From: Pseudomonas argentinensis
GTDB taxonomy: Bacteria > Pseudomonadota > Gammaproteobacteria > Pseudomonadales > Pseudomonadaceae
Direction: 5' to 3'
DNA: 64,000 bases
Assembly (NCBI RefSeq): GCF_001839655.2
Contig: NZ_CP056087.1
Coordinates: 620,001-684,000, forward strand
The first letter of the stretch is position 1; each line of letters starts with the position of its first letter. The translations under genes and the position numbers were made by a program. The notes beneath the pieces are model-generated. The model did no database searches. It saw only the letters and a list, made by a program, of their open reading frames with translations, and was not told where the DNA came from. This document shows positions 1 through 64,000 of the stretch, piece after piece.

Positions 1-143
1 GCTGGATCAGCACCGATGAGTTCCTGGGTAAACATCTCGGCAGCTGTGCTCAGGCAAGGCAATCAGCCCACGCAGGCAGGCTGTCATTCACTACGAGTCA
101 GCTTGGCCGGATGCGTTGCAGGCAGCCGGCCAAGGTACAGGGA
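1..143. other. Window edge, no gene recognised
   Basis: This stretch lies downstream of the minus-strand deaminase gene that ends at 144. I see no convincing reading frame, RNA or hairpin terminator in it. In related pseudomonads the hydroxyproline cluster continues with a semialdehyde dehydrogenase, which is not visible here and could lie to the left. Confidence 0.4.
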
Positions 144-1091
144 TCAGGCGGCGCTGTTTGCGGCCGACCAGTTGGCGTACCACTGGCGGAACAGCGTGTA
201 TTGCGTCTCGGTGTAGTTACGCTGGGCGTCGCTGAGGGCATCGGTTTGGTTGAAGTGCAGGGCGTATTCCTGATCGCCGCCCAGCACCATCAGATACTTG
301 TAATAGAGAACCAGGTCGCAGCCCTCGTCGAAGGACGACAGCACGTTCAGCGCTTCGGAAAGCTCCAGGGCGCGGCGGCGGGAAACGGCGTCGCCCTTGG
401 CGGCCTGCTTGCTCAGCTCGACCAGTCGCAGCACTTCGCGTGGCAGGGCGTTACCGATACCGGTAATGGCACCAGTGGCGCCGCAATTGACGAAGCCATG
501 CACCACCTGGGTGTCGACCCCGGCCATGAGGATCACCTGATCATCCTGTGAGGTGATGTGCTCGGCGGCGTAGCGCATGTCGGCGGCGCCACCGAATTCC
601 TTGAAGCCGATCAGGTTGGGGTACTTGCGGCGCAGCTTGAAGAACAGCTCGGCGCGGGTCGCGAAGCCGTAGTACGGGCTGTTGTAGATCACCGCCGGAA
701 GCGCTGGCGCCGCTTCGAGGATGGCCGCGAAGTGGGCTTCCTGAGCGGCTGGGGAAGCGCCACGGGACAATACGCGCGGGATGACCATCAGGCCACCGGC
801 GCCGACCTTGGCAGCATGGGCGGCGTGGGAAACCGCTTCACGGCTGTTCACCGCACCGGTGCCGACGATGGTCGGAATCCCGGCAGCGACCAGGCGGGCC
901 ACGCCTTCCTGGCGTTGGGCCTCGGTGAGCAACGGCCAGTCGCCCATGGAGCCGCAGTAGACCACCGCGCTCATGCCGGCCTGGATCAGCTCTTTGCCCT
1001 TGCGCACCAGGGCGTCGAAGTCCGGTTTGCGCTCGGCGGTGCAGGGGGTCATCAGGGCGGGGATGGTGCCGGTGAAAATATTGCTGCTCAT
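144..1091 (-). CDS. lhpC: DapA-family lyase, probable 1-pyrroline-4-hydroxy-2-carboxylate deaminase (LhpC-like)
   Basis: A 315-residue protein of the dihydrodipicolinate synthase/N-acetylneuraminate lyase TIM-barrel family. Lys164 in IGFKEFGG is the expected Schiff-base lysine, and YNSPYYG (about 136-142) carries the catalytic tyrosine region. In the D-hydroxyproline pathway this family removes water and ammonia from 1-pyrroline-4-hydroxy-2-carboxylate to give 2-oxoglutarate semialdehyde, and the neighbouring lhp genes support that role. The start at 1091 is chosen because an AGGAGG box (1099-1104 on the complement) lies 7 nt upstream; the longer in-frame start at 1112 has none. A perfect TTTCGTATACGAAA palindrome sits 30 bp upstream, so the gene is probably its own transcription unit under the GntR repressor encoded at 15347. 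The exact substrate is inferred from context. Confidence 0.82.
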   Translation of the reverse strand: MSSNIFTGTIPALMTPCTAERKPDFDALVRKGKELIQAGMSAVVYCGSMGDWPLLTEAQRQEGVARLVAAGIPTIVGTGAVNSREAVSHAAHAAKVGAGGLMVIPRVLSRGASPAAQEAHFAAILEAAPALPAVIYNSPYYGFATRAELFFKLRRKYPNLIGFKEFGGAADMRYAAEHITSQDDQVILMAGVDTQVVHGFVNCGATGAITGIGNALPREVLRLVELSKQAAKGDAVSRRRALELSEALNVLSSFDEGCDLVLYYKYLMVLGGDQEYALHFNQTDALSDAQRNYTETQYTLFRQWYANWSAANSAA

Positions 1092-1120
1092 GGGTGTGCC
1101 TCCTGGGCGCATTAATATTA

Positions 1121-1134
1121 TTTCGTATACGAAA
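1121..1134. promoter_or_regulatory. GntR/FadR-type operator upstream of lhpC
   Basis: A perfect 14-bp palindrome TTTCGTATACGAAA, 30 bp upstream of the deaminase start codon. It fits the TNGTNNNACNA pattern bound by FadR-subfamily GntR regulators. The same core, TCGTATACGA, occurs at 7346-7355 before the importer gene, and a half-site precedes the gntR gene. Confidence 0.65.
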
Positions 1135-1232
1135 GTGAGAGGCCGTGGTGGGCCGTCTGTTTTCCGTTGTTGGGCGTAACGCCCGGTTCATTGCGCCGGC
1201 GAACCGGCAGTTTCAAGTTTCAATCCGTCTTG

Positions 1233-1441
1233 GAGCCTGTTCACGATCTTTGTTTACCTGAAGCGGCAGCTACAAGGCAGAAGCGCCCGCTCCCAGCGTA
1301 GGGTGGACAACGCTCTTTTTGTCCACCATTGCGCTCGCAGAGCGGTGGACGGATGAAGCGTCGTCCACCCTACGAAAGGCCGCTTTCGCCACTGCGCTGC
1401 CAAAATCGACGAGCCTGGGCTGAAAAATCATGAACAGGCTC
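1233..1441. repeat. Inverted-repeat-bounded element with nested palindrome
   Basis: This 209-bp segment is bounded by GAGCCTGTTCACGAT (1233-1247) and its imperfect inverse ATCATGAACAGGCTC (1427-1441), 14 of 15 matching. It fills the gap between two lhp genes, holds no gene, and encloses the GTAGGGTGG palindrome at 1298-1373. It looks like a small non-autonomous element; no target duplication is clear. Confidence 0.55.
1298..1373. repeat. GTAGGGTGG palindromic repeat, copy 1
   Basis: The outer arms GTAGGGTGGAC (1298-1308) and GTCCACCCTAC (1363-1373) are perfect inverses. Inner arms GTCCACC/GGTGGAC (1321-1327 and 1344-1350) add a second hairpin. A related copy is at 25457-25521. Confidence 0.75.
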
Positions 1442-1455
1442 TTATGAACGGGTCC

Positions 1456-2493
1456 TTACAGCTTCAGCTCCACCGGCCAGGTATCCGACAGGCGATAGCC
1501 CGTTGGCCAGGGGTCGCTCGGGTCGAGCAGGTGCTGGTGAGTACCGGTGATCCACGCCCGGCCGGATAGGCAGGGGTAGATCGCCGGACGACCGGCCACG
1601 TCGGTGAGTGAGTCGATGCGGCAGTGGAATTCGGAGCCGATGATCGAGCGGCCGATAAAGCGTTCGCCCACCGCCAGCTGACCTTTGGCGTGCATGACCG
1701 CCATGCGCGCCGAGCAACCAGTGCCGCAGGGCGAGCGGTCGATCTTGCCGGGGCGGATGACCACCGCGTTGGCGCCGGTGGCGATGCCGTTCTCGTGCAC
1801 CACTGGCGCGGCGATCTGGCAGAAGGAGATATGGCTCCAGTCCGGGTTCAGCGGATGCTGAAAACCGAGCTGCTCATTGGCGGCCTTGGTGATGCGCAGG
1901 CCTATGGCAACGAGATCGGCCGCTTCATCGGCCTGAATGGCGAAACCCAGGTGGCGTGCGTCAGCGATCACGAAGCTGTCGCCGCCGTAAGCGGTATCGA
2001 CCTGCAGCGAACCCAGGCCTTCGACCTCGATCCAGGCGTCGAGCTTGTCGGCAAACGACGGTACGTTCTTCACCTCGACGCGCTTGGCCTTGCCGTCGCG
2101 GCAGTCGGCGACCACTTCCACCAGGCCGCCGGGCGCCTCCAGAGTCAGGAAGGTCTGCGGTTCGGTCATCGGCAGGATGCCACTGTCGAGCAGCACGGTG
2201 GCCACGCACAGCGAATTGGAACCGGACATCGGCGGTACATCGGCCGGCTCCATGATGATCCAGCCCATCTGCGCCTTGGGGTTCTTTGCCGGCACCAGCA
2301 GGTTGACGTGACGGAACACGCCACCGCGCGGTTCGTTGAGCACGAAGTTGCGTAGAAAGTCGTCCTGTTCGATCCAGCGCGACTGCTGCCACAGGGTATC
2401 GCCAGGCGGTGGCGCGACGCCGCCGACGATGACGTCGCCGACCTCGCCTTCGGCATGGCAGCTGACCACATGAATGACCTTGTTGGAGCGCAC
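1456..2493 (-). CDS. Proline racemase superfamily protein, Ser/Cys type
   Basis: A 345-residue member of the proline racemase/hydroxyproline epimerase fold. The first catalytic position reads PPMSGSN, with Ser90 replacing the usual Cys of MCGH. The second, [13 protein letters not shown], keeps Cys256. True proline racemases and 4-hydroxyproline epimerases usually have two cysteines, and trans-3-hydroxyproline dehydratases change the second to Thr, so this is a separate Ser/Cys subgroup. It is the last gene of the importer operon, 12 bp after the ATPase gene, which fits a hydroxyproline isomer as substrate. The start is GTG at 2493 with a GAGGG-like site upstream. The window also encodes a Cys/Cys homologue, lhpA, so the two probably act on different isomers. 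Activity is inferred only. Confidence 0.72.
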
Positions 2494-2505
2494 GGTGCAG
2501 CCCTC

Positions 2506-3228
2506 TTAATGAACCGATTTGAGGAAGTCGGCGGTTTCCGGCTTCTGCGGGTTGCCGAGCACCTGCTCGGGCGCGCCGATCTCGTGCACCAGGCCGTGGC
2601 GGAAGAACGCCACACGGTCGGACACGTCACGGGCGAAGCGGATTTCGTGGGTCACCAGCACCATGGTCATGCCGTCTTCGGCAAGCATGCGCATGGTGTC
2701 GAGCACCTCGCCGACCAGTTGCGGGTCGAGGGCGCTGGTGGCCTCGTCGAACAGCATGTAATCGGGGCTCATGGCCAGGGCGCGGGCAATCGCCATGCGC
2801 TGCTGCTGGCCGCCGGAGAGCTTGCCGGGGAACACCTTGAGCTTGTCGGCCAGGCCCACGTGGGTGAGCTGCTGCACGGCGATGGCCTCGGCTTCCTGCT
2901 TGCTCAGGCCGAGCACCTTGCGCGGCGCCAGCATGACGTTCTCCAGCACGGTCAGGTGCGGGAAGGCGTTCCACTGCTGGAACACGATGCCGATCTTCTG
3001 GCGCAGCTTGTTGATATCGGTGCCCGGCGCATGCACCTCGGTGCCGTCGACGCGGATGCTGCCGCTCTTGATCGACTCCAGGCCGTTGATGCACATCAGC
3101 AGGGTCGACTTGCCAGAGCCGGAGCCGCCGATGATCGACACCACTTCGCCCTTGTTGACGGTCAGGCTGACGCCCTTGATCACATCCAGGCTGCCGAAGG
3201 ATTTGTGTACGTTGTCGATCTCAATCAT
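2506..3228 (-). CDS. Polar amino acid ABC transporter ATP-binding protein
   Basis: A 240-residue ATPase that powers the importer encoded around it. Walker A is GGSGSGKST (about 34-42), the signature is LSGGQQQR, and Walker B with the catalytic carboxylate is YMLFDEATSALD. The start at 3228 (MIEIDNVHKSF) is preferred to 3258 because the family begins at this point. It overlaps the upstream permease gene by 8 bp, so translation is probably coupled. The order binding protein, lhpI, two permeases, ATPase, racemase-like enzyme makes this the likely hydroxyproline uptake system, as in the equivalent P. aeruginosa cluster. Confidence 0.9.
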   Translation of the reverse strand: MIEIDNVHKSFGSLDVIKGVSLTVNKGEVVSIIGGSGSGKSTLLMCINGLESIKSGSIRVDGTEVHAPGTDINKLRQKIGIVFQQWNAFPHLTVLENVMLAPRKVLGLSKQEAEAIAVQQLTHVGLADKLKVFPGKLSGGQQQRMAIARALAMSPDYMLFDEATSALDPQLVGEVLDTMRMLAEDGMTMVLVTHEIRFARDVSDRVAFFRHGLVHEIGAPEQVLGNPQKPETADFLKSVH

Positions 3229-3871
3229 TTTCCTGCCACCTTCTTTCCAGCCGGGCACCCAGTTGGGCGACCACCAGGCTCATGACGTAGTAGATGAGGC
3301 CGGCGATGCACAGCACCAGCAGCGGCTCTTGAATGCGCGTGACGATGGTTTGCGAGGCGCGCAGCAGCTCGACGATGCCGATCCACATCACCAGCGCGGT
3401 GTCCTTCATCACCCCGAGCACCAGGTTCAGCCAGCCGGGGAAGGCCACCCGGGTAGCCATTGGCAGCACGATGTAGCGCAGGTCCTGCAGGTAGCTCAGG
3501 CCCAGCGAGCGGCTGGCGCGGCGCAGGGTGAAGGGCACCGACAGCACGCCGCTGCGCACGATCTCGGTGAAGTAGGCGGCGGCGTAGATACCCAGCACGA
3601 TGCAGCCTACCGCGAAGGCGCTGATGTCGATGCCGGCGATGCTCTTGAACGAGTTGAACAGCACGAACTGGATGAGCAGTGGCACGCTGCGAAACACGTC
3701 GAGCACCCAGGCCAGCGGCAAAGTGGCGCGCGGCAGCAGGGCGCGCAGCAGGCCGAACAGCAGGCCGGCGAAAGAGCCCAGCAGGATGGCCCAGAAGGTC
3801 AGTTGCAAGGTGACCCAGGCACCGTCGAGCAGGTAGAGGAAATCGTTCCAGGTGAAGCTGGTATCGAACAT
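3221..3871 (-). CDS. Amino acid ABC transporter permease (HisM/HisQ family)
   Basis: A 216-residue inner-membrane permease with about five hydrophobic segments and a typical EAA loop (RRASRSLGLSYLQDLRYIVLP, about residues 115-135). The start at 3871 (MFDTSFTW) has a GAGGAAG box just upstream and lies 10 bp after the other permease gene stops. It probably pairs with the permease at 3882-4547 as a heterodimer. Its own stop overlaps the ATPase start. Confidence 0.88.
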   Translation of the reverse strand: MFDTSFTWNDFLYLLDGAWVTLQLTFWAILLGSFAGLLFGLLRALLPRATLPLAWVLDVFRSVPLLIQFVLFNSFKSIAGIDISAFAVGCIVLGIYAAAYFTEIVRSGVLSVPFTLRRASRSLGLSYLQDLRYIVLPMATRVAFPGWLNLVLGVMKDTALVMWIGIVELLRASQTIVTRIQEPLLVLCIAGLIYYVMSLVVAQLGARLERRWQEND

Positions 3872-3881
3872 GTGTGCTTCC

Positions 3882-4547
3882 TCAGTAACGGAACAGGCGC
3901 CAGGCCAGCAGCCGGGCAACCGCCACGATCGCCTTGGCGATCAGGTAATACAGCACCGCCGCGATGGCGAAGAACTCGAAGGTGCGGAAGGTCTTGACGT
4001 TGTAGTCCTGGGTGACGCCGGTGAGGTCGTTGTTGAGGCCGACGATCACTCCCAGTGAGGTCATCAGCACGGCCCAGACCATCTGGTTGGTCAGCGGGTA
4101 GAAGACGATGCGCAGCAGCTGCGGCACGACGATCATCCGGTAGGCCTGGAAGGCGCTCATGCCCAGCGAGCGGGCGGCACGCACCTGGGTGCCGGGCACG
4201 GCCTTGAGACCACCGCGGAAGTTTTCCGCCAGGTAGCCAGCGTTGTTGAAGGTGATGCCGGCCAGCAGCGCGACCCAGGAGCTGACGTGCCAGCCCATCG
4301 AGCCCAGGCCGAAGTAGAGGATATAGATCTGGAACAGCGACGGCGTGTTGCGCGCGATGGATACCCAGGTGTTGGCAAAGCCTCGGGCCACGGGGTGCTT
4401 CAGCTCACGCATCACCGTCAGGGCGAGGGCGATGAGCACCCCGAAGATCATCGACAGGGCGGCTGTCTCGAAGGTTATCCAGGCGCCGGCGAGCATGTCG
4501 GGCAGCGCCTTGAATGCCTGGCGCCAATGGAAGGTGTAATCAAACAT
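3882..4547 (-). CDS. Amino acid ABC transporter permease (HisM/HisQ family)
   Basis: A 221-residue membrane permease with the EAA-type loop AARSLGMSAFQAYRMIVVPQ. The start at 4547 (MFDYTFHWRQAF) overlaps the end of the upstream aconitase-X gene by 8 bp (ATGTTTGA), so the longer frame starting at 4625 is unlikely. Its N-terminus resembles that of the sister permease (MFDTSFTW), which suggests an old duplication. It is part of the presumed hydroxyproline importer. Confidence 0.88.
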   Translation of the reverse strand: MFDYTFHWRQAFKALPDMLAGAWITFETAALSMIFGVLIALALTVMRELKHPVARGFANTWVSIARNTPSLFQIYILYFGLGSMGWHVSSWVALLAGITFNNAGYLAENFRGGLKAVPGTQVRAARSLGMSAFQAYRMIVVPQLLRIVFYPLTNQMVWAVLMTSLGVIVGLNNDLTGVTQDYNVKTFRTFEFFAIAAVLYYLIAKAIVAVARLLAWRLFRY

Positions 4548-6348
4548 GCGCGGGGTTCTCCACAGGGGAAGCCGGTTGCAGCCAGCACGGCAGACGGCCA
4601 CTGGCTTGGCCCGAACAGGCGGCATCGACGCACTCGGCCAGGCTGGCGAAGTGCACCGAACGGCCGACCAGCCCTGGCGCGTAATGGGCGTATTTGCCCG
4701 AGTTGGTCATCAGGGTGCGGCAGCCCGTGGGCACCACGGGCTCGCCGAGCATGCACCAGCAGGTGTCGGTCACCAGGGTTGCGCCGAAGGCTTCCAGCAC
4801 GGTGAGGTAACCGGCCACGCGGGCCTGCTCGTGAATCGCCCGACCACAGGTGATCACCAGGCTTACCCCAGCGTGCTTGCTGCGGCCTGCGCACAGTTCG
4901 GCGAGGCGGGCGAATTCGCTGAGCGAGAAATGCGGATTGCCGAGGGCGATCAGCCCCACCTCGGTGTCATTGGCGCTATTGAGTTCGTCCCAGCTACGGC
5001 GCAGATCGGCGAGGGCGACCCGCTCGGTAGGCGCCCGCTGACTACTGTGGATAACTTGTTCCGGATCCAGGGCTTCCGGGGTAACACCGGCGATATGGAA
5101 CAGCGGTGCTGCCGAGCTGGTGGCGAAGGCAGCGCCAAAGGCCCTGAGATCGTCCAGGCTCGGCTGGGTCCTTTCCAGGCCGAGTACCAGCGGAATATGG
5201 CTGCCGCAAAGCAGGCCGACGTGGTAACCGAGCAGCGGGTAGAAGGCATCGTCCAGCTCGGCAAGTTCGGGCAACTCGATCTGCAGGCTGGCCATGCGCT
5301 GCTCGTCGAGGTGGCAACCGACTTTTGGCGCACGGCCGGTGAGGGCGATGCAGATATCCAGATAATCCGGATACTTCAGGGTGCGCGCGCCAAGCACGCT
5401 GTTGGCGTACACCACCGCATTGGATTCGGCCCAGACGATCTGCTCGCCCTCGGCTGGCGCGCTGTCCAGCAGGTAGGGCGCGCAGGTGAAACTGAGCTGC
5501 GCACCCATGGCCATGTAGGCATCGCCGAGTGCACTGGCCGGCTCGCCGAATGTGGCGTCGATGCCCAGGGCGCGCCAGCGGCGTTGGTCCACGGAAATCG
5601 AGTTGAGGGTGGTCGGCACGCGCACCCTGGCTCCCCAGGCCACCAGTTGCTCGGCGAAGCGCAGGCTGGCCGGACCGGTATAGATGCAGCCGTCGATATG
5701 CGCCTGGGTGACATCCAGCAATTCGCTGGCGCCCTGCAGATCGGCCATGCGCAGCACCAGCTGCATGGCCACCTGGGCAGCCTTGCCGTGGCGGCCATCG
5801 AGCAATGCACGGTCGCTTTCGCCCAGTTGCAGGGCGCTGGCGAATGGCGGCTGGTGTAGTGAGGTAATGCCAGTCGGCTTGGCATCGGCAGGCCGCTGTG
5901 GATAAAGCTGCAGCCGCTCACCGTCGAGGCGGGCGTAAGCCTTGCCACGCAAGCGAGTGAAGGCTTCATGGCCAATGCACAGTACGGCGATGGAACGCTG
6001 GAACAGCAGCTCGGCCACCAGCACGCCGAGGGTGAGGATCTCGTCGGCCTCGGCGAGCACCAGGGCGCAGGGCGCGTGCTCGCCGCTGAGCAGCTCCATC
6101 ATCACGCTGCTGCCGGTGCAGGAACCGCGACCGCTGGGAATGGCCAGCACGCGGCCCGTCAGCTTCTGGCCACTGAGCGGATGATGGCGGTCGATCACCT
6201 CGCCCGTGAACGGATCGACGCCGCCCCAGAAGCTCAGGCCCATCTCGGCGAACAGCAGCTCACCCTCGGCACGCCCGACGATCAGGCTGCGACCCTGGAG
6301 GGTGCAGGCTGGCGAGTCGGCCGAGGCGTGGTCAGCAACTGTTGGCAT
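4540..6348 (-). CDS. lhpI: Aconitase X family, probable cis-3-hydroxy-L-proline dehydratase (single-chain)
   Basis: A 602-residue protein joining the two aconitase-X modules. The N-terminal part (about 15-145) is the small swivelling domain, with RVLAIPSGRGSCTGSSVMMELL. The rest is the large catalytic domain, with GPASLRFAEQLVAWGARVRVPTTLN and CGRAIHEQ. Aconitase X proteins have been shown to include cis-3-hydroxy-L-proline dehydratases, which make 1-pyrroline-2-carboxylate. Its position between importer genes fits this. The start at 6348 (MPTVADHAS) has a GGAG site 7 nt upstream; the extra 36 residues of the longer frame are Arg-rich and unlikely. It overlaps the following permease gene by 8 bp. 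Another aconitase-X activity, such as mevalonate 5-phosphate dehydratase, is improbable here. Confidence 0.8.
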   Translation of the reverse strand: MPTVADHASADSPACTLQGRSLIVGRAEGELLFAEMGLSFWGGVDPFTGEVIDRHHPLSGQKLTGRVLAIPSGRGSCTGSSVMMELLSGEHAPCALVLAEADEILTLGVLVAELLFQRSIAVLCIGHEAFTRLRGKAYARLDGERLQLYPQRPADAKPTGITSLHQPPFASALQLGESDRALLDGRHGKAAQVAMQLVLRMADLQGASELLDVTQAHIDGCIYTGPASLRFAEQLVAWGARVRVPTTLNSISVDQRRWRALGIDATFGEPASALGDAYMAMGAQLSFTCAPYLLDSAPAEGEQIVWAESNAVVYANSVLGARTLKYPDYLDICIALTGRAPKVGCHLDEQRMASLQIELPELAELDDAFYPLLGYHVGLLCGSHIPLVLGLERTQPSLDDLRAFGAAFATSSAAPLFHIAGVTPEALDPEQVIHSSQRAPTERVALADLRRSWDELNSANDTEVGLIALGNPHFSLSEFARLAELCAGRSKHAGVSLVITCGRAIHEQARVAGYLTVLEAFGATLVTDTCWCMLGEPVVPTGCRTLMTNSGKYAHYAPGLVGRSVHFASLAECVDAACSGQASGRLPCWLQPASPVENPAHV

Positions 6349-6486
6349 CGATGGCTCCAGGCGTTGATAGGAAGCCCGGCGCCATGGGGCGCGCGAGCGT
6401 GAAATCGTGGGTGTGCAGGTACGCAAACCTAGGGCGGGCTGGGCGTGCTGCCGCATGCCCTTCCACGGGTTACAGATGGTTGCTAA

Positions 6487-7305
6487 TCAGTAGTACACGC
6501 CCGGCACGGTCAGGTTGGCCGGTTTGATTTCGTCGCCGACCCACTTCTTCCACAGCTCGTCGTAACGGCCACTGCGGACCTGCTGATTGACGAACAGATT
6601 GAGGTAGTTGATCAGGCCGTACTCGTCGCGCTTGGCGGCCAGGGACACGTAGTCGACGACGTAAGGCGCATCACCGACCACTTTCAGGCCCTTGTACTTG
6701 CCGGACTTGAGGGTGGCGGCTGCCACGGTGTTGGTGACCACGGTGGCGGCAATGTGGCCCTGAGCGACGGCGAGAATGGTGTCGTTCTGCGACTGATAGG
6801 CACGGAAGCTACCGCCGCCCCAGGCTTTCACGTCCTTCTCCAGTGCAATGGCCTCGTAGGTACCGCTGGTGTTACCCACGGCTTTGCCCTTGAGGTCTTC
6901 GTAGCTGCTGATACCGGTGTCTTCGCGGGTCAGTACCACCATCTGGAAGGCGAAATAAGGCACGGTCATGCCTACGGTCTTGGCGCGCTCCAGGGTGTCG
7001 GAGGTGGAGGCGACGATCACGTCGGCGCGGCCGGAAACCAGCGCCGGGATACGATCCGGGAATGGCGTTTCCACCACTTCGGCCTCTACGCCAAGCACTT
7101 TCGCCAGGTCGTTGCAGTAGTCGACGTCGAAGCCGACGGGCTGGTTCTTGTCGTCGCGCGAGCCCATGGGTGGGAAGTCCAGGGTTACCGCGCAGCGGAG
7201 CTTGCCGGACTCGATGATCGAGTCGAGTTTGTCGGCGTGAGCGGTGCCGATCAGGGTGGTGCTGAGTACTGCGCTGAGGGCTACGGCAAAAGCGGGGTTT
7301 TTCAT
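6487..7305 (-). CDS. Periplasmic amino acid-binding protein of the hydroxyproline-cluster ABC importer
   Basis: A 272-residue family 3 solute-binding protein. A Sec signal peptide (about 1-24, ending GTAHA) precedes DKLDSIIESGKLRCAVTLDFPPMG. The family hallmark GFDVDYCNDLAKVLG and the EVVETPFPDRIPALVSGRADVI segment are present. It is the first gene of the transport operon and is followed after a 138-bp gap by lhpI. A TCGTATACGA operator lies 41 bp upstream of the start codon. The ligand (hydroxyproline or an isomer) is inferred from the gene neighbourhood. Confidence 0.88.
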   Translation of the reverse strand: MKNPAFAVALSAVLSTTLIGTAHADKLDSIIESGKLRCAVTLDFPPMGSRDDKNQPVGFDVDYCNDLAKVLGVEAEVVETPFPDRIPALVSGRADVIVASTSDTLERAKTVGMTVPYFAFQMVVLTREDTGISSYEDLKGKAVGNTSGTYEAIALEKDVKAWGGGSFRAYQSQNDTILAVAQGHIAATVVTNTVAAATLKSGKYKGLKVVGDAPYVVDYVSLAAKRDEYGLINYLNLFVNQQVRSGRYDELWKKWVGDEIKPANLTVPGVYY

Positions 7306-7345
7306 AGGAGCCTCGAAACGGTGCAGACAATCGTTATAGGAGATT

Positions 7346-7355
7346 TCGTATACGA
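7346..7355. promoter_or_regulatory. GntR/FadR-type operator upstream of the hydroxyproline importer operon
   Basis: The core palindrome TCGTATACGA lies 41 bp upstream of the binding-protein start, embedded in AT-rich DNA (7341-7365) likely to contain the promoter. It matches the core of the lhpC operator at 1121-1134 exactly. Confidence 0.62.
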
Positions 7356-7526
7356 TATTTTATATGCAACCGCTGTGCCTGTTCTGCGGCGCGATGCTGC
7401 AGGCCGCGCGCAGTGGCGGATCGATAGGAAATGAGGGGCAAACGGGCAGTCATGAGCGCAGACGGGGTGTTACAAATGGGAGCGACAGCTGCCCGCTGCC
7501 GCACTGGTTCGGAACACCCGGCGGTA

Positions 7527-8276
7527 TCAGCCGGCGTGCGATTGACGGAATTGGCTAGGCGTCAGCCCGGTAAGTGCACGGAACTGGCGGCTGAAGGCGC
7601 TGTGGTCGGTGTAGCCGCAGCGCAGGGCGATCTCGGTGATCGGCAGATCCTGCAGCAGCAGGCGGCTGGCTTCGCCGAGGCGCGCCTTATGAATCATCTG
7701 CCGCGGGGTGAGCTGAAAGATGCGCTTGCAGTGGCGTTCCAGCTGCGCCACTGACAGCCCGGCCAGCTCGGTGAGCTCGGCCAGGCTGATCGGCCGGGCG
7801 AAGTGCTCGCGGATATGGGCATCCACCGCCGCCAGCTTCGGGTACGCCGGATGGGCGGACTGCGGCAACTGCACATCGCGGGAAATACCCGCCAGGCCGA
7901 TGATCTCGCCTGCCGGGTTGCGCAGCGCCAGCTTGTGGGTCAGGCACCATACCGGCTGGTTGCCGTAATAGAGGTGCAATTCCAGCTGGTCGTCGAGCTG
8001 GCTGCCGTCTTCGAGCACCCGCCGATCCTGCGCCGTGTAGGAAGGGCCGAAGCTAGCCGGAAACACCTGTTCGGCCGTCATGCCCAGCAGGCTCTGCTTG
8101 TTCCTGACGCCCAGGCGCTGCACCAGGGTCTGATTGACCAGCGCATAGCGGGTCGCGGTGTCCTTGACGAAGAACACTGCCTCGGGCATCGCATCGAGCA
8201 GCGGTTCGATCTGCCGCAAGGTGTCGACCACGGTGGGCAAGTCGTTATGGGGCGAGTGGGGCAGCAGGCTGTGCAT
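7527..8276 (-). CDS. lhpR: PAS domain-AraC family transcriptional regulator (LhpR-like)
   Basis: A 249-residue regulator. A PAS domain fills about 20-135 (AMPEAVFFVKDTATRYALVN, then GEIIGLAGISRDV). An AraC/XylS double helix-turn-helix fills about 150-249, with the family motif CGYTDHSAFSRQFRALTGLTP split over its usual positions. It lies directly upstream of the importer operon on the same strand, with a 220-bp gap. The equivalent gene in P. aeruginosa is LhpR, an activator of hydroxyproline catabolism. The PAS domain may sense a pathway intermediate. The name rests on family and position. Confidence 0.75.
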   Translation of the reverse strand: MHSLLPHSPHNDLPTVVDTLRQIEPLLDAMPEAVFFVKDTATRYALVNQTLVQRLGVRNKQSLLGMTAEQVFPASFGPSYTAQDRRVLEDGSQLDDQLELHLYYGNQPVWCLTHKLALRNPAGEIIGLAGISRDVQLPQSAHPAYPKLAAVDAHIREHFARPISLAELTELAGLSVAQLERHCKRIFQLTPRQMIHKARLGEASRLLLQDLPITEIALRCGYTDHSAFSRQFRALTGLTPSQFRQSHAG

Positions 8277-8374
8277 GGGGGTCAGATGGGGAGTGGGAGA
8301 GTACGCAGACTACCGCACGCCGAGGCCTAGTGGGTCTAACGACTGGAGATCAGGAGCCGTGGGCGCAAACGCCA

Positions 8375-8714
8375 GAAAGCAGAAGGGGGAGCCTAAGCTC
8401 CCCCAAATCTTGTTCGAATCATCGTTCTTATTAGTGCTACCGGCCTGTTGTTCTTGTTTGAGCCGAGGCCTCCAAAGGAGGCCAAGAGCGAACGGATTTG
8501 TTTGGACGCTGATGTTGCCGTGATCCTGAGATCCAACCCGTCTGTCGCTGCCTTGCAAAGCAGTTTTATTGTTCTCGACCCGGTTGCGGTACAAGCCCGA
8601 GGGCGGTCCTCTCCAAAGAAATCAGTTAGCTGCGTCTCTGCGTTTTTGTCTTTCTTATGCTAGAGCCGTTGTCTTGTTCTTGTTATCAGATGTGTCTTGT
8701 TATTTTTGTTGTGC
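8375..8714 (-). ncRNA. CrcZ/CrcY-family small RNA that sequesters Hfq/Crc
   Basis: The minus strand here reads as a Crc-antagonist RNA of about 335-340 nt. It would begin GCACAACAAAAATAACAAG (from 8714), very like the start of known CrcZ. It carries about six A-rich AAN-repeat motifs on the complement: 8695-8712, 8668-8686, 8642-8656, 8563-8574, 8444-8459 and 8423-8433. It has an internal GGCCTCC/GGAGGCC hairpin (8467-8483) and ends in a perfect GGGGGAGC/GCTCCCCC stem (8385-8404) followed by a pyrimidine-rich tail. A sigma-54 promoter lies at the right distance upstream. Such RNAs bind Hfq with Crc and relieve catabolite repression. cbrB is not adjacent, so it may be the CrcY or CrcX type rather than CrcZ itself. 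A 94-codon frame over it is not credible. Confidence 0.85.
8385..8404 (-). terminator. Terminator of the CrcZ-like RNA
   Basis: A perfect 8-bp stem GGGGGAGC/GCTCCCCC with a 4-nt loop. On the minus strand it is followed by TTCTGCTTTC, a moderate U-rich tail. It closes the small RNA transcript before the lhpR-like gene. Confidence 0.7.
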
Positions 8715-8723
8715 GAGACATAG

Positions 8724-8740
8724 AGCATAACCTGTGCCAA
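8724..8740 (-). promoter_or_regulatory. Sigma-54 promoter of the CrcZ-like RNA
   Basis: On the minus strand the site reads TTGGCACAGGTTATGCT. GG and GC are separated by exactly 10 bases, as in the -24/-12 consensus TGGCAC-N5-TTGCW. The predicted transcript start is at about 8714, at the conserved GCACAAC. Confidence 0.82.
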
Positions 8741-8814
8741 TTTCAGAATATCTATATTTATCAATAAGTTAAGATTTTCAGCGTTTTTCCGGATGCGCTT
8801 CTGAGCACAAAAGC

Positions 8815-8840
8815 GTTACCGCGCTACCCGTTTTGTTACC
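8815..8840. promoter_or_regulatory. Candidate CbrB enhancer repeats
   Basis: Two GTTACC direct repeats (8815-8820 and 8835-8840) lie 20 bp apart, about two helical turns, and 75-115 bp upstream of the sigma-54 promoter. GTTAC/GTAAC elements are typical of CbrB binding regions before crcZ-type genes. The assignment is inference from position and motif. Confidence 0.45.
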
Positions 8841-8891
8841 GTTTGATGTGTGCAGCCATGGGGCGAAGAAAGAACAGGATTGATTCCCATC

Positions 8892-10151
8892 TCAGCGGCT
8901 CTGGGACGCCTCCTCCAGCCTGATGAGGGTGTCGATGCGTGCTGGGCTGTAGGGCGGCCGGGGCGGCGCTGGCTGCCAACCGAACAGATGATGGGCAGCG
9001 GCACCGCACACCCGGCCCTGGCAGGCGCCCATACCGCAGCGGGTCGCCAGTTTCGCCTCGCGCCAGCTGTCACGCGTGGCCACGGCGCCGTAGGGCACGT
9101 CTTCGCAACGACAGAGCAGGGTGTCCGCTTCGGCCAGGCGCTTGATTGCCGGATCGAGGGCGAAGTAGCGGTGCAACGCGTCGGCGAAGCGCTGCCAGCG
9201 GGCGCGTGTCGGCCACAGCCGCTGCGCAGCCTCGCGGTTGCCAGCCGCGACATGCCCGGCGATGCGCCCTTCCACCAGCGCCAGCTCGCTGCCACCGAAG
9301 CCGGTGCATTCACCGGCTGCATAGATACCCGTGACGCTGGTCGCTTGCCAGGTATCCACGGCAATGGCGTTGTTACCCAGTGCGCAGCCGAGGGCCCGCC
9401 CCAGCTCTGTGTTGGCGATCAGGCCGAAGCCGCAGGCCAGCCGCTCGCACGCCAGCTCCTCGACCTGTCTGCCGCGCCGCAGGCGCACGCCTTCCAGGCG
9501 ATCCGTGCCCAGCGCGGCGATGACGCGCGTGCCGGGCCGATACCCGCGATCGAACAGACCGAAGGACTGCAGCCATTTGTGCGGCCAGCGCGGCAGTTGC
9601 AGGGCGAAGGCGGTGATGGCAGCTGCGGACGCCTGTTCGGCGATGCGCAGCACGCGGGCGCCAGCCTGTTTCGCGGTGCTCGCGGTAGCCAGCAGCAGCG
9701 GGCCGCTGCCGGCGATCACGGTGCGCTCGCCCGCCATCGGCAGCCCGCCCTTGATCAGCGCCTGCAAGCCTCCGGCGCCGGTAACACCGGGCAGCGTCCA
9801 GCCGGGAAAGGGCAGTAACAACTCCCGCGCACCGGTGCACAGGATCAACCGCTGGTAGCCGATCACCCAGCCGCGCTCGGCATTCTCGACCAGCAAGGCA
9901 CTGCTGCCGACCCTGGCTACCACGCGTGTGGTGGCGTGGCGCTCGATGGTGGCGTGGTTATCCACAGCGTCGCGCAGCCGGTACGCCTGGGTGGATACCC
10001 TGGCCCCTGCGCCATCACGCCAGATCTGCCCGCCGGGCAATGGGTTGTCGTCGATCAGCACCACCCGGGCGCCATCCCTGGCCGCGGCCAGGGCGGCGGA
10101 CAGGCCGGCCGGACCCGCGCCGACGATCAGCACATCGGTGCTCTGGTTCAT
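8892..10151 (-). CDS. lhpE: D-hydroxyproline dehydrogenase, large FAD subunit (LhpE-like)
   Basis: A 419-residue flavoprotein. The N-terminus has a dinucleotide-binding motif VLIVGAGPAGLSAAL (about 6-20), and a second GSGPLLLATA motif lies near the middle. The C-terminus has a cysteine cluster (LCRCEDVPYG, then CGMGACQGRVCG) like the BFD-type iron-sulfur region of related amino acid dehydrogenases. It is the last gene of lhpA-lhpB-lhpF-lhpE. Its ATG (10151) overlaps the stop of the ferredoxin-like gene by 4 bp, which fixes the start. The complex oxidises D-hydroxyproline and passes electrons to the respiratory chain. Letter naming follows the P. aeruginosa lhpABFE order as I recall it. Confidence 0.8.
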   Translation of the reverse strand: MNQSTDVLIVGAGPAGLSAALAAARDGARVVLIDDNPLPGGQIWRDGAGARVSTQAYRLRDAVDNHATIERHATTRVVARVGSSALLVENAERGWVIGYQRLILCTGARELLLPFPGWTLPGVTGAGGLQALIKGGLPMAGERTVIAGSGPLLLATASTAKQAGARVLRIAEQASAAAITAFALQLPRWPHKWLQSFGLFDRGYRPGTRVIAALGTDRLEGVRLRRGRQVEELACERLACGFGLIANTELGRALGCALGNNAIAVDTWQATSVTGIYAAGECTGFGGSELALVEGRIAGHVAAGNREAAQRLWPTRARWQRFADALHRYFALDPAIKRLAEADTLLCRCEDVPYGAVATRDSWREAKLATRCGMGACQGRVCGAAAHHLFGWQPAPPRPPYSPARIDTLIRLEEASQSR

Positions 10152-10384
10152 GGCCGGGTCTGCACCTGCATGCCGTCGCGGCACAGGGTCTGGCAGGCCA
10201 GTCGGCGCAGGCCGTCGATGGTGACCCGGCATTCCTGGCACACGCCCATGCCGCACAGTGGCGCCCTGCGCCCGCCGCTCACTGCGGTGCGCGCACTGCC
10301 ATCGCCGCCCAGTGCCAGGGCGGCGGCCACCGTGGTGCCGGGCGCCACCCTGAGGGGGCGGCCGTCGAGATGCAGGTCAGGCAT
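10148..10384 (-). CDS. lhpF: D-hydroxyproline dehydrogenase, small [2Fe-2S] subunit (LhpF-like)
   Basis: A 78-residue ferredoxin-like protein. Cys44, Cys49, Cys52 and Cys64 (CGMGVCQEC, then LACQTLC) form the expected [2Fe-2S] ligand pattern of the Fer2_4 family. It has no signal peptide and acts as the electron-transfer subunit between the two flavoproteins. The start at 10384 ([11 protein letters not shown]) overlaps the end of lhpB by 8 bp, and its stop overlaps the lhpE start by 4 bp. The longer frame beginning at 10555 lies inside lhpB and is rejected. Confidence 0.82.
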   Translation of the reverse strand: MPDLHLDGRPLRVAPGTTVAAALALGGDGSARTAVSGGRRAPLCGMGVCQECRVTIDGLRRLACQTLCRDGMQVQTRP

Positions 10385-11492
10385 GGGCGGGCGCTCCGAG
10401 GTAACGCTGCGGTGAATAGGCAGCCGCGGGTATCGGCTCGGCCTCGTTGAACAGCAATGCGGCGAGCAGATCGGCAGTACCCGGCGCAGCGGTAACACCC
10501 AGCCCTTCATGGCCGACCGCCAGCCACAGGCCAGGCTGCGCCGGGTGCTCGCCAATCAGCGGCATGCCGTCTGGTGTGGCGGCGCGAAAGCCCGCCCAGG
10601 CGCGGATGCCATTGAGTTGCGCCAGGCCCGGCGCATAGCTCGCGGCGTGCTTGAGCATGCGCGCCAGCAGCCAGCCGTCGACCTCAGGTTCGAGGGTATC
10701 GAATTGCCGCGAGGTGCCGATGAACAGCTGGCCGGTCGGCCGTGGCTGGATATTGCAGGCCACCGAGGCGCCACTGCTGTTGTGCACACTGGTCAGGTAG
10801 CTCAGCTCGGTAATGGTGTGGGTGACCGGGTGCGGGTAGCGGTCGGTGATCAGCAGGTGGCCTTTCTTCGGCGCGATGGGCAGCGCCGGGCATAGCTCCA
10901 CGGCCTGGATGCCGTTGGCGAGCACCACGGCATCGGCGCCTAGCCAGCTACCGTCTTCCAGGCGCAGGCGGTTGCCGGCCAGCTCGACGACCCGTGCGCG
11001 GCGCTGGCGTATGCGCGGCTCGTCGAGCAGCCAGCGTGCGGTATTCGGTGCGTAGAGAATGCCGTCGTCCGGCAGGCGCAGGGCGCCGTGCAGGCCATCG
11101 CGCAGAATCGGCTCCATCGCCTGCAGCGCGTGGCCGGGCACCATCTCGCAGCGTATTCCCTCGGCGCGCAGGTTGAGGCTCTTGGCCTCCGCTGCGGCCA
11201 GTTCTTCTTCGTTGGCGGCCAGCCACAGCGTGCCGTTTTGGCGATACGCGCAGTCGTCGGGCAATTGCGGGCCCAGCTCGCGCCAACGGCGCAGCGAATA
11301 GCGGCTGATATCCAGTTCGGCCTGGTTGTCGTCGAGCACCAGCAGATGGCCCATACCGGCGGCGGTGGCGCCGTGCAGGCCGGCGTCGATGACCAGCACC
11401 TGCTGACCACGGCGGGCCAGTTCGCGGGCGCAGGCGGCCCCGATGATGCCGGCGCCGATAACGATCACATCGGCGACCCGCGTCGGCGTCAC
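10377..11492 (-). CDS. lhpB: D-hydroxyproline dehydrogenase, DAO-type FAD subunit (LhpB-like)
   Basis: A 371-residue D-amino acid oxidase-fold flavoprotein. It has [20 protein letters not shown] at the N-terminus and [14 protein letters not shown] and [22 protein letters not shown] at the C-terminus, all FAD-binding signatures. I choose the GTG at 11492 because it overlaps the lhpA stop as GTGA, a coupling seen throughout this operon. The 75 extra residues of the longer frame are an antisense-like Arg-rich stretch. It is the catalytic subunit that oxidises D-hydroxyproline to 1-pyrroline-4-hydroxy-2-carboxylate, together with lhpE and lhpF. Confidence 0.85.
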
Positions 11493-12562
11493 GGGCGAAT
11501 GCCCCAGGCGAAGGGGTCGTCCGAGTCGAGTAACAGCGTGGCCTCGGCGCTGATATGGGCACGGCCGCGAATGGTCGGAATCACCTTGTCGCCCAGCCAC
11601 TGGTACGACCCTTCGAACAGGCTGCCGATCACGCTGGCCTGGCGCCAGGTTTCGCCGGGCTGCAGCTTGCCATCGGCGGCCAGGCAGGCCAGCTTGGCAC
11701 TGGTGCCGGTGCCACACGGAGAGCGGTCGTAAGCCTTGCCGGGGCAGAGCACGAAGTTCCGGCTGTCGGCTCGCAGCGAAGCTGCTGCGCTCGATGATGC
11801 TGCGTTGGGAACTGGCGAAAAATGCTCATTTACAGCCAGTAAACTGCGCTTTTTCGTCAGCTCCCGCCCTGCCTCCTCTGCGCTCGCGACGCTTGGCTGC
11901 GAGCCTCCCGGCTGTTCATGTTCGGCAAACAGCTCGATATGGTCGATCAGGCCGCCGTCCTCACCCCGAATGCCCTGGTCTTCCAGCGCCTTCTGCACCG
12001 CATAGGTATAAGCGCTCAGCGCTTCGACGTTGTCGCCGGCGATGCGCTGGCCATGCTCGGCGATCAGAAAGAACCAGTTGCCGCCCCAGGCGATATCGCC
12101 CTGCACCAGGCCGTAGCCCGGCACCTGCAGCTCGACACCCTGGCGATAGCGGTAGGACGGCACGTTGCGCACGCTGACCGAGCGATCCCCATGCAGGGTC
12201 GCCTCCACGGTACCCACCGGCGTTTCGATCTTGTGCACACCGGGGCCGATGCGGCCCATATGGGCCAGCGACACCACCAGGCCGATGGTGCCGTGGCCGC
12301 ACATGCCGAGGTAGCCGGTGTTGTTGAAGAAGATCACCCCGGCACAGGCGGTCGGGTCCACCGGCTCGCAGAGCAGGGCGCCGACCAGCACGTCGCTGCC
12401 GCGCGGTTCGAGCACCGCCGCGGCGCGCCAGTGATCATGCTCGCTGGCCAGCAGCTGTTTGCGCTCGGCCATGCTGCCGGTGCCCAGATCAGGAAAGCCG
12501 GCGATCACCAGCCGCGTCGGCTCGCCGCCGGTATGGGAGTCGATCACTTCGATGCGTTTCAT
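11489..12562 (-). CDS. lhpA: 4-hydroxyproline 2-epimerase carrying an in-frame repeat insertion
   Basis: A 357-residue proline racemase-family epimerase that converts trans-4-hydroxy-L-proline to cis-4-hydroxy-D-proline. Both catalytic cysteines are present: [10 protein letters not shown] (about residue 88) and [13 protein letters not shown] (about 278). The family is usually near 310 residues. The excess maps to about residues 219-265, where a 141-bp repeat element (11767-11907) is read through in frame as a Ser/Ala-rich segment just before the second active-site motif. Whether the enzyme stays active cannot be told. The start at 12562 ([15 protein letters not shown]) matches the family N-terminus; the longer frame from 12661 does not. 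It is the first gene of the lhpABFE operon. Confidence 0.85.
11767..11907. mobile_element. MITE-like repeat inserted in lhpA
   Basis: The ends GGCTCGCAGCGAAGC (11768-11782) and GCTTGGCTGCGAGCC (11891-11905) are inverted repeats with 14 of 15 matches. An 8-bp direct repeat CCGGCTGT flanks the element at 11759-11766 and 11908-11915, a candidate target-site duplication. The interior encodes no transposase. It is 141 bp, a multiple of three, with no stop codon in the lhpA frame. Adding the 8-bp duplication would shift the frame by itself, so a further 1-bp change, perhaps the extra A in GAACAGCCGG at the lhpA-upstream copy, is needed to explain the open frame. Confidence 0.7.
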
Positions 12563-12667
12563 GGGCGCTGCGCCTGTATGCCGATTGAATGGCCACAGGG
12601 TGACGCGGGGCGGGCCAGACGGCTTGAAGGATTTGCGCGGGTGCGATGACGAAATCGGCATAGGATC

Positions 12668-12733
12668 AGCTACAAGCTACAAGCTAGAGTTGAGCCTGTT
12701 TTCTCTTGTGGCTTGCAGCTTGAGGCTTGCCGC
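12668..12733. repeat. Heptad-type hairpin repeat, copy 1
   Basis: The left arm carries AGCTACAAGCTACAAGCT; the right arm carries CTTGTGGCTTGCAGCTTGAG. Both are built from 7-bp CAAGCTN units in opposite orientation, so the whole folds as a hairpin. Related elements are at 18622-18703 and 44771-44899. This copy fills most of the gap between lhpA and the L,D-transpeptidase gene. Confidence 0.6.
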
Positions 12734-12738
12734 TAAAT

Positions 12739-13452
12739 TCAGCCTTCCTTGGCGCTGAGGATGCCGGCGACCAGAGCCGGCTTGCAGTTGATGAACGCCG
12801 AGGCTTTCAACCAGCGCTTGTCCGGGTAGTAGGAAAACATGAATTGGCCACCCTTGAGGCTGTCTACCACCATGCGCGCCACTTCCGGGCGGACCGCGGG
12901 GCAACCCTGGCTGCGGCCGATGCGGCCCTGGGTCTTGATCCAGGCGGGGTTCACGTAGTCGGCGGGGTGGATGACGATGGCGCGCTGGCGCGCCAGGTCG
13001 TTGAAGCCGGGCTCCAGGCCGTCCATACGCAACGAGTAGCCATGTTTGCCGGTGTAGCTTTCGCTGGTGCGGAACAGGCCGATGCTGGACTGATGGCTGC
13101 CTTCACGGTTGGAGAAGCGCGTGGCGAAGTTGTCGCCGGACTGTTGGCCGTGGGCGACCAGGTCGTGCAGCAGCACGCGCTTGCTGGTCAGGTCGAAGAT
13201 CCACAGGCGGCGTTCGCTGGAGGGTTTGGAGAAGTCGATCACGGCCAGGCGCTGGGCAGGCACGGCACCATTGTTGATGGCGCAGCGCATCGCATCGAGG
13301 GCGTGGTTGAGGACCTTGCGGTCGAGCGCCGGGGCTTGGGCCGACAGCCCCTCCAGCAGGGGATCCGGCGCCAGGGTGGCGGCGATCACCGATGGAACGG
13401 GCAACGCCAGGCAAAGAAAGGCTAAGCAAATTCGCTGAATCGTGGTCATCAT
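12739..13452 (-). CDS. Murein L,D-transpeptidase catalytic-domain family protein, secreted
   Basis: A 237-residue protein with a signal peptide (about 1-21, ending SVIAA). The C-terminal half has AIVIHPADYVNPAW and GRIGRSQGCPAVRPE; the Cys in SQGCPAV is the predicted nucleophile of the YkuD-like L,D-transpeptidase family, and the His in IHPADY its partner. This subfamily acts in the periplasm on peptidoglycan or its anchored lipoproteins. The start is ATG at 13452, with ATG 13449 as alternative; the ribosome binding site is weak. It is divergent from a second, larger L,D-transpeptidase at 13623, with a 170-bp shared promoter region. Confidence 0.82.
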   Translation of the reverse strand: MMTTIQRICLAFLCLALPVPSVIAATLAPDPLLEGLSAQAPALDRKVLNHALDAMRCAINNGAVPAQRLAVIDFSKPSSERRLWIFDLTSKRVLLHDLVAHGQQSGDNFATRFSNREGSHQSSIGLFRTSESYTGKHGYSLRMDGLEPGFNDLARQRAIVIHPADYVNPAWIKTQGRIGRSQGCPAVRPEVARMVVDSLKGGQFMFSYYPDKRWLKASAFINCKPALVAGILSAKEG

Positions 13453-13622
13453 TTCAAGTCTCAGAGCTTCAGCCCTCGATGGAAGCTTCGGCCATCGATG
13501 GGGTGCGCTTTCGCCAGGCGATGCGGGCACAACAAAGCCCGCGATTCTAGCAGCCGAGTTCCCTCGTCCCGCGGGCCATTCCGACGGGCTGTCATTCACT
13601 CTGTCGTAATTGGAGCGGCGCC

Positions 13623-15236
13623 TTGTTTTCTCCCTCTGTAACCGCTGCCTGGGCCCTGGCCTTGACGGCCCCCCTGGCGCTGGCCGATGCGCCGCCGCCC
13701 AGCCCGCTTCAGGAGCAGCTCGCCGAGCCTGCGCTGAGCTGTGTAACGCCCGTGCTCCAGCTGTCCGCCAAGGATCGCGAGTGGCTCGAACCCTTCTACC
13801 TGCTGCGCGGCGCCCAGCCGGTGTGGAACAAGAAAAATCTGCCCGTGTTGTTCGCCCAGTTGGAGGCATTGGCCGACGATGGCCTGGAGCCCCGTGCCTA
13901 TCATCTGGAGCCACTGCGCGAACTGGCGGCGGTCGGCGACCCGTCGCCACGCCTTGAGGCCTGTGTCGAGGTGCTCGCCTCCACGGCCTATCTGCAGGCA
14001 CTGCGGGACCTGGCCTACGGGCGCCTGGAGCAGGCGGAGGTCGAGCCGCTCTGGGAGCCCGAGAGCATGGCCGTACAGCAGAGCCAGGCGCCGCTGCTGG
14101 CCGTCGCCCAGGCTGGGTTGAGTGATCCGGCGCAGGCCTTCGCCCAGGCGCGGCCGGATTTCGGCCCCTATCAGCAATTGCGCCAGCGCTACGCCGAACT
14201 ACGCCGCCAGGAGCTGCCGCAGTGGCTGGCGATTCCCGGTGGCACGCTGCTCAAGCCCGGCGCCGTGGATGGCCGGGTGCCCCTGCTGGAGCAACGCCTG
14301 CAGCTGCATGGTGATCTGTCCCAGGGTGCGCCGACCCTGGTCGCCGAGCAAACCTCGGTGTATTCCACGGCGCTGGTCGAGGCGGTCAAGGCCTTCCAGC
14401 GCAACCACCTGCTCAAGCCCGACGGCGTGGTCGGCCCCGGTACGCTGGCCGAGCTGAACCGTTCGGCCAGCGAGCGCATGGACCAGATCCGCATCAACCT
14501 GGAGCGCCTGCGCTGGCTGTCCCACGAGATCGAGCCGACCAGCGTGCTGATCGACGTGGCGGGCGCCGAGGTGATGTTCCTGCGTGACCACGCCGTCGCC
14601 TGGCAGGCGCGCACCCAGGTGGGTCGCCCGGCGCGGCCGACGCCGCTGCTGCGCTCGCGCATCACCCACCTGACGCTCAACCCGACCTGGACCATTCCGC
14701 CGACCATCCTGAAGGAGGACAAGCTGCCCGAGCTGCGCCGTGACGCCGCCGGCTACCTGGCCGCCAACCATATGCAGGTGATCGACTACGACGGCAACCC
14801 GGTAGACCCGCGCGGCGTCGACTGGGAGCGCCCCGGCCGGGTGATGGTGCGCCAGTCGGCGGGGGCCCACAGCCCGCTGGGCAAGGTGGCGATCCGCTTC
14901 CCCAATCCGTTCTCGGTTTACCTGCACGACACGCCGAGCCAGCGCCTGTTCGACAACCTGCCACGACTGTTCAGTTCGGGCTGCGTGCGCATCGAGCGGG
15001 TTACCGAACTGGTCGATCAGCTGCTCGCCGGGGCCTCGCCCAGCGAGCGGGCGCGGATCACCAGGCAGTGGGACAGCGGCCGCACCCTGCGCGCCGACCT
15101 GCCGCAGCCGGTACCGATCCTGATGGCCTACTGGACGGCTCAGGTCGGGGCCGACGGGCAGGTGCAGTTTCGCCCGGACATCTACGGCCATGACGCCCGC
15201 CTGCTCAAGGCGCTGGAGGCGTCGAACCAGATTTAA
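13623..15236 (+). CDS. L,D-transpeptidase family protein (YcbB/LdtD type)
   Basis: A 537-residue exported enzyme. A signal peptide (about 1-21) is followed by a scaffold domain. A peptidoglycan-binding domain (about 220-285, VEAVKAFQRNHLLKPDGVVGPGTLAELN) comes next. A YkuD catalytic domain (about 300-470) has YLHDTPSQRLFD and the nucleophile in FSSGCVRIE. YcbB-type enzymes make 3-3 crosslinks in peptidoglycan. The start appears to be TTG at 13623, with a GGAG box 9 nt upstream; no ATG gives a better signal peptide. The length fits the YcbB family. Confidence 0.88.
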   Translation: MFSPSVTAAWALALTAPLALADAPPPSPLQEQLAEPALSCVTPVLQLSAKDREWLEPFYLLRGAQPVWNKKNLPVLFAQLEALADDGLEPRAYHLEPLRELAAVGDPSPRLEACVEVLASTAYLQALRDLAYGRLEQAEVEPLWEPESMAVQQSQAPLLAVAQAGLSDPAQAFAQARPDFGPYQQLRQRYAELRRQELPQWLAIPGGTLLKPGAVDGRVPLLEQRLQLHGDLSQGAPTLVAEQTSVYSTALVEAVKAFQRNHLLKPDGVVGPGTLAELNRSASERMDQIRINLERLRWLSHEIEPTSVLIDVAGAEVMFLRDHAVAWQARTQVGRPARPTPLLRSRITHLTLNPTWTIPPTILKEDKLPELRRDAAGYLAANHMQVIDYDGNPVDPRGVDWERPGRVMVRQSAGAHSPLGKVAIRFPNPFSVYLHDTPSQRLFDNLPRLFSSGCVRIERVTELVDQLLAGASPSERARITRQWDSGRTLRADLPQPVPILMAYWTAQVGADGQVQFRPDIYGHDARLLKALEASNQI

Positions 15237-15255
15237 AGTCGGAGCAGCTGCGTTT

Positions 15256-15316
15256 TTGGGAGCGCGCCATGCGCGCGAATCGCGGGCATGGACTAGGCGT
15301 CCGCGCCCGACCCCGC
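15256..15316. repeat. REP-like palindromic repeat, copy 1
   Basis: The unit GGGAGCGCGCCATGCGCGCG, then CGGGCATGGACTAGGCG and a GCCCG-rich end lies between converging genes. Close copies occur at 25392-25449 and 30585-30641, and a variant at 20630-20697. Confidence 0.65.
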
Positions 15317-15346
15317 AAGCATGAGTCCGTCTTCCGGACTGCCGAC

Positions 15347-16018
15347 TCACCGCCGCCCTGGCAAATGCTCGAATAGGCTGCGGCATACGCCGGTGATGTG
15401 CTGCTCGAGCAGCGCCGCTGCGCGTTCCACGTCCCGGGCCCGGCAGGCGGCGATGATCTCGCGGTGTTCCAAGTCGGCGCGATCCTTGCCCTCGGACAGG
15501 CTCATCTGCAGGCGCAGGTAGCGCTCCAGCTTGTCGTGGATCGAGCGGATCAGGTTGATCAGATAAGGCCGCTGTGCCGGCTCGTAGAGGCAGGCGTGCA
15601 GCGCCCAGTTGAGCTCGGCCCAGCGGCCGATGTCGTGCTCACCGATGAATTCCGCGCAGATGCCTTCGGCCTGGGCGAAGGTCGCGATGGTCATATTGGG
15701 GATCGCCAGGCGCAGCGCCTTGTCCTCGAGCAGGATGCGCACCTCGAACATCTGCGCCAGGTCCGGCTCGGAGATGCGCGTGACCACCGCGCCCTTGTTA
15801 CGCTGAAACACCACCAGCCCTTCGGCCTCCAGGCGTTTGAGCGCTTCGCGCACAGGGATCTTGCTGACATTGAACAGCTTGGCGATATCGTCCTGACGCA
15901 CTGGCTCGTCTTCGCCGAAGTGCCCGGAAACGATGGCATCACGCAGATGCTTGGTGATCACCTCGGAGGCTGACGGTGTAATGCCCAGGTTTGGGGCGTT
16001 AAGAAGGGACAATGGCAC
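15347..16018 (-). CDS. GntR family regulator, FadR/FCD subfamily
   Basis: A 223-residue regulator. The winged helix-turn-helix (about 15-80) contains DDIAKLFNVSKIPVREALKRLEAEGLV, typical of GntR proteins, split over residues 44-70. The FCD ligand domain (about 90-215) has metal-binding-type histidines in ALHACLY and LEHREIIAACRARD. It is probably the repressor for the TCGTATACGA operators before lhpC and the hydroxyproline importer, since a matching half-site lies 37-46 bp before its own start. FadR-subfamily regulators commonly control amino or organic acid catabolism and are released by a pathway metabolite. The target assignment is inference. Confidence 0.85.
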   Translation of the reverse strand: MPLSLLNAPNLGITPSASEVITKHLRDAIVSGHFGEDEPVRQDDIAKLFNVSKIPVREALKRLEAEGLVVFQRNKGAVVTRISEPDLAQMFEVRILLEDKALRLAIPNMTIATFAQAEGICAEFIGEHDIGRWAELNWALHACLYEPAQRPYLINLIRSIHDKLERYLRLQMSLSEGKDRADLEHREIIAACRARDVERAAALLEQHITGVCRSLFEHLPGRR

Positions 16019-16054
16019 GCGGGTGCACCTGCTAAGAGCGGCTTTTGAATAGGA

Positions 16055-16064
16055 TATACGAAAT
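16055..16064. promoter_or_regulatory. Operator half-site upstream of gntR
   Basis: TATACGAAAT here matches the right half of the lhpC operator; the left half is degenerate. It lies 37-46 bp upstream of the GntR start codon, which suggests autoregulation with lower affinity. Confidence 0.4.
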
Positions 16065-16066
16065 CA

Positions 16067-16996
16067 TTACAGCGAATTCCCCACGCCACTGAACTGCGCG
16101 GCCAGCGCGCCGATCTGCTTGCGCTGGTCGCGCACGAAGTTGAAGAACGCCTGGGCCACTGGCGACAGGTATTTGCCACGGGGGTGCATCACGCACCAGC
16201 TGCGCAGCAGCGGCAGTTCGGCCACCGGCAACTCGCGCAACAGGCCCAATTGCAGCTCACGGCGCACCGCATGGCGCGGGATAAGCGCCAGGCCCAGGCC
16301 GGCCAGCACGCCTTCACGCTGGCCCTCCAACGAGCCGACCTCCTGGATCTGGGCGAAGTGCGCGCGCTTCTGGTGGCAGTACTCCTCGCAGGCGCGGCGG
16401 GTGCCCGAGCCCGGCTCGCGTACCAGCAGCGGCCACTCGCACAGGTCCTGCAATTGCAAGGCCTCGGCCTGGCTGAGCGGATGATCCACCGGCGCCACCG
16501 CGATGATCGGGTTATTGAGAAAGGGCAGAAATTCCAGGGCCATGTCCGACGGCACCTGGGACATGATCAGCAGGTCATCGCGGTTGGCGCTCAGCCGCCG
16601 AACCGCCTGGGTGTGGTTGACCACCGTGAGCTGCAGGCTGACTTCCGGGTGTTCGCGGCGAAAGGCGGCGAACAGGTGGGGAACGAAGTACTTGGCGCTG
16701 GATTCGATGGCCAAGCTCAGTTGCCCCTGCAGCGAGCCCTTGAGGTCGGCCAGCTGCATGTCGAGGCTCTCCAGGCGCCCGAAGATATCCTCGCTGGCCC
16801 GCTGCAGCGCTTCGGCGGCTTCGGTCAGGTAGAGCTTCTTGCCCACGTAGTCGAACAGCGGCTGGCCGAGCAGCTCTTCGAGCTGGCGAATCTGCAGGCT
16901 CACCGCCGGTTGGGTCAGGGCCATTTCCTCGGCCGCGCGGCTGTAGGAGCGCTGATCGCACACCGAGCGAAACACCTGAAGCTGGCGAAAGGTCAT
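16067..16996 (-). CDS. pycR: LysR family regulator of pyruvate carboxylase (PycR-like)
   Basis: A 309-residue LysR-type regulator. The N-terminal helix-turn-helix (about 4-62) reads TFRQLQVFRSVCDQRSYSRA and ALTQPAVSLQIRQLEELLG. The rest is a periplasmic-binding-fold effector domain. It is transcribed divergently from pycA with a 208-bp intergenic region, the arrangement known for PycR in P. aeruginosa. The start at 16996 (MTFRQLQVF) is the family start; the 20 additional residues of the longer frame lack support. Confidence 0.85.
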   Translation of the reverse strand: MTFRQLQVFRSVCDQRSYSRAAEEMALTQPAVSLQIRQLEELLGQPLFDYVGKKLYLTEAAEALQRASEDIFGRLESLDMQLADLKGSLQGQLSLAIESSAKYFVPHLFAAFRREHPEVSLQLTVVNHTQAVRRLSANRDDLLIMSQVPSDMALEFLPFLNNPIIAVAPVDHPLSQAEALQLQDLCEWPLLVREPGSGTRRACEEYCHQKRAHFAQIQEVGSLEGQREGVLAGLGLALIPRHAVRRELQLGLLRELPVAELPLLRSWCVMHPRGKYLSPVAQAFFNFVRDQRKQIGALAAQFSGVGNSL

Positions 16997-17204
16997 GCGT
17001 AACAATGACTTGCGAATTCTGTTCACCACTCGGGTGGTTTGTTGTCTGCAGAGCATAAGTTTTTACTTATGCAGAACCCAACAAATATTGATTTTGGTTA
17101 ATTGTTACAGCGGCGTAGGGTTGATCACAAGATCGGGCGGACATATCCGGTCATATCTCGACCCTCTTTGGGTTGCCTGTTCACGTGATCGAGGATGCTG
17201 GCTC

Positions 17205-18620
<1,416 letters not shown>

Positions 18621-18621
18621 A

Positions 18622-18703
18622 TGCAGCGTCAAGCTGCGAGCTACAAGCGGCAAGTAGAAGCGGATCGGCTTTGACTTGAGCTTGAGGCTTGGAGCTTGCA
18701 GCT
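18622..18703. repeat. Heptad-type hairpin repeat, copy 2
   Basis: This element lies between pycA and pycB. The left arm GTCAAGCTGCGAGCTACAAG and the right arm CTTGAGGCTTGGAGCTTGCA are oppositely oriented CAAGCTN units. It ends about 17 bp before the pycB start and could shape the relative expression of the two subunits. Confidence 0.6.
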
Positions 18704-18719
18704 CTGAAGGAGAAACCTG

Positions 18720-20531
18720 ATGAACAAGAAGATCACCGTCACTGACACCATCCTGCGCGACGCCCACCAGTCCCTGCTGGCCACCCGCATGCGTACCGAA
18801 GACATGCTGCCGATCTGCGACAAGCTCGACAAGGTCGGCTACTGGTCGCTGGAAGTCTGGGGCGGCGCGACCTTCGACGCCTGCGTGCGCTTCCTCAAGG
18901 AAGACCCCTGGGAGCGTCTGCGTCAGCTGCGTGCCGCATTGCCCAATACCCGCCTGCAGATGCTCCTGCGCGGCCAGAACCTGCTCGGCTACCGCCACTA
19001 CAGCGATGACGTGGTGCGCGCCTTCGTCGCCAAGGCGGCAGAGAGCGGCATCGACGTGTTCCGCATCTTCGACGCCATGAATGACGTGCGTAACCTGCAG
19101 GTGGCCATCGAGGCGGTGAAGGCCAGCGGCAAGCACGCCCAGGGCACCATCGCCTACACCACCAGCCCGGTGCACACCGTGGCGGCCTTCGTGGCCCAGG
19201 GCAAGGCCATGCAGGCCATGGGCATCGACTCCATCGCCATCAAGGACATGGCCGGGCTGCTCACGCCTTATGCCACGGCCGATCTGGTCAAGGCGTTGAA
19301 GGCCGAGATCGACCTGCCGGTATTTATCCACAGCCACGACACCGCGGGCCTGGGTTCGATGTGCCAGCTCAAGGCCATCGAGGCCGGCGCCGACCATATT
19401 GACACGGCCATCTCCAGCTTCGCCTGGGGCACCAGCCACCCCGGCACCGAGTCGATGGTCGCCGCGCTCAAGGGCAGCGAATACGATACCGGCCTGGACC
19501 TGTCGCTGATCCAGGAGATCGGCATGTACTTCCACGCGGTGCGCAAGAAGTACCACCAGTTCGAAAGCGAATTCACCGCCGTGGACACCCGCGTGCAGGT
19601 CAACCAGGTGCCGGGCGGGATGATTTCCAACCTGGCCAACCAGCTCAAGGAGCAGGGCGCGCTGAACCGCATGAACGAAGTGCTGGCGGAGATCCCGCGG
19701 GTGCGTGAAGACCTCGGCTTTCCGCCACTGGTCACGCCGACCTCGCAGATCGTCGGCACCCAGGCGTTCTTCAACGTGCTGGCCGGCGAGCGCTACAAGA
19801 CCATCACCAACGAGGTGAAGCTCTACCTGCAGGGCGGCTACGGCCAGGCGCCGGGCAAGGTCAACGAGAGACTGCGCAAGCAGGCCATCGGCAGCGAAGA
19901 AGTCATCGACGTTCGCCCGGCCGACCTGCTCAAGCCGGAGATGGACAAGCTGCGGGGGCAGATCGGCGAGCTGGCCAAGTCCGAAGAGGACGTGCTGACC
20001 TTCGCCATGTTCCCGGACATCGGCCGCAAGTTCCTCGAAGAGCGTGAAGCGGGCACCCTGCAACCGGAAGTGCTGCTGCCGATCCCCGATGGCACTGGCG
20101 TGGCGGCAGCCGGCGGCGCGGGCGTGCCCACCGAGTTCATCATCGACGTGCACGGCGAAAGCTACCGCGTGGACATCACCGGCGTCGGCGTCAAGGGCGA
20201 GGGCAAGCGGCACTTCTACCTGTCCATCGACGGCATGCCCGAGGAAGTGGTGTTCGAGGCGCTCAACGACTACGTGGCCGGCGGCACCGGCAGCAAGCGC
20301 CGCAGCGCCAGCGCACCGGGTGACGTGAGCACCAGCATGCCGGGCAATATCGTCGATGTGCTGGTCAAGGAGGGCGACACCGTCAAGGCCGGCCAGGCGG
20401 TGCTGATCACCGAGGCGATGAAGATGGAAACCGAAGTGCAGGCGCCGATCGCCGGCACCGTCAAGGCCGTGCACGTGGCCAAGGGCGACCGCGTCAACCC
20501 GGGCGAAGTGCTGATCGAAGTCGAAGCCTGA
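18720..20531 (+). CDS. pycB: Pyruvate carboxylase subunit B (carboxyltransferase with biotin carrier)
   Basis: A 603-residue protein related to oxaloacetate decarboxylase alpha. The N-terminal carboxyltransferase (about 5-270) starts ITVTDTILRDAHQSLLATRMR and carries FIHSHDTAGLG with metal-binding His residues. A conserved middle domain follows. The C-terminal biotinyl domain (about 530-603) has the biotinylation motif EAMKMETEVQAP. The start is ATG at 18720 with GAAGGAG upstream. It completes pyruvate carboxylase with pycA and ends at a strong terminator. Confidence 0.93.
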   Translation: MNKKITVTDTILRDAHQSLLATRMRTEDMLPICDKLDKVGYWSLEVWGGATFDACVRFLKEDPWERLRQLRAALPNTRLQMLLRGQNLLGYRHYSDDVVRAFVAKAAESGIDVFRIFDAMNDVRNLQVAIEAVKASGKHAQGTIAYTTSPVHTVAAFVAQGKAMQAMGIDSIAIKDMAGLLTPYATADLVKALKAEIDLPVFIHSHDTAGLGSMCQLKAIEAGADHIDTAISSFAWGTSHPGTESMVAALKGSEYDTGLDLSLIQEIGMYFHAVRKKYHQFESEFTAVDTRVQVNQVPGGMISNLANQLKEQGALNRMNEVLAEIPRVREDLGFPPLVTPTSQIVGTQAFFNVLAGERYKTITNEVKLYLQGGYGQAPGKVNERLRKQAIGSEEVIDVRPADLLKPEMDKLRGQIGELAKSEEDVLTFAMFPDIGRKFLEEREAGTLQPEVLLPIPDGTGVAAAGGAGVPTEFIIDVHGESYRVDITGVGVKGEGKRHFYLSIDGMPEEVVFEALNDYVAGGTGSKRRSASAPGDVSTSMPGNIVDVLVKEGDTVKAGQAVLITEAMKMETEVQAPIAGTVKAVHVAKGDRVNPGEVLIEVEA

Positions 20532-20551
20532 CCGTCATCGATTAACCTCTG

Positions 20552-20574
20552 GGGGCCGCAAGGCCCCTTTTTTT
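20552..20574 (+). terminator. Terminator of pycA-pycB
   Basis: A GGGGCC-GCAA-GGCCCC stem-loop followed by seven T residues, 20 bp after the pycB stop. It is a clear intrinsic terminator. Confidence 0.9.
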
Positions 20575-20629
20575 GTCAGTCGGCCCTGATATCGTGGGGC
20601 GGGCGGGGAGGCCGAATCTCCTCGAACCC

Positions 20630-20697
20630 GTGGGAGCGGGCGGGGACGCCCATTCCATGCCCGCGAAGCCTTCGGGCGCATGGCGCCCTCCCACAAG
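20630..20697. repeat. REP-like palindromic repeat, copy 2 (variant)
   Basis: The element runs from GTGGGAGCGGGCGGGGACGC to GGCGCCCTCCCAC. It shares the CATGCCCGCGA core with the other copies but in the opposite orientation. Together with the terminator it accounts for most of the 333-bp gap between pycB and the next gene. Confidence 0.6.
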
Positions 20698-20864
20698 GAC
20701 TTGGGTGTACATCGGCTGGCCGCCATTGCTTGCAATGGTGCCGAGGCTCTAGCACCATGCCTGGGCTTCAAGTGGCATAATGCAATCACTCGGATTCTGG
20801 CGATTGCCGCTCTGCCTGCCGGCGCCTGCAATGCGCCGGCTCGACCTCTTTATAAGGACATTCC

Positions 20865-21536
20865 ATGCTGCGTCGTTGCGTTCTACTCATCCTGCTGTTC
20901 AGCCTGGCCGCCTGTTCCAATGGCCGCAAGATCGACTATTCCCAGGCCTACCCCGCGGTGCCGCAAACCTTCACCAAGGCCGTTGAGGTGCAGGTGATCG
21001 ATGAGCGTCCCTACGTGGTTTCCGGCAACAAGAAGGGGCATTTCGTTGGTCTGATCCGCGGCAGCTACTACATCCCCTATGACGTCAACACGCGCTCCGG
21101 CGAGCCGCTGGCTCAGGAGCTGCAGAAGTCGCTGCTCGGAGGCTTGCAGCGCAAGGGCGTCGCCGCCCGCGGTGTGGATGGCACGGTGCGCCAGGCGTCT
21201 TCTGCCGACGCCATGCTGCTGTCGGTTCGCGTGCGTGAATGGAAGAGCGAAAGCTTCATGGGCGTGGTGCTGACCCATGCGCTGACTGCCGACGTGTTCG
21301 ATAGCCGCGGCCAGCGCCTGGCGTCGGTGCCGCTGCAGGGTTCATCGAGCGTCTATGACTTTACCGACTCGGGCAAGGCCATCCTGTCCGGCGTGCTGAC
21401 CCAGCAGTACGTGGAGAAGGCGCTAAATGGCGAACAGGTCGAGGTGGTCGAGGCGGCCGAGATCGAAGAGGGTTCGGTGCGTCGTGATCCTGCCGGATTG
21501 TTCACGCCACCGATTGCCCGTGACGGCGTGTTCTGA
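20865..21536 (+). CDS. YajG family lipoprotein
   Basis: A 223-residue predicted lipoprotein. The signal MLRRCVLLILLFSLAAC ends in a lipobox with Cys17. The body resembles YajG-type envelope lipoproteins (VQVIDERPYVVSGNKKGHFVGLIRG near residues 42-66). The function of the family is not established. The ATG at 20865 follows AAGGA. It is a stand-alone gene; the next gene begins 115 bp downstream. Confidence 0.78.
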   Translation: MLRRCVLLILLFSLAACSNGRKIDYSQAYPAVPQTFTKAVEVQVIDERPYVVSGNKKGHFVGLIRGSYYIPYDVNTRSGEPLAQELQKSLLGGLQRKGVAARGVDGTVRQASSADAMLLSVRVREWKSESFMGVVLTHALTADVFDSRGQRLASVPLQGSSSVYDFTDSGKAILSGVLTQQYVEKALNGEQVEVVEAAEIEEGSVRRDPAGLFTPPIARDGVF

Positions 21537-21651
21537 AGGCTGCCGCTTGCTGGCATAACCTTTTCAGCAATCGTTCTAAGCATCCCCATGCCGGGGCATC
21601 CGCGACGGGCTAGAATAGCCGACCGTTTCAATTGGTTATTCGAAGGTCTAT

Positions 21652-22866
21652 ATGAGTTTGTCGATTCCCGCTGCTACGCCGGCCAACCGCTCGGGTACGC
21701 CGCTGGTGGCCGTGGCGCTGCTGCTGGCTGGCGCCCTGGCCCTCACCTTTGCGGTCAGCGGTCGCCAGGCGTTGTTGTTCATCGTCGGTGGCGCGCTGGG
21801 CCTGGTGCTCTATCACGCCGCATTCGGCTTCACTTCGGCCTGGCGCGTGCTGCTCAACGAGCGCCGCGGCGCCGGCCTGCGGGCACAGATGCTGATGCTG
21901 GCCATCGCCGTGCTGCTGTTCTTCCCGGCGTTGTCGGCCGGCACGCTGTTCGGCGAGCCGGTCAGGGGCCTGGTGGCGCCAGCAGGCACCTCGGTGATCG
22001 TCGGCGCGTTCATCTTTGGCATCGGCATGCAGCTGGGCGGTGGTTGTGCGTCCGGCACGCTGTTCACCGTGGGTGGCGGCAACGCGCGGATGCTGGTGAC
22101 GTTGCTGTTCTTCATCATCGGCGGGGTGATCGCCACTCACCATCTGCAATGGTGGTCGGCGTTGCCGAGCCTGCCGCCGACCTCCATCGTCAGCAGCCTG
22201 GGCCTGGTGCCGGCACTGATCGTCAGCCTGGCCCTGTTCGCCGCCATCGCCGCCCTGAGCGCGCGCCTCGAGCTGCGCCGCCATGGCAGCCTGGAACGCG
22301 CGGCGCCAGGTGAGCACCAGGGCTGGCAGCGTTTTCTGCGTGGCCCCTGGCCGCTGATCTGGGGTGCGGTGCTGCTGGCGCTGCTCAACTTCGCCACCCT
22401 GGCCCTGGCCGGTCGCCCCTGGGGCATCACCTCGGCGTTCGCGCTGTGGGGTGCCAAGGTGCTGCAGGGCACCGGCGTCGACGTGTCGTCCTGGGCGTTC
22501 TGGCAGCAGCCGGGCAATGCCCAGGCGCTGGCCGCGCCGCTGTGGGAAGACATCACCACGGTGATGGATATCGGCATCGTCATCGGCGCGCTGCTGGCCG
22601 CCGGGCTGGCCGGGCGCTTCGCGCCGAATCTGAACATCCCGTTGCGTTCGCTGGTGGCGGCGGTGATCGGTGGCCTGCTGCTTGGCTACGGCTCGCGCCT
22701 GGCCTATGGCTGCAACATCGGCGCCTACTTCAGCGGTATCGCCTCCGGCAGCCTGCACGGCTGGTTGTGGCTGGTCGCTGCATTCGTGGGTAACGGTGTG
22801 GGTGTGCGCCTGCGGCCGTTTTTCTTTCCCGGTGAACGCCGCGAGGCGAAGCTGACCGGATGCTGA
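21652..22866 (+). CDS. YeeE/YedE family sulfur-compound permease
   Basis: A 404-residue integral membrane protein with about ten hydrophobic segments. It is a fused form of the YeeE/YedE (sulf_transp) unit: the first half has GIGMQLGGGCASGTLFTVGG and the second has SRLAYGCNIGAYFSGIASGS, each with the conserved Gly-Cys pore motif. Characterised relatives import thiosulfate. The stop overlaps the next gene by 7 bp, so the two are co-transcribed. The substrate is not shown by the sequence. Confidence 0.85.
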   Translation: MSLSIPAATPANRSGTPLVAVALLLAGALALTFAVSGRQALLFIVGGALGLVLYHAAFGFTSAWRVLLNERRGAGLRAQMLMLAIAVLLFFPALSAGTLFGEPVRGLVAPAGTSVIVGAFIFGIGMQLGGGCASGTLFTVGGGNARMLVTLLFFIIGGVIATHHLQWWSALPSLPPTSIVSSLGLVPALIVSLALFAAIAALSARLELRRHGSLERAAPGEHQGWQRFLRGPWPLIWGAVLLALLNFATLALAGRPWGITSAFALWGAKVLQGTGVDVSSWAFWQQPGNAQALAAPLWEDITTVMDIGIVIGALLAAGLAGRFAPNLNIPLRSLVAAVIGGLLLGYGSRLAYGCNIGAYFSGIASGSLHGWLWLVAAFVGNGVGVRLRPFFFPGERREAKLTGC

Positions 22867-23738
22867 TCATCCGCCCTGCAAGGCCGCCAGTGCTGCTTCT
22901 CGGCGCGCTGCTGGCCCTTGCCTTGGGCGGCTGCCAGTCACCGCAACAGCGGCTGGGCGAACTGGCTGGCCAGCATCATCAGCAGCTGCAGACCCTGGAT
23001 GCCAAGCCGTTGCCACTGCTGTCGGGCGCACCGAACCTGCAATCGGGTGTACCGCGCTTGCGTATCTATCTCGAGGGCGATGGCCATGCCTGGGCCACGC
23101 CCTCGCAGCCCAGCCTCGACCCGTCGCCCCGTGATCTGCTGGTAGCGCGCCTGGCGTTCAGCGACCCGACGCCGAGCCTGTATCTGGCGCGGCCCTGCCA
23201 GTTCGTCAGCGCACCTGGTTGCAGCCCCCGCCTGTGGACGAATCAGCGTTTCAGCGCCGATGTGCTGCGCAGCCTCGACCAGGGCCTGGATCTGATCAAG
23301 GCGCGCTACGGCAACCACGACTTCGAGCTGATCGGCTATTCCGGTGGCGCCGCGCTGGCGTTGCTGCTGGCCGCACAGCGCGACGATGTCGCCAGCGTGC
23401 AGACCCTGGCGGGCAACCTGAGCCCCCGTCAATGGGCGAGAATGCAACACCTGAGCCCCCTCGATGGCTCCCTCGAACCCCTGGAATACCGCCAGCGACT
23501 GGCGCAGATCCCTCAGCGGCATCTGACGGGCGCAGCCGACACGGTGGTGCCGGCGGCTGTCGTGCATCATTACCTCGGTGAGCTCGGCGCGGCGCCGTGC
23601 GTGGAAACCGTCAGCCTGGCCGGGGTAACCCATGACGCAGGCTGGGAAACGGCCTGGGCACAGTGGCGACAAGCGCCCTTGAAATGCGCCCTGAGCCCCG
23701 ACCCTGATAGCCGGAAAGCTGCCATCGAGCATGGCTAA
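22860..23738 (+). CDS. Lipoprotein alpha/beta hydrolase
   Basis: A 292-residue protein with a lipoprotein signal (VLLLGALLALALGGC, Cys about 25). An alpha/beta-hydrolase-like body has the nucleophile elbow LIGYSGGAALALLLA (Ser about 160), a likely acid in GAADTVVP and a His in VTHDAGW. It is probably anchored in the envelope and may be an esterase; no substrate can be named. The start codon overlaps the end of the YeeE-type gene, indicating translational coupling. Confidence 0.78.
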   Translation: MLIIRPARPPVLLLGALLALALGGCQSPQQRLGELAGQHHQQLQTLDAKPLPLLSGAPNLQSGVPRLRIYLEGDGHAWATPSQPSLDPSPRDLLVARLAFSDPTPSLYLARPCQFVSAPGCSPRLWTNQRFSADVLRSLDQGLDLIKARYGNHDFELIGYSGGAALALLLAAQRDDVASVQTLAGNLSPRQWARMQHLSPLDGSLEPLEYRQRLAQIPQRHLTGAADTVVPAAVVHHYLGELGAAPCVETVSLAGVTHDAGWETAWAQWRQAPLKCALSPDPDSRKAAIEHG

Positions 23739-23984
23739 TGCCTGTTTCACCGAGGGCCGTTAGTGAATTCGCCTGTTTTTTTGACGCCTCTTGGGGGCAA
23801 GTTGTTATAGCCTTGGCGCCTTGGCAACAATCGCTGTGCTTTGCAATTGATTGATCCGCCAGCTGTTTTCCAGAAATCGTGTTCATGACGATTCCCCGCT
23901 CGGCGGATACTCCGGCGCCACCGCGCCATGCCGATCCTGGCGGCCACAAGCCGTAATGGACATAACAAAAAGGATAACTACCCC
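23739..23984. other. Leader region of the symporter gene
   Basis: This 246-bp stretch has no gene. It includes a poly-T run (TGTTTTTTTG near 23774) and GC hairpins near 23905-23935. I looked for a glycine riboswitch, because the next gene is an alanine/glycine symporter, and found no convincing core. The end carries AUAACAAAAAGGA (23962-23974), a possible Hfq/Crc motif overlapping the ribosome binding site. Confidence 0.4.
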
Positions 23985-25358
23985 ATGGATTCATTCCTCG
24001 CTCTACTGTCGAGCATCAACAGCTTCGTGTGGGGCCCGTTCCTGCTGATCCCGCTGCTGCTGCTGACGGGCCTGTACCTGACCATTCGCCTGCGCGGCCT
24101 GCAATTTCGCGTGCTCGGCCATGCCTTCTGGCTGGCCTTCGTGAAACGCTCGGAAAAGGGTAACGTGCCGGGCGACGTGTCCCACTATCAGGCGCTGGCC
24201 ACGGCGCTGGCGGCGACCGTCGGGGTGGGCAACATCGCCGGCGTGGCGACGGCCATCGGTATCGGCGGCCCGGGCGCGCTGTTCTGGATGTGGATGACCG
24301 GCCTGCTGGGCATGGCGACCAAGTATTCCGAGGCGCTTCTGGGCGTCAAATATCGGGTGACCGATGCCAAGGGCGAGCAGAGCGGTGGTCCGATGTACTA
24401 CCTCACCAACGGCGTTGGCGGCTGGTTCGGCAAGAGCCTGGGAATCGCCTTCGCGATCTTCGGCGTGCTGGCCTCGTTCGGCATCGGCAACATGGTGCAG
24501 TCCAACACCGCGGCCCATCAGCTGTACGACACCTGGGGCGTATCGCCGGTGGTCAGCGGGCTGTGCCTGGCGCTGGTCACCGCGGTGGTGATCATCGGTG
24601 GCATCAAGAGCATCGGCCGCTTCGCTGCGGCCGTGGTGCCGTTGATGATCGTGCTGTATATCGCCTGCATCATCGCCGTGCTGGTGGTCTTCGCCGACCG
24701 CCTGCCGGGCGCCATCGCGCTGATCTTCACCGATGCCTTCAGCGGCTCGGCGGCGGCTGGTGGCTTCCTCGGCTCCAGCGTGATCCTCGCTGTGCAGATG
24801 GGTGTGGCACGCGGCATCTTCTCCAATGAGTCGGGCCTGGGCACCGGCGCCATCGCCGCGGCCGCGGCCAAGACCGACAAGCCGGTCCGTCAGGCCATGG
24901 TCTCGATGACCCAGACCTTCCTCGATACCCTGGTGGTGGTGACCTTCACGGCCCTGGCGATCATCGTCACCGGCGCCTGGATGCAGGAAGGCCTCAAGGG
25001 CGCGCCGATGACCGCATGGGCGCTGGAGCAGGGCATGGGTGGCGGCTGGGGCCTGTACACCGTGGCCATCAGCGTGATGGTCTACGCCTTCACCACCATC
25101 CTTGGCTGGTCGTACTACGGCGAGCGTTGCATGGAGCGCCTGATGGGCCGCGTGGCGGTGATGCCGTACCGGCTGGTCTTCTCGGTGATGGTGTTCGTCG
25201 GCGCGGTGACCTCCCTGGAAGTGGTATGGACCTTCTCCGATATCGCCAACGGGCTGATGGCGTTGCCCAACCTGATCGGCCTGCTGCTGCTCTCCGGTAT
25301 CGTGGTCAAGGAAACCCGCGACTACATGAGCCGCAAGAACTGGAAGAGCGAGGAATGA
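23985..25358 (+). CDS. Alanine/glycine:Na+ symporter (AGCS family)
   Basis: A 457-residue membrane transporter with about eleven helices. Family signatures include TVGVGNIAGVATAIGIGGPGA (split at about residues 77-97) and ARGIFSNESGLGTGAIAAAA. It moves alanine or glycine into the cell with sodium. The start at 23985 (MDSFLALLSSINSFVWGP) is the family start and follows AAAGGA. The leader motif suggests Crc/Hfq control. A second family member lies at 37270-38694. Confidence 0.9.
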   Translation: MDSFLALLSSINSFVWGPFLLIPLLLLTGLYLTIRLRGLQFRVLGHAFWLAFVKRSEKGNVPGDVSHYQALATALAATVGVGNIAGVATAIGIGGPGALFWMWMTGLLGMATKYSEALLGVKYRVTDAKGEQSGGPMYYLTNGVGGWFGKSLGIAFAIFGVLASFGIGNMVQSNTAAHQLYDTWGVSPVVSGLCLALVTAVVIIGGIKSIGRFAAAVVPLMIVLYIACIIAVLVVFADRLPGAIALIFTDAFSGSAAAGGFLGSSVILAVQMGVARGIFSNESGLGTGAIAAAAAKTDKPVRQAMVSMTQTFLDTLVVVTFTALAIIVTGAWMQEGLKGAPMTAWALEQGMGGGWGLYTVAISVMVYAFTTILGWSYYGERCMERLMGRVAVMPYRLVFSVMVFVGAVTSLEVVWTFSDIANGLMALPNLIGLLLLSGIVVKETRDYMSRKNWKSEE

Positions 25359-25391
25359 TCAGCGGCCGCTGCTGGCTTTCCGCGACTCAGT

Positions 25392-25449
25392 GTGGGCGCG
25401 CGCCATGCGCGCGAATCGCGGGCATGGACTAGGTGTCCCCGCCCGCTCC
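25392..25449. repeat. REP-like palindromic repeat, copy 3
   Basis: GTGGGCGCGCGCCATGCGCG followed by CGGGCATGGACTAGGTGTCC and CCGCCCGCTCCAC. It is nearly identical to copy 1 at 15256 and sits directly before the GTAGGGTGG palindrome. Confidence 0.65.
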
Positions 25450-25456
25450 ACAGTCT

Positions 25457-25521
25457 GTAGGGTGGATCACGCTTCATCGATCCACCGTTGCGGTGGACGC
25501 GAAAAGCGACGTCCACCCTAC
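25457..25521. repeat. GTAGGGTGG palindromic repeat, copy 2
   Basis: The outer arms GTAGGGTGGA and TCCACCCTAC are inverted; inner arms GGATC and GATCC and GATCCACC and GGTGGAC form further pairing. It is related to the copy at 1298-1373 with a shorter interior. Confidence 0.7.
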
Positions 25522-25555
25522 GAGGCTGGAAGACCTGATACCTCGCTCGCCAATG

Positions 25556-25583
25556 AAAACGCCCCGCACTAGCGGGGCGTTTT
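25556..25583. terminator. Bidirectional terminator
   Basis: AAAACGCCCCGC-ACTA-GCGGGGCGTTTT is a GC stem with A and T tracts on both sides. It lies between the converging symporter (plus) and gamma-glutamyltransferase (minus) genes and can serve both. Confidence 0.88.
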
Positions 25584-25600
25584 CGTTCTGCGGCTCAGGT

Positions 25601-27184
25601 TTACAACCCGCAGACGCTACCGTCGCTACGTGGATCGGCAGCGCCTTCCAACACGCCGTTGGGATGGCGCAGCAGCGCGCCGGCATGGCCCATGGTGTCG
25701 CTGAAGGCTTCGTCCAGCTGCTCGACAATATGCCCCGCTCTACGCAGCTCTTCGACCAGTTCGCTCGGGAAACGGCTCTCCAGCTTGAGCGTGGTACTGA
25801 GGCCGCCCCAGGTGCGGCCGAGCAGCCAGCGCGGCGCGCTGACCGCAGCCTGCAGGTCGCTGCCCAGGCGGTAGCGGCTGAGAATCGCCGCCTGGGTCTG
25901 CGGCTGGCCTTCGCCGCCCATGGTGCCGTAGCTCAGGGTGCGGCCATCGTCGAACAGCGCCAGGGCCGGGTTGAGGGTATGGAACGGCTTGCGCCCCGGC
26001 TCCAGGGCCTGCAGCGCGGTCGGGTCCAGAGAGAAACTGATCCCGCGGTTCTGCCAGGCCACGCCAGTGGACGGCAGCACCACGCCGGAGCCGAATTCCC
26101 AGTACACGCTCTGGATAAAGCTGACGGCGCGGCCCTGATCGTCGATGCAGCCCATCCAGATGGTGTCGCCCGGCTGCGCCGGTCGCGGCCAGGCCAGTGC
26201 CCGTTGCGGATCGATGGCGGCGGCCAGGCGCTGCAGGTTGGCGTCGGTCAGCAGGCTTTGCGGGTCCTCCGGGACGCGGCCGGGGTCGGTCACCAGGCGG
26301 TCACGGATCAGAAAGGCCTGCTTGGTCGCTTCCACCAGCCCGTGCACATGGGCGAAGTCTTCGGCCTGCTGGACGTCGAGCTTGTCGAAGATGCCGAGGA
26401 TCAGCAGCGAGGCCAGGCCCTGGGTCGGCGGCGGCATGTTGTAGAGGGTGGCGTCGTGCAGGCGCACGCTCAGCGGTGCGACGGCGCGGGCCCGGTAGCC
26501 CTGCAGGTCGGCCAGGCGCAGCGGGCTGCCCAGGCGTTCGAGGTCGGCGGCCATGCGTTCGGCCAGCTCACCGCGGTAGAAGTCATCCAGGCCGGCGTCG
26601 GCCAGGCGCTGCAGGGTGCCGGCCAGGGCGGGTTGGCGCAGCAGATCGCCTTCGCGTGGCGGCTGACCACCCGGCAGATAAACCTCGGCGAAGCCCGGCA
26701 CATCCTGCAGTTCCGCCAGTTTGGCGCGGGTCAGCTGCGCCTGGCTGCGACTGACCACGACGCCACGGCGGGCATGGCCGATGGCATCGGCGAGCAGCTC
26801 CGGCAGGGCCTTTTGCGGCTGCCAGTGAGCGGTCTGCGTCAGGGCCTCGGCCCAGCCACCGACGGTACCGGCCACGGTCAGCGCGGCCAGGGGGCCGCGG
26901 CTGGGAATCTGCGTATGGCCGGCGTAGAAATCGCGGTTGGCCAGCGCCGCACTGCTGCCGCAGGCATCGATGGCGATGGGCCGCTTGCCCGGCTCGTGGA
27001 TCAGCCAGAAGCCGTCGCCGCCAATGGCGTTCATGTGCGGGTAGACCACGGCGATGGTGGCCGCCGCGGCGACCATCGCTTCCGCGGCGCTGCCGCCGGC
27101 CTTGAGCACGTCGCGCCCGGCCTGGGCGGCAAGATGGTGGGGAGCGACGAACAGGCCGCCGGTGGCGTGGGTGCTCTTGAGCAT
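25601..27184 (-). CDS. Gamma-glutamyltransferase family protein, cytosolic type
   Basis: A 527-residue Ntn-hydrolase-fold protein. The N-terminal part reads AAQAGRDVLKAGGSAAEAMVA and AIGGDGFWLIHEP. The predicted nucleophile Thr lies in PGDTIWMGCIDDQGRAVS, matching TTHFS of classical enzymes but with a different context. GTMGGEGQPQTQAAILSRY is the usual C-terminal motif. Unlike the ggt at 48211 it has no signal peptide, so it may act in the cytoplasm on a gamma-glutamyl or related compound. ACAACAACAAGGAG (27195-27208, complement) overlaps its ribosome binding site, a strong Hfq/Crc motif. The adjacent TRAP transporter may supply the substrate. Confidence 0.82.
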   Translation of the reverse strand: MLKSTHATGGLFVAPHHLAAQAGRDVLKAGGSAAEAMVAAAATIAVVYPHMNAIGGDGFWLIHEPGKRPIAIDACGSSAALANRDFYAGHTQIPSRGPLAALTVAGTVGGWAEALTQTAHWQPQKALPELLADAIGHARRGVVVSRSQAQLTRAKLAELQDVPGFAEVYLPGGQPPREGDLLRQPALAGTLQRLADAGLDDFYRGELAERMAADLERLGSPLRLADLQGYRARAVAPLSVRLHDATLYNMPPPTQGLASLLILGIFDKLDVQQAEDFAHVHGLVEATKQAFLIRDRLVTDPGRVPEDPQSLLTDANLQRLAAAIDPQRALAWPRPAQPGDTIWMGCIDDQGRAVSFIQSVYWEFGSGVVLPSTGVAWQNRGISFSLDPTALQALEPGRKPFHTLNPALALFDDGRTLSYGTMGGEGQPQTQAAILSRYRLGSDLQAAVSAPRWLLGRTWGGLSTTLKLESRFPSELVEELRRAGHIVEQLDEAFSDTMGHAGALLRHPNGVLEGAADPRSDGSVCGL

Positions 27185-27194
27185 GGGTGCGAAC

Positions 27195-27208
27195 TCCTTG
27201 TTGTTGTC
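27195..27208 (-). promoter_or_regulatory. Hfq/Crc motif over the ribosome binding site of the gamma-glutamyltransferase
   Basis: On the minus strand the mRNA reads ACAACAACAAGGAG, 10 nt before the AUG. AAN triplet repeats next to or over a Shine-Dalgarno site are the established target of Hfq/Crc repression in Pseudomonas. Confidence 0.6.
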
Positions 27209-27247
27209 AGGCCGCGATCATAGCCGGCGCGGCCCGGGTTCGATGTA

Positions 27248-28573
27248 CTACCAACCGATGGCCTCGGGCAGCCAGGTTGCCAGTTGCGGGAAGCAGAACA
27301 CCACCGCCACTGCGAGCATCTGCAGGAACACGTAAGGCAGCGCGCCGATGTAGATGTCCTTGGTGGTGATCCCCGGCGGCGCCACGCCCTTGAGAAAGAA
27401 CAGCGCCCAGCCGAAGGGCGGAGTGAGAAAGGACATCTGCAGGTTCAGGGCGACCAGAATGCCCAGCCACACCAGGTCGGTGTCGTAGGCGATGAACACC
27501 GGCAGGAACATCGGCAGGGCGATATAGGAAATCTCGATCCACTCGAGGAAGAAGCCGAGCACGAACAGCACCGCCATCAGGAACAGGATCGCCCCCAGCT
27601 CGCCACCCGGTAGCAGGGTGAACAGCTCGTGCACCAGGGCTTCGCCACCCAGGCCACGGAAGGCCAGGGAGAAGGGCTGCGAGCAGAGCAGGATCAGGAA
27701 GATCATCGCGCTGATGGTCAGGGTGCCGTGCAGCGTGGCCTTGAGCGTCGGCCAGCTCAGCCGGCCCGAAAGCGCGGCGATCAGCAGGGCGCCGAGGGCA
27801 CCCATGGAGGCCGCCTCGGTGGGCGCGGCGACGCCGCCGATGATCGAGCCGAGCACCGCCATCACCAGCAGCAGCGGTGGCAGCACGCTGCGTGCCATAT
27901 CCTTGAGCAATTGCTTGCGGCTGGTCAGGGCGCGTTCCTCGGCGGGAATCGCCGGCACCCAATCCGGGCGCAGCCAGCCGAGCAGCAGCATGTAGGCGAC
28001 GTAGATCAGCGCCAGCACCAGGCTGGGAATGAAGGCCGCAGCGAAGATCGAGCCCACCGACTGGCCGAGGATGTCGGCCAGCAGGATCAGCACCAGGCTC
28101 GGCGGAATGATCTGCCCCAGGGTGCCGGAGGCACAGATGGTGCCGCAGGCCAGGGTCTTGTTGTAGCCACGGCGCAGCAGCGTGGGCAGGGTCAGCAAAC
28201 CGATGGTCACCACGGTGGCGCCGACGATACCGGTGGAGGCGCCGAGCAGTACGCCGACCAGAATGATCGCCAGGCCCATGCCGCCATTCAGGCCGCCCAT
28301 GGCCCGGCCGATGGTGTCGAGCATGTCCTCGGCGACCCGGGATTTCTCCAGCATCACCCCCATGAAGGTGAACAGCGGTATCGCCAGCAGCGTGTAGTTG
28401 CTGACCACCCCGAACATGCGCGCCGGCAGCAGGGCGAAGAGCATCGGGCCGAAGCCGACCATGCCGGCGACGAAGCCGGACACGGCCAGGGAAATGGCCA
28501 CCGGCACCCCCGCCATCATCATGGCGAAGAAGCCGAACACCATGGCGATGGCCAGCCATTCGTTGGGGCTCAT
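27248..28573 (-). CDS. TRAP transporter large permease (DctM family)
   Basis: A 441-residue, roughly 12-helix membrane subunit. Family features include FMGVMLEKSRVAEDMLDTIG and the repeated LGxxTGIVGATVVTIGLL segment. The start at 28573 (MSPNEWLAIAMVFG) has a GGAGGTG box and overlaps the DctQ stop by 4 bp. It works with the DctQ and DctP proteins encoded upstream to import an organic anion using the sodium gradient. The substrate is unknown. Confidence 0.9.
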   Translation of the reverse strand: MSPNEWLAIAMVFGFFAMMMAGVPVAISLAVSGFVAGMVGFGPMLFALLPARMFGVVSNYTLLAIPLFTFMGVMLEKSRVAEDMLDTIGRAMGGLNGGMGLAIILVGVLLGASTGIVGATVVTIGLLTLPTLLRRGYNKTLACGTICASGTLGQIIPPSLVLILLADILGQSVGSIFAAAFIPSLVLALIYVAYMLLLGWLRPDWVPAIPAEERALTSRKQLLKDMARSVLPPLLLVMAVLGSIIGGVAAPTEAASMGALGALLIAALSGRLSWPTLKATLHGTLTISAMIFLILLCSQPFSLAFRGLGGEALVHELFTLLPGGELGAILFLMAVLFVLGFFLEWIEISYIALPMFLPVFIAYDTDLVWLGILVALNLQMSFLTPPFGWALFFLKGVAPPGITTKDIYIGALPYVFLQMLAVAVVFCFPQLATWLPEAIGW

Positions 28574-29088
28574 GGGCGCACCTCCCGAGCGGAGGCGGGC
28601 TGCAGCAGCACGCACGACGCGCGCAGGCTATCGGCCACCCCCTGCAAACCGAACAGGCCGAAACCCAGGGGCAGGAAAGCCTTGACCAGAAAGCGATAGG
28701 GCAGGCCGCCCGGGTCAGGCGAGCCTTCACCCATGCGGTAGGACTGCATCGTGTACTTGAACGCCAGGTGGGCGATGTAGAAACCGATGGCCGCGGTGGC
28801 GATGCCGCTGAACAGGTCGACGGCAGCCTTGGTCTTCACGCTGAATTTCTCGTAGAGAAAATCCACGCGCACGTCCTGGCGGTGCTTGAGGGTGTAGGCG
28901 ATGCCGAGCAGGGCGATGGGCGAGATCAGGTACCACTCCAGTTCCTGCAAGGCGATGGGGCTGAGGTCGAACAGGTAGCGCATCAGCACGTCGAACGACA
29001 CCAGCAGTACCAGCAGCAGCACGCAGGCCCGGGCCATGCAGCCCAGTGCCTCGACCAGCCCTTCGATACGAGTGACGAGGGCCATCAT
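28570..29088 (-). CDS. TRAP transporter small permease (DctQ family)
   Basis: A 172-residue four-helix membrane protein with the DctQ pattern (QELEWYLISPIALLGIAYTL, then RQDVRVDFLYEKF). It overlaps its neighbours by 4 bp on each side, giving strict dctP-dctQ-dctM coupling. Confidence 0.88.
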   Translation of the reverse strand: MMALVTRIEGLVEALGCMARACVLLLVLLVSFDVLMRYLFDLSPIALQELEWYLISPIALLGIAYTLKHRQDVRVDFLYEKFSVKTKAAVDLFSGIATAAIGFYIAHLAFKYTMQSYRMGEGSPDPGGLPYRFLVKAFLPLGFGLFGLQGVADSLRASCVLLQPASAREVRP

Positions 29089-30194
29089 GACGCGTCCATC
29101 CCGATGTCCATGAACGCCTTCTCGCCTACCGAGGCCCAGGACAGGTACTGCTTGCGGAAGGCGAAGAAGTGCTCGTAGACCTTCCGGGTCGCCGGATCGC
29201 CCGCCGCCATGCTCGACAGGGTGTCGCGGGTGGCCTCATGCAGACGCTTGATGAGGTCGCCTGGCAGCGGCCGGGCGATCACCCCCTGGTTGCCCACCAG
29301 GTCCTGCATGGCCTCGGCGTTGACCGTATCGCACCACGACCAGCTGTCGGTGTTGCAGGCCTGGGCGCAGACCCGCACGATGGCCTGCAGGTCGGCGGGC
29401 AGGCTGTCCCAGGCCTGCTTGTTGATGATCAGCTCGGTGACGTTGGTCGGCTCGTGCCAGCCGGTGGTGTAGTAGTTCCTGGCCGCCTTGTGCAGGCCCA
29501 TGCGGCGATCCTGATAGGGGCCGACGAACTCGGCGGCGTCGATCACGCCGCGCTCCAGCGCCGGGAAGATCTCGCCGCCGGGCAGCAGGCGCACGGCCAC
29601 GCCCAGCTCGCTGTAGACCTTGCCGGCCAGGCCGGCGATGCGCATCTTCAGGCCCTTGAGGCTGTCGACGTTCTCCAGGGGCTGGCGGAACCAGCCGGTC
29701 ATCTGCGTGCCGGTGTTGCCCATGGGCATCGGCACCAGGCCATGGGGTTCGTAGAGTTCTTCCCAGAGCGTGAGGCCGCCACCGTTGTACAGCCAGGCGT
29801 TCATGCCCTGGGTGTTCATGCCGAACGGCACGGCGGTGAAGAACTGTGCGGCGGGAATCTTGCCGGCCCAGAAGAAGGCATTGGCGGCGTTCATTTCCAC
29901 CATGCCGCTGGCCACTGCGTCGAAGCCTTCCAGCGCCGGGATCAGCTCGCCGGCCGCGAAGTGCTGGATCTTCAGGCGGCCGCCGGACATGTCCTCGACG
30001 CGCTTGCAGAAGTCGGTGGGGCTGCCCCGGCCCTGCACGTAGAAGGGCGAACCCGGCGCGTAGGCGTTGGTCATCTTCCAGTTGAAGGTCTTGCTGCTCA
30101 CCGCGGCACCGGCCACGCCGCTGCCACCCAGTGCCAGGCCCGCGCCGGCTGCGAGGGCGCCGGCGCCAATGAAATTGCGTCGATTGAGGCTCAT
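29085..30194 (-). CDS. TRAP transporter substrate-binding protein (DctP/TakP-like) with Tat signal
   Basis: A 369-residue periplasmic protein. The N-terminus NRRNFIGAGALAAGAG is a twin-arginine signal, so it is probably exported folded. The mature part has KGLKMRIAGLAGKVYSELG and GVIDAAEFVGPYQDRRMGLH, features of the TRAP subgroup that binds 2-oxo acids or similar monocarboxylates. A sigma-54 promoter lies about 75 bp upstream (30269-30285). The neighbouring gamma-glutamyltransferase hints at a glutamate-derived ligand, but this is not proven. Confidence 0.87.
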   Translation of the reverse strand: MSLNRRNFIGAGALAAGAGLALGGSGVAGAAVSSKTFNWKMTNAYAPGSPFYVQGRGSPTDFCKRVEDMSGGRLKIQHFAAGELIPALEGFDAVASGMVEMNAANAFFWAGKIPAAQFFTAVPFGMNTQGMNAWLYNGGGLTLWEELYEPHGLVPMPMGNTGTQMTGWFRQPLENVDSLKGLKMRIAGLAGKVYSELGVAVRLLPGGEIFPALERGVIDAAEFVGPYQDRRMGLHKAARNYYTTGWHEPTNVTELIINKQAWDSLPADLQAIVRVCAQACNTDSWSWCDTVNAEAMQDLVGNQGVIARPLPGDLIKRLHEATRDTLSSMAAGDPATRKVYEHFFAFRKQYLSWASVGEKAFMDIGMDAS

Positions 30195-30584
30195 GGGATT
30201 CTCCTGTCGTTCTGGCCATGGCGGCGGGCCTGCGCCTGCCGGATGTAAAGTCGCTGCCAGATGCCTTGAGCAACTGCCATGCCAGGAGAAATCATTTTTA
30301 ACTCATTGATTCTTAATGTATTTATTCAGGATTTGGGTTTTCGTCCAGATGGCTCGGCGCACAAAAAACAAGCGTGACTGTGGCTGCGAAGCTGACGAAA
30401 CGGCAACCAGAACCCTGATTACTGAACATCTGACAGGTCGCGGCGGTTGCTCAGGTCCATAGCGGTAAGCCGGGGCGCGGTGAGCGGCCGAATGTCAGTT
30501 GTGCACCAAAACGCGTCGCCGGCACGCTTTTAACGCAGCCTTCGCCGCTGACGATGGCTACCATCGCTGCCGCGACGGGCATCG
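30195..30584. other. Promoter region of the TRAP operon
   Basis: No gene is seen in this gap. The half next to dctP holds the sigma-54 promoter and an AT-rich stretch (30286-30340) suited to IHF binding or bending. I find no clear activator palindrome; the rest is ordinary intergenic DNA leading to a REP-like repeat. Confidence 0.5.
30269..30285 (-). promoter_or_regulatory. Sigma-54 promoter of the TRAP operon
   Basis: On the minus strand the site reads CTGGCATGGCAGTTGCT, with GG and GC exactly 10 bases apart. It lies 75 bp before the dctP start codon. Confidence 0.72.
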
Positions 30585-30641
30585 AGCGCGCCATGCGTGA
30601 GAAATCGCGGGCACGGCCTAGGCGTTCCTGCCCGCTCCCAT
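30585..30641. repeat. REP-like palindromic repeat, copy 4
   Basis: GAGCGCGCCATGCGTGAGAA, then CGCGGGCACGGCCTAGGCG and CCTGCCCGCTCCCA. It is a diverged copy of the elements at 15256 and 25392. Confidence 0.6.
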
Positions 30642-30667
30642 GGGTTCGATGAACGACGGCCTCCGGC

Positions 30668-31114
30668 TTACAGGCGTGCACCGCCACGGCGGTGCTTGAC
30701 CCGGGTCATCAGCGCCTTGCAATCCACCGTGAGGATCTCCGGGTGGTTGAAGATGTGCTGGCGCACGAAGGCATCGAAGGTTTCGTAGCTGTCGGTCAGG
30801 GTGTGGATATGCAGGCTTTTCAGGTCGCTCATGATGTACAGGCTGACCACTTCGCGGGTGGCCGAGAGCCGTTCGGCGACGGCCTCGATGGCGTAAGGGG
30901 CGACGGTCAGGTCGACGAAGGTGGAGATGCCCTTGCCGAGTTTTTCCGGGTTGACCACCGCCGTGAATTTCTCGATCACTCCGGTCTCCACCAGCGCCTG
31001 CACCCGGGTACGGGCGTGGGCGCGGGAGATGTTCAGCTGGCGGGCGATATCGGCGAAGGAGGTGCGTGAATCCTTGATCAGGATATTCAGCAGGGCGTTG
31101 TCGAGTTTGTTCAT
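30668..31114 (-). CDS. Lrp/AsnC family transcriptional regulator
   Basis: A 148-residue regulator. The helix-turn-helix (about 1-60) has KLDNALLNILIKDSRTSFAD and a winged continuation ending TGVIEKFTAVVN; the ligand-sensing RAM domain follows. The helix contains an uncommon RAHARTRVQALVE recognition segment. It is on the same strand and 57 bp after the acetyltransferase gene. It may control the ABC importer and methyltransferase genes nearby. The target is inferred. Confidence 0.82.
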   Translation of the reverse strand: MNKLDNALLNILIKDSRTSFADIARQLNISRAHARTRVQALVETGVIEKFTAVVNPEKLGKGISTFVDLTVAPYAIEAVAERLSATREVVSLYIMSDLKSLHIHTLTDSYETFDAFVRQHIFNHPEILTVDCKALMTRVKHRRGGARL

Positions 31115-31171
31115 GGCTCGCTCTGTCGGTGGTTGAGCCGACAGAGATGCGGATTGTGTGCCAGCCGCCGC

Positions 31172-31627
31172 TTAGAGCAGCTTGCGGTACTGCTCGAAGC
31201 CCGAGCGTTCGCCGATGCGCTCGTAGAGCAGCTTGGCCTTGGCGTTGGTTTCGTGGGTAAGCCAGTGCACCCGTGAGCAGCCGGCTTGTGCGGCCTCGGC
31301 GTAGACGTGTTCGATCAGCTGGCGGCCGATGCCGTTGCCGCGCACGTCCTTGCCGATAAACAGGTCCTGCAGGTAGCAATAGTCGCCGGTGGTCCAGCAG
31401 GAGCGGTGGTAGATCCAGTGCACCAGGCCGATGGCCTCGCCGCCCCGCCAAGCCAGGGCAGCGAACATCGGTTCGGCGGGGTCGAGGAAGCGTTGCCAGG
31501 TCAGGTCGCTGGTGGCCGCATCGATTTCGGTCATGTAGAAGCGCTGGTAGCCCTGCCAGAGCGGCAGCCAGGCGGCGTGATCGGCAGCGCAGACGGGGCG
31601 GATTTCCACGGGAATGCGGACGGTCAT
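31172..31627 (-). CDS. GNAT family N-acetyltransferase
   Basis: A 151-residue acyltransferase. The acetyl-CoA-binding motif is LFIGKDVRGNGIGRQLIEHV (about 94-113), and HWLTHETNAKAKLLYERIG is motif B. The start at 31627 (MTVRIPVEIRPV) follows AGGAGAG. Relatives acetylate small amines or amino acids; the substrate is unknown. It follows the ABC permease gene by 70 bp on the same strand. Confidence 0.82.
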   Translation of the reverse strand: MTVRIPVEIRPVCAADHAAWLPLWQGYQRFYMTEIDAATSDLTWQRFLDPAEPMFAALAWRGGEAIGLVHWIYHRSCWTTGDYCYLQDLFIGKDVRGNGIGRQLIEHVYAEAAQAGCSRVHWLTHETNAKAKLLYERIGERSGFEQYRKLL

Positions 31628-31697
31628 GGGCGGCTCTCCTGAAAGTCGGTCGACCGCCATCCTGCGATGCCAGGACCTGCATCGCAAGCGACAGATC

Positions 31698-32534
31698 CTA
31701 GCGTCCGTTCAGGTAGGCCTTGCCATAGTGCCGCTCCAGGCGCGCCTGGATCAGCTCCAGGCCGATCGACAGCAGCCAGTAGATCACCGCCGCGGTGGTC
31801 AGCATCTCGATATAGCGGTACGACGAGCGGCCGTAGGACTGGGCCAGGAACATCACCTCCCAGACGCCCATCACCGAGATCAGCGATGAGTCCTTGAGCA
31901 TCGAGATGAACTGGCTGGTGGTCGGCGGGATGATGGTGCGCATGGCCTGGGGCAGGGTCACCCGCCAGAAGATCACCACCGGCTTGAGGCCCAGGGCCAG
32001 GGACGCCTCGCGCTGGCCGGGCGGCACGCCGAGCAGGCCGGCGCGGAAGATCTCGCTCAGGTAGGCGCCGTAGTTCAGCGACAGGGCGATGATCCCGGCG
32101 GTGATTGCGCCGGGTACCAGGCCCAGCTGCGGCAGGCCCAGGTAGATCAGCAGGATCTGGATCAGCAGCGGCGTGCCGCGAAAGAACGAGGCGTAGAAGC
32201 TGGCGATGCCGAACGCCACGGCGCTCTTCGACAGGCGCGCCAGGGCGGTGACGAAGCCCAGCGCCAGGGACGCCCAGATCGAGCAGAAGCACAGCAACAG
32301 GGTCAGCGCCGCGCCCTGCAGAAAGCCGTTCGGTGCCAGGCTGGTGCCCAGCAGGTTGGGCAGCTTGTCGAGGATGATCGAGAACTTCAGCTCGAAGCTC
32401 AGGAAGAACGTCACGCACAGGGCGAACAGGGTCGCCCAGGTAAGGTACAGGCGAGTGCGAAAGCCGAACAGGCGCTGCAGCAACGACTCGCCCGCCAGGG
32501 GCGGCGGGCGAGGGGTTTCAGGTGGCGGCGTCAT
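31698..32534 (-). CDS. Amino acid ABC transporter permease with extended N-terminus
   Basis: A 278-residue HisM-family permease, longer than the usual 220-250. The first 60 residues hold a Pro-rich stretch and one additional helix (TWATLFALCVTFFLSFELK). The EAA loop is REASLALGLKPVVIFWRVTL (about 185-204). The start at 32534 (MTPPPETPRPPPLAG) overlaps the end of the binding-protein gene by 4 bp. No ATPase gene accompanies it, so it must share one encoded elsewhere. Confidence 0.85.
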   Translation of the reverse strand: MTPPPETPRPPPLAGESLLQRLFGFRTRLYLTWATLFALCVTFFLSFELKFSIILDKLPNLLGTSLAPNGFLQGAALTLLLCFCSIWASLALGFVTALARLSKSAVAFGIASFYASFFRGTPLLIQILLIYLGLPQLGLVPGAITAGIIALSLNYGAYLSEIFRAGLLGVPPGQREASLALGLKPVVIFWRVTLPQAMRTIIPPTTSQFISMLKDSSLISVMGVWEVMFLAQSYGRSSYRYIEMLTTAAVIYWLLSIGLELIQARLERHYGKAYLNGR

Positions 32535-33352
32535 TGGCTGATATCGGAACCGATCCACTTCCTGGAGATGGCCGCCAGGGTACCGTCCTGGCGCAGCTCG
32601 GCGAACACGCGCTCGACCTTGGCGCGCCACTGGGGGTCGTCCTTCTCGATGGCCACGGCGTTCGGCTCGGCGTACAGCGCCTCGCCGGCCAGCTTGAAGC
32701 GCTTGTCCTGGTCGATCCGCGGCTGGGCGGTCACCAGGTTGGTGAGGATGGCGTCCAGGCGTACGCCGGCGCCCAGGGCCAGGTCATGGAAGGCCACGGT
32801 ATCGTTGTCGTAGGGCGCGACCTGCACGGCGTCGAAGGGGTACTGCAGCGGCTTGTCTTCGGCGCCTTCGATGACCAGGTCCTTGTTCAGGTAACCCTCG
32901 TAGGAGGAGGCGCTGGTGACGCCGACCTTGAGGCCGGACAGGTCCTTGGCCGAGTGCATGCGCTCATCGCTGGCGTTGACCACGATCACCGCCGGGGAGG
33001 CGTAGTAGGTTACCGGGAAGTCGAACACCTGAGCGCGCGCCTGGCTGGGCGTCATCGAGCAGATGCAGATGTCGTAGCGGCCGTTCCAGCGGCCCGCGGC
33101 GATCACGTCCCAGGACGGCGTTTCCAGGCGCAGCTTGACGCCCAGCTTGTCGGCCACGGCCTTGGCGACATCGACGTCGAAGCCGTCGAGCTGGTTCTGC
33201 TCGTTGAGGAAGGAGAACGGCGGGTAGTTCTCCATCAGCACGTTGACCAGCTCGCCGTTCTTCTCGATACGCTCGAGGGTGGGGCCGGCCAGGGCCAGGT
33301 TGCAGACGGCGGCGAGGGTCAGGCCGAGGGCGGCGAGCAGGGTGGCTTTCAC
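32531..33352 (-). CDS. Periplasmic amino acid-binding protein of an ABC importer
   Basis: A 273-residue family 3 solute-binding protein with a Sec signal (about 1-22, ending NLALA). It has the hallmark GFDVDVAKAVADKLGVKLRL and a C-terminal WRAKVERVFAELRQDGTLAAI. The start is GTG at 33352 with AAGGA 6 nt upstream. It is divergent from the homocysteine methyltransferase gene, so a sulfur amino acid is a possible ligand; this is inference. Confidence 0.86.
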   Translation of the reverse strand: MKATLLAALGLTLAAVCNLALAGPTLERIEKNGELVNVLMENYPPFSFLNEQNQLDGFDVDVAKAVADKLGVKLRLETPSWDVIAAGRWNGRYDICICSMTPSQARAQVFDFPVTYYASPAVIVVNASDERMHSAKDLSGLKVGVTSASSYEGYLNKDLVIEGAEDKPLQYPFDAVQVAPYDNDTVAFHDLALGAGVRLDAILTNLVTAQPRIDQDKRFKLAGEALYAEPNAVAIEKDDPQWRAKVERVFAELRQDGTLAAISRKWIGSDISQ

Positions 33353-33389
33353 GGAAATCCTTGGGCGCGAAAAAGGTTGAGAGGGGCAA

Positions 33390-33426
33390 TTGGATGTATT
33401 AAATAGTTATAAACATCGGCATCCAA
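33390..33426. promoter_or_regulatory. Dyad in the divergent promoter region
   Basis: TTGGATG (33390-33396) and CATCCAA (33420-33426) form a 7-bp inverted repeat around an AT-rich centre, between the divergent importer and methyltransferase genes. It may be an operator, possibly for the Lrp-family protein encoded nearby. Confidence 0.35.
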
Positions 33427-33462
33427 ATGAATTGAATGCATATAGATATGACTGGAGCTTAT

Positions 33463-34359
33463 ATGAGCGAGCGATCTCTGATTCTGCTGGACGGCGGTAT
33501 GGGCCGGGAACTGCAGCGCCGCGGCGCGCCGTTTCGCCAGCCGGAATGGTCGGCCCTGGCCCTGACCGAGGCGCCGGAGCAGGTGGAAGCCGTGCACGCC
33601 GCCTATATCGCCAGCGGCAGCCAGGTGATCACCAGCAACAGCTACGCCCTGGTGCCCTTTCATATCGGTGAGCAGCGTTTCGCCGCCGAAGGCCGCGCCC
33701 TGGCCGAGCGTGCCGGCCAACTGGCCCGCAGTGCGGCGGACAAGGCCGGCAGTGGCGTTCGGGTCGCCGGCTCGTTGCCACCGCTGTTCGGCTCCTACCG
33801 CCCGGACCTGTTCCAGCCCGCGCGAGTGACCGAAGTGCTGACCCCGCTGCTCGGGGGCCTGGCGCCCTATGTCGACCTGTGGCTGGCGGAAACCCAGAGC
33901 GCCATCGCCGAAGCGCGGGCCATTCACGCCCAGCTGCCAAGGGACGGCAAGCCGTTCTGGCTGTCGTTCACCCTGCGCGACGAAGATGTCGACGAGGTGC
34001 CGCGTCTGCGTTCCGGCGAGCCGGTGGCCGAGGCAGCCCGCGCGGCCGCCGAGCTGGGTGTCGAGGTGCTGCTGTTCAACTGCAGCCAGCCGGAGGTGAT
34101 CGGCGCGGCCATCGACGCGGCGCGTGACACCTTCGCCAGCCTGGGCGTGAATGTGGCCATCGGCGCCTACGCCAACGCCTTCCCGCCGCAACCGCAAGAA
34201 GCCACCGCCAACGATGGCCTCGACCCACTGCGCGAAGACCTCGACCCGCCGGGCTATCTGCGTTGGGTCGCCGACTGGCGCGCGCGAGGGGCCAGCCACC
34301 TGGGCGGTTGCTGCGGCATCGGCCCGGAGCATATCGCGGTTCTGGCACAGCGCCTCTGA
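33463..34359 (+). CDS. Homocysteine S-methyltransferase family protein
   Basis: A 298-residue TIM-barrel methyltransferase. The zinc-binding cysteines are in LLFNCSQPEVI (about 203-213) and HLGGCCGIGPEHI (about 280-292). LDGGMGRELQRRGAPF is the family N-terminus. Relatives transfer a methyl group from S-methylmethionine or SAM to homocysteine, forming methionine. The start at 33463 (MSERSLILLDG) has GGAG 6 nt upstream; the ATG at 33436 has none. The divergent ABC importer may bring in a methylated sulfur compound. Confidence 0.85.
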   Translation: MSERSLILLDGGMGRELQRRGAPFRQPEWSALALTEAPEQVEAVHAAYIASGSQVITSNSYALVPFHIGEQRFAAEGRALAERAGQLARSAADKAGSGVRVAGSLPPLFGSYRPDLFQPARVTEVLTPLLGGLAPYVDLWLAETQSAIAEARAIHAQLPRDGKPFWLSFTLRDEDVDEVPRLRSGEPVAEAARAAAELGVEVLLFNCSQPEVIGAAIDAARDTFASLGVNVAIGAYANAFPPQPQEATANDGLDPLREDLDPPGYLRWVADWRARGASHLGGCCGIGPEHIAVLAQRL

Positions 34360-34442
34360 ACGTCGCTGTGCTTTGCGGGTCAGTCGTGGCGTCTATGGCT
34401 GATTGAGCCCGGCAGCCGCCGGGCCGGATTGCGAGCGTGTCC

Positions 34443-35351
34443 ATGCAAGCGTTGCTGAATGAAATCCTCGACCAGGTTCGCCCGCTGATTGGTCAGGGCA
34501 AGGTCGCCAGCTACATCCCGGCGCTGGCCGAGTTCTCGGCGAACCAGCTGGGTATCGCCGTCTATGGTAACGACGGTGAGCTGTTCACCGCCGGCGATGC
34601 CCATACGCCGTTCTCGATCCAGAGCATTTCCAAGGTGTTCAGCCTGGTGCAGGCCATCCAGCATTCCGGCGAGAGCATCTGGGAGCGCCTGGGCCACGAG
34701 CCGTCGGGCCAGCCGTTCAATTCCCTGCTGCAGTTGGAGCTGGAAAACGGCCGGCCGCGCAACCCCTTCATCAATGCCGGCGCCCTGGTGATCAGCGACA
34801 TCAACCAGTCGCGCTTCGCCGCCCCGGCGCTGTCGATGCGCGACTTCGTGCGGCGCCTGTCGGGCAACCCCCATGTGCTGATCGACCGGCATATCGCCGA
34901 CTCCGAATACCAGCACCGCGCGCGCAACGCGGCCATGGCCTACCTGATGCAGTCGTTCGGCAACTTTCACAACGACGTCGAGATGGTGTTGCGCAATTAC
35001 TTCAGCTACTGCGCCCTGAGCATGAGCTGCGTGGACCTGGTCAAGGCCTTCTGCTTCCTGGCCCGCGACGGTTTCTGCAAGCACAGCGGCGAGCAGATCC
35101 TCAGCGCGCGGCAGACCCAGCAGGTCAACTCGATCATGGCCACCAGCGGGCTGTACGACGAGGCCGGCAACTTCGCCTACCGCGTGGGCCTGCCGGGCAA
35201 GAGCGGCGTCGGTGGCGGCATCGTCGCCATCGTGCCGGGGCAGTACACGATTTGCGTGTGGTCGCCGGAGCTCAACAAGGCGGGCAACTCCCTGGCCGGC
35301 ATGGCGGCCCTGGAAGTGCTCAGCGAGCGGATCGGCTGGTCGGTATTCTGA
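34443..35351 (+). CDS. glsA: Glutaminase (GlsA/GlsB family)
   Basis: A 302-residue beta-lactamase-fold glutaminase, converting glutamine to glutamate and ammonia in the cytoplasm. Motifs seen: [12 protein letters not shown] (SxxK, catalytic Ser about 64), [10 protein letters not shown], YSCxS-type [12 protein letters not shown] and [12 protein letters not shown]. The start may be ATG at 34443, with GCGAG 7 nt upstream, or GTG at 34437. The length fits the family. It is one of several amide and acidic amino acid genes in the window. Confidence 0.92.
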
Positions 35352-35416
35352 GGGAGCGGGATCGAAGCGCGGTTCGATCCCGGCAGGCGTGGGCTGCCCG
35401 AGCGGCAGCCGCGCGG

Positions 35417-35815
35417 TTACTCGGCGTCGCGTTGGGCTTTGCGCAGCATCTTAAGGTCCTGGTCGCTGCAGGTGCCGGCCACCGGGGCGGTCAGGTCATA
35501 GCATGGATGACGGAAACCCATCGGCCAGTAAATGATGCTGTACGGCGGCCAGAAGATCGATACGACGCGAAAACGCGTGCTCAGTTTGCCTTCGGAGATC
35601 GGCTGGCCGGTGGAGGTGTTGGTCAGACGGTACGGCACGCCACCGGCGCGGTTCCAGAAGAATGGGCGAATCTTGACCAGGCCCTGAGGGTGCTGCTCGG
35701 CACGCTCGTTGATGGCAACGGTGCTGTTTTCCGGCAGTTTGAAGAAGGCTTTGGTCGAGCAGCCGGTAATAGCCAGGGCGATCAGAAGGAATACGCTGGA
35801 GCGAAGCAAAGGCAT
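35417..35815 (-). CDS. Small lipoprotein of unknown function
   Basis: A 132-residue predicted lipoprotein. The signal MPLLRSSVFLLIALAITGC ends at Cys19. The mature part has PFFWNRAGGVPYRLTNTSTG and a hydrophobic IFWPPYSIIYWPMGF stretch. I do not recognise a function. It is convergent with the glutaminase gene. Confidence 0.7.
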   Translation of the reverse strand: MPLLRSSVFLLIALAITGCSTKAFFKLPENSTVAINERAEQHPQGLVKIRPFFWNRAGGVPYRLTNTSTGQPISEGKLSTRFRVVSIFWPPYSIIYWPMGFRHPCYDLTAPVAGTCSDQDLKMLRKAQRDAE

Positions 35816-35895
35816 GGGACATCCTTGTAAGTGAGTGTTAAAAACAGGCTGGCTTCCGTCAGCCGGGCGCGACTATACCGACTTTTCGCGCACTA

Positions 35896-36152
35896 GGGTC
35901 TGTTCTCGTTTCACGCACGGCCGCGCCGGAGCCAATTTTTACGCGAGGCAAGGCACGAGATGCCAAGGTTGGCGGGCCAGATGAGCCATGGAGTAACCCG
36001 CATCGCGCAAAAACTGGCCCGGCCCTTCGGGTGGGACGCCTAGGTTGCGCGGGAAACGGCCTCCGCTGTCGTTGCAGGACTTGGCAAGGGAGCGACTAAC
36101 CGGAGGCCATTTCTCCCAGCAACGCGGCTCGCGCTGAAACGGGAACAGCCCC
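35896..36152. repeat. GGGTCTGTT long inverted-repeat element, copy A
   Basis: The left end GGGTCTGTTCTCGTTTCA (35896-35913) and the right end TGAAACGGGAACAGCCCC (36135-36152) are inverted with two mismatches. Inside, AAACGGCCTCCG and CGGAGGCCATTT pair again, and the CAGCAACGCGGCTCGCGCTG end matches copy B (43663-43819). It fills the gap between the lipoprotein and asparaginase genes. Confidence 0.6.
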
Positions 36153-36161
36153 TCCCATGCC

Positions 36162-37145
36162 TTACTCCACGCGCTCGCCACACAGGTCGAGGCTGAACAG
36201 GCGCTCCACCTCGTCCTGCGCCAGGCCCGCCCCGAGCAGGGCGAACAGCTTGCCCAGGGCTGACTCGCGGGTCATGCCGCCCGCCGAGATCAGGCCCGCC
36301 GAGGCCAGCTGGCTCCCCGCCGCGTATACGCCGAACTCCACATGCCCGTGCGCGCACTGGCTGATCGCCGCCAGCACCACGCCGCGGGCATGGGCCGCGC
36401 GCAGCACGCCGAGCAGCTCGGCGTTGTCCGACGGCCCGGTGCCGCTGCCGTAGCATTCCAGCACCAGGCCCTGCACGCCGCTGTCCAGCAGGGCGCGCAG
36501 GTGGCTGGCGCGCAGGCCGGGCACCAGCGGCAGGCTGAGCAGGTTGACCGGCTGGCGCGACTGGCGGAAGTCGATGTGCGCGGGCACTTCGCCCAGGCGC
36601 TCGCCCTGGCGCAGGCGCGGCACCACCTGGAAGGCGTCGAGGGCCTCGCTGCTCAGCTTGCTGACCCGGGCGCCGTGCATCAGCGCGCCGTTGAAGTACA
36701 GGTGCACGCCCAGCGGCACGCCGTGGTGCAGGGCCTGCATGGCGCCGAACAGGTTGGGCCAGGCGTCGCTGTTCTCGGCACCCGCCGGCAGCATCGAGCC
36801 GGTCAGCACCACCGGCACCGGCAGGCCCAGCAATAGGAAGCTCAGGGCGGCGGCGCTGTACGCCAGGGTGTCGGTGCCGTGCAGCACCAGCACGCCGTCG
36901 CAGCCGTCCTGGGTGCCCTGGCGGATCGCCGCGACCATGGCCAGCCAGTTGGCCTGGCTCATGTTGGCACTGTCGATCGGTGGCAGCAGCTCGCGAAAGG
37001 TCCAGGCTGGCAAGCGCTCGGCCTGCCGGGCTTGCTGCGCACGCACGCGCGTCTCGAAACCGGATGCAGGAGCCAGACCGCTGGCGCTGGCCTGCATGCC
37101 GATGGTGCCACCGGTATAGAGCACGAGAATATGGGATGAAGTCAT
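36162..37145 (-). CDS. ansA: L-asparaginase (AnsA-like, cytosolic)
   Basis: A 327-residue asparaginase-family enzyme, aspartate from asparagine. The first catalytic motif is LYTGGTIGM (Thr about 12); the second is VLHGTDTLAYSAAALSF (Thr-Asp about 90). TGSMLPAGAENSDA is also typical. It has no signal peptide, so it is the cytosolic type. The next gene in the direction of transcription is separated by a repeat element. The Na+ symporter gene upstream ends 124 bp before it. Confidence 0.88.
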   Translation of the reverse strand: MTSSHILVLYTGGTIGMQASASGLAPASGFETRVRAQQARQAERLPAWTFRELLPPIDSANMSQANWLAMVAAIRQGTQDGCDGVLVLHGTDTLAYSAAALSFLLLGLPVPVVLTGSMLPAGAENSDAWPNLFGAMQALHHGVPLGVHLYFNGALMHGARVSKLSSEALDAFQVVPRLRQGERLGEVPAHIDFRQSRQPVNLLSLPLVPGLRASHLRALLDSGVQGLVLECYGSGTGPSDNAELLGVLRAAHARGVVLAAISQCAHGHVEFGVYAAGSQLASAGLISAGGMTRESALGKLFALLGAGLAQDEVERLFSLDLCGERVE

Positions 37146-37233
37146 GGATCACCTGAGGGGTGGTCTTGGCGCGGGGCCGTCATCGAGATACTGCACCGTT
37201 GCGCACAGCTGATGCGGCCCGCTGATCAGGGGT

Positions 37234-37256
37234 AGAGCCATGGCGGGCATGGCTCT
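37234..37256. terminator. Possible terminator hairpin downstream of the symporter
   Basis: AGAGCCATG-GCGGG-CATGGCTCT is a perfect 9-bp stem 14 bp after the symporter stop. It lacks a good T tract on the minus strand, so termination strength is doubtful. Confidence 0.45.
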
Positions 37257-37269
37257 GTTTCGCGAGGGC

Positions 37270-38694
37270 TCAGCGCTGCTGAGTGTCCTGGGCAGCTGGC
37301 TGCGGCGGCAGGGCCGGCCAGGAGGTCTTGTCCAGTCTCAGGTCGGCGAACTTGGCAGGGTCGAAGACCGGGGTCTTCACGCCTGCCTTGATCTGCGCGT
37401 CGTAGTCGTTCATCAGGCGCAGGCCGGTCTTGAACAGCAGGGCCATGGCGATCAGGTTGACGATGGCCAGCAGGCCCATGGTCAGGTCGGCGAAACCGAA
37501 GACGGTGCCCAGATCCTGGGTCGAACCCCACATCACCAGCACGATCACCAGCACGCGGTAGAACTGCAGCATCGCGCGGCTCTTGCTGAAGAAGCCCAGG
37601 GCGTTTTCACCCAGGTAGTAGTTGTAGATCAGGGTGGTGAACACGAACAGGCTCAGTGCCACGCTGATGAACACGCGGCCCCACTCGCCGACAATGGCGG
37701 CCAGAGCACTCTGGGTGAGGATCACGCCGCCCACTTCGCTACCCGGCGAGTAGGTGCCCGACAGCAGGATGATCATGGCGGTGCAGGTGCAGATGATCAG
37801 GGTGTCGATGAACACGCTCAGCGACTGCACCACGCCCTGGGCGGCCGGGTGCGGCACTTCGGCCACGGCAGCCACGTTCGGGGCGCTGCCCAGGCCGGCT
37901 TCGTTGGAGAACAGGCCGCGCTTGACGCCCATGATGATCGCCGCACCGATGCCGCCGGCGAAGGCTGGCTCGAGGCCAAAGGCGCTGCGGACGATGAGCA
38001 TGAAGGTTTCCGGCACCTGGCTGATGTTGCTGCCGATCACGAACAGGGCGATGGCGATGTAGGAACCGGCCATGACCGGAACCAGAACATCGGCGAACTT
38101 GGCGATGCGCTTGATGCCGCCAAAGATGATCAGGCCGATGATGCACACCAGCACGATACCGCTGACCCACACCGGGATACCGAAGGTGTCATGCATGGAG
38201 CTGGCGACGGTGAACGACTGCAGGGCATTGAAGCCGAAGCCGAAGGTGACCAGCAGCAGGATCGAGAAGACGATGGCCATCCAGCGCTGGCCAAGGCCAT
38301 GCAGGATGTAGAAGGCCGGGCCGCCACGGTAGGTGCCGTCGCCTTCGTTCTGCTTGTACAGCTGCGCCAGGGAGCACTCGAAATAGCTGGTGGCCATGCC
38401 GACCAGCGCAACCAGCCACATCCAGAACACCGCGCCTGGGCCGCCCAGGGTAATGGCCACGGCCACACCGGCGATGTTACCGGCGCCAACCCGGCCGGCC
38501 ACGCTGAGCATCAGTGCCTGGAACGAGCTGAGCTGACCCGGCTTGCGTTGCAACGCCTGGCCGAAGATCTGGAACATGCTGGTGAAATAACGGAATTGCA
38601 CGAAGCGAGAACGGATGCTGAAGTAGAGCCCGAGGCCAACCAGCATGACGATCAGCACTTTGCTCCAGATAAGGTCGTTCAATAAATCGAGCAT
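37270..38694 (-). CDS. Alanine/glycine:Na+ symporter (AGCS family)
   Basis: A 474-residue membrane transporter. Signatures: GRVGAGNIAGVAVAITLGGP and KRGLFSNEAGLGSAPNVAAV. The start at 38694 (MLDLLNDLIWSKVLI) follows AGGAAGAG; 41 extra residues of the longer frame are unlikely. The mRNA leader CUAAUAACAACAGGAAG (38701-38716, complement) is a strong Hfq/Crc motif over the ribosome binding site. It is divergent from an XRE-family regulator gene. It is only distantly like the family member at 23985. Confidence 0.9.
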   Translation of the reverse strand: MLDLLNDLIWSKVLIVMLVGLGLYFSIRSRFVQFRYFTSMFQIFGQALQRKPGQLSSFQALMLSVAGRVGAGNIAGVAVAITLGGPGAVFWMWLVALVGMATSYFECSLAQLYKQNEGDGTYRGGPAFYILHGLGQRWMAIVFSILLLVTFGFGFNALQSFTVASSMHDTFGIPVWVSGIVLVCIIGLIIFGGIKRIAKFADVLVPVMAGSYIAIALFVIGSNISQVPETFMLIVRSAFGLEPAFAGGIGAAIIMGVKRGLFSNEAGLGSAPNVAAVAEVPHPAAQGVVQSLSVFIDTLIICTCTAMIILLSGTYSPGSEVGGVILTQSALAAIVGEWGRVFISVALSLFVFTTLIYNYYLGENALGFFSKSRAMLQFYRVLVIVLVMWGSTQDLGTVFGFADLTMGLLAIVNLIAMALLFKTGLRLMNDYDAQIKAGVKTPVFDPAKFADLRLDKTSWPALPPQPAAQDTQQR

Positions 38695-38700
38695 GACACT

Positions 38701-38716
38701 CTTCCTGTTGTTATTA
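38701..38716 (-). promoter_or_regulatory. Hfq/Crc motif over the symporter ribosome binding site
   Basis: The minus-strand mRNA reads AAUAACAACAGGAAG, AAN triplets running into the Shine-Dalgarno site, 7-22 nt before the start codon. Confidence 0.6.
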
Positions 38717-38863
38717 GGGGTGTAGGTATGAACCGCGCGCTCGCCAGGCGCCCGGCATGGCGCTACCCGGGCGATGTTCATCGAGTAGACGGCGGACGCG
38801 GGTTTACTGGCCGCCATGGTTGGTCAAAGGCATCGGAGCGGCAATTTCGCGGGTCGATCCTAT

Positions 38864-38894
38864 GTGACGCGACCTGATGCTACAATCACGTCAC
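38864..38894. promoter_or_regulatory. Possible operator/promoter between symporter and XRE regulator
   Basis: GTGACG (38864-38869) and CGTCAC (38889-38894) are inverted and flank a TACAAT -10-like box (38881-38886), 20-30 bp before the regulator start. It may be an autoregulatory operator. Confidence 0.35.
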
Positions 38895-38914
38895 TCGCAT
38901 CATCTGAGCCGCTC

Positions 38915-39727
38915 ATGTCCAGTTACCTTGGGGAAAATCTCCGCCTGTTGTGCAGCCACTACCGTTCCATTGCGGAGGTGTGCCGCAAGGTGGGCATCAA
39001 TCGCGCGCAGTTCAACAAGTACCTGTCTGGAGAGAGCCAGCCCACGGCCTACAACCTCAAGCGAATCGGCGATTTCTTCGGCGTCGAGGGCTATGAGCTG
39101 GGCTTGCCCGGCGACCAGTTCGCACGCTTGATCGGTGCACGCGGCGCGCAGATCGGCGCACCAGCCGAGCAGGACCCGTTACACGCAATGTTACAGCCGC
39201 TGCGTGAACAGTCCGGCGACCTGACCCGGTACTGCGGTTACTACTTCGAATACGCCAACTGCATGTCGGTGCCAGGCACCATCCTGCTGTCACTGGTGCA
39301 TATGCGCGAGGAGGGCGGCGCCTTCCTGTTCGAGCGCCAGGAACGTCAGGTGCTCTCCACCGGCGGGCCGGCCGAGGAGTCGGCGCGCTGCCGCTACCTG
39401 GGCGCCGCGTTCCAGCTGCAGGATCGCCTGTTTCTCATCGATTACGAGTCGCTGACGGTCAACGAGATGAGCCAGACCATCCTGATCCCCAGCTTCAAGA
39501 GTCGTATCACCCGCCTCAACGGCCTGAAGACCGGCGTGTCCAGCGGTGACCGCCGTACGCCGGCCTGCACCCGGGTGGTCTGGGAGTTTCTCGGGACCGA
39601 GATCAACCGCATCAGCACCTACCGCCAGGTGATGCTCTACCAGCCGGACGATCCGCGCATCGACGAGGACATCCGCCAGCGCCTGGCCCAGGCGCCGGTT
39701 CGTGAGGGGTTGTTCGAGGTGGAGTGA
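38915..39727 (+). CDS. XRE-family helix-turn-helix regulator
   Basis: A 270-residue protein. The N-terminal helix-turn-helix (about 5-62) has EVCRKVGINRAQFNKYLSGE followed by SQPTAYNLKRIGDFFGV. The long C-terminal part (about 90-265) resembles no domain I can name and probably senses a ligand. The start at 38915 (MSSYLGENLRLL) is chosen over 38816 because the domain begins there. Its divergent position suggests it controls the alanine/glycine symporter. Confidence 0.8.
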   Translation: MSSYLGENLRLLCSHYRSIAEVCRKVGINRAQFNKYLSGESQPTAYNLKRIGDFFGVEGYELGLPGDQFARLIGARGAQIGAPAEQDPLHAMLQPLREQSGDLTRYCGYYFEYANCMSVPGTILLSLVHMREEGGAFLFERQERQVLSTGGPAEESARCRYLGAAFQLQDRLFLIDYESLTVNEMSQTILIPSFKSRITRLNGLKTGVSSGDRRTPACTRVVWEFLGTEINRISTYRQVMLYQPDDPRIDEDIRQRLAQAPVREGLFEVE

Positions 39728-39864
39728 GTGGGGGCTGGCGAAGTGCCGAGCGGCTGTTTCGTGGCGGGAGCGGCCGGTCGGGCGCTTTGCCTTTTTGATG
39801 CTCCTCATGCCACAAAATTAGCAGGCGACACCAATCGCCCCTTCAGGAGGCCGAGCGGAATCGT

Positions 39865-40145
39865 TGTGGAAAGGGCCGGGCGGGTAGCCTTGAGCGACAT
39901 GGATGTCGCGAGAGGCTAGGCGCCCCCACCGGATGGGCCAAGGATGGCCCTTCGTGGGAAGCCGCCTAGGCCCGGCCCTCGGAACAATGATGAAGCGAGG
40001 GTACCCCAGCGAAGCTGGGGCCGGATGTCGGGGCTGGACCTTTTGGTTTCTTTTGGCGGGGCCGGCCATCCGGGCGATGCCAAAAGAAACCCGCTCGTCA
40101 GAGCGGAACCGAACGGACGAACAACGCGATAACTCTGGCAAACCA
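39865..40145. repeat. Multi-hairpin structured repeat element
   Basis: About 280 bp with nested dyads. An outer stem GGGCCGGGC/GCCCGGCCC (39873-39881, 39970-39978) encloses GCGACAT-GG-ATGTCGC (39894-39909) and GGGCCA/TGGCCC (39935-39950). Then come CCCCAGC-GAA-GCTGGGG (40004-40020), a perfect 12-bp inverted repeat GGTTTCTTTTGG/CCAAAAGAAACC (40045-40056, 40080-40091) and CCGCTC-GTCA-GAGCGG (40091-40106). I recall very similar sequence at many sites in other Pseudomonas genomes. Short reading frames over it on both strands are not credible genes. Confidence 0.65.
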
Positions 40146-40183
40146 CAGCTCACGTAAAGGATGCGGAGCGACCAGGCCTAGAA

Positions 40184-40211
40184 ACCTCGCGGCTAAAGCC
40201 GCTCCCACAAG
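40184..40211. repeat. Single REP-type palindrome
   Basis: CTCGCGGCTAAAGCCGCTCC followed by CACAAGG: a short palindrome of the common Pseudomonas REP type (GCGGCTAAAGCCGC), in the gap after the structured repeat. Confidence 0.6.
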
Positions 40212-40267
40212 GTTGCTGAAAGCCAGCTTCTGCCTTTATCTGTAAAGGCATGGCCGTACTGCCGCTA

Positions 40268-41032
40268 TCAGCACAGCTCCGGGTGTTTGCTGCAGGTGCC
40301 GTAGCCTTCGGCCTTCATCTGCTCCAGCGCCTGTTGCAGGCGGTCGACCACTTCGTCCGGCGTTTCCAGGTTGAGCGCCAGGTACATGTCCGAGCGGTCG
40401 ACGATCAGCACCGTGCGCAGCCCGCTTACGCCGGCCTGGTTGGCGTGATAACGCCATACCGGGTCGGTGGTGGCCCACAGGTCGATCTTGCCGCCGGTGA
40501 GTTTGGCGATGTTTTCCTGGTCACGCAGGGCGTTGCTCGGTTGCAGACCCGCCCGCTCCAGGGCCTGGCTGACCGCGCCGTCCTTGTAGCTACCGATGCG
40601 GTACTGGCGCGCCTGATCGAGGCTCGCCAGGTTGGTGATCTTCGGGTCGGCTGCCACCAGCACGCCCTCTACCTTGGCGATCGGGCCGACCCACTTGAAC
40701 AGTGGCCGGCGCGCCTCGCTCATGGACGTGGAGAACAGGCCGTAGTTGGCATGGGCCAGGGTATCGTCGTACACGCGGCTCCATGGGAAGCGCAGGGTCA
40801 TGGTGTAGGCAATGCCGGCGCGCTTGAACATCTCGCGCACGATGGTGGTGCTGACGCCATGGATATTGGCGTCGCGGGCGAAATTCTTGTTCTGCTCGGC
40901 CATGTTGAAGGGCGGGAAGTTTTCGGTCTGCAGCACCACCTTGTAGTCAGGCGGCAACTCGGCCTGGGCAGGCAGGACGAATAGGCTGGAAACGGCAAGC
41001 AGGCCGGCAAACCATGCGGCGTTGACACTCAT
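40268..41032 (-). CDS. Orphan periplasmic substrate-binding protein (tandem copy 1)
   Basis: A 254-residue family 3-like binding protein with a signal peptide (about 1-24, ending LPAQA). It has VVLQTENFPPFNMAEQNKNF and RIGSYKDGAVSQALERAGLQ. The C-terminus YGTCSKHPELC holds two cysteines six residues apart, likely a disulfide. It is about 80% similar by eye to the gene at 41180. No permease or ATPase is nearby, so it may feed a distant transporter or act in sensing. CUAACAAGGAG over the ribosome binding site is a weak Hfq/Crc motif. Confidence 0.8.
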   Translation of the reverse strand: MSVNAAWFAGLLAVSSLFVLPAQAELPPDYKVVLQTENFPPFNMAEQNKNFARDANIHGVSTTIVREMFKRAGIAYTMTLRFPWSRVYDDTLAHANYGLFSTSMSEARRPLFKWVGPIAKVEGVLVAADPKITNLASLDQARQYRIGSYKDGAVSQALERAGLQPSNALRDQENIAKLTGGKIDLWATTDPVWRYHANQAGVSGLRTVLIVDRSDMYLALNLETPDEVVDRLQQALEQMKAEGYGTCSKHPELC

Positions 41033-41106
41033 TGGAACGACTCCTTGTTAGGCCGCTGCCCTTTTAGCGTGCCGCCGCGTAAACGGCAATGAGTCGTGAT
41101 GAGCAG

Positions 41107-41135
41107 AGCCCCAGACTGTGAACCGGTCTGGGGCT
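41107..41135. terminator. Hairpin terminator between the tandem binding-protein genes
   Basis: AGCCCCAGAC and GTCTGGGGCT form a perfect 10-bp stem with a 9-nt loop. It follows the minus-strand gene at 41180, though its T-rich side (CTTTTG) faces the plus direction. Confidence 0.6.
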
Positions 41136-41179
41136 TTTGATCGATGCCGGGCGCCGGCCGTTGCGGCGGCGCGTCGCCG

Positions 41180-41947
41180 TCAACACAGCTCCGGGTGCTT
41201 GTTGCAGGTACCGTAGCCCTCGGTCTTCATCTGGTCCAGCGCCTGTTGCAGGCGCGAGACGACTTCGTCCGGCGTATCGAGGTTGAGCGCCAGGTAGAGG
41301 TCGGCGCGGTCGAAGGTCAGTACGTTGCGCAGGCCGGTGACGCCCGCCTGGCGAGCCTGGTAGCGCCACACCGGGTCGGTGGTGCCCCACAGGTCGATCT
41401 TGCCACCGGTGAGCTTGGCGATGTTCTCCTGGTCGCGCAGGGTGTTGTTCGGCTGCAGCCCGGCCTTTTCCAGGGCCTGGGCAGCGGCGCTGTCCTTGTA
41501 GCTGCCGATGCGGTACTGGCGCGCCTGCTCCAGGCTCGTCAGGTTGGGAATGGCGGAGCCAGGCGCGGCCAGCAGCACCCGCTCGACCTTGGCGATCGGG
41601 CCGACCCACTTGAACAGCGGGCGCCGCGCCTCGTTCATCGAGGTGGAGAACAGGCCATGGTTGGCATTGGTCAGGGTGGCATCGTAGACCCGGCTCCAGG
41701 GGAAGCGCAGGGTCAGGGTGTAGTCGATGCCGGCGCGCTTGAACATCTCGCGCACTATGGTGGTGCTGACGCCCTGAATGTTGGCGTCACGGGCGAAGTT
41801 CTTGTCGTTGTCGGCCATGTTGAACGGCGGAAAGTTTTCCGTTTGTAACACGACCTGGTAGCCAGACGGCAATTCGGCCTGGGCGGGGAGTGCGACAGCG
41901 CCTGATAGGGACAGCAAGCACAGCAGCCATGCAGTTTTGACGGTCAT
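41180..41947 (-). CDS. Orphan periplasmic substrate-binding protein (tandem copy 2)
   Basis: A 255-residue paralogue of the protein at 40268, with a signal peptide ending LPAQA and the same C-terminal pattern, YGTCNKHPELC. Differences cluster around the presumed ligand loop (AAPGSAIPNLTSLEQARQ against AADPKITNLASLDQARQ), where this copy is one residue longer. The start at 41947 (MTVKTAWLLCLLSL) gives a proper signal peptide. Each copy has its own hairpin terminator, so they may be expressed separately. Confidence 0.8.
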   Translation of the reverse strand: MTVKTAWLLCLLSLSGAVALPAQAELPSGYQVVLQTENFPPFNMADNDKNFARDANIQGVSTTIVREMFKRAGIDYTLTLRFPWSRVYDATLTNANHGLFSTSMNEARRPLFKWVGPIAKVERVLLAAPGSAIPNLTSLEQARQYRIGSYKDSAAAQALEKAGLQPNNTLRDQENIAKLTGGKIDLWGTTDPVWRYQARQAGVTGLRNVLTFDRADLYLALNLDTPDEVVSRLQQALDQMKTEGYGTCNKHPELC

Positions 41948-42024
41948 GGGGCGACTTCTCTTTATAAGGACTGTTGCCCTTTTAGCCTGCGCGCAGGCAA
42001 ACGGCAATCGGTCCTTGAATAAAG

Positions 42025-42059
42025 CGAAGCCCCGCAGCGCTGAGCGGTACGGGGCTTCG
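42025..42059 (-). terminator. Terminator of aspA
   Basis: CGAAGCCCCG and CGGGGCTTCG form a 10-bp stem 14 bp after the aspA stop, followed on the minus strand by CTTTATTC. Confidence 0.75.
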
Positions 42060-42072
42060 GGTCGAGCGGTGC

Positions 42073-43530
<1,458 letters not shown>

Positions 43531-43662
43531 GATGTCTAGATTCTCGTAAAGGCGCGGAAGATGCCGCGATGGGCCAAAGAATAAGGCTTGAGCGCTGGTG
43601 GCGGCCAATGCTGTTGTTTGCTGACCTATGCATAATCGGCATAATGTGGCTGTGACCTTTTT

Positions 43663-43819
43663 GGGTCTGTTGACGTTTCAGCACGACCCTTCAGGTTGCA
43701 CGGGAAATCTCGCCATGCGTTGGAGGACTTGAAGAGGGAGCACCATTTCCTGCGTCCTCCGCCTCGCCTGGCGAGATTTCTCGCAGCAACGCGGCTTGCG
43801 CTGAAACGTCAACAGACCC
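43663..43819. repeat. GGGTCTGTT long inverted-repeat element, copy B
   Basis: The ends GGGTCTGTTGACGTTTCAGC (43663-43682) and its exact inverse (43800-43819) form a perfect 20-bp inverted repeat. Inside, GAAATCTCGCCA (43704-43715) pairs with TGGCGAGATTTC (43769-43780), and GGAGGAC (43722-43728) with GTCCTCC (43754-43760). The 157-bp element is therefore one long nested hairpin. It lies between aspA and the LysR gene and is related to copy A at 35896. Confidence 0.75.
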
Positions 43820-43865
43820 TAATGCACCAAACGTGTGCGCAGGCCTGCAGGAGTGGAGAGCGCCG

Positions 43866-44768
43866 ATGAACCTGGAAACCAAATGGCTGGAAGACTTCGT
43901 TACCCTGGCCGCCACCCGCAGCTTTTCGGCCGCGGCGCAAAAGCGCTTCGTGACCCAGCCGGCGTTCAGCCGCCGCATTCAGAGTCTGGAGGCGGTGCTT
44001 GGCCTGACCTTGGTCAACCGCTCGCGCACACCAATCGAGCTGACCGAGTCCGGCCAGCTGTTCCTGCTCACCGCGCGCAGCATGGTCGAGCAGCTGGGGG
44101 AGGTGGTGCGCCACCTGCATCATCTCGAGGGGCAGCAGGGCGAGGCCCTGCAGATTGCTGCCGCCCACTCCCTGGTATTCGGCTTCTTCCCGCAATGGAT
44201 CGCCCGCCTGCGCCGAGACGGCCTGCCGCTGACCACCCGGCTGGTGGCGACCAACGTCGGTGAGGCGGTGCACTCGCTGCGCGAAGGCACCTGCGACCTG
44301 ATCCTCGCCTACCACGATCAGGACGCCGCCGTGCAGCTGGCCCCCGATCTGTTCCCGTCACTGCCCTTGGGCGTCAGCGAGATGCTGCCGGTCTGCGCCG
44401 TGGATGAGCAGGGCACGCCGCTCTTCGACCTGGACGCCGGTCAGAGCGTACCGCTGCTGGCCTACAGCGCCGGCACCTACCTGGGCCGCTCGGTGAACCT
44501 GCTGCTGCGCCAGCGCGCCCTGCGTTCCACCACCGTACATGAAACGGCCATGGCCGACAGCCTCAAGGCCATGGCCCTGCAAGGCCTGGGCGTGGCCTGG
44601 GTGCCGCGGCTGTCGATGAACGCCGAGCTGGCGCGGGGCGAGCTGGTGGTGTGCGGCAAGGAGCACTGGCATATCCCGCTGGAAATCCGCCTGTACCGCT
44701 GGAGCATGTCGCGCAAGGCGGCGGTGCGCCTGTTGTGGCGCAAGCTGGAAGGAGGGGTGGGGCGGTAG
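43866..44768 (+). CDS. LysR family regulator (HypT/YjiE-like)
   Basis: A 300-residue LysR-type regulator. The helix-turn-helix is at about 5-65 (WLEDFVTLAATRSFSAAAQK, then FVTQPAFSRRIQSLEAVLG). The N-terminus NLETKWLEDFVTL recalls E. coli YjiE (HypT), but equivalence is not shown. The start at 43866 follows GGAGAG. It is divergent from aspA and may regulate it. It is followed by a heptad repeat array that runs to the end of aauR. Confidence 0.8.
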   Translation: MNLETKWLEDFVTLAATRSFSAAAQKRFVTQPAFSRRIQSLEAVLGLTLVNRSRTPIELTESGQLFLLTARSMVEQLGEVVRHLHHLEGQQGEALQIAAAHSLVFGFFPQWIARLRRDGLPLTTRLVATNVGEAVHSLREGTCDLILAYHDQDAAVQLAPDLFPSLPLGVSEMLPVCAVDEQGTPLFDLDAGQSVPLLAYSAGTYLGRSVNLLLRQRALRSTTVHETAMADSLKAMALQGLGVAWVPRLSMNAELARGELVVCGKEHWHIPLEIRLYRWSMSRKAAVRLLWRKLEGGVGR

Positions 44769-44770
44769 AG

Positions 44771-44899
44771 CAGCTTCAAGCTGCAAGCCACAAGCCTCAA
44801 GTAAGAGCAAAAGCTTGATCGCGATCTTGAGGCGCACGCCATGCTAGCTTGCAGCTTGCAGCTTGCAGCTTGCAGCTTGCAGCTTGCAGCTTGCAGCTT
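44771..44899. repeat. Heptad-type hairpin repeat with a tandem AGCTTGC array, copy 3
   Basis: The left arm CAGCTTCAAGCTGCAAGCCA (from 44771) faces a right arm that has expanded into about 7.7 perfect copies of AGCTTGC (44846-44899). The array runs into the TAA stop codon of aauR (44898-44900, complement). Related hairpins without expansion lie at 12668 and 18622. The tandem array suggests slippage and may vary in length between strains. Confidence 0.8.
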
Positions 44900-46217
44900 A
44901 AAGCCCGTACTTCTTCACCTTGTCGAACAGCGTGGTCTTGGCCATGCCAAGAGCCTGGGCGGCCTGGCTGAGATTGCCGGCGTGCTGTTCGAGGGCGTCG
45001 ACCAGCAGGTTGCGTTCGAAGGCTTCCACGGCTTCGGCAAAGGTGGCGGGGTTGCCTTCGTTGGCGCCGCTCTTCTTGAAGGCCGGCAGGCCGAGGGCGA
45101 AGCGTTCGGCGACATTGCGCAGTTCGCGCACGTTGCCAGGCCAGTCATGGGCCAGCAGGGCGGCCAGGGTATGGCGGTCCAGTTCGGGCGCGGCGCGGTC
45201 GAAGCGCAGGGCCGAGAGCTGCAGGAAGTGCTCGAACAGCAGGGCGATATCCTCGCGGCGCTCGCGCAGTGGCGGCAGCTCCAGGGTCACCACGTTGAGG
45301 CGATAGTAGAGGTCGCTGCGAAACTGGCCGTTCCTGCCGGCCTCGTCGAGGTCGGCCTTGGTGGCGGCGATCACCCGGCAATCGACGGCGATCGGCTGGT
45401 TCGAGCCCAGGCGCTCCAGGCTGTGTTCCTGCAGCACGCGCAATAGCTTGATCTGCAGGTTGAGCGGCATGCTTTCGATCTCGTCTAGAAACAGGCTGCC
45501 GCCATTGGCGTGCTCGATCTTGCCGATGCGCCGTTTGCCAGCGCCGGTAAAGGCATGGGCCTCATGGCCGAAGATCTCGCTCTCGAACAGGTTTTCCGGC
45601 AGGCCGCCGCAGTTCAGCGCCACGAAGGCCTTGCTCTGCCGGCGGCTGAAGTCGTGCAGGCAGCGGGCGACCAGCTCCTTGCCAGTGCCGGTCTCGCCTT
45701 CGATCAGCACGTTGGCGGAGGTGTCGGCGACGTTGGCGATCAGCTCGCGCAGTTGCTGCATGGCCGGCGAGCGGCCGATCAGACGGTGCTCCAAGGCCTG
45801 CTTGCCAGCCAGTTGGCGGCGCAGCGACGACACCTCGCGGGCCAGGCTACGTTGCTCCAGGGCGCGGCGGGCGACGTCCACCAGGCGCTCCGGGGAAAAG
45901 GGTTTCTCCATGAAGTCGTAGGCGCCGTCGCGCATGGCGCCTACCGCCATGCCGATGTCACCGTGACCGGTGATCAGCACCACCGGCAGGCTGGGATCGC
46001 GGCGCTTGAGCTCGCCGAGCAGTTGCAGGCCATCCATGCCGGGCAGGCGGATATCGCTGATGACGATGCCGGCGAAATCCGCATCGATGCGCCGCAGGGC
46101 GTCTTCGGCGCTGCCCACGCCTTCGCAGGGGATGTCCTCCAGTGCCAGGGCCTGCTGGCAGCCGAGCAGCACGTGGGGGTCGTCCTCGACGATCAGCACG
46201 GTGAGGTCATCATTCAT
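44898..46217 (-). CDS. aauR: Sigma-54-dependent response regulator AauR
   Basis: A 439-residue NtrC/DctD-type activator. The receiver domain (about 5-118) has the acceptor Asp in VISDIRLPGMDG and Lys in FMEKPFSPE. The AAA+ domain (about 140-370) has Walker A GETGTGKE, the sigma-54 contact loop EIFGHEAHAFTGA and the arginine-finger region FRSDLYYRLNV. The C-terminal Fis helix-turn-helix ends GNLSQAAQALGMAKTTLFDKV. Note that the loop has EAHAFTGA in place of the common GAFTGA. Gene order with aauS, ggt and aatPMQJ identifies it as AauR, activator of acidic amino acid uptake. Confidence 0.87.
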   Translation of the reverse strand: MNDDLTVLIVEDDPHVLLGCQQALALEDIPCEGVGSAEDALRRIDADFAGIVISDIRLPGMDGLQLLGELKRRDPSLPVVLITGHGDIGMAVGAMRDGAYDFMEKPFSPERLVDVARRALEQRSLAREVSSLRRQLAGKQALEHRLIGRSPAMQQLRELIANVADTSANVLIEGETGTGKELVARCLHDFSRRQSKAFVALNCGGLPENLFESEIFGHEAHAFTGAGKRRIGKIEHANGGSLFLDEIESMPLNLQIKLLRVLQEHSLERLGSNQPIAVDCRVIAATKADLDEAGRNGQFRSDLYYRLNVVTLELPPLRERREDIALLFEHFLQLSALRFDRAAPELDRHTLAALLAHDWPGNVRELRNVAERFALGLPAFKKSGANEGNPATFAEAVEAFERNLLVDALEQHAGNLSQAAQALGMAKTTLFDKVKKYGL

Positions 46218-48111
46218 CGGGTGTCTCCATGACAACGGCAACCTGGGGCAGGTTGAGTTCGAAAGCGGTGCCGCCCTGGGGCGGATGGTCGGCGCTGAGG
46301 CTGCCGCCGGCGGCTGCGGCGAGGCTGGCCGATAGCGTCAGGCCGAGCCCCAGGCCCTGCTCGCCGGGCTTGGTGGTGAAGAAGGGTTCGAACAGGTGGG
46401 TACGGTCTTCGGGAGCGATGCCGGGGCCGTTGTCCTGCACGCGCAGGCGGTAGCGCTCGCCCTCGGCGCTGCCCTGCAGCCACAGGTGGCGATCGGCCTG
46501 GGTGCTCATCGCGTCGGCGGCATTGGCGATCAGGTTGACCAGGATCTGCTCCAGGCGGGTCTGGTTGATCGCCAGCCGGGCGTCCTCGAACTGGTGATGG
46601 ATGTTCAGCGGCGTGCGCTCCAGACGCGGCTGCACCACCTGCAGGGCGGCGTCCACGGCCTTGCTCAGGCTGGCTTCGCCACCGTCGTTGGAGCGGCGGG
46701 CGAAGGCGCGCAGGCTGCCGGTGATCTTGCCCATGCGGTCGACCAGTTCGTTGATGGTCTGCAGGTTGGTGGTGGCCACGTCGTAGGCACCGCGGGACAG
46801 GAAGCGCACGGTGTTGCCGGACAGCGTGCGCAGCGCCGCCAGCGGCTGGTTGAGTTCGTGGGCGATGCTGGTGGACATCTGCCCGATGACCGCCAACTTG
46901 CCGGCCTGCACCAGTTCGTCCTGGGCCAGGCGCAGGGTCTCCTCGGCCTGGCGGCGCTCGCGAATCTGCGCCTTGAGGCGGTCGTTGCTGGCGCGCAGGT
47001 CGGCGGTGCGCTCGGTGATCTTGCGCTCCAGCTCGCTGTTGGCCAGCTGCAGGGCCTCACGAGCGGCCAGGCGGGTGGCAATCACCTTGCGCCGCTCGTT
47101 CCAGGCGATCAGCAGAAAGGCCAGCAGGGCGAAGCCGGCGGCGGCCAGCATGCCGTGGCTGACCGCTTCGCGGCGCAGGTCCTGCAGTGGGCTGAGCAGG
47201 GTCAGGTGCCAGGGTGTGTCTTCCAGGGGGCGGCTCTGGGCGAGGTAGTGGGTGACCTCGCTGGCATCCTGCGCATTGTGACCGGCGAAGCTGACCTGCT
47301 CGACCCCGGTGTCCAGCGCCTGGCGCGCCAGGGGGATCAACTCGTCGAGCGACGACCAGTGATACTGCAGGCTGCGCGCCAGGCGCTCCTTGGTTTCGGC
47401 CACCAGCGGACGTACCGCCTTGAGACGCCGCGCCGGATCGCTGGAAAGAATGATGATGCCGTTTTCGTCGCTGACGTAGGCCTCGAGGCGCGCCCGTTGC
47501 CAGCGCTGCTCGAGCGGGTCGAGGCGTACCTTGACCACCGCCACGCCGATGATCCGGCCGTTGGCCTTGAGACCGTGAGACAGGTAGTAGCCGGGCTCGC
47601 CGGTGGTGCTGCCGATCCCGTAGAAGCGGCCCTGCTCGCCTTCCAGGGCGTCCTGGAAATAGGCGCGGAACGAGAGATCCTCGCCCAGGTAGCTGTCGGC
47701 CTGGCGCCAGTTGCTGGTGGCCAGCACGCGGCCGTCGGTGTCCATCACGTAGATGGCCAGGCTGCCGCTGCGCTGGTTGAGGCCTTCAAGGTAGTCGTTG
47801 ACGCGCTGGCGCCGGTAGGCGTCGGGGGTCAGCAGCAGACGGCTGACGTTGGATTCGAGCTCCAGCAAGCTGGGCAGGTAGGTGTACTTGTTGATCTCGC
47901 TTTCCACCGCCCGGGCATTGAGCTCGAGCTGGCGCTCACCGCTTTCGACCAGACTGCGGATGCCCGATTTTTCGCTCAGGTAGTAGCCGGCGTAGCCGCA
48001 GGCGGCCACCAGTGCCAGCATCAGCAGGGTCAGCGACAGGTGGCGGACGTAGCGCGGTTTGGCGGCCAAGGCGGGCGGCACCCGAGGTGGACTGATGGAC
48101 GCGCATTGCAT
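46210..48111 (-). CDS. aauS: Sensor histidine kinase AauS (DctB-like)
   Basis: A 633-residue membrane kinase. Two transmembrane helices (about 25-45 and 325-345) bound a large periplasmic dCache-type sensor domain. A coiled coil follows (REALQLANSELERKITERTA), then the HisKA domain with phospho-acceptor in STSIAHELNQPLAALRTLSG, and an ATPase domain with NLIANAADAMS, DNGPGIAPE and GLGLGLTLSASLAAAAGG. It presumably senses Asp or Glu in the periplasm. GTG at 48114 or 48120 are alternative starts. The stop overlaps the aauR start by 8 bp. Confidence 0.86.
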   Translation of the reverse strand: MQCASISPPRVPPALAAKPRYVRHLSLTLLMLALVAACGYAGYYLSEKSGIRSLVESGERQLELNARAVESEINKYTYLPSLLELESNVSRLLLTPDAYRRQRVNDYLEGLNQRSGSLAIYVMDTDGRVLATSNWRQADSYLGEDLSFRAYFQDALEGEQGRFYGIGSTTGEPGYYLSHGLKANGRIIGVAVVKVRLDPLEQRWQRARLEAYVSDENGIIILSSDPARRLKAVRPLVAETKERLARSLQYHWSSLDELIPLARQALDTGVEQVSFAGHNAQDASEVTHYLAQSRPLEDTPWHLTLLSPLQDLRREAVSHGMLAAAGFALLAFLLIAWNERRKVIATRLAAREALQLANSELERKITERTADLRASNDRLKAQIRERRQAEETLRLAQDELVQAGKLAVIGQMSTSIAHELNQPLAALRTLSGNTVRFLSRGAYDVATTNLQTINELVDRMGKITGSLRAFARRSNDGGEASLSKAVDAALQVVQPRLERTPLNIHHQFEDARLAINQTRLEQILVNLIANAADAMSTQADRHLWLQGSAEGERYRLRVQDNGPGIAPEDRTHLFEPFFTTKPGEQGLGLGLTLSASLAAAAGGSLSADHPPQGGTAFELNLPQVAVVMETPDE

Positions 48112-48210
48112 CACAGTCACCGTGACCGAACCAGCCCGCGCAGGGGCGCGGGTGGCGGCTCACCGCCGCGGGTGCGGCAGTGCCGTGGGGGGCGGCTCAT
48201 GACACGGGAC

Positions 48211-49884
<1,674 letters not shown>

Positions 49885-49954
49885 GATGGGTCTCGATCAT
49901 TGTTGTACTTGTCGAGTCTAGGCCCATCATCGCTGCGATGGTGGGCCTGGTGCA

Positions 49955-50689
49955 TCAATGCTGGAGGATCTTGGCGAGGAACTGCTGGGCGCGGTCGGAG
50001 CGGGCGCTGATATCGCCGAAGAACTCTTCCTTGGGGCAGTCTTCGACGATCTTGCCGGCGTCCATGAAGATCACCCGGTCGGCGACCTTGCGGGCGAAGC
50101 CCATCTCGTGGGTCACGCACATCATGGTCATGCCTTCGTGGGCCAGCTGCACCATCACGTCGAGCACTTCGTTGACCATTTCCGGGTCCAGCGCCGAGGT
50201 CGGTTCGTCGAACAGCATGACGATCGGGTCCATGGCCAGGGCGCGGGCAATCGCCACCCGCTGCTGCTGGCCGCCGGAGAGCTGGCCCGGGTGCTTGTGG
50301 GCGTGCTCCGAGAGGCCGACGCGGTCGAGCAGCTGCAGGCCTTTGTTGGTGGCCTCTTCCTTGCTGCGGCCCAGCACCTTGATCTGCGCGATGGTCAGGT
50401 TTTCGGTGATGGTCAGGTGCGGGAACAGCTCGAAGTGCTGGAACACCATGCCGACGCGCGAGCGCAGCTTGGGCAGGTTGGTCTTCTTGTCGGCAATCGA
50501 GGTGCCATCGACCACGATGTCGCCCTTCTGGAAGGGCTCCAGGGCGTTGACGCACTTGATCAGGGTCGACTTGCCCGAGCCGGACGGCCCGCAGACCACG
50601 ACCACTTCGCCTTTCTTGACGTCCGTGGTGCAGTCGGTCAGCACCTGGAAGTCCCCATACCACTTGTTGACGTTCTTGATGGAAATCAT
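49955..50689 (-). CDS. aatP: Acidic amino acid ABC transporter ATP-binding protein
   Basis: A 244-residue ATPase. Walker A is [14 protein letters not shown] (about 32-45), the signature [15 protein letters not shown], and Walker [16 protein letters not shown]. It drives uptake of Asp and Glu with AatQ, AatM and AatJ. The start overlaps the aatM stop by 4 bp. Confidence 0.92.
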
Positions 50690-51354
50690 ACGGCTAACCT
50701 TTTTTGCAGGAGCTTGACCAGCTGCGAGGCCGCGAAGCTGATGGTGAAGTAGACCAGGCCGGCGAAGATCAGGAATTCATGGGGCTGACCCAGAATGTCG
50801 CCGCGCGAGCGGGCAGCATTGAGGAAGTCCATCAGGCCGACGGTGTAGACCAGCGAGGTGTCCTGGAACAGGATGATGCTCTGCTGCAGCAGCAGCGGGG
50901 TCATCTTGCGAAATGCCTGGGGCAGGATGATCAGGCGCATGGTCTGGCCGTAGCTCATGCCCAGTGCCTGGGCAGCGCCCATCTGGCCCTTGGGTATGGA
51001 CTGGATGCCGGCACGGACGATTTCGCAGAAGTACGCCGCCTCGAACATGATGAAGGCCACCAGGCAGGACGCGAACGCGCCCACGGGGGTGTCCTCGCCG
51101 GTGATCCAGCGCAGGATGAACGGCACCGCGAAGTAGAACCAGGTGATCACCAGCAGCAGCGGGATCGAGCGGAAGTAGTTGACGTAGGTGGCTGCCACCT
51201 TGGACAACAGCACGTTGCTCGACAGGCGCATCAGCGCCAGCAGGGTGCCGAGAATCACACCACCGATGACGCCCATGACCATAAGTTGCAGGGTCATGGC
51301 CATGCCTTCCCAGAGGCCTGGCAGAGCGGGGATGATCTGACTGAAGTCCATCAT
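50686..51354 (-). CDS. aatM: Acidic amino acid ABC transporter permease AatM
   Basis: A 222-residue inner-membrane permease with about five helices. The EAA loop is [20 protein letters not shown] (about 130-149). It pairs with AatQ to form the channel. The start overlaps the aatQ stop by 4 bp; ATG 51351 is a possible alternative. Confidence 0.9.
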
Positions 51355-52097
51355 TTACCTCCCACGGAGATCAGGCCCGGCACGGCGACCTTACGCTCGA
51401 CCATGCGCATGATCATCATCAGGCTCATGTTCAGGGTGAAGTAGATCAGCGTCGCCAGGGTGAAGGCTTCGAACAGGTTGGCGCTGAATTCGGCGGTCTG
51501 CTTGGTCTGCGCGAGCAGCTCCATGAGGCCGATCAGCGAGGCCACCGAGGAGTTCTTGAAGATGTTCAGGAACTCACTGGTTAATGGCGGAATGATGATC
51601 CGGTAGGCCTGGGGCAGCAGCACGTTGCGGTAGATCTGCGGCAGGCGAAAGCCCATGGCGTAGGCCGCGGCAGTCTGGCCCTTGGGCAGTGCCTGAATGC
51701 CGGTGCGCACCTGCTCGCATACCCGTGCGGCAGTGAACAAGCCGAGGCAGACCACGACCGACAGATAGGCCGAGGTAGCCGGGTTGAGGTCCTGCTTGAA
51801 CCATAACTCCAGCGGTTCGGGCAGCAGGTCCGGCACCAGGAAGTACCAGAGGAACAGCTGCACCAGCAGCGGCACGTTTCGGAAGATCTCCACGTAGGCG
51901 GTGGCGATCCCGGAGATCAGGCGGTTCGGCACGGTGCGCATCACACCGAGCAGCGAGCCGAGCGACAGGGCGATCAACCAGCCGACCAGGGCGATGGCGA
52001 TGGTCCAGCCCAGGCCGGTGATGAACCACTCCAGGTAGATTTCATCGCCAATGCCGGTGGACTTGAAGAATATGCCCCAGTCCCAGTTGTAGTTCAT
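51351..52097 (-). CDS. aatQ: Acidic amino acid ABC transporter permease AatQ
   Basis: A 248-residue permease. NYNWDWGIFF at the N-terminus and the EAA loop AAYAMGFRLPQIYRNVLLPQ are typical of GltJ/AatQ proteins. It is the first gene after aatJ, separated by a 174-bp gap with a stable hairpin. Confidence 0.9.
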   Translation of the reverse strand: MNYNWDWGIFFKSTGIGDEIYLEWFITGLGWTIAIALVGWLIALSLGSLLGVMRTVPNRLISGIATAYVEIFRNVPLLVQLFLWYFLVPDLLPEPLELWFKQDLNPATSAYLSVVVCLGLFTAARVCEQVRTGIQALPKGQTAAAYAMGFRLPQIYRNVLLPQAYRIIIPPLTSEFLNIFKNSSVASLIGLMELLAQTKQTAEFSANLFEAFTLATLIYFTLNMSLMMIMRMVERKVAVPGLISVGGK

Positions 52098-52234
52098 TCG
52101 GGTTTCCCCTCAGGTGAGTTGACGTGGCGAAGCCAGGTGGCGGGCAACAGTCCCCCGCATCCGCGTGAGCGAACGGTGTTCGGCTTCGTCAGGAAATGGA
52201 TGGAGCGGCCGGCGGCCCCTCCGGATCCCCGCTA

Positions 52235-52258
52235 CGCCCCCTTCTCGTGAAAGGGGCG
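52235..52258. promoter_or_regulatory. Hairpin between aatJ and aatQ
   Basis: CGCCCC-CTT and AA-GGGGCG pair in the gap 14 bp after the aatJ stop. Such hairpins after the binding-protein gene usually protect that part of the mRNA or reduce read-through, giving excess binding protein over membrane parts. Confidence 0.5.
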
Positions 52259-52271
52259 CGGCATCACACCG

Positions 52272-53180
52272 TCAGATCTGCTCGGCAGACTTGTCGGTGG
52301 GATTGGCGATCAGCTTCTTCAGCTCTTCGCTCATGGGGAAGTTGAGGTTCAGGCCTTTTGGCGGAACAGGCTGCTGGAACCACTTGTTGTAGAGGTCGTT
52401 GATCTCGCCCGATGCGAAGGTGTCGGCAATGGCCTTGTCGACCACCTTCTTGAAGCCTTCGTCGCCCTTGCGAACCATGCAGCCGTAGATTTCGAAGGAC
52501 TGCGGGGTGCCGACCACGTGCCAGTCGTCCGGCTGCTTGGCCTTGGCCATTTCGCCGGCCAGCAGGGCGTCATCCATCATGAAGGCCACTGCGCGGTTGG
52601 ACTCGAGCATCAGGAAGGATTCGCCGTGATCCTTGGCGGAAATCACGTTCATGCCCATCTTCTTCTCGGCGTTCATGGCCTTGAGCAGGCGCTCGGACGT
52701 GGTGCCGGCGGTGGTCACCACGTTCTTGCCCCTGAGGTCCTCGAAGTCGTTCACGCCGCTGCTTTTCTTGGTCAGCAGGCGGGTGCCCACTTCGAAGATG
52801 CCGACGGAGAAGTCGACCTGGCGCTGGCGCTCGACGTTGTTGGTGGTGGAGCCGCACTCCAGGTCCACGGTGCCGTTCTGTACCAGCGGGATGCGGGTCT
52901 GGGAGGTCACCAGGTTGTAGCGCACCTTCAGGTCAGGCAGCTCCAGTTCCTTTTTCAGCTCTTCGACGACCTTCAGTTGCAGGTCATGGGAGTAGCCAAC
53001 CGGCTGCTTGGAAGTGTCGCCGTAGTAGGAGAAGGGGATGGACGAGTCGCGGTGGCCCAGGGTGATGGTGCCCGAGTCCTTGATCTTCTTCAGGGTGCCG
53101 GTCAGTTCGGCAGCGAAAACCGGGCTGGACATCAGGGTGGCGGCAACGGCTACAGCCAGTACGCGGGGGACGAGACGCAT
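52272..53180 (-). CDS. aatJ: Glutamate/aspartate periplasmic binding protein AatJ
   Basis: A 302-residue family 3 binding protein of the GltI/AatJ type. A signal peptide (about 1-23, ending PVFAA) precedes TGTLKKIKDSGTITLGHRDS. VDLECGSTTNNVERQRQVDF is a hallmark of the Asp/Glu-binding subgroup. It is the first gene of aatJQMP-ggt-aauSR, and its upstream region carries a sigma-54 promoter, an AauR-type site and an Hfq/Crc motif. Confidence 0.92.
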   Translation of the reverse strand: MRLVPRVLAVAVAATLMSSPVFAAELTGTLKKIKDSGTITLGHRDSSIPFSYYGDTSKQPVGYSHDLQLKVVEELKKELELPDLKVRYNLVTSQTRIPLVQNGTVDLECGSTTNNVERQRQVDFSVGIFEVGTRLLTKKSSGVNDFEDLRGKNVVTTAGTTSERLLKAMNAEKKMGMNVISAKDHGESFLMLESNRAVAFMMDDALLAGEMAKAKQPDDWHVVGTPQSFEIYGCMVRKGDEGFKKVVDKAIADTFASGEINDLYNKWFQQPVPPKGLNLNFPMSEELKKLIANPTDKSAEQI

Positions 53181-53192
53181 GAGGAATCCTCG

Positions 53193-53206
53193 GTGTTGTT
53201 GTTATT
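53193..53206 (-). promoter_or_regulatory. Hfq/Crc motif before aatJ
   Basis: The minus-strand mRNA reads AAUAACAACAACAC immediately 5' of the GAGGA ribosome binding site. It is an uninterrupted AAN-type run, a strong candidate for Hfq/Crc repression of acidic amino acid uptake. Confidence 0.65.
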
Positions 53207-53271
53207 GAGGACGTACTTCTAGGTACGTGCCTGCTGATGGAAGGGCTATCGCTTTTCCTGTCCTGTAGGGG

Positions 53272-53288
53272 AGCAGGATGTGTGCCAG
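53272..53288 (-). promoter_or_regulatory. Sigma-54 promoter of aatJ
   Basis: The minus strand reads CTGGCACACATCCTGCT, with the GG and GC pairs exactly 10 bases apart, 92 bp before the start codon. Confidence 0.82.
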
Positions 53289-53405
53289 GCCTCGATAGCT
53301 CCGTTTCCATTGCGCAACTGCATGAATATTAAGGCTATTTACTTTCAGTTCTGGCGCTGGGAAAAGGCGTGATGGTCGGATGTTCGGTTTTTCGACCGTC
53401 CGGCG

Positions 53406-53419
53406 TTCGGATTTCCGAA
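53406..53419. promoter_or_regulatory. AauR enhancer site
   Basis: TTCGG-ATTT-CCGAA is an exact match to TTCGG-N4-CCGAA, the inverted repeat I recall as the AauR binding motif in P. putida. It lies about 120 bp upstream of the sigma-54 promoter. A weaker copy, TTCGG-TTTT-TCGAC, lies at 53383-53396. Confidence 0.7.
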
Positions 53420-53427
53420 CGAAAGAA

Positions 53428-53448
53428 GGGCGGCCTGGATGGCCGCCC
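53428..53448 (-). terminator. Terminator of the secreted unknown gene
   Basis: GGGCGGCC-TGGAT-GGCCGCCC forms an 8-bp stem 13 bp after the stop at 53462, followed on the minus strand by TTCTTTCG. The distance to the AauR site is only 8 bp, so read-through could matter for aatJ. Confidence 0.65.
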
Positions 53449-53461
53449 GGGGAGTCGCTGC

Positions 53462-54259
53462 TTAGCGATTACGCAGAAAGGCGTTGATGAAGTCGCCCTG
53501 GTTGGCGGCGTCACGCTCGGTGGTGAACTGGATGCGATTGTCCTGTTCGCGAATCTTCATTTCCTTGCCGAAGCTGCACTCGACGCTGTTCAGCTTGGCA
53601 GCCTGCTCCTTGAATGCCGGCGAGCTGCTGCACAGGCTGTTCATCTGGTTGACCACCTCGCCGCAGTAGCCGGACACGCTCAGTTCCTTGAGCAGTTGGT
53701 CATCCATGGCCTGCCAGTCGATGTCGGTCTTCAGGGTGGTGCCGCAGCTGGTCGAGGCCTCGGCGTCCATCTGTTGCAGGCGCTCGACGTGGTACTGCTG
53801 ACGCTTCTCGCGGTCGAAACGGGCGAGCTTCTCCTGCACGCCGTCCTTGTGCTGCTTTTCATAGAGGGCGAGCAGTTCGGCCGGCTTGACCGCCTTGCTG
53901 GCCTTGTCGTCGAAGCTCAGGTACAGCGGGTCGCGGTTGTTCGGCAGGTACAGCTGATAGGACTCGCCGCCCCATTCCTGGCGCTGGCCGAGCAGCACGT
54001 AGCTGCTGCCATCGAGGGTGGTGGCGTAGTCGCTTTCGTCCTGGCTGCGCGGCTCGACCTTGGTCAGCAGCACCACTTCATCCAGCGGATGGTTGATACC
54101 GCTGATCTGCACCAGGGCCTGTTTCTCGTCGCTGCTGGGGGCGACCACGACGCTGATGCCCTTGTCAGCGGCGAACGCCTTGGGATATTTCGCCAGTTCC
54201 AGGGCGCTGGCGTTGAAGGTCAGGAAGGTTGAGGCGATAAGCAGCGACAGCCGTGTCAT
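53462..54259 (-). CDS. Secreted protein of unknown function
   Basis: A 265-residue protein with a signal peptide (about 1-19, ending NASA). The mature part has six cysteines (for example CGTTLK, GYCGEVV, SLCSSSPAF, VECSFG), which fits a disulfide-bonded periplasmic protein. A charged central stretch (about 140-175) may be helical. I do not recognise a family. It has its own terminator and is upstream of the Aat promoter region. Confidence 0.72.
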   Translation of the reverse strand: MTRLSLLIASTFLTFNASALELAKYPKAFAADKGISVVVAPSSDEKQALVQISGINHPLDEVVLLTKVEPRSQDESDYATTLDGSSYVLLGQRQEWGGESYQLYLPNNRDPLYLSFDDKASKAVKPAELLALYEKQHKDGVQEKLARFDREKRQQYHVERLQQMDAEASTSCGTTLKTDIDWQAMDDQLLKELSVSGYCGEVVNQMNSLCSSSPAFKEQAAKLNSVECSFGKEMKIREQDNRIQFTTERDAANQGDFINAFLRNR

Positions 54260-54348
54260 GGCAGGATCCCTTGGTGGTTGATGGGTGCGAGTCTAACGGC
54301 GTCTGACAGCGGGCACTGTGCGCCCGTTCCCGCTGGCAAACGCTCTGC

Positions 54349-55371
54349 TCAGAACTGCATCACCACCCGGCCTTCGATCTGCCCGGCGCGCATCTGCTCG
54401 AGCACGCCGTTGACGTTGTCCAGCCGGTCACGGTGGATGGTCGCCTTGACCAGGCCTTCGCCGGCGAAGTCCAGGGCCTCCTGCAGATCCGCGCGGGTGC
54501 CGACGATGGACCCGGTGATGCTTATGGCCTTGAGCACCACGTCGAAGATCGGTGTCGGGAAGTCGCCCGGTGGCAGGCCGACCAGGGCCACGGTGCCGCC
54601 GCGCCGGGCCATGCCGATGGCCTGGCCAAAGGCGCTGTTCGATACCGCGGTGACCAGCACGCCATGGGCGCCGCCGATGTCGCGCTGAATGACCTCGGCC
54701 GGGTTTTCATGGCGGGCATTGATGGTCAGGCTGGCGCCGAGCTTTCTGGCCAGCGTCAGCTTGGCATCGTCCACGTCGATGGCCGCCACGTGCAGGCCCA
54801 TGGCGCGGGCGTACTGCACGGCCACGTGACCCAGGCCGCCGATGCCGGAAATCGCCACCCACTGGCCGGGGCGGGCGCCGGTCACTTTCAGGCCTTTGTA
54901 GACGGTGACGCCGGCGCAGAGGATCGGCGCGATCTCGGCGAACTCGACGCGCTTGGGCAGGATACCCACGTAATCGGGGTCGGCCAGCACGTACTCGGCG
55001 TAGCTGCCGTTGACCGAGTAACCGGTGTTCTGCTGCTCGGCGCACAGGGTTTCCCAGCCGGTCAGGCAGTGTTCGCAGCAACCGCAGGCGGTGTACAGCC
55101 AGGGCACGCCGACCCGGTCGTCTTCGCGCACACGGGTGACGCCGGCGCCTACCGCGGCGACGTAGCCAACGCCCTCATGGCCGGGAATGAACGGCAGGCT
55201 GGGCTTTACCGGCCAGTCGCCGTCGGCGGCGTGCAGGTCGGTGTGGCAAACGCCCGCTGCCTCGATCTTCACCAGTATCTGCCCGGGGCCAGGCAGGGGC
55301 ACTTTCACCTCTTCGAGCCGCAGGGGCTCGCCGAAGGCATGGACGACGGCGGCTTTCATGGTCTTCTGCAT
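54349..55371 (-). CDS. adhP: Zinc-dependent alcohol dehydrogenase (AdhP type)
   Basis: A 340-residue medium-chain dehydrogenase. Catalytic zinc ligands are in [10 protein letters not shown] and [12 protein letters not shown]; the structural zinc site is [15 protein letters not shown]. The NAD-binding motif is [15 protein letters not shown] (about 173-187). The start at 55371 ([16 protein letters not shown]) follows GAGGAGG; MKAAVV at 55359 is an alternative. The enzyme interconverts ethanol or other short alcohols with aldehydes. It is divergent from purE. Confidence 0.9.
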
Positions 55372-55503
55372 GGCGCGATCCTCCTCGATAGGAACCCCAG
55401 TATGGAAGGCCCGGCGGGGCGGACATTGCTCCAGGACAAATTCCGGTGCCCATGGCGGCACCGGCCGACAGGCGGTCAGTTATCGATTTGTGCGCGACTG
55501 CAG

Positions 55504-55546
55504 TATAATTACCGGTTTACGCAAACCACGCCTCCCGCGTGGTTTG
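55504..55546 (+). promoter_or_regulatory. purE promoter -10 box and leader hairpin
   Basis: A consensus TATAAT (55504-55509) is followed by CAAACCACGC-CTCCC-GCGTGGTTTG (55522-55546), a perfect 10-bp stem, then TTGTTTCTG. The hairpin starts about 6 nt after the expected transcript start and resembles an early terminator in the 5' leader, so attenuation of purEK is possible. The -35 region is weak. Confidence 0.55.
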
Positions 55547-55621
55547 TTGTTTCTGCCGCGGCGCCAAGCGCCCGATCAATCGACATGGCGCCCTGCGCCC
55601 GAGACGTAGAGAGGCACGACG

Positions 55622-56113
55622 ATGAGCGCACTGGTTGGCGTGATCATGGGTTCCAAATCCGACTGGAGCACCCTGAGCCATACCGTCGAGATGCTCGACA
55701 AGCTGGGCATTCCCAACGAGGTGAAGGTGGTGTCCGCCCACCGCACGCCGGATCTGCTGTTCCAGTACGCCGAACAAGCCGAGGGCCGTGGCATCCAGGT
55801 CATCATCGCCGGTGCCGGTGGCGCCGCCCACCTGCCGGGCATGTGTGCTGCCAAGACCCACCTGCCGGTGCTTGGCGTGCCGGTGCAGTCGTCCATGCTC
55901 TCGGGCGTCGACTCGCTGCTGTCCATCGTGCAGATGCCGGCCGGTATCCCGGTCGCCACCCTAGCCATCGGCAAGGCCGGCGCCATCAACGCTGCGCTGC
56001 TGGCGGCGAGCATCCTGGGTCACCAGCACCCGCAGTTCCACGCGGCGCTCAAGCAGTTCCGCGACGAGCAGACCAACGCCGTGCTGGAAAACCCGGACCC
56101 GAGGGCGCAGTGA
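55622..56113 (+). CDS. purE: N5-carboxyaminoimidazole ribonucleotide mutase
   Basis: A 163-residue class I Pur[26 protein letters not shown] and [18 protein letters not shown] (about 71-88) are the active-site segments. It moves the carboxyl group of N5-CAIR to form CAIR in purine synthesis. The stop overlaps the purK start as TGATG, so the two are translated together. Confidence 0.95.
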
Positions 56114-57195
56114 TGAAGATCGGCGTGATCGGTGGCGGCCAGCTCGGTCGCATGTTGGCCCTGGCGGGTACTCCGCTGGGCATGAGTTTCGCGTTTCTCG
56201 ACCCGGCGCCGGATGCCTGTGCGCAAGCCCTGGGCGAGCATATCCGCGCTGATTACGGTGACCAGGATCACCTGCGCCAGCTGGCCGATGAAGTCGATCT
56301 GGTAACCTTCGAGTTCGAGAGCGTGCCGGCGGAAACCGTCGCCTTCCTGTCGCAGTTCGTGCCGGTCTATCCGAACGCCGAGTCGCTGCGCATCGCCCGG
56401 GATCGCTGGTTCGAGAAGTCGATGTTCAAGGACCTCGGCATTCCCACGCCGGCGTTCGCCGATATCCAGTCCCAGGCCGACCTGGATGCGGCGGTGGCCA
56501 GCATCGGCCTGCCGGCGGTGATGAAGACCCGCACCCTGGGCTATGACGGCAAGGGCCAGAAGGTGCTGCGCAAGCCCGAAGACGTCACCGGCGCCTTTGC
56601 CGAGCTGGGCAGCGTACCCTGCATCCTCGAAGGCTTCGTGCCCTTTACCGGGGAAGTATCGCTGGTCGCCGTGCGTGGCCGTGATGGCGAAACGCGCTTC
56701 TACCCGCTGGTGCACAACACCCACGACAGCGGCATTCTCAGCCTGTCGATCGCCAGCACCGCGCACCCACTGCAGGCACTGGCCGAAGATTACGTCGGCC
56801 GTGTGCTGGAGCAACTCGATTACGTCGGTGTATTGGCCTTCGAGTTCTTCGAGGTCGACGGTGGCCTGAAGGCCAACGAGATCGCGCCGCGGGTGCACAA
56901 CTCCGGGCACTGGACCATCGAAGGCGCCGAGTGCAGCCAGTTCGAGAACCACCTGCGTGCCGTCGCCGGCCTGCCGCTGGGCTCGACCGCCAAGGTCGGC
57001 GAGAGCGCCATGCTCAACTTCATCGGCAGCGTACCGGCTGTGGATAAGGTCACCGCCATCGACGAATGCCACCTGCATCACTACGGCAAGGCCTTCAAGG
57101 CCGGTCGCAAGGTCGGCCACGCCACCCTGCGCTGCGCGGACCGGGCGACCCTGGACAGCCGCATCGCCCAGGTGCAGGCGCTGATTCCAGGCTAG
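56113..57195 (+). CDS. purK: N5-carboxyaminoimidazole ribonucleotide synthase
   Basis: A 360-residue ATP-grasp enzyme. It starts [19 protein letters not shown] and has VMKTRTLGYDGKGQKVL and FEVDGGLKANEIAPRVHNSG (split near residues 250-270). It makes N5-CAIR from AIR, ATP and bicarbonate. It is the second gene of purEK and is followed by a strong terminator. Confidence 0.95.
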   Translation: MKIGVIGGGQLGRMLALAGTPLGMSFAFLDPAPDACAQALGEHIRADYGDQDHLRQLADEVDLVTFEFESVPAETVAFLSQFVPVYPNAESLRIARDRWFEKSMFKDLGIPTPAFADIQSQADLDAAVASIGLPAVMKTRTLGYDGKGQKVLRKPEDVTGAFAELGSVPCILEGFVPFTGEVSLVAVRGRDGETRFYPLVHNTHDSGILSLSIASTAHPLQALAEDYVGRVLEQLDYVGVLAFEFFEVDGGLKANEIAPRVHNSGHWTIEGAECSQFENHLRAVAGLPLGSTAKVGESAMLNFIGSVPAVDKVTAIDECHLHHYGKAFKAGRKVGHATLRCADRATLDSRIAQVQALIPG

Positions 57196-57250
57196 ATAGG
57201 CGCGGGCGAGGCAGGTTGAACCTCTGCGCCGTCGCTCTCGTCAGATGAAA

Positions 57251-57277
57251 GGCGCCGCAGCAGTGCGGCGCCTTTTT
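57251..57277 (+). terminator. Terminator of purEK
   Basis: GGCGCCGCA-GCAG-TGCGGCGCC is a perfect 9-bp stem followed by five T residues, 55 bp after the purK stop. Confidence 0.9.
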
Positions 57278-57294
57278 CAATTCTGGAGGGCATC

Positions 57295-57543
57295 ATGGGT
57301 ATTATCGGCACTATTCTAATCGGCCTGATCGTGGGTTTGATTGCCCGTTTCCTCAAGCCTGGCGACGACAGCATGGGCTGGATCATGACCATCCTGCTGG
57401 GTATCGGTGGCTCCATCGCCGCGACCTATGGTGGCCAGGCCCTGGGCATCTACCAGGCAGGTGAAGGCGCTGGTTTCATCGGCGCGGTGGTTGGTGCGAT
57501 CATCCTGCTGGTGATCTACGGCATGATCACCAAGAAGCGCTAA
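57295..57543 (+). CDS. GlsB/YeaQ/YmgE family small membrane protein
   Basis: An 82-residue protein with three hydrophobic, Gly-rich segments (IIGTILIGLIVGLIARFL, then WIMTILLGIGGSIAATYGG and AVVGAIILLVIYGMI). This matches the transglycosylase-associated YeaQ family of stress-related inner-membrane proteins. The start has a strong GGAGGG box. Its role is not established. Confidence 0.85.
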   Translation: MGIIGTILIGLIVGLIARFLKPGDDSMGWIMTILLGIGGSIAATYGGQALGIYQAGEGAGFIGAVVGAIILLVIYGMITKKR

Positions 57544-57609
57544 ACCGGTAGCCTGACGCATCGACGCCTGGCTGCTCCCTGTTGGCCATTACCACCGCGA
57601 GTCCCGTCG

Positions 57610-58143
57610 ATGCGTTACCTGTTGTTGGTCCTGCTGCTGCTGAGCGGCTTCGCCCGCGCCGAACTCCCCGAAACCGACTGGCTGGAGCTGATGCCCGAAG
57701 AGGATCAGCGCGCCCTTGAGCGGATGCCGGAAATCGTTCACAACGGCCCTGAGGGCGCCGGCACCTTCGACAGCAAGGGCGGTTTGAAACAGCAGGAAAA
57801 AGGCCTGCCCGCCGTCATGTATTCGGCCAAGACCGTGCCGGCCATGAACGGCAGGAAGATCCGCCTCGGGGGCTATCCGGTGCCGCTGGAAACCGACAAC
57901 GCCGGGCGCAGCACGCTGTTCTTTCTGGTGCCTTACCCAGGCGCCTGCATCCACGTCCCGCCACCGCCGCCCAACCAACTGGTGCTGGTGCGCTACCCCA
58001 AGGGCATCGCCCTCAACGATATCTACGAGCCGCTATGGGTCAATGGCACGCTGAAGATCGAAGCGGTCAGCAATGACCTGGCGGACGCCGCCTATGCGCT
58101 GGATGCCAACAGTGCGCGGATGGTCGAGGAAAGCGACCTGTGA
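57610..58143 (+). CDS. DUF3299-type secreted protein
   Basis: A 177-residue protein with a signal peptide (about 1-18, ending GFARA). The body has KIRLGGYPVPLETDN and the family signature YPGACIHVPPPPPNQLV (about 115-131). Proteins of this type are periplasmic or lipid-anchored and of unknown function, sometimes linked to ABC-type macrolide exporters; no such genes are near. It is followed by a terminator. Confidence 0.78.
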   Translation: MRYLLLVLLLLSGFARAELPETDWLELMPEEDQRALERMPEIVHNGPEGAGTFDSKGGLKQQEKGLPAVMYSAKTVPAMNGRKIRLGGYPVPLETDNAGRSTLFFLVPYPGACIHVPPPPPNQLVLVRYPKGIALNDIYEPLWVNGTLKIEAVSNDLADAAYALDANSARMVEESDL

Positions 58144-58150
58144 TGTGAAA

Positions 58151-58175
58151 ACGGCGCCTTGAGGGCGCCGTTTTT
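58151..58175. terminator. Terminator between converging genes
   Basis: ACGGCGCC-TTGAG-GGCGCCGT with AAAA before and TTTTT after is a clear terminator for the plus-strand gene and also faces the end of the minus-strand lipase gene. Confidence 0.9.
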
Positions 58176-58184
58176 CTTTTCGGC

Positions 58185-59336
58185 TCAGGAGCGTATGACC
58201 AGGTGCATGGCCTGACGGGCCATATCGACGACCGCCCTGGCGAGCAGATCGAGTACCCAGCGCAGGAAGAACGTGGTCACTTCAATGGTCGCGGGCACTG
58301 CACGGCCCAGGAACTTGAAGATTTTCACGATCAGGGCGCGGACGGAATCGCTGATGTCTTTGCAGATCTGGGCACCTTGCACCAGGATCCCGGCAATCTG
58401 ATCCAGCACCGTGACGCCGATGGTGATCGCGCTGCCGATGACGATATTGGCGGCCTTCTTGAGCAGGTACTGCATGGCCTTGGAGATCATCCACAACGTT
58501 GCCGCGGAAAACAGGGTCGGACCGTAGCTGGCGCTTTCCAGCCAGATATCGATTTCCCGATCCAGAGGCGGCTCCGGATTGCGGTAGAGCCCCCTCCAGC
58601 TGGCATCGCCAATCGATGGCAGGTAGGAGGTCATGCGGTGAGCGTCAGGGCTGATCTGCGCGCCCTTCCAGGGGATCATGCAGACATTGCCGGTAACCGG
58701 CACATGGCTGAACGGGAAGATCGGCACCATGCTCACCGGATCGGCGCTGTGGTAGACCCGGTGGATGTTGCTGGCGCCGAGCTTGCCGCTCAGGTGGCGT
58801 GCGAAGCCAGCCACCCCGGTGCGTGGTGAACCAAAGGTATAGAGCTTGATGCCGGCTACACCGAGTTCGCTCAGGTGATCGGCCGCCAGCGTGGCGAGGG
58901 CGCCGCCCAGGCTATGGCCAACGCAGTGCACGGTGCTGGGGTTGCGGCCGCGCATGAAGTTATCGATATCGCCACGCAGCGATTTGAACGTTTCGTTGAA
59001 GCCTGCGTGAACCGGCCAGGTGCTCGGCCCACGTTGCAGGCCGGCGTTCGCATCGGTCAGAGCGTCGGCAATGCTGTCGGTGCCGCGAAATGCCAGCAGC
59101 ATCTCCCCTTGGCGGCCGCCCACGCCCTGCACGGCGTAGGCGAATCCGGTACGCGTACGGAAAATCGCGCCGCTGGTTCCACTGGCCATTTGCAGATTGG
59201 AAAAGTCGAACGAGTTGCTCAGCCCGAGACGGGCGGCTTCATCCGCTATACCTCCCATCGGTGACACGGCGGCGTCTTTGACCGTGTAGACGTGAGTGGC
59301 GATTTGCGCGGATTGTTTGGGGCTCAGGGGGTTCAC
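58185..59336 (-). CDS. Class 3 lipase, probable type VI secretion phospholipase effector
   Basis: A 383-residue protein without a signal peptide. The lipase domain (about 60-245) has LLAFRGTDSIADALTDAN, the nucleophile elbow CVGHSLGGALATLAA (Ser142), Asp near SADPVSMVP (about 199) and His in DAHRMTSY (about 233). The C-terminal 110 residues hold three to four hydrophobic helices (for example ANIVIGSAITIGVTVLDQIA) that may insert into a membrane. Lipase_3 proteins of this kind next to PAAR-like and TIGR02270-type genes are often type VI effectors. The start is GTG at 59336 with AAGGA 8 nt upstream. The gene before it is a candidate immunity gene. Confidence 0.75.
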   Translation of the reverse strand: MNPLSPKQSAQIATHVYTVKDAAVSPMGGIADEAARLGLSNSFDFSNLQMASGTSGAIFRTRTGFAYAVQGVGGRQGEMLLAFRGTDSIADALTDANAGLQRGPSTWPVHAGFNETFKSLRGDIDNFMRGRNPSTVHCVGHSLGGALATLAADHLSELGVAGIKLYTFGSPRTGVAGFARHLSGKLGASNIHRVYHSADPVSMVPIFPFSHVPVTGNVCMIPWKGAQISPDAHRMTSYLPSIGDASWRGLYRNPEPPLDREIDIWLESASYGPTLFSAATLWMISKAMQYLLKKAANIVIGSAITIGVTVLDQIAGILVQGAQICKDISDSVRALIVKIFKFLGRAVPATIEVTTFFLRWVLDLLARAVVDMARQAMHLVIRS

Positions 59337-59369
59337 AGCCGAATCCTTCTGGTCTGGTGAGAGAGGGCG

Positions 59370-59840
59370 CTATTGGATAACGCAGATACCAAAGGTCTCT
59401 GTTTCAGGGTACGCGACGGGCTCGCTATTGAGCTCACAGATGAACTTCAATGGCCGATTCTTTACTTCGCCCAGGTTGTCGTAGTTGTGCTTGGTGAAGA
59501 CCCAGCCTTTGTGGTCCTTGCCTTGGTAACGAAGCGTCAGACGCTGGCCGATCACCGGTTCATGGGGCATGAAGCCGGCGGTCAGTGACTTGGCCGTCAC
59601 GGCCGGAAAATGGAAGCGACCCTGTGCATCGCTTTTCACCGAGTTCTTGCGGTGCTCGTTCTTCCAGTGCCAGTGATACTCCTGCTCGATCTCCACGCCT
59701 TGCGCGGGCTTGCCATCGAGCAACACGGTGCCCTCGACCTCGGAGAACAGATAAAGCGTCTTGGAAAAAGCCATGGCGTAACCCTGTGTGAGTAGTCCGA
59801 TAAGCAGCAATGTGCAGCAGGAAAGTGTTTTGCGGTTCAA
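59370..59840 (-). CDS. Periplasmic protein with transthyretin-like fold, candidate lipase immunity protein
   Basis: A 156-residue protein starting at TTG, with a signal peptide (about 1-24, ending YAMA). The mature part looks like a carboxypeptidase-regulatory-type beta sandwich (EGTVLLDGKPAQGVEIEQEY, then SDAQGRFHFPAV), similar to DUF6795 proteins. It sits 33 bp before the lipase gene on the same strand. A periplasmic location is what is needed to neutralise a periplasm-acting phospholipase, so immunity is plausible but unproven. Its TTG start overlaps the stop of a small upstream frame (TTGA). Confidence 0.65.
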   Translation of the reverse strand: MNRKTLSCCTLLLIGLLTQGYAMAFSKTLYLFSEVEGTVLLDGKPAQGVEIEQEYHWHWKNEHRKNSVKSDAQGRFHFPAVTAKSLTAGFMPHEPVIGQRLTLRYQGKDHKGWVFTKHNYDNLGEVKNRPLKFICELNSEPVAYPETETFGICVIQ

Positions 59841-60037
59841 GGTCGTTCCCTCGCCGAGTGGCTGAGCGTTCCGGGACGTGCCGCAGGTTGATTGCTGCGG
59901 CGGAGCGAAATCAGCGGCGCTATGCGCAGACTGACGGAGTGGTCGTGCTTGTCAGCAGGCGGTTTCTTCGAGCGGGATTTCTGCCCATGGCTGGCGCTGC
60001 AGTATAGCGACGAGGCCAGCTGGGATTTCTTGAGCAT
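59837..60037 (-). CDS. Small protein of 66 residues, unknown
   Basis: This frame begins at ATG 60037 with AAGGAG 9 nt upstream and ends with TGA overlapping the TTG start of the next gene. That spacing is typical of translational coupling. The product starts MLKKSQLASSLYCSASHGQK and is basic and Ser/Arg-rich with no domain I recognise. It could be a real small protein, a leader peptide, or the remnant of a longer gene. Confidence 0.45.
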   Translation of the reverse strand: MLKKSQLASSLYCSASHGQKSRSKKPPADKHDHSVSLRIAPLISLRRSNQPAARPGTLSHSARERP

Positions 60038-60072
60038 GTTCGCACTCTCCTTGTGTCGTTGATCGCCTGGGC

Positions 60073-61308
60073 TCAGCAGCCCAGCAATCGCTTTTGCCGG
60101 CGTGCCGGCGCATCCGTTGCAAACAGCATGCTGGTCGGCTGGTAGCGCGCCAGCAAGCTGGCCGCTGCACGTCTCTGCCGCTGTGTACCGCTGCGCAGCA
60201 CGGCCATGCACTGTCTCTCGCTGAACGGCTGGCCCAGCAGATACCCGGTGCCTGGCTGCAAGCTGTGCTGCTGGCCTTGCCACCATTGCTCCACCTGCTG
60301 CGGATCGGGCCAGGGCAGATCGATGTCCGGATCCATGGCGACGTTGGCGTCGGACGGATCATCGGTAGGGCCTTCGTCGTAGTCGGGATAGACGTCTAAT
60401 TCCAGGTCGAGTTCCGCGAGGTCGGCGCCGGTGATCAGGCTGAAGGCTTCACCCGCCGCGCGGGCTGTGGGCAGTTCGTGCATCTGCCGGATCAGCCAGG
60501 GAACGGTCTGCGGGTCGCCGAGCAGGCCGATGGCCTGGATCGCCATATGGCGGTGCGCCGCGCTCTGCATCAGGCCGCGCAGCCAGGCGATGCTGGCCTC
60601 CCGGGGTTGCCAGGCAAGCAGTACCTCGAGCGCGGGCCGGCGCCGTTCACCCGGCTGTTCGGCGAACAGGCGCAGGTTGCCGAGCGCTTCCTGATCACCC
60701 ATCTGGGCGCTGGCCCAGTTGCTCCAGAAACGTACGTCGTCGTCGCCATGCAGGCGGTGCTGACGCAGCGGTTGCAGCAGGTCGCGACGCCGCAGGGTGC
60801 CAGCCAGCCGGGCCGCGGCAGCCAGTACGCTGGCATCACCGTGGCCAAGGGCCGAGAGCAGCGCCGGGCCGGGATCCCTGCCGTGCAGGGTAAGGATAGC
60901 CAGGGCGATCCGGCGGCGCTGCGCGTCCGTGGCATGCAGGTCGGCCTCGACCCGTACCGAGACCTCGTGCCACTCCAGCCAACCCAGTGCGGCGACAAGA
61001 AACGGCTCGCCCTCGGGGTTGGTATGCAGATGCTGGTAAAGCGTTTCCAAGGCGCTGTCGTTGCTCAGCCGCAGTGCCAACGCAGCCGTAGCGAATACTT
61101 CGCCCTGGGCGTATGGGTTCAGTTGCTCCAGCAACAGGTGAAGCCCCTTGAGGCCGGCGATCTGCAGGCCATCGAGATGGGCCTCGATCCGCTCGTCCAG
61201 GTCGCCGAGATGGGCCAGGTCATAATGCGGCGCGCCGACGGCGTAGCTGCGCAGGCCGGCGAGGAAGGCGGCTTCTTCGGTGTGCTGGTCGAGGATGGTG
61301 GCGATCAT
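60073..61308 (-). CDS. TIGR02270-type HEAT-repeat protein of type VI secretion clusters
   Basis: A 411-residue helical-repeat protein. Repeating alpha-helical units run through about 50-300 (for example LALRLSNDSALETLYQHLHT, RRIALAILTLHGRDPGPALL, IQAIGLLGDPQTVPWLIRQM). An acidic linker (ELDLELDVYPDYDEGPTDDP) precedes a basic C-terminal tail (RQRRAAASLLARY). Such proteins are found beside DUF4150 and ketosynthase-like genes and are thought to help load effectors. The start at 61308 overlaps the propeller gene stop by 1 bp (TAATG). Confidence 0.78.
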   Translation of the reverse strand: MIATILDQHTEEAAFLAGLRSYAVGAPHYDLAHLGDLDERIEAHLDGLQIAGLKGLHLLLEQLNPYAQGEVFATAALALRLSNDSALETLYQHLHTNPEGEPFLVAALGWLEWHEVSVRVEADLHATDAQRRRIALAILTLHGRDPGPALLSALGHGDASVLAAAARLAGTLRRRDLLQPLRQHRLHGDDDVRFWSNWASAQMGDQEALGNLRLFAEQPGERRRPALEVLLAWQPREASIAWLRGLMQSAAHRHMAIQAIGLLGDPQTVPWLIRQMHELPTARAAGEAFSLITGADLAELDLELDVYPDYDEGPTDDPSDANVAMDPDIDLPWPDPQQVEQWWQGQQHSLQPGTGYLLGQPFSERQCMAVLRSGTQRQRRAAASLLARYQPTSMLFATDAPARRQKRLLGC

Positions 61309-62204
61309 TACTCGACTCGGGCCCACGAAGTACCGTCGAAGGCCAGGATGTCATTTTCCCCGATGGACCAGAGCAGCCCATCTGCACTACTCAAGCTGTG
61401 GCAACTATTGGGGATCAAATCACCGAAGTCGACCAGTTCGAGCTGGTCTCCGTTGAGCCAGTACAGTGCGTGGAGTGTAGAGATATAAAGCTTGCCCGCG
61501 AACCACTCGAGATCCCATAGATCCGAATCGGTTGCCTCATGATCGATGGTTTCCCATTGATCGTTTTTACCCTTCAAAAGAATGCCATGCATGCCGCAGG
61601 CATAAACCCAGCCATCGTCGGCACAGCACACCCGAGTGAGGTTTATGTTGGTAGGGCTGGCGCAGTTCTTCCAGGTTTTACCGTCGAAATGCCAGATTTC
61701 GCCATACCAGCCGACGGCGTAGATATCTTGCTCGCTGTAGCCATGAATGGATTCGAAGCCGAAAACCATGTCCTTGGCTGGCTGGTCAGGCATGTCGCCG
61801 TGTAGGACGATCCAATTGCCCGGGCTTTCGCGCTTGAATACCTGACGATCCATGCCACAGACATAGGCGAACCCGCCGATATTGCGTATCTCTCGCATGA
61901 TACTGAGCGTTACGCCCGGACAGGCTATCTGCTCATCGTAATCGTCGTTGTTGCCCATCACGCGAATATTGCCGTGCTCGCCTAGCGCCATGGCTTGGTC
62001 TTTTGGGGTTTGAGTAACGCAGATCGAATGAGCGTTCCAGCGGCCTATCTCATACATGCCCCATCCGCCATTGTCCCAGGCATAAAAAGAGGTATGTGGT
62101 AAGCCGTCTGACGCGAGATCAGGGTCAATGCACAAGACATAAGCGAGGTCGCCGTAGCGCACAGCCCCGCTGCGGTAACGGTAACCAACATCCTTGAACA
62201 TCAT
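61308..62204 (-). CDS. Beta-propeller protein, candidate immunity protein for the PAAR-GHH toxin
   Basis: A 298-residue protein of short beta repeats with Trp/Gly patterns (YAVGWYGEIWHFDGKTWKNC, VYACGMHGILLKGKNDQWET, LWSIGENDILAFDGTSWARV), like kelch- or WD-type propellers. It has no signal peptide and is cytoplasmic. It starts within the last bases of the toxin gene (ATGA overlap), the usual place of an immunity gene. Codon choice is visibly less GC-rich than in the flanking genes, as in the toxin's C-terminal half. Immunity is inferred. Confidence 0.65.
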   Translation of the reverse strand: MMFKDVGYRYRSGAVRYGDLAYVLCIDPDLASDGLPHTSFYAWDNGGWGMYEIGRWNAHSICVTQTPKDQAMALGEHGNIRVMGNNDDYDEQIACPGVTLSIMREIRNIGGFAYVCGMDRQVFKRESPGNWIVLHGDMPDQPAKDMVFGFESIHGYSEQDIYAVGWYGEIWHFDGKTWKNCASPTNINLTRVCCADDGWVYACGMHGILLKGKNDQWETIDHEATDSDLWDLEWFAGKLYISTLHALYWLNGDQLELVDFGDLIPNSCHSLSSADGLLWSIGENDILAFDGTSWARVE

Positions 62205-63418
62205 CGTGTGATACTCCCTGGGTTATCTATTGATCGTTTGCCCTTGTCGTATTGCTGCCAAGCTTTCTCGGCAACCTTGCTTTCGGTTCTACCACTGGGT
62301 GACGAGGGTATTTTCGTGTCTGGTTTCACGCCCACTTCTGGGCTGGAGTGGTAGGCATTGAGTTGTGACTCCAGGCACTTCTGATCGCACCCGCCCTGAA
62401 AGACCATATTCACTGACGCGGCCCCGCATTCGGTGGCCTGGCGCAAGGTCCATGTACCGTCAGGAGCCAGTTTCTTTGCCCTGACGCCTTGGTAGGTATG
62501 CATCAAACCGTGGGTCGCGGTCGTATTGTCAGGGCCTTCCGCGCATACGCAGGGTGCTCGATCAAGGTCATATTTCGAGTTCTTGAACTGTGCCCGCAAG
62601 GAGCCACCTTCTTTGCGGGTACCTGGCTCAAGGAACGCCGAAGCCTCTATGAGGTGGTGGCCCGTTTGGCCAGGGCAACAGCCCGGCTGGCGGGTTTTGC
62701 CGCGGCCTTTGGGTTTGTAGGGCGTTAGCATGCAGCGCCGAGCCTGCAGGCATTTGTTGGCTCGATTCTTACTAGCGAGTTGCTCGTAGGCGCTCTTGAG
62801 CGATGCATTGGCCTGGGTTCTGGCCGCAGAGCCCTTGGCGGTAAGCGCCCGCGCTTTTTGGGCTTTCACCAGTTCCGTGGTAGGCGGGCATGGGTCCCCA
62901 TCCCCATGAGGGGTGTATTCCTTACAGGCATCCTTCTCTTTCTTGATGTCTTCCTTGCATGGCCCTTCACCCTTGCTTACCGCCATCTGATCCAGATACG
63001 GCCAGGTCGGTGTATTCCCTGGAAACGACCCATGGTTATGGGTCGTCAAATCCATATGCCGCACCACGTTCTTGCCTTCGAACTTGACGTCCATCGACCA
63101 GGAGGTGAAGTACACCTTGCCCTTGATCTTGCCCGTGATGATGCCTTTCTTCGGCGCGCGGCCGGGTTCGTCGCCGTAGCTGGTCTTGTAGTAGCTCTTG
63201 TTCTTGAGCATCACTTCCTTGCGGGTGATGCGGATGGTGCGGGTGCCCTTGGTGGTGTCCTTGGACAGCCCGGTGTTGGGGTACGGGATCGGAATGCCCA
63301 GGGGCATGGGCGGCGTCTGCGGTGGGGTGAAGCAGACGTCGGGAAAGGCGGCGATGGACTTGCCGCTGGCCGCCTTGCAGGAAATCTCCCGGTTGTTGGC
63401 ATAGACCTCGTTGGCCAT
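62201..63418 (-). CDS. PAAR-like (DUF4150) protein with C-terminal GHH-type nuclease toxin
   Basis: A 405-residue type VI effector. The N-terminal DUF4150/PAAR-like domain (about 1-135) starts NEVYANNREISCKAASGKSI and has VCFTPPQTPPMPLGIPIPYP; it would cap the VgrG spike. A charged helical linker (about 150-225) follows. The C-terminal part has QTGHHLIEASAFLE (GHH at 253-255) and ATHGLMHTYQG, matching Tox-GHH2/HNH-like nuclease domains. Eleven or more cysteines in the toxin half may bind zinc or form disulfides. The start overlaps the ketosynthase stop by 1 bp (TGATG). Confidence 0.8.
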   Translation of the reverse strand: MANEVYANNREISCKAASGKSIAAFPDVCFTPPQTPPMPLGIPIPYPNTGLSKDTTKGTRTIRITRKEVMLKNKSYYKTSYGDEPGRAPKKGIITGKIKGKVYFTSWSMDVKFEGKNVVRHMDLTTHNHGSFPGNTPTWPYLDQMAVSKGEGPCKEDIKKEKDACKEYTPHGDGDPCPPTTELVKAQKARALTAKGSAARTQANASLKSAYEQLASKNRANKCLQARRCMLTPYKPKGRGKTRQPGCCPGQTGHHLIEASAFLEPGTRKEGGSLRAQFKNSKYDLDRAPCVCAEGPDNTTATHGLMHTYQGVRAKKLAPDGTWTLRQATECGAASVNMVFQGGCDQKCLESQLNAYHSSPEVGVKPDTKIPSSPSGRTESKVAEKAWQQYDKGKRSIDNPGSITR

Positions 63419-64000
63419 CAGGCGGCTCCTACCCGTTGATAACGTAGCAACGCCACGGCGCGTTCGCCGGCGTCGTTGCCCAGTTTATAGACGATGTTCG
63501 GGCCCAGGCTGTAGCCCTTGCGCGATGCGGCCAGAGCCACCGCCAGCATGGCCGGGCCGATGGCGGCGCCGCATTCGCCGATGCAGTCGGCGGGGTGCCA
63601 GATGTCGAACTCTTCCTTGACCACCCGCAGCGTGCGGCTCAGTGCCAGGGCGGCTTCCTTGAAGTAGTACTGCTCGCCGGAATTGTCGGTCAGGCGGTAG
63701 TCCATCTGCTCCATACGGCAGTTGCCATCCTTGAGCGCCTCCTGGGTGGCCTGCACCAGGCCGTCGGCGCGCAGCGGCATGTCGTCGGCTTCCACGGTGG
63801 CCTTCTCGACGCCAAAGCCCAGCCCGAAGCAGATCAGCTGTTCGGCATCCTGGCGCACCGGCGCACCGACGACCACCGCCGCTGCGCCTTCGCCCGGAAT
63901 GAAACCGTTGGAGTGGCGGCTGGTCAGCAGCCGCTGGCGCTGTTCGAAGGCGGACAGGGTGGCGGCGTTGAGAAAGGAGTCGACCCCGGCGATCAGCACG
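63418..64000 (-). CDS. Ketosynthase-like protein of type VI effector clusters, partial
   Basis: Only the last 193 or so codons lie in the window; the gene continues past 64000. The visible part is the second half of a thiolase/ketosynthase fold: LIAGVDSFLNAATLSAFEQR, SNGFIPGEGAAAVVVGAPV and CIGECGAAIGPAMLAVALAA. A classical catalytic His-Gly-Thr motif is not obvious here; the segment DCIGECGAA replaces HxxG. Similar genes precede DUF4150 effectors and may serve as adaptors rather than enzymes. This is inferred from context. Confidence 0.7.
   Translation of the reverse strand, partial: VLIAGVDSFLNAATLSAFEQRQRLLTSRHSNGFIPGEGAAAVVVGAPVRQDAEQLICFGLGFGVEKATVEADDMPLRADGLVQATQEALKDGNCRMEQMDYRLTDNSGEQYYFKEAALALSRTLRVVKEEFDIWHPADCIGECGAAIGPAMLAVALAASRKGYSLGPNIVYKLGNDAGERAVALLRYQRVGAA

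Follow-up and report, generated by a model that had tools for sequence, protein, structure and literature searches.

A divergent CrcZ-family small RNA predicted in the hydroxyproline gene cluster of Pseudomonas argentinensis

The RNA and its neighbours in the lhp cluster

The window, that is the whole stretch of 64,000 nucleotides that was analysed, carries a hydroxyproline (lhp) gene cluster, with an RNA gene on the same strand as the lhp genes (Table 1). Upstream of the RNA lie genes for a hydroxyproline epimerase, a FAD oxidase, a 2Fe-2S protein and a FAD oxidoreductase, and downstream those for a PAS-AraC regulator, ABC transporter parts and a cis-3-hydroxyproline dehydratase. We call the regulator LhpR-like, a name inferred from its place.

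Table 1. Features of the RNA locus and its surroundings (window coordinates).
Feature	Position	Strand	Remarks
cis-3-hydroxy-L-proline dehydratase LhpI	4540..6456	-	NF051439, 882.6 bits (cut-off 700)
PAS-AraC regulator downstream of the RNA	7527..8276	-	PF08448, PF12833
CrcZ-family sRNA	8370..8714	-	Rfam RF01675; predicted 5' end 8714, 3' end about 8370-8385
Terminator hairpin	8385..8404	-	weak T tract TTCTGCTTTC
sigma-54 (RpoN) promoter TTGGCACAGGTTATGCT	8724..8740	-	GG-N10-GC; sequence match
Possible IHF site TAACTTATTGATA	8759..8771	-	between CbrB sites and promoter; relaxed consensus
Two CbrB-type R subsites (GTAACA, GTAACG)	8814..8839	-	20 bp apart; as defined for P. putida
FAD-dependent oxidoreductase, last lhp-operon gene upstream of the RNA	8892..10256	-	PF07992; true start probably near 10151
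4-hydroxyproline epimerase	11489..12661	-	NF010577, 538.6 bits (cut-off 442); true start probably internal

The original prediction had read positions 8375..8740 as a CrcZ-type RNA, and had named a covariance search as the check. That search gave a match to the full-length Rfam CrcZ model (RF01675, model positions 1-398) at 8712-8359 on the minus strand, with 233.1 bits (E 1.7e-63), far above the gathering score of 95 bits. It was the sole Rfam match at gathering scores across the window, and RF01675 was also matched in 6/6 related loci scanned. The span was rightly drawn, with the CbrB-type sites falling just beyond its edge, and the predicted start GCACAACAA does begin at 8714 on the minus strand. 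As judged from sequence, the identity of the RNA is settled by the Rfam match, neither the sigma-54 nor the GTAAC motif being decisive by itself. CrcZ-family sRNAs of related bacteria switch off the control by which cells eat the best food first.

The stop codon of the oxidoreductase gene precedes the start of the Rfam match by 179 nt, and the regulator gene starts 82 nt past its other end. The RNA is therefore beside a hydroxyproline regulator in the window, as had been noted, but this relation is not conserved. The gap is about 70-145 nt in seven other distinct loci (L034 and L173 being one contig), about 540 nt in L036, and about 3 kb in four relatives (L039, L170, L175 and L177), where an opposite-strand gene of 814-855 codons intervenes (a PQQ dehydrogenase in L170). 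What stays constant beside the RNA is, on its upstream side, the lhp-operon gene for the FAD oxidoreductase.

Promoter and upstream sites

The sigma-54 promoter, predicted to have exact spacing, was found where it had been placed. It is the only zero-mismatch match in the window to YTGGCACRNNNNWTGCW, our working consensus, which was loosened so as to admit this site. With up to one mismatch allowed, the window has 4 matches where 1.70 would be expected, a count reached by 7 of 100 shuffles. A sigma-54 site at -27 is present in all rows compared: 14/14 lhp-type, 9/9 local crcZ, 6/6 other crcZ and 3/3 crcY.

The upstream repeats, two helical turns apart, likewise occur at the predicted place, in the form GTAAC-N15-GTAAC at 8839-8815 on the minus strand. 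This pattern has a single match in the window at up to one mismatch, where 0.50 would be expected, and 35 of 100 shuffles contain at least one. Among the lhp-type copies, GTAAC is found at -106 to -108 in 14/14 and at -127/-128 in 12/14. According to the available text of a P. putida study (PMC6296734), CbrB subsites F1, R1 and R2 are spaced by 20-25 bp, at least two of them are contacted by CbrB, and replacing the first one hurt crcY most. The window copy has both R1 and R2. In contrast, an exact F1 subsite (TGTTAC near -151) was found in 0/14 lhp-type rows, versus 18/18 of the compared crcZ and crcY rows. Given the effect of F1 replacement on crcY, CbrB control of the lhp copy may be weaker. 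The same source states that IHF assists P. putida crcZ and crcY. A putative IHF site, by a relaxed consensus, occurs in 12/14 lhp-type, 3/3 crcY and 4/6 other crcZ rows, and in only 2/9 local crcZ rows.

A-rich motifs, terminator and fold

Several A-rich Hfq motifs are present as predicted, although five AAnAAnAA clusters were counted and not about six. None of 2000 dinucleotide shuffles reached five (shuffle mean 0.47). Five is the number in 14/14 lhp-type copies, and six that in 17/18 compared crcZ and crcY rows; six A-rich Hfq/Crc motifs are also given for A. vinelandii CrcZ/Y in the accessible part of PMC6292655. On the minus strand of 2400-12900, nine of 10 AAnAAnAA matches fall inside the RNA. 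The sole match outside it, at 11209, is within a gene, and the same scan left the lhp gene starts without any A-rich motif, so that nothing points to a local Crc target at the start of a gene.

The terminator, a hairpin followed by a weak T tract, is also where it had been predicted, and its pairs are retained in 10/10 lhp-type copies compared. The RNA is predicted to fold fairly stably (-97.6 kcal/mol, z -2.2, equalled by 2 of 100 shuffles). Among 10 lhp-type copies, 6 of its 81 predicted pairs have changes on both sides that preserve the pair, and 10 are broken in at least one sequence (covariation term -0.91 kcal/mol). Covariation within the lhp type being slight, it is the Rfam model that carries the case for the structure.

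A second Crc-type RNA in the genome

The genome, a single contig with completeness 100, contains two CrcZ-model matches. The other copy (G000:C1:4609022-4609395, 209.7 bits) lies after cbrA-cbrB and before pcnB-folK, the canonical crcZ place. The window RNA, which had been proposed as a second or third Crc-type RNA, is thus the second, and the covariance search found no third CrcZ-family copy in the genome. It has no cbrB beside it, that place being occupied by the other copy; it is neither after mvaB nor within the crcY clade, but sister to crcY/crcX. The genome has hfq (101.5 bits) and also crc. The best solved-structure matches of the crc product are 2myi (7.8e-161), deposited as exodeoxyribonuclease III, and 4jg3 (5.6e-157) and 4f1r (8.4e-157), both catabolite repression control protein; the next match is far weaker (1.4e-58). 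With canonical crcZ, cbrAB, hfq and crc all present, the window RNA adds a second Crc-type member to a complete system. Genomes of the same genus mostly have one to three CrcZ-type RNAs each.

Distribution among relatives

When 398 genomes of the same genus, taken from a larger group, were searched with blastn, the RNA had matches in 394; as far as identity tells, these are mostly ordinary crcZ/crcY cross-hits. Among the matches listed, a copy at least 83% identical occurs in nine genomes, including that of the window, and the other rows have 70-76% identity over shorter stretches. The copy is in the lhp cluster in eight of the nine genomes. In the ninth, G472, the DNA equivalent to window 12324-8990 and 12467-12405 is missing, which is most of the lhp operon. 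There the RNA is flanked by a fragment of the epimerase gene and the short tail of an oxidoreductase gene, and 620 bases including the RNA and its promoter are 90% identical to the window. LhpI was not found in the G472 genome, nor in that of G468, which retains the upstream lhp genes.

Among named loci with the regulator gene, the RNA is present in 6 of the best 80 of at least 544 confirmed relatives: P. argentinensis, P. flavescens, P. cuatrocienegasensis, P. seleniipraecipitans and two strains without species names. In four of the 80 loci (L040, L065, L102 and L113) fewer than 800 bases lie upstream of the regulator, so that the RNA could be missed there. NCBI taxonomy places argentinensis and flavescens in Phytopseudomonas, and all carriers presumably belong to the straminea group. 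The lhp placement of the RNA is clade-specific.

A search of an open-access collection found no report of a Crc-type RNA at an lhp locus, a placement that may have been published elsewhere. It gave none of crcZ together with argentinensis or of Crc together with Phytopseudomonas; for crcZ and hydroxyproline it returned one Burkholderia paper, whose available text does not link the two.

Divergence and kinship

The mean difference among the nine genomes is 0.077 for the lhp RNA, 0.170 for crcZ and 0.268 for cbrB third positions. The lhp RNA is less divergent than crcZ in 34 of 36 genome pairs, these pairs not being independent. Such slow divergence, below that of crcZ in the same genomes, argues for a working gene. 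The canonical crcZ scores 207-234 bits in six of the nine clade genomes, versus 292-312 in the other three.

As a separate observation, crcZ after cbrB is both diverged and shortened in those six genomes (L003:7023-7381, L178-L182).

In a tree of 83 chosen rows, a subset of the copies from which L034 was left out (same contig as L173), the 14 lhp-type rows form one clade (100/100). This clade is split from 34 crcZ rows (99/91); its sister group comprises crcY, crcX and some further copies, and it branches outside all crcY/crcX rows. In a second tree, the outgroup consisted of CrcZ-like RNAs from a different family (L264 and L265, with L266 and L267 unused), and four long-branched rows (L194, L245, L246, L262) were dropped. 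The outgroup stem is 1.3 and joins among crcZ rows, and alternatives for the deeper order have p values of 0.41 and 0.33. The mvaB gene is present in 9/9 clade genomes, and its 1.5-kb flanks contain no trace of a crcY remnant or other Crc RNA at E 10 in any of them (the G208 locus being short on the upstream side).

Two origins, both of which fit the decoy reading set out below, appear about equally probable to us: the RNA may be a crcY relocated from the mvaB site into the lhp cluster, or a separate old paralogue. The move is favoured by the tree, which places the lhp copies on the crcY/crcX side, and by mvaB flanks free of any Crc RNA trace. Against it, the group falls outside every crcY/crcX row, the tree's deeper order admits the alternatives just given, and the lhp GTAAC positions are closer to those of crcZ than of crcY. 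If the clade's own crcZ had been duplicated recently, this would account for the presence of both RNAs in the same genomes with similar promoter spacing, but such an origin is very unlikely: an AU test rejects a joint clade of the lhp type and local crcZ (p 0.011 with L184, 0.028 without), long branches being involved in this comparison.

Compared with CrcZ (RF01675, cbrB-crcZ), the lhp RNA shares the full covariance match, the sigma-54 site at -27, GTAAC near -107/-127, A-rich motifs and the terminator hairpin; it differs in not lying by cbrB, in having no TGTTAC F1 and five instead of six A-rich clusters, and in its separate clade. Like CrcY (mvaB-crcY, of P. putida and others), to whose side of the tree it is nearest, it is a second genome copy on the same strand as its upstream gene, which it follows at about 160-190 nt (some 150-220 nt for crcY after mvaB). 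In contrast to CrcY, it has another host locus, is outside the crcY/crcX rows and misses F1. With CrcX (P. syringae type, a putative label for those third copies that share a locus) it has in common being an extra family member at a further locus, although both locus and clade differ.

Proposed role

The RNA is best read as a new, divergent member of the CrcZ/CrcY/CrcX family that acts in trans as a decoy for Hfq-Crc. In the accessible text of PMC8871633 and PMC6292655, CbrB with RpoN turns on such RNAs when carbon is poor, and their A-rich stretches hold Hfq-Crc. By analogy with the family, on poor carbon CbrA-CbrB, IHF and RpoN would start transcription at 8714; the RNA of roughly 340 nt would bind Hfq-Crc via its A-rich stretches, and this capture would relieve the repression of catabolic mRNAs, in trans and cell-wide.

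From its sequence features, the RNA is very probably a functional second Crc antagonist in the hydroxyproline cluster of the Phytopseudomonas-like (P. straminea) group. The full-model Rfam match, the promoter parts, the five A-rich clusters and the presence of cbrAB, hfq and crc count for the decoy, as do the occurrence of the RNA in all nine clade genomes examined, its slow divergence and its persistence in G472. Counting against it are the loss of F1 in 14/14 copies, five A-rich clusters versus six, and the slight covariation. The loss of one CbrB subsite and of one A-rich motif, and a score of 233 bits, below the 329-375 of many family copies among the matches listed, could also suggest a decaying duplicate without function. 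This is extremely improbable, since the RNA diverges more slowly than the local crcZ, which scores still lower, has kept its promoter spacing in 14/14 rows, and has outlasted most of the host operon in G472. A local cis element, either a leader or attenuator of the downstream regulator or a regulator of the lhp genes alone, would suit the common strand and the short distance to the regulator in the window and the seven other loci. We consider it most improbable: the distance grows to about 540 nt in L036 and to about 3 kb with an opposite-strand gene between in four loci, most of the lhp operon is gone in G472, the lhp gene starts have no A-rich motif, and the RNA is closed by a terminator hairpin.

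Under the decoy reading, part of the RNA might come from read-through of the lhp operon, as P. putida crcZ does from cbrB and crcY from mvaB. The layout behind a catabolic operon is the same, and hydroxyproline could thereby feed the lhp copy. In 13/13 loci a simple scan found the stretch from the oxidoreductase stop to the RNA free of terminator-like sites, and as a control it recovered the RNA's own terminator in 12/13 (L170 was missed). Processed CrcZ is functional in A. vinelandii, according to the available part of PMC6292655. Read-through input is a plausible hypothesis, against which count the retention of the RNA without most of the operon in G472 and the absence of a Crc motif at any lhp gene start. 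A further step is conceivable, though rather unlikely: the lhp RNA would be the Crc antagonist under the stronger constraint, with crcZ drifting, and growth on hydroxyproline would, by read-through and processing, yield a Crc decoy that adds to a CbrB input weakened by the loss of F1. If this were true, the place after the lhp operon would feed a substrate-specific signal into global catabolite control. A clade-specific copy in a substrate operon, which changes more slowly than crcZ and outlived most of that operon, lends itself to the question of whether each CrcZ-type copy receives an input of its own from the locus that hosts it.

Other Crc-type RNAs and repeats

Crc-type RNAs were also seen elsewhere. 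Tandem pairs follow mvaB in two genomes, G086 and G051 (L235 and L237). Eleven extra copies occupy one shared locus, adjoining an apparent betaine-type substrate-binding gene (recognised by eye); these are probably CrcX. An extra copy in G229 (L194:6027-6414) adjoins gbcA, a glycine-betaine catabolism gene, and so lies at another catabolic locus. Further Crc-type RNAs are at other loci (L244-L246, L255), so that relocation of extra copies appears to have happened several times.

In other families of the order, six CrcZ-like RNAs were found (L265-L268, L270, L271), five of them under the gathering score. All six adjoin cbrB homologues of 63-68% identity, outside the family of the window, although CbrAB is called unique to its family in the available text of a review (PMC8871633).

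Finally, five short stretches of the window, at about 15253-15317, 20624-20696, 25377-25453, 35892-36153 and 43743-43821, have 80-92% matches to loci of relatives, and some of these stretches are recurrent and may be REP-like elements.
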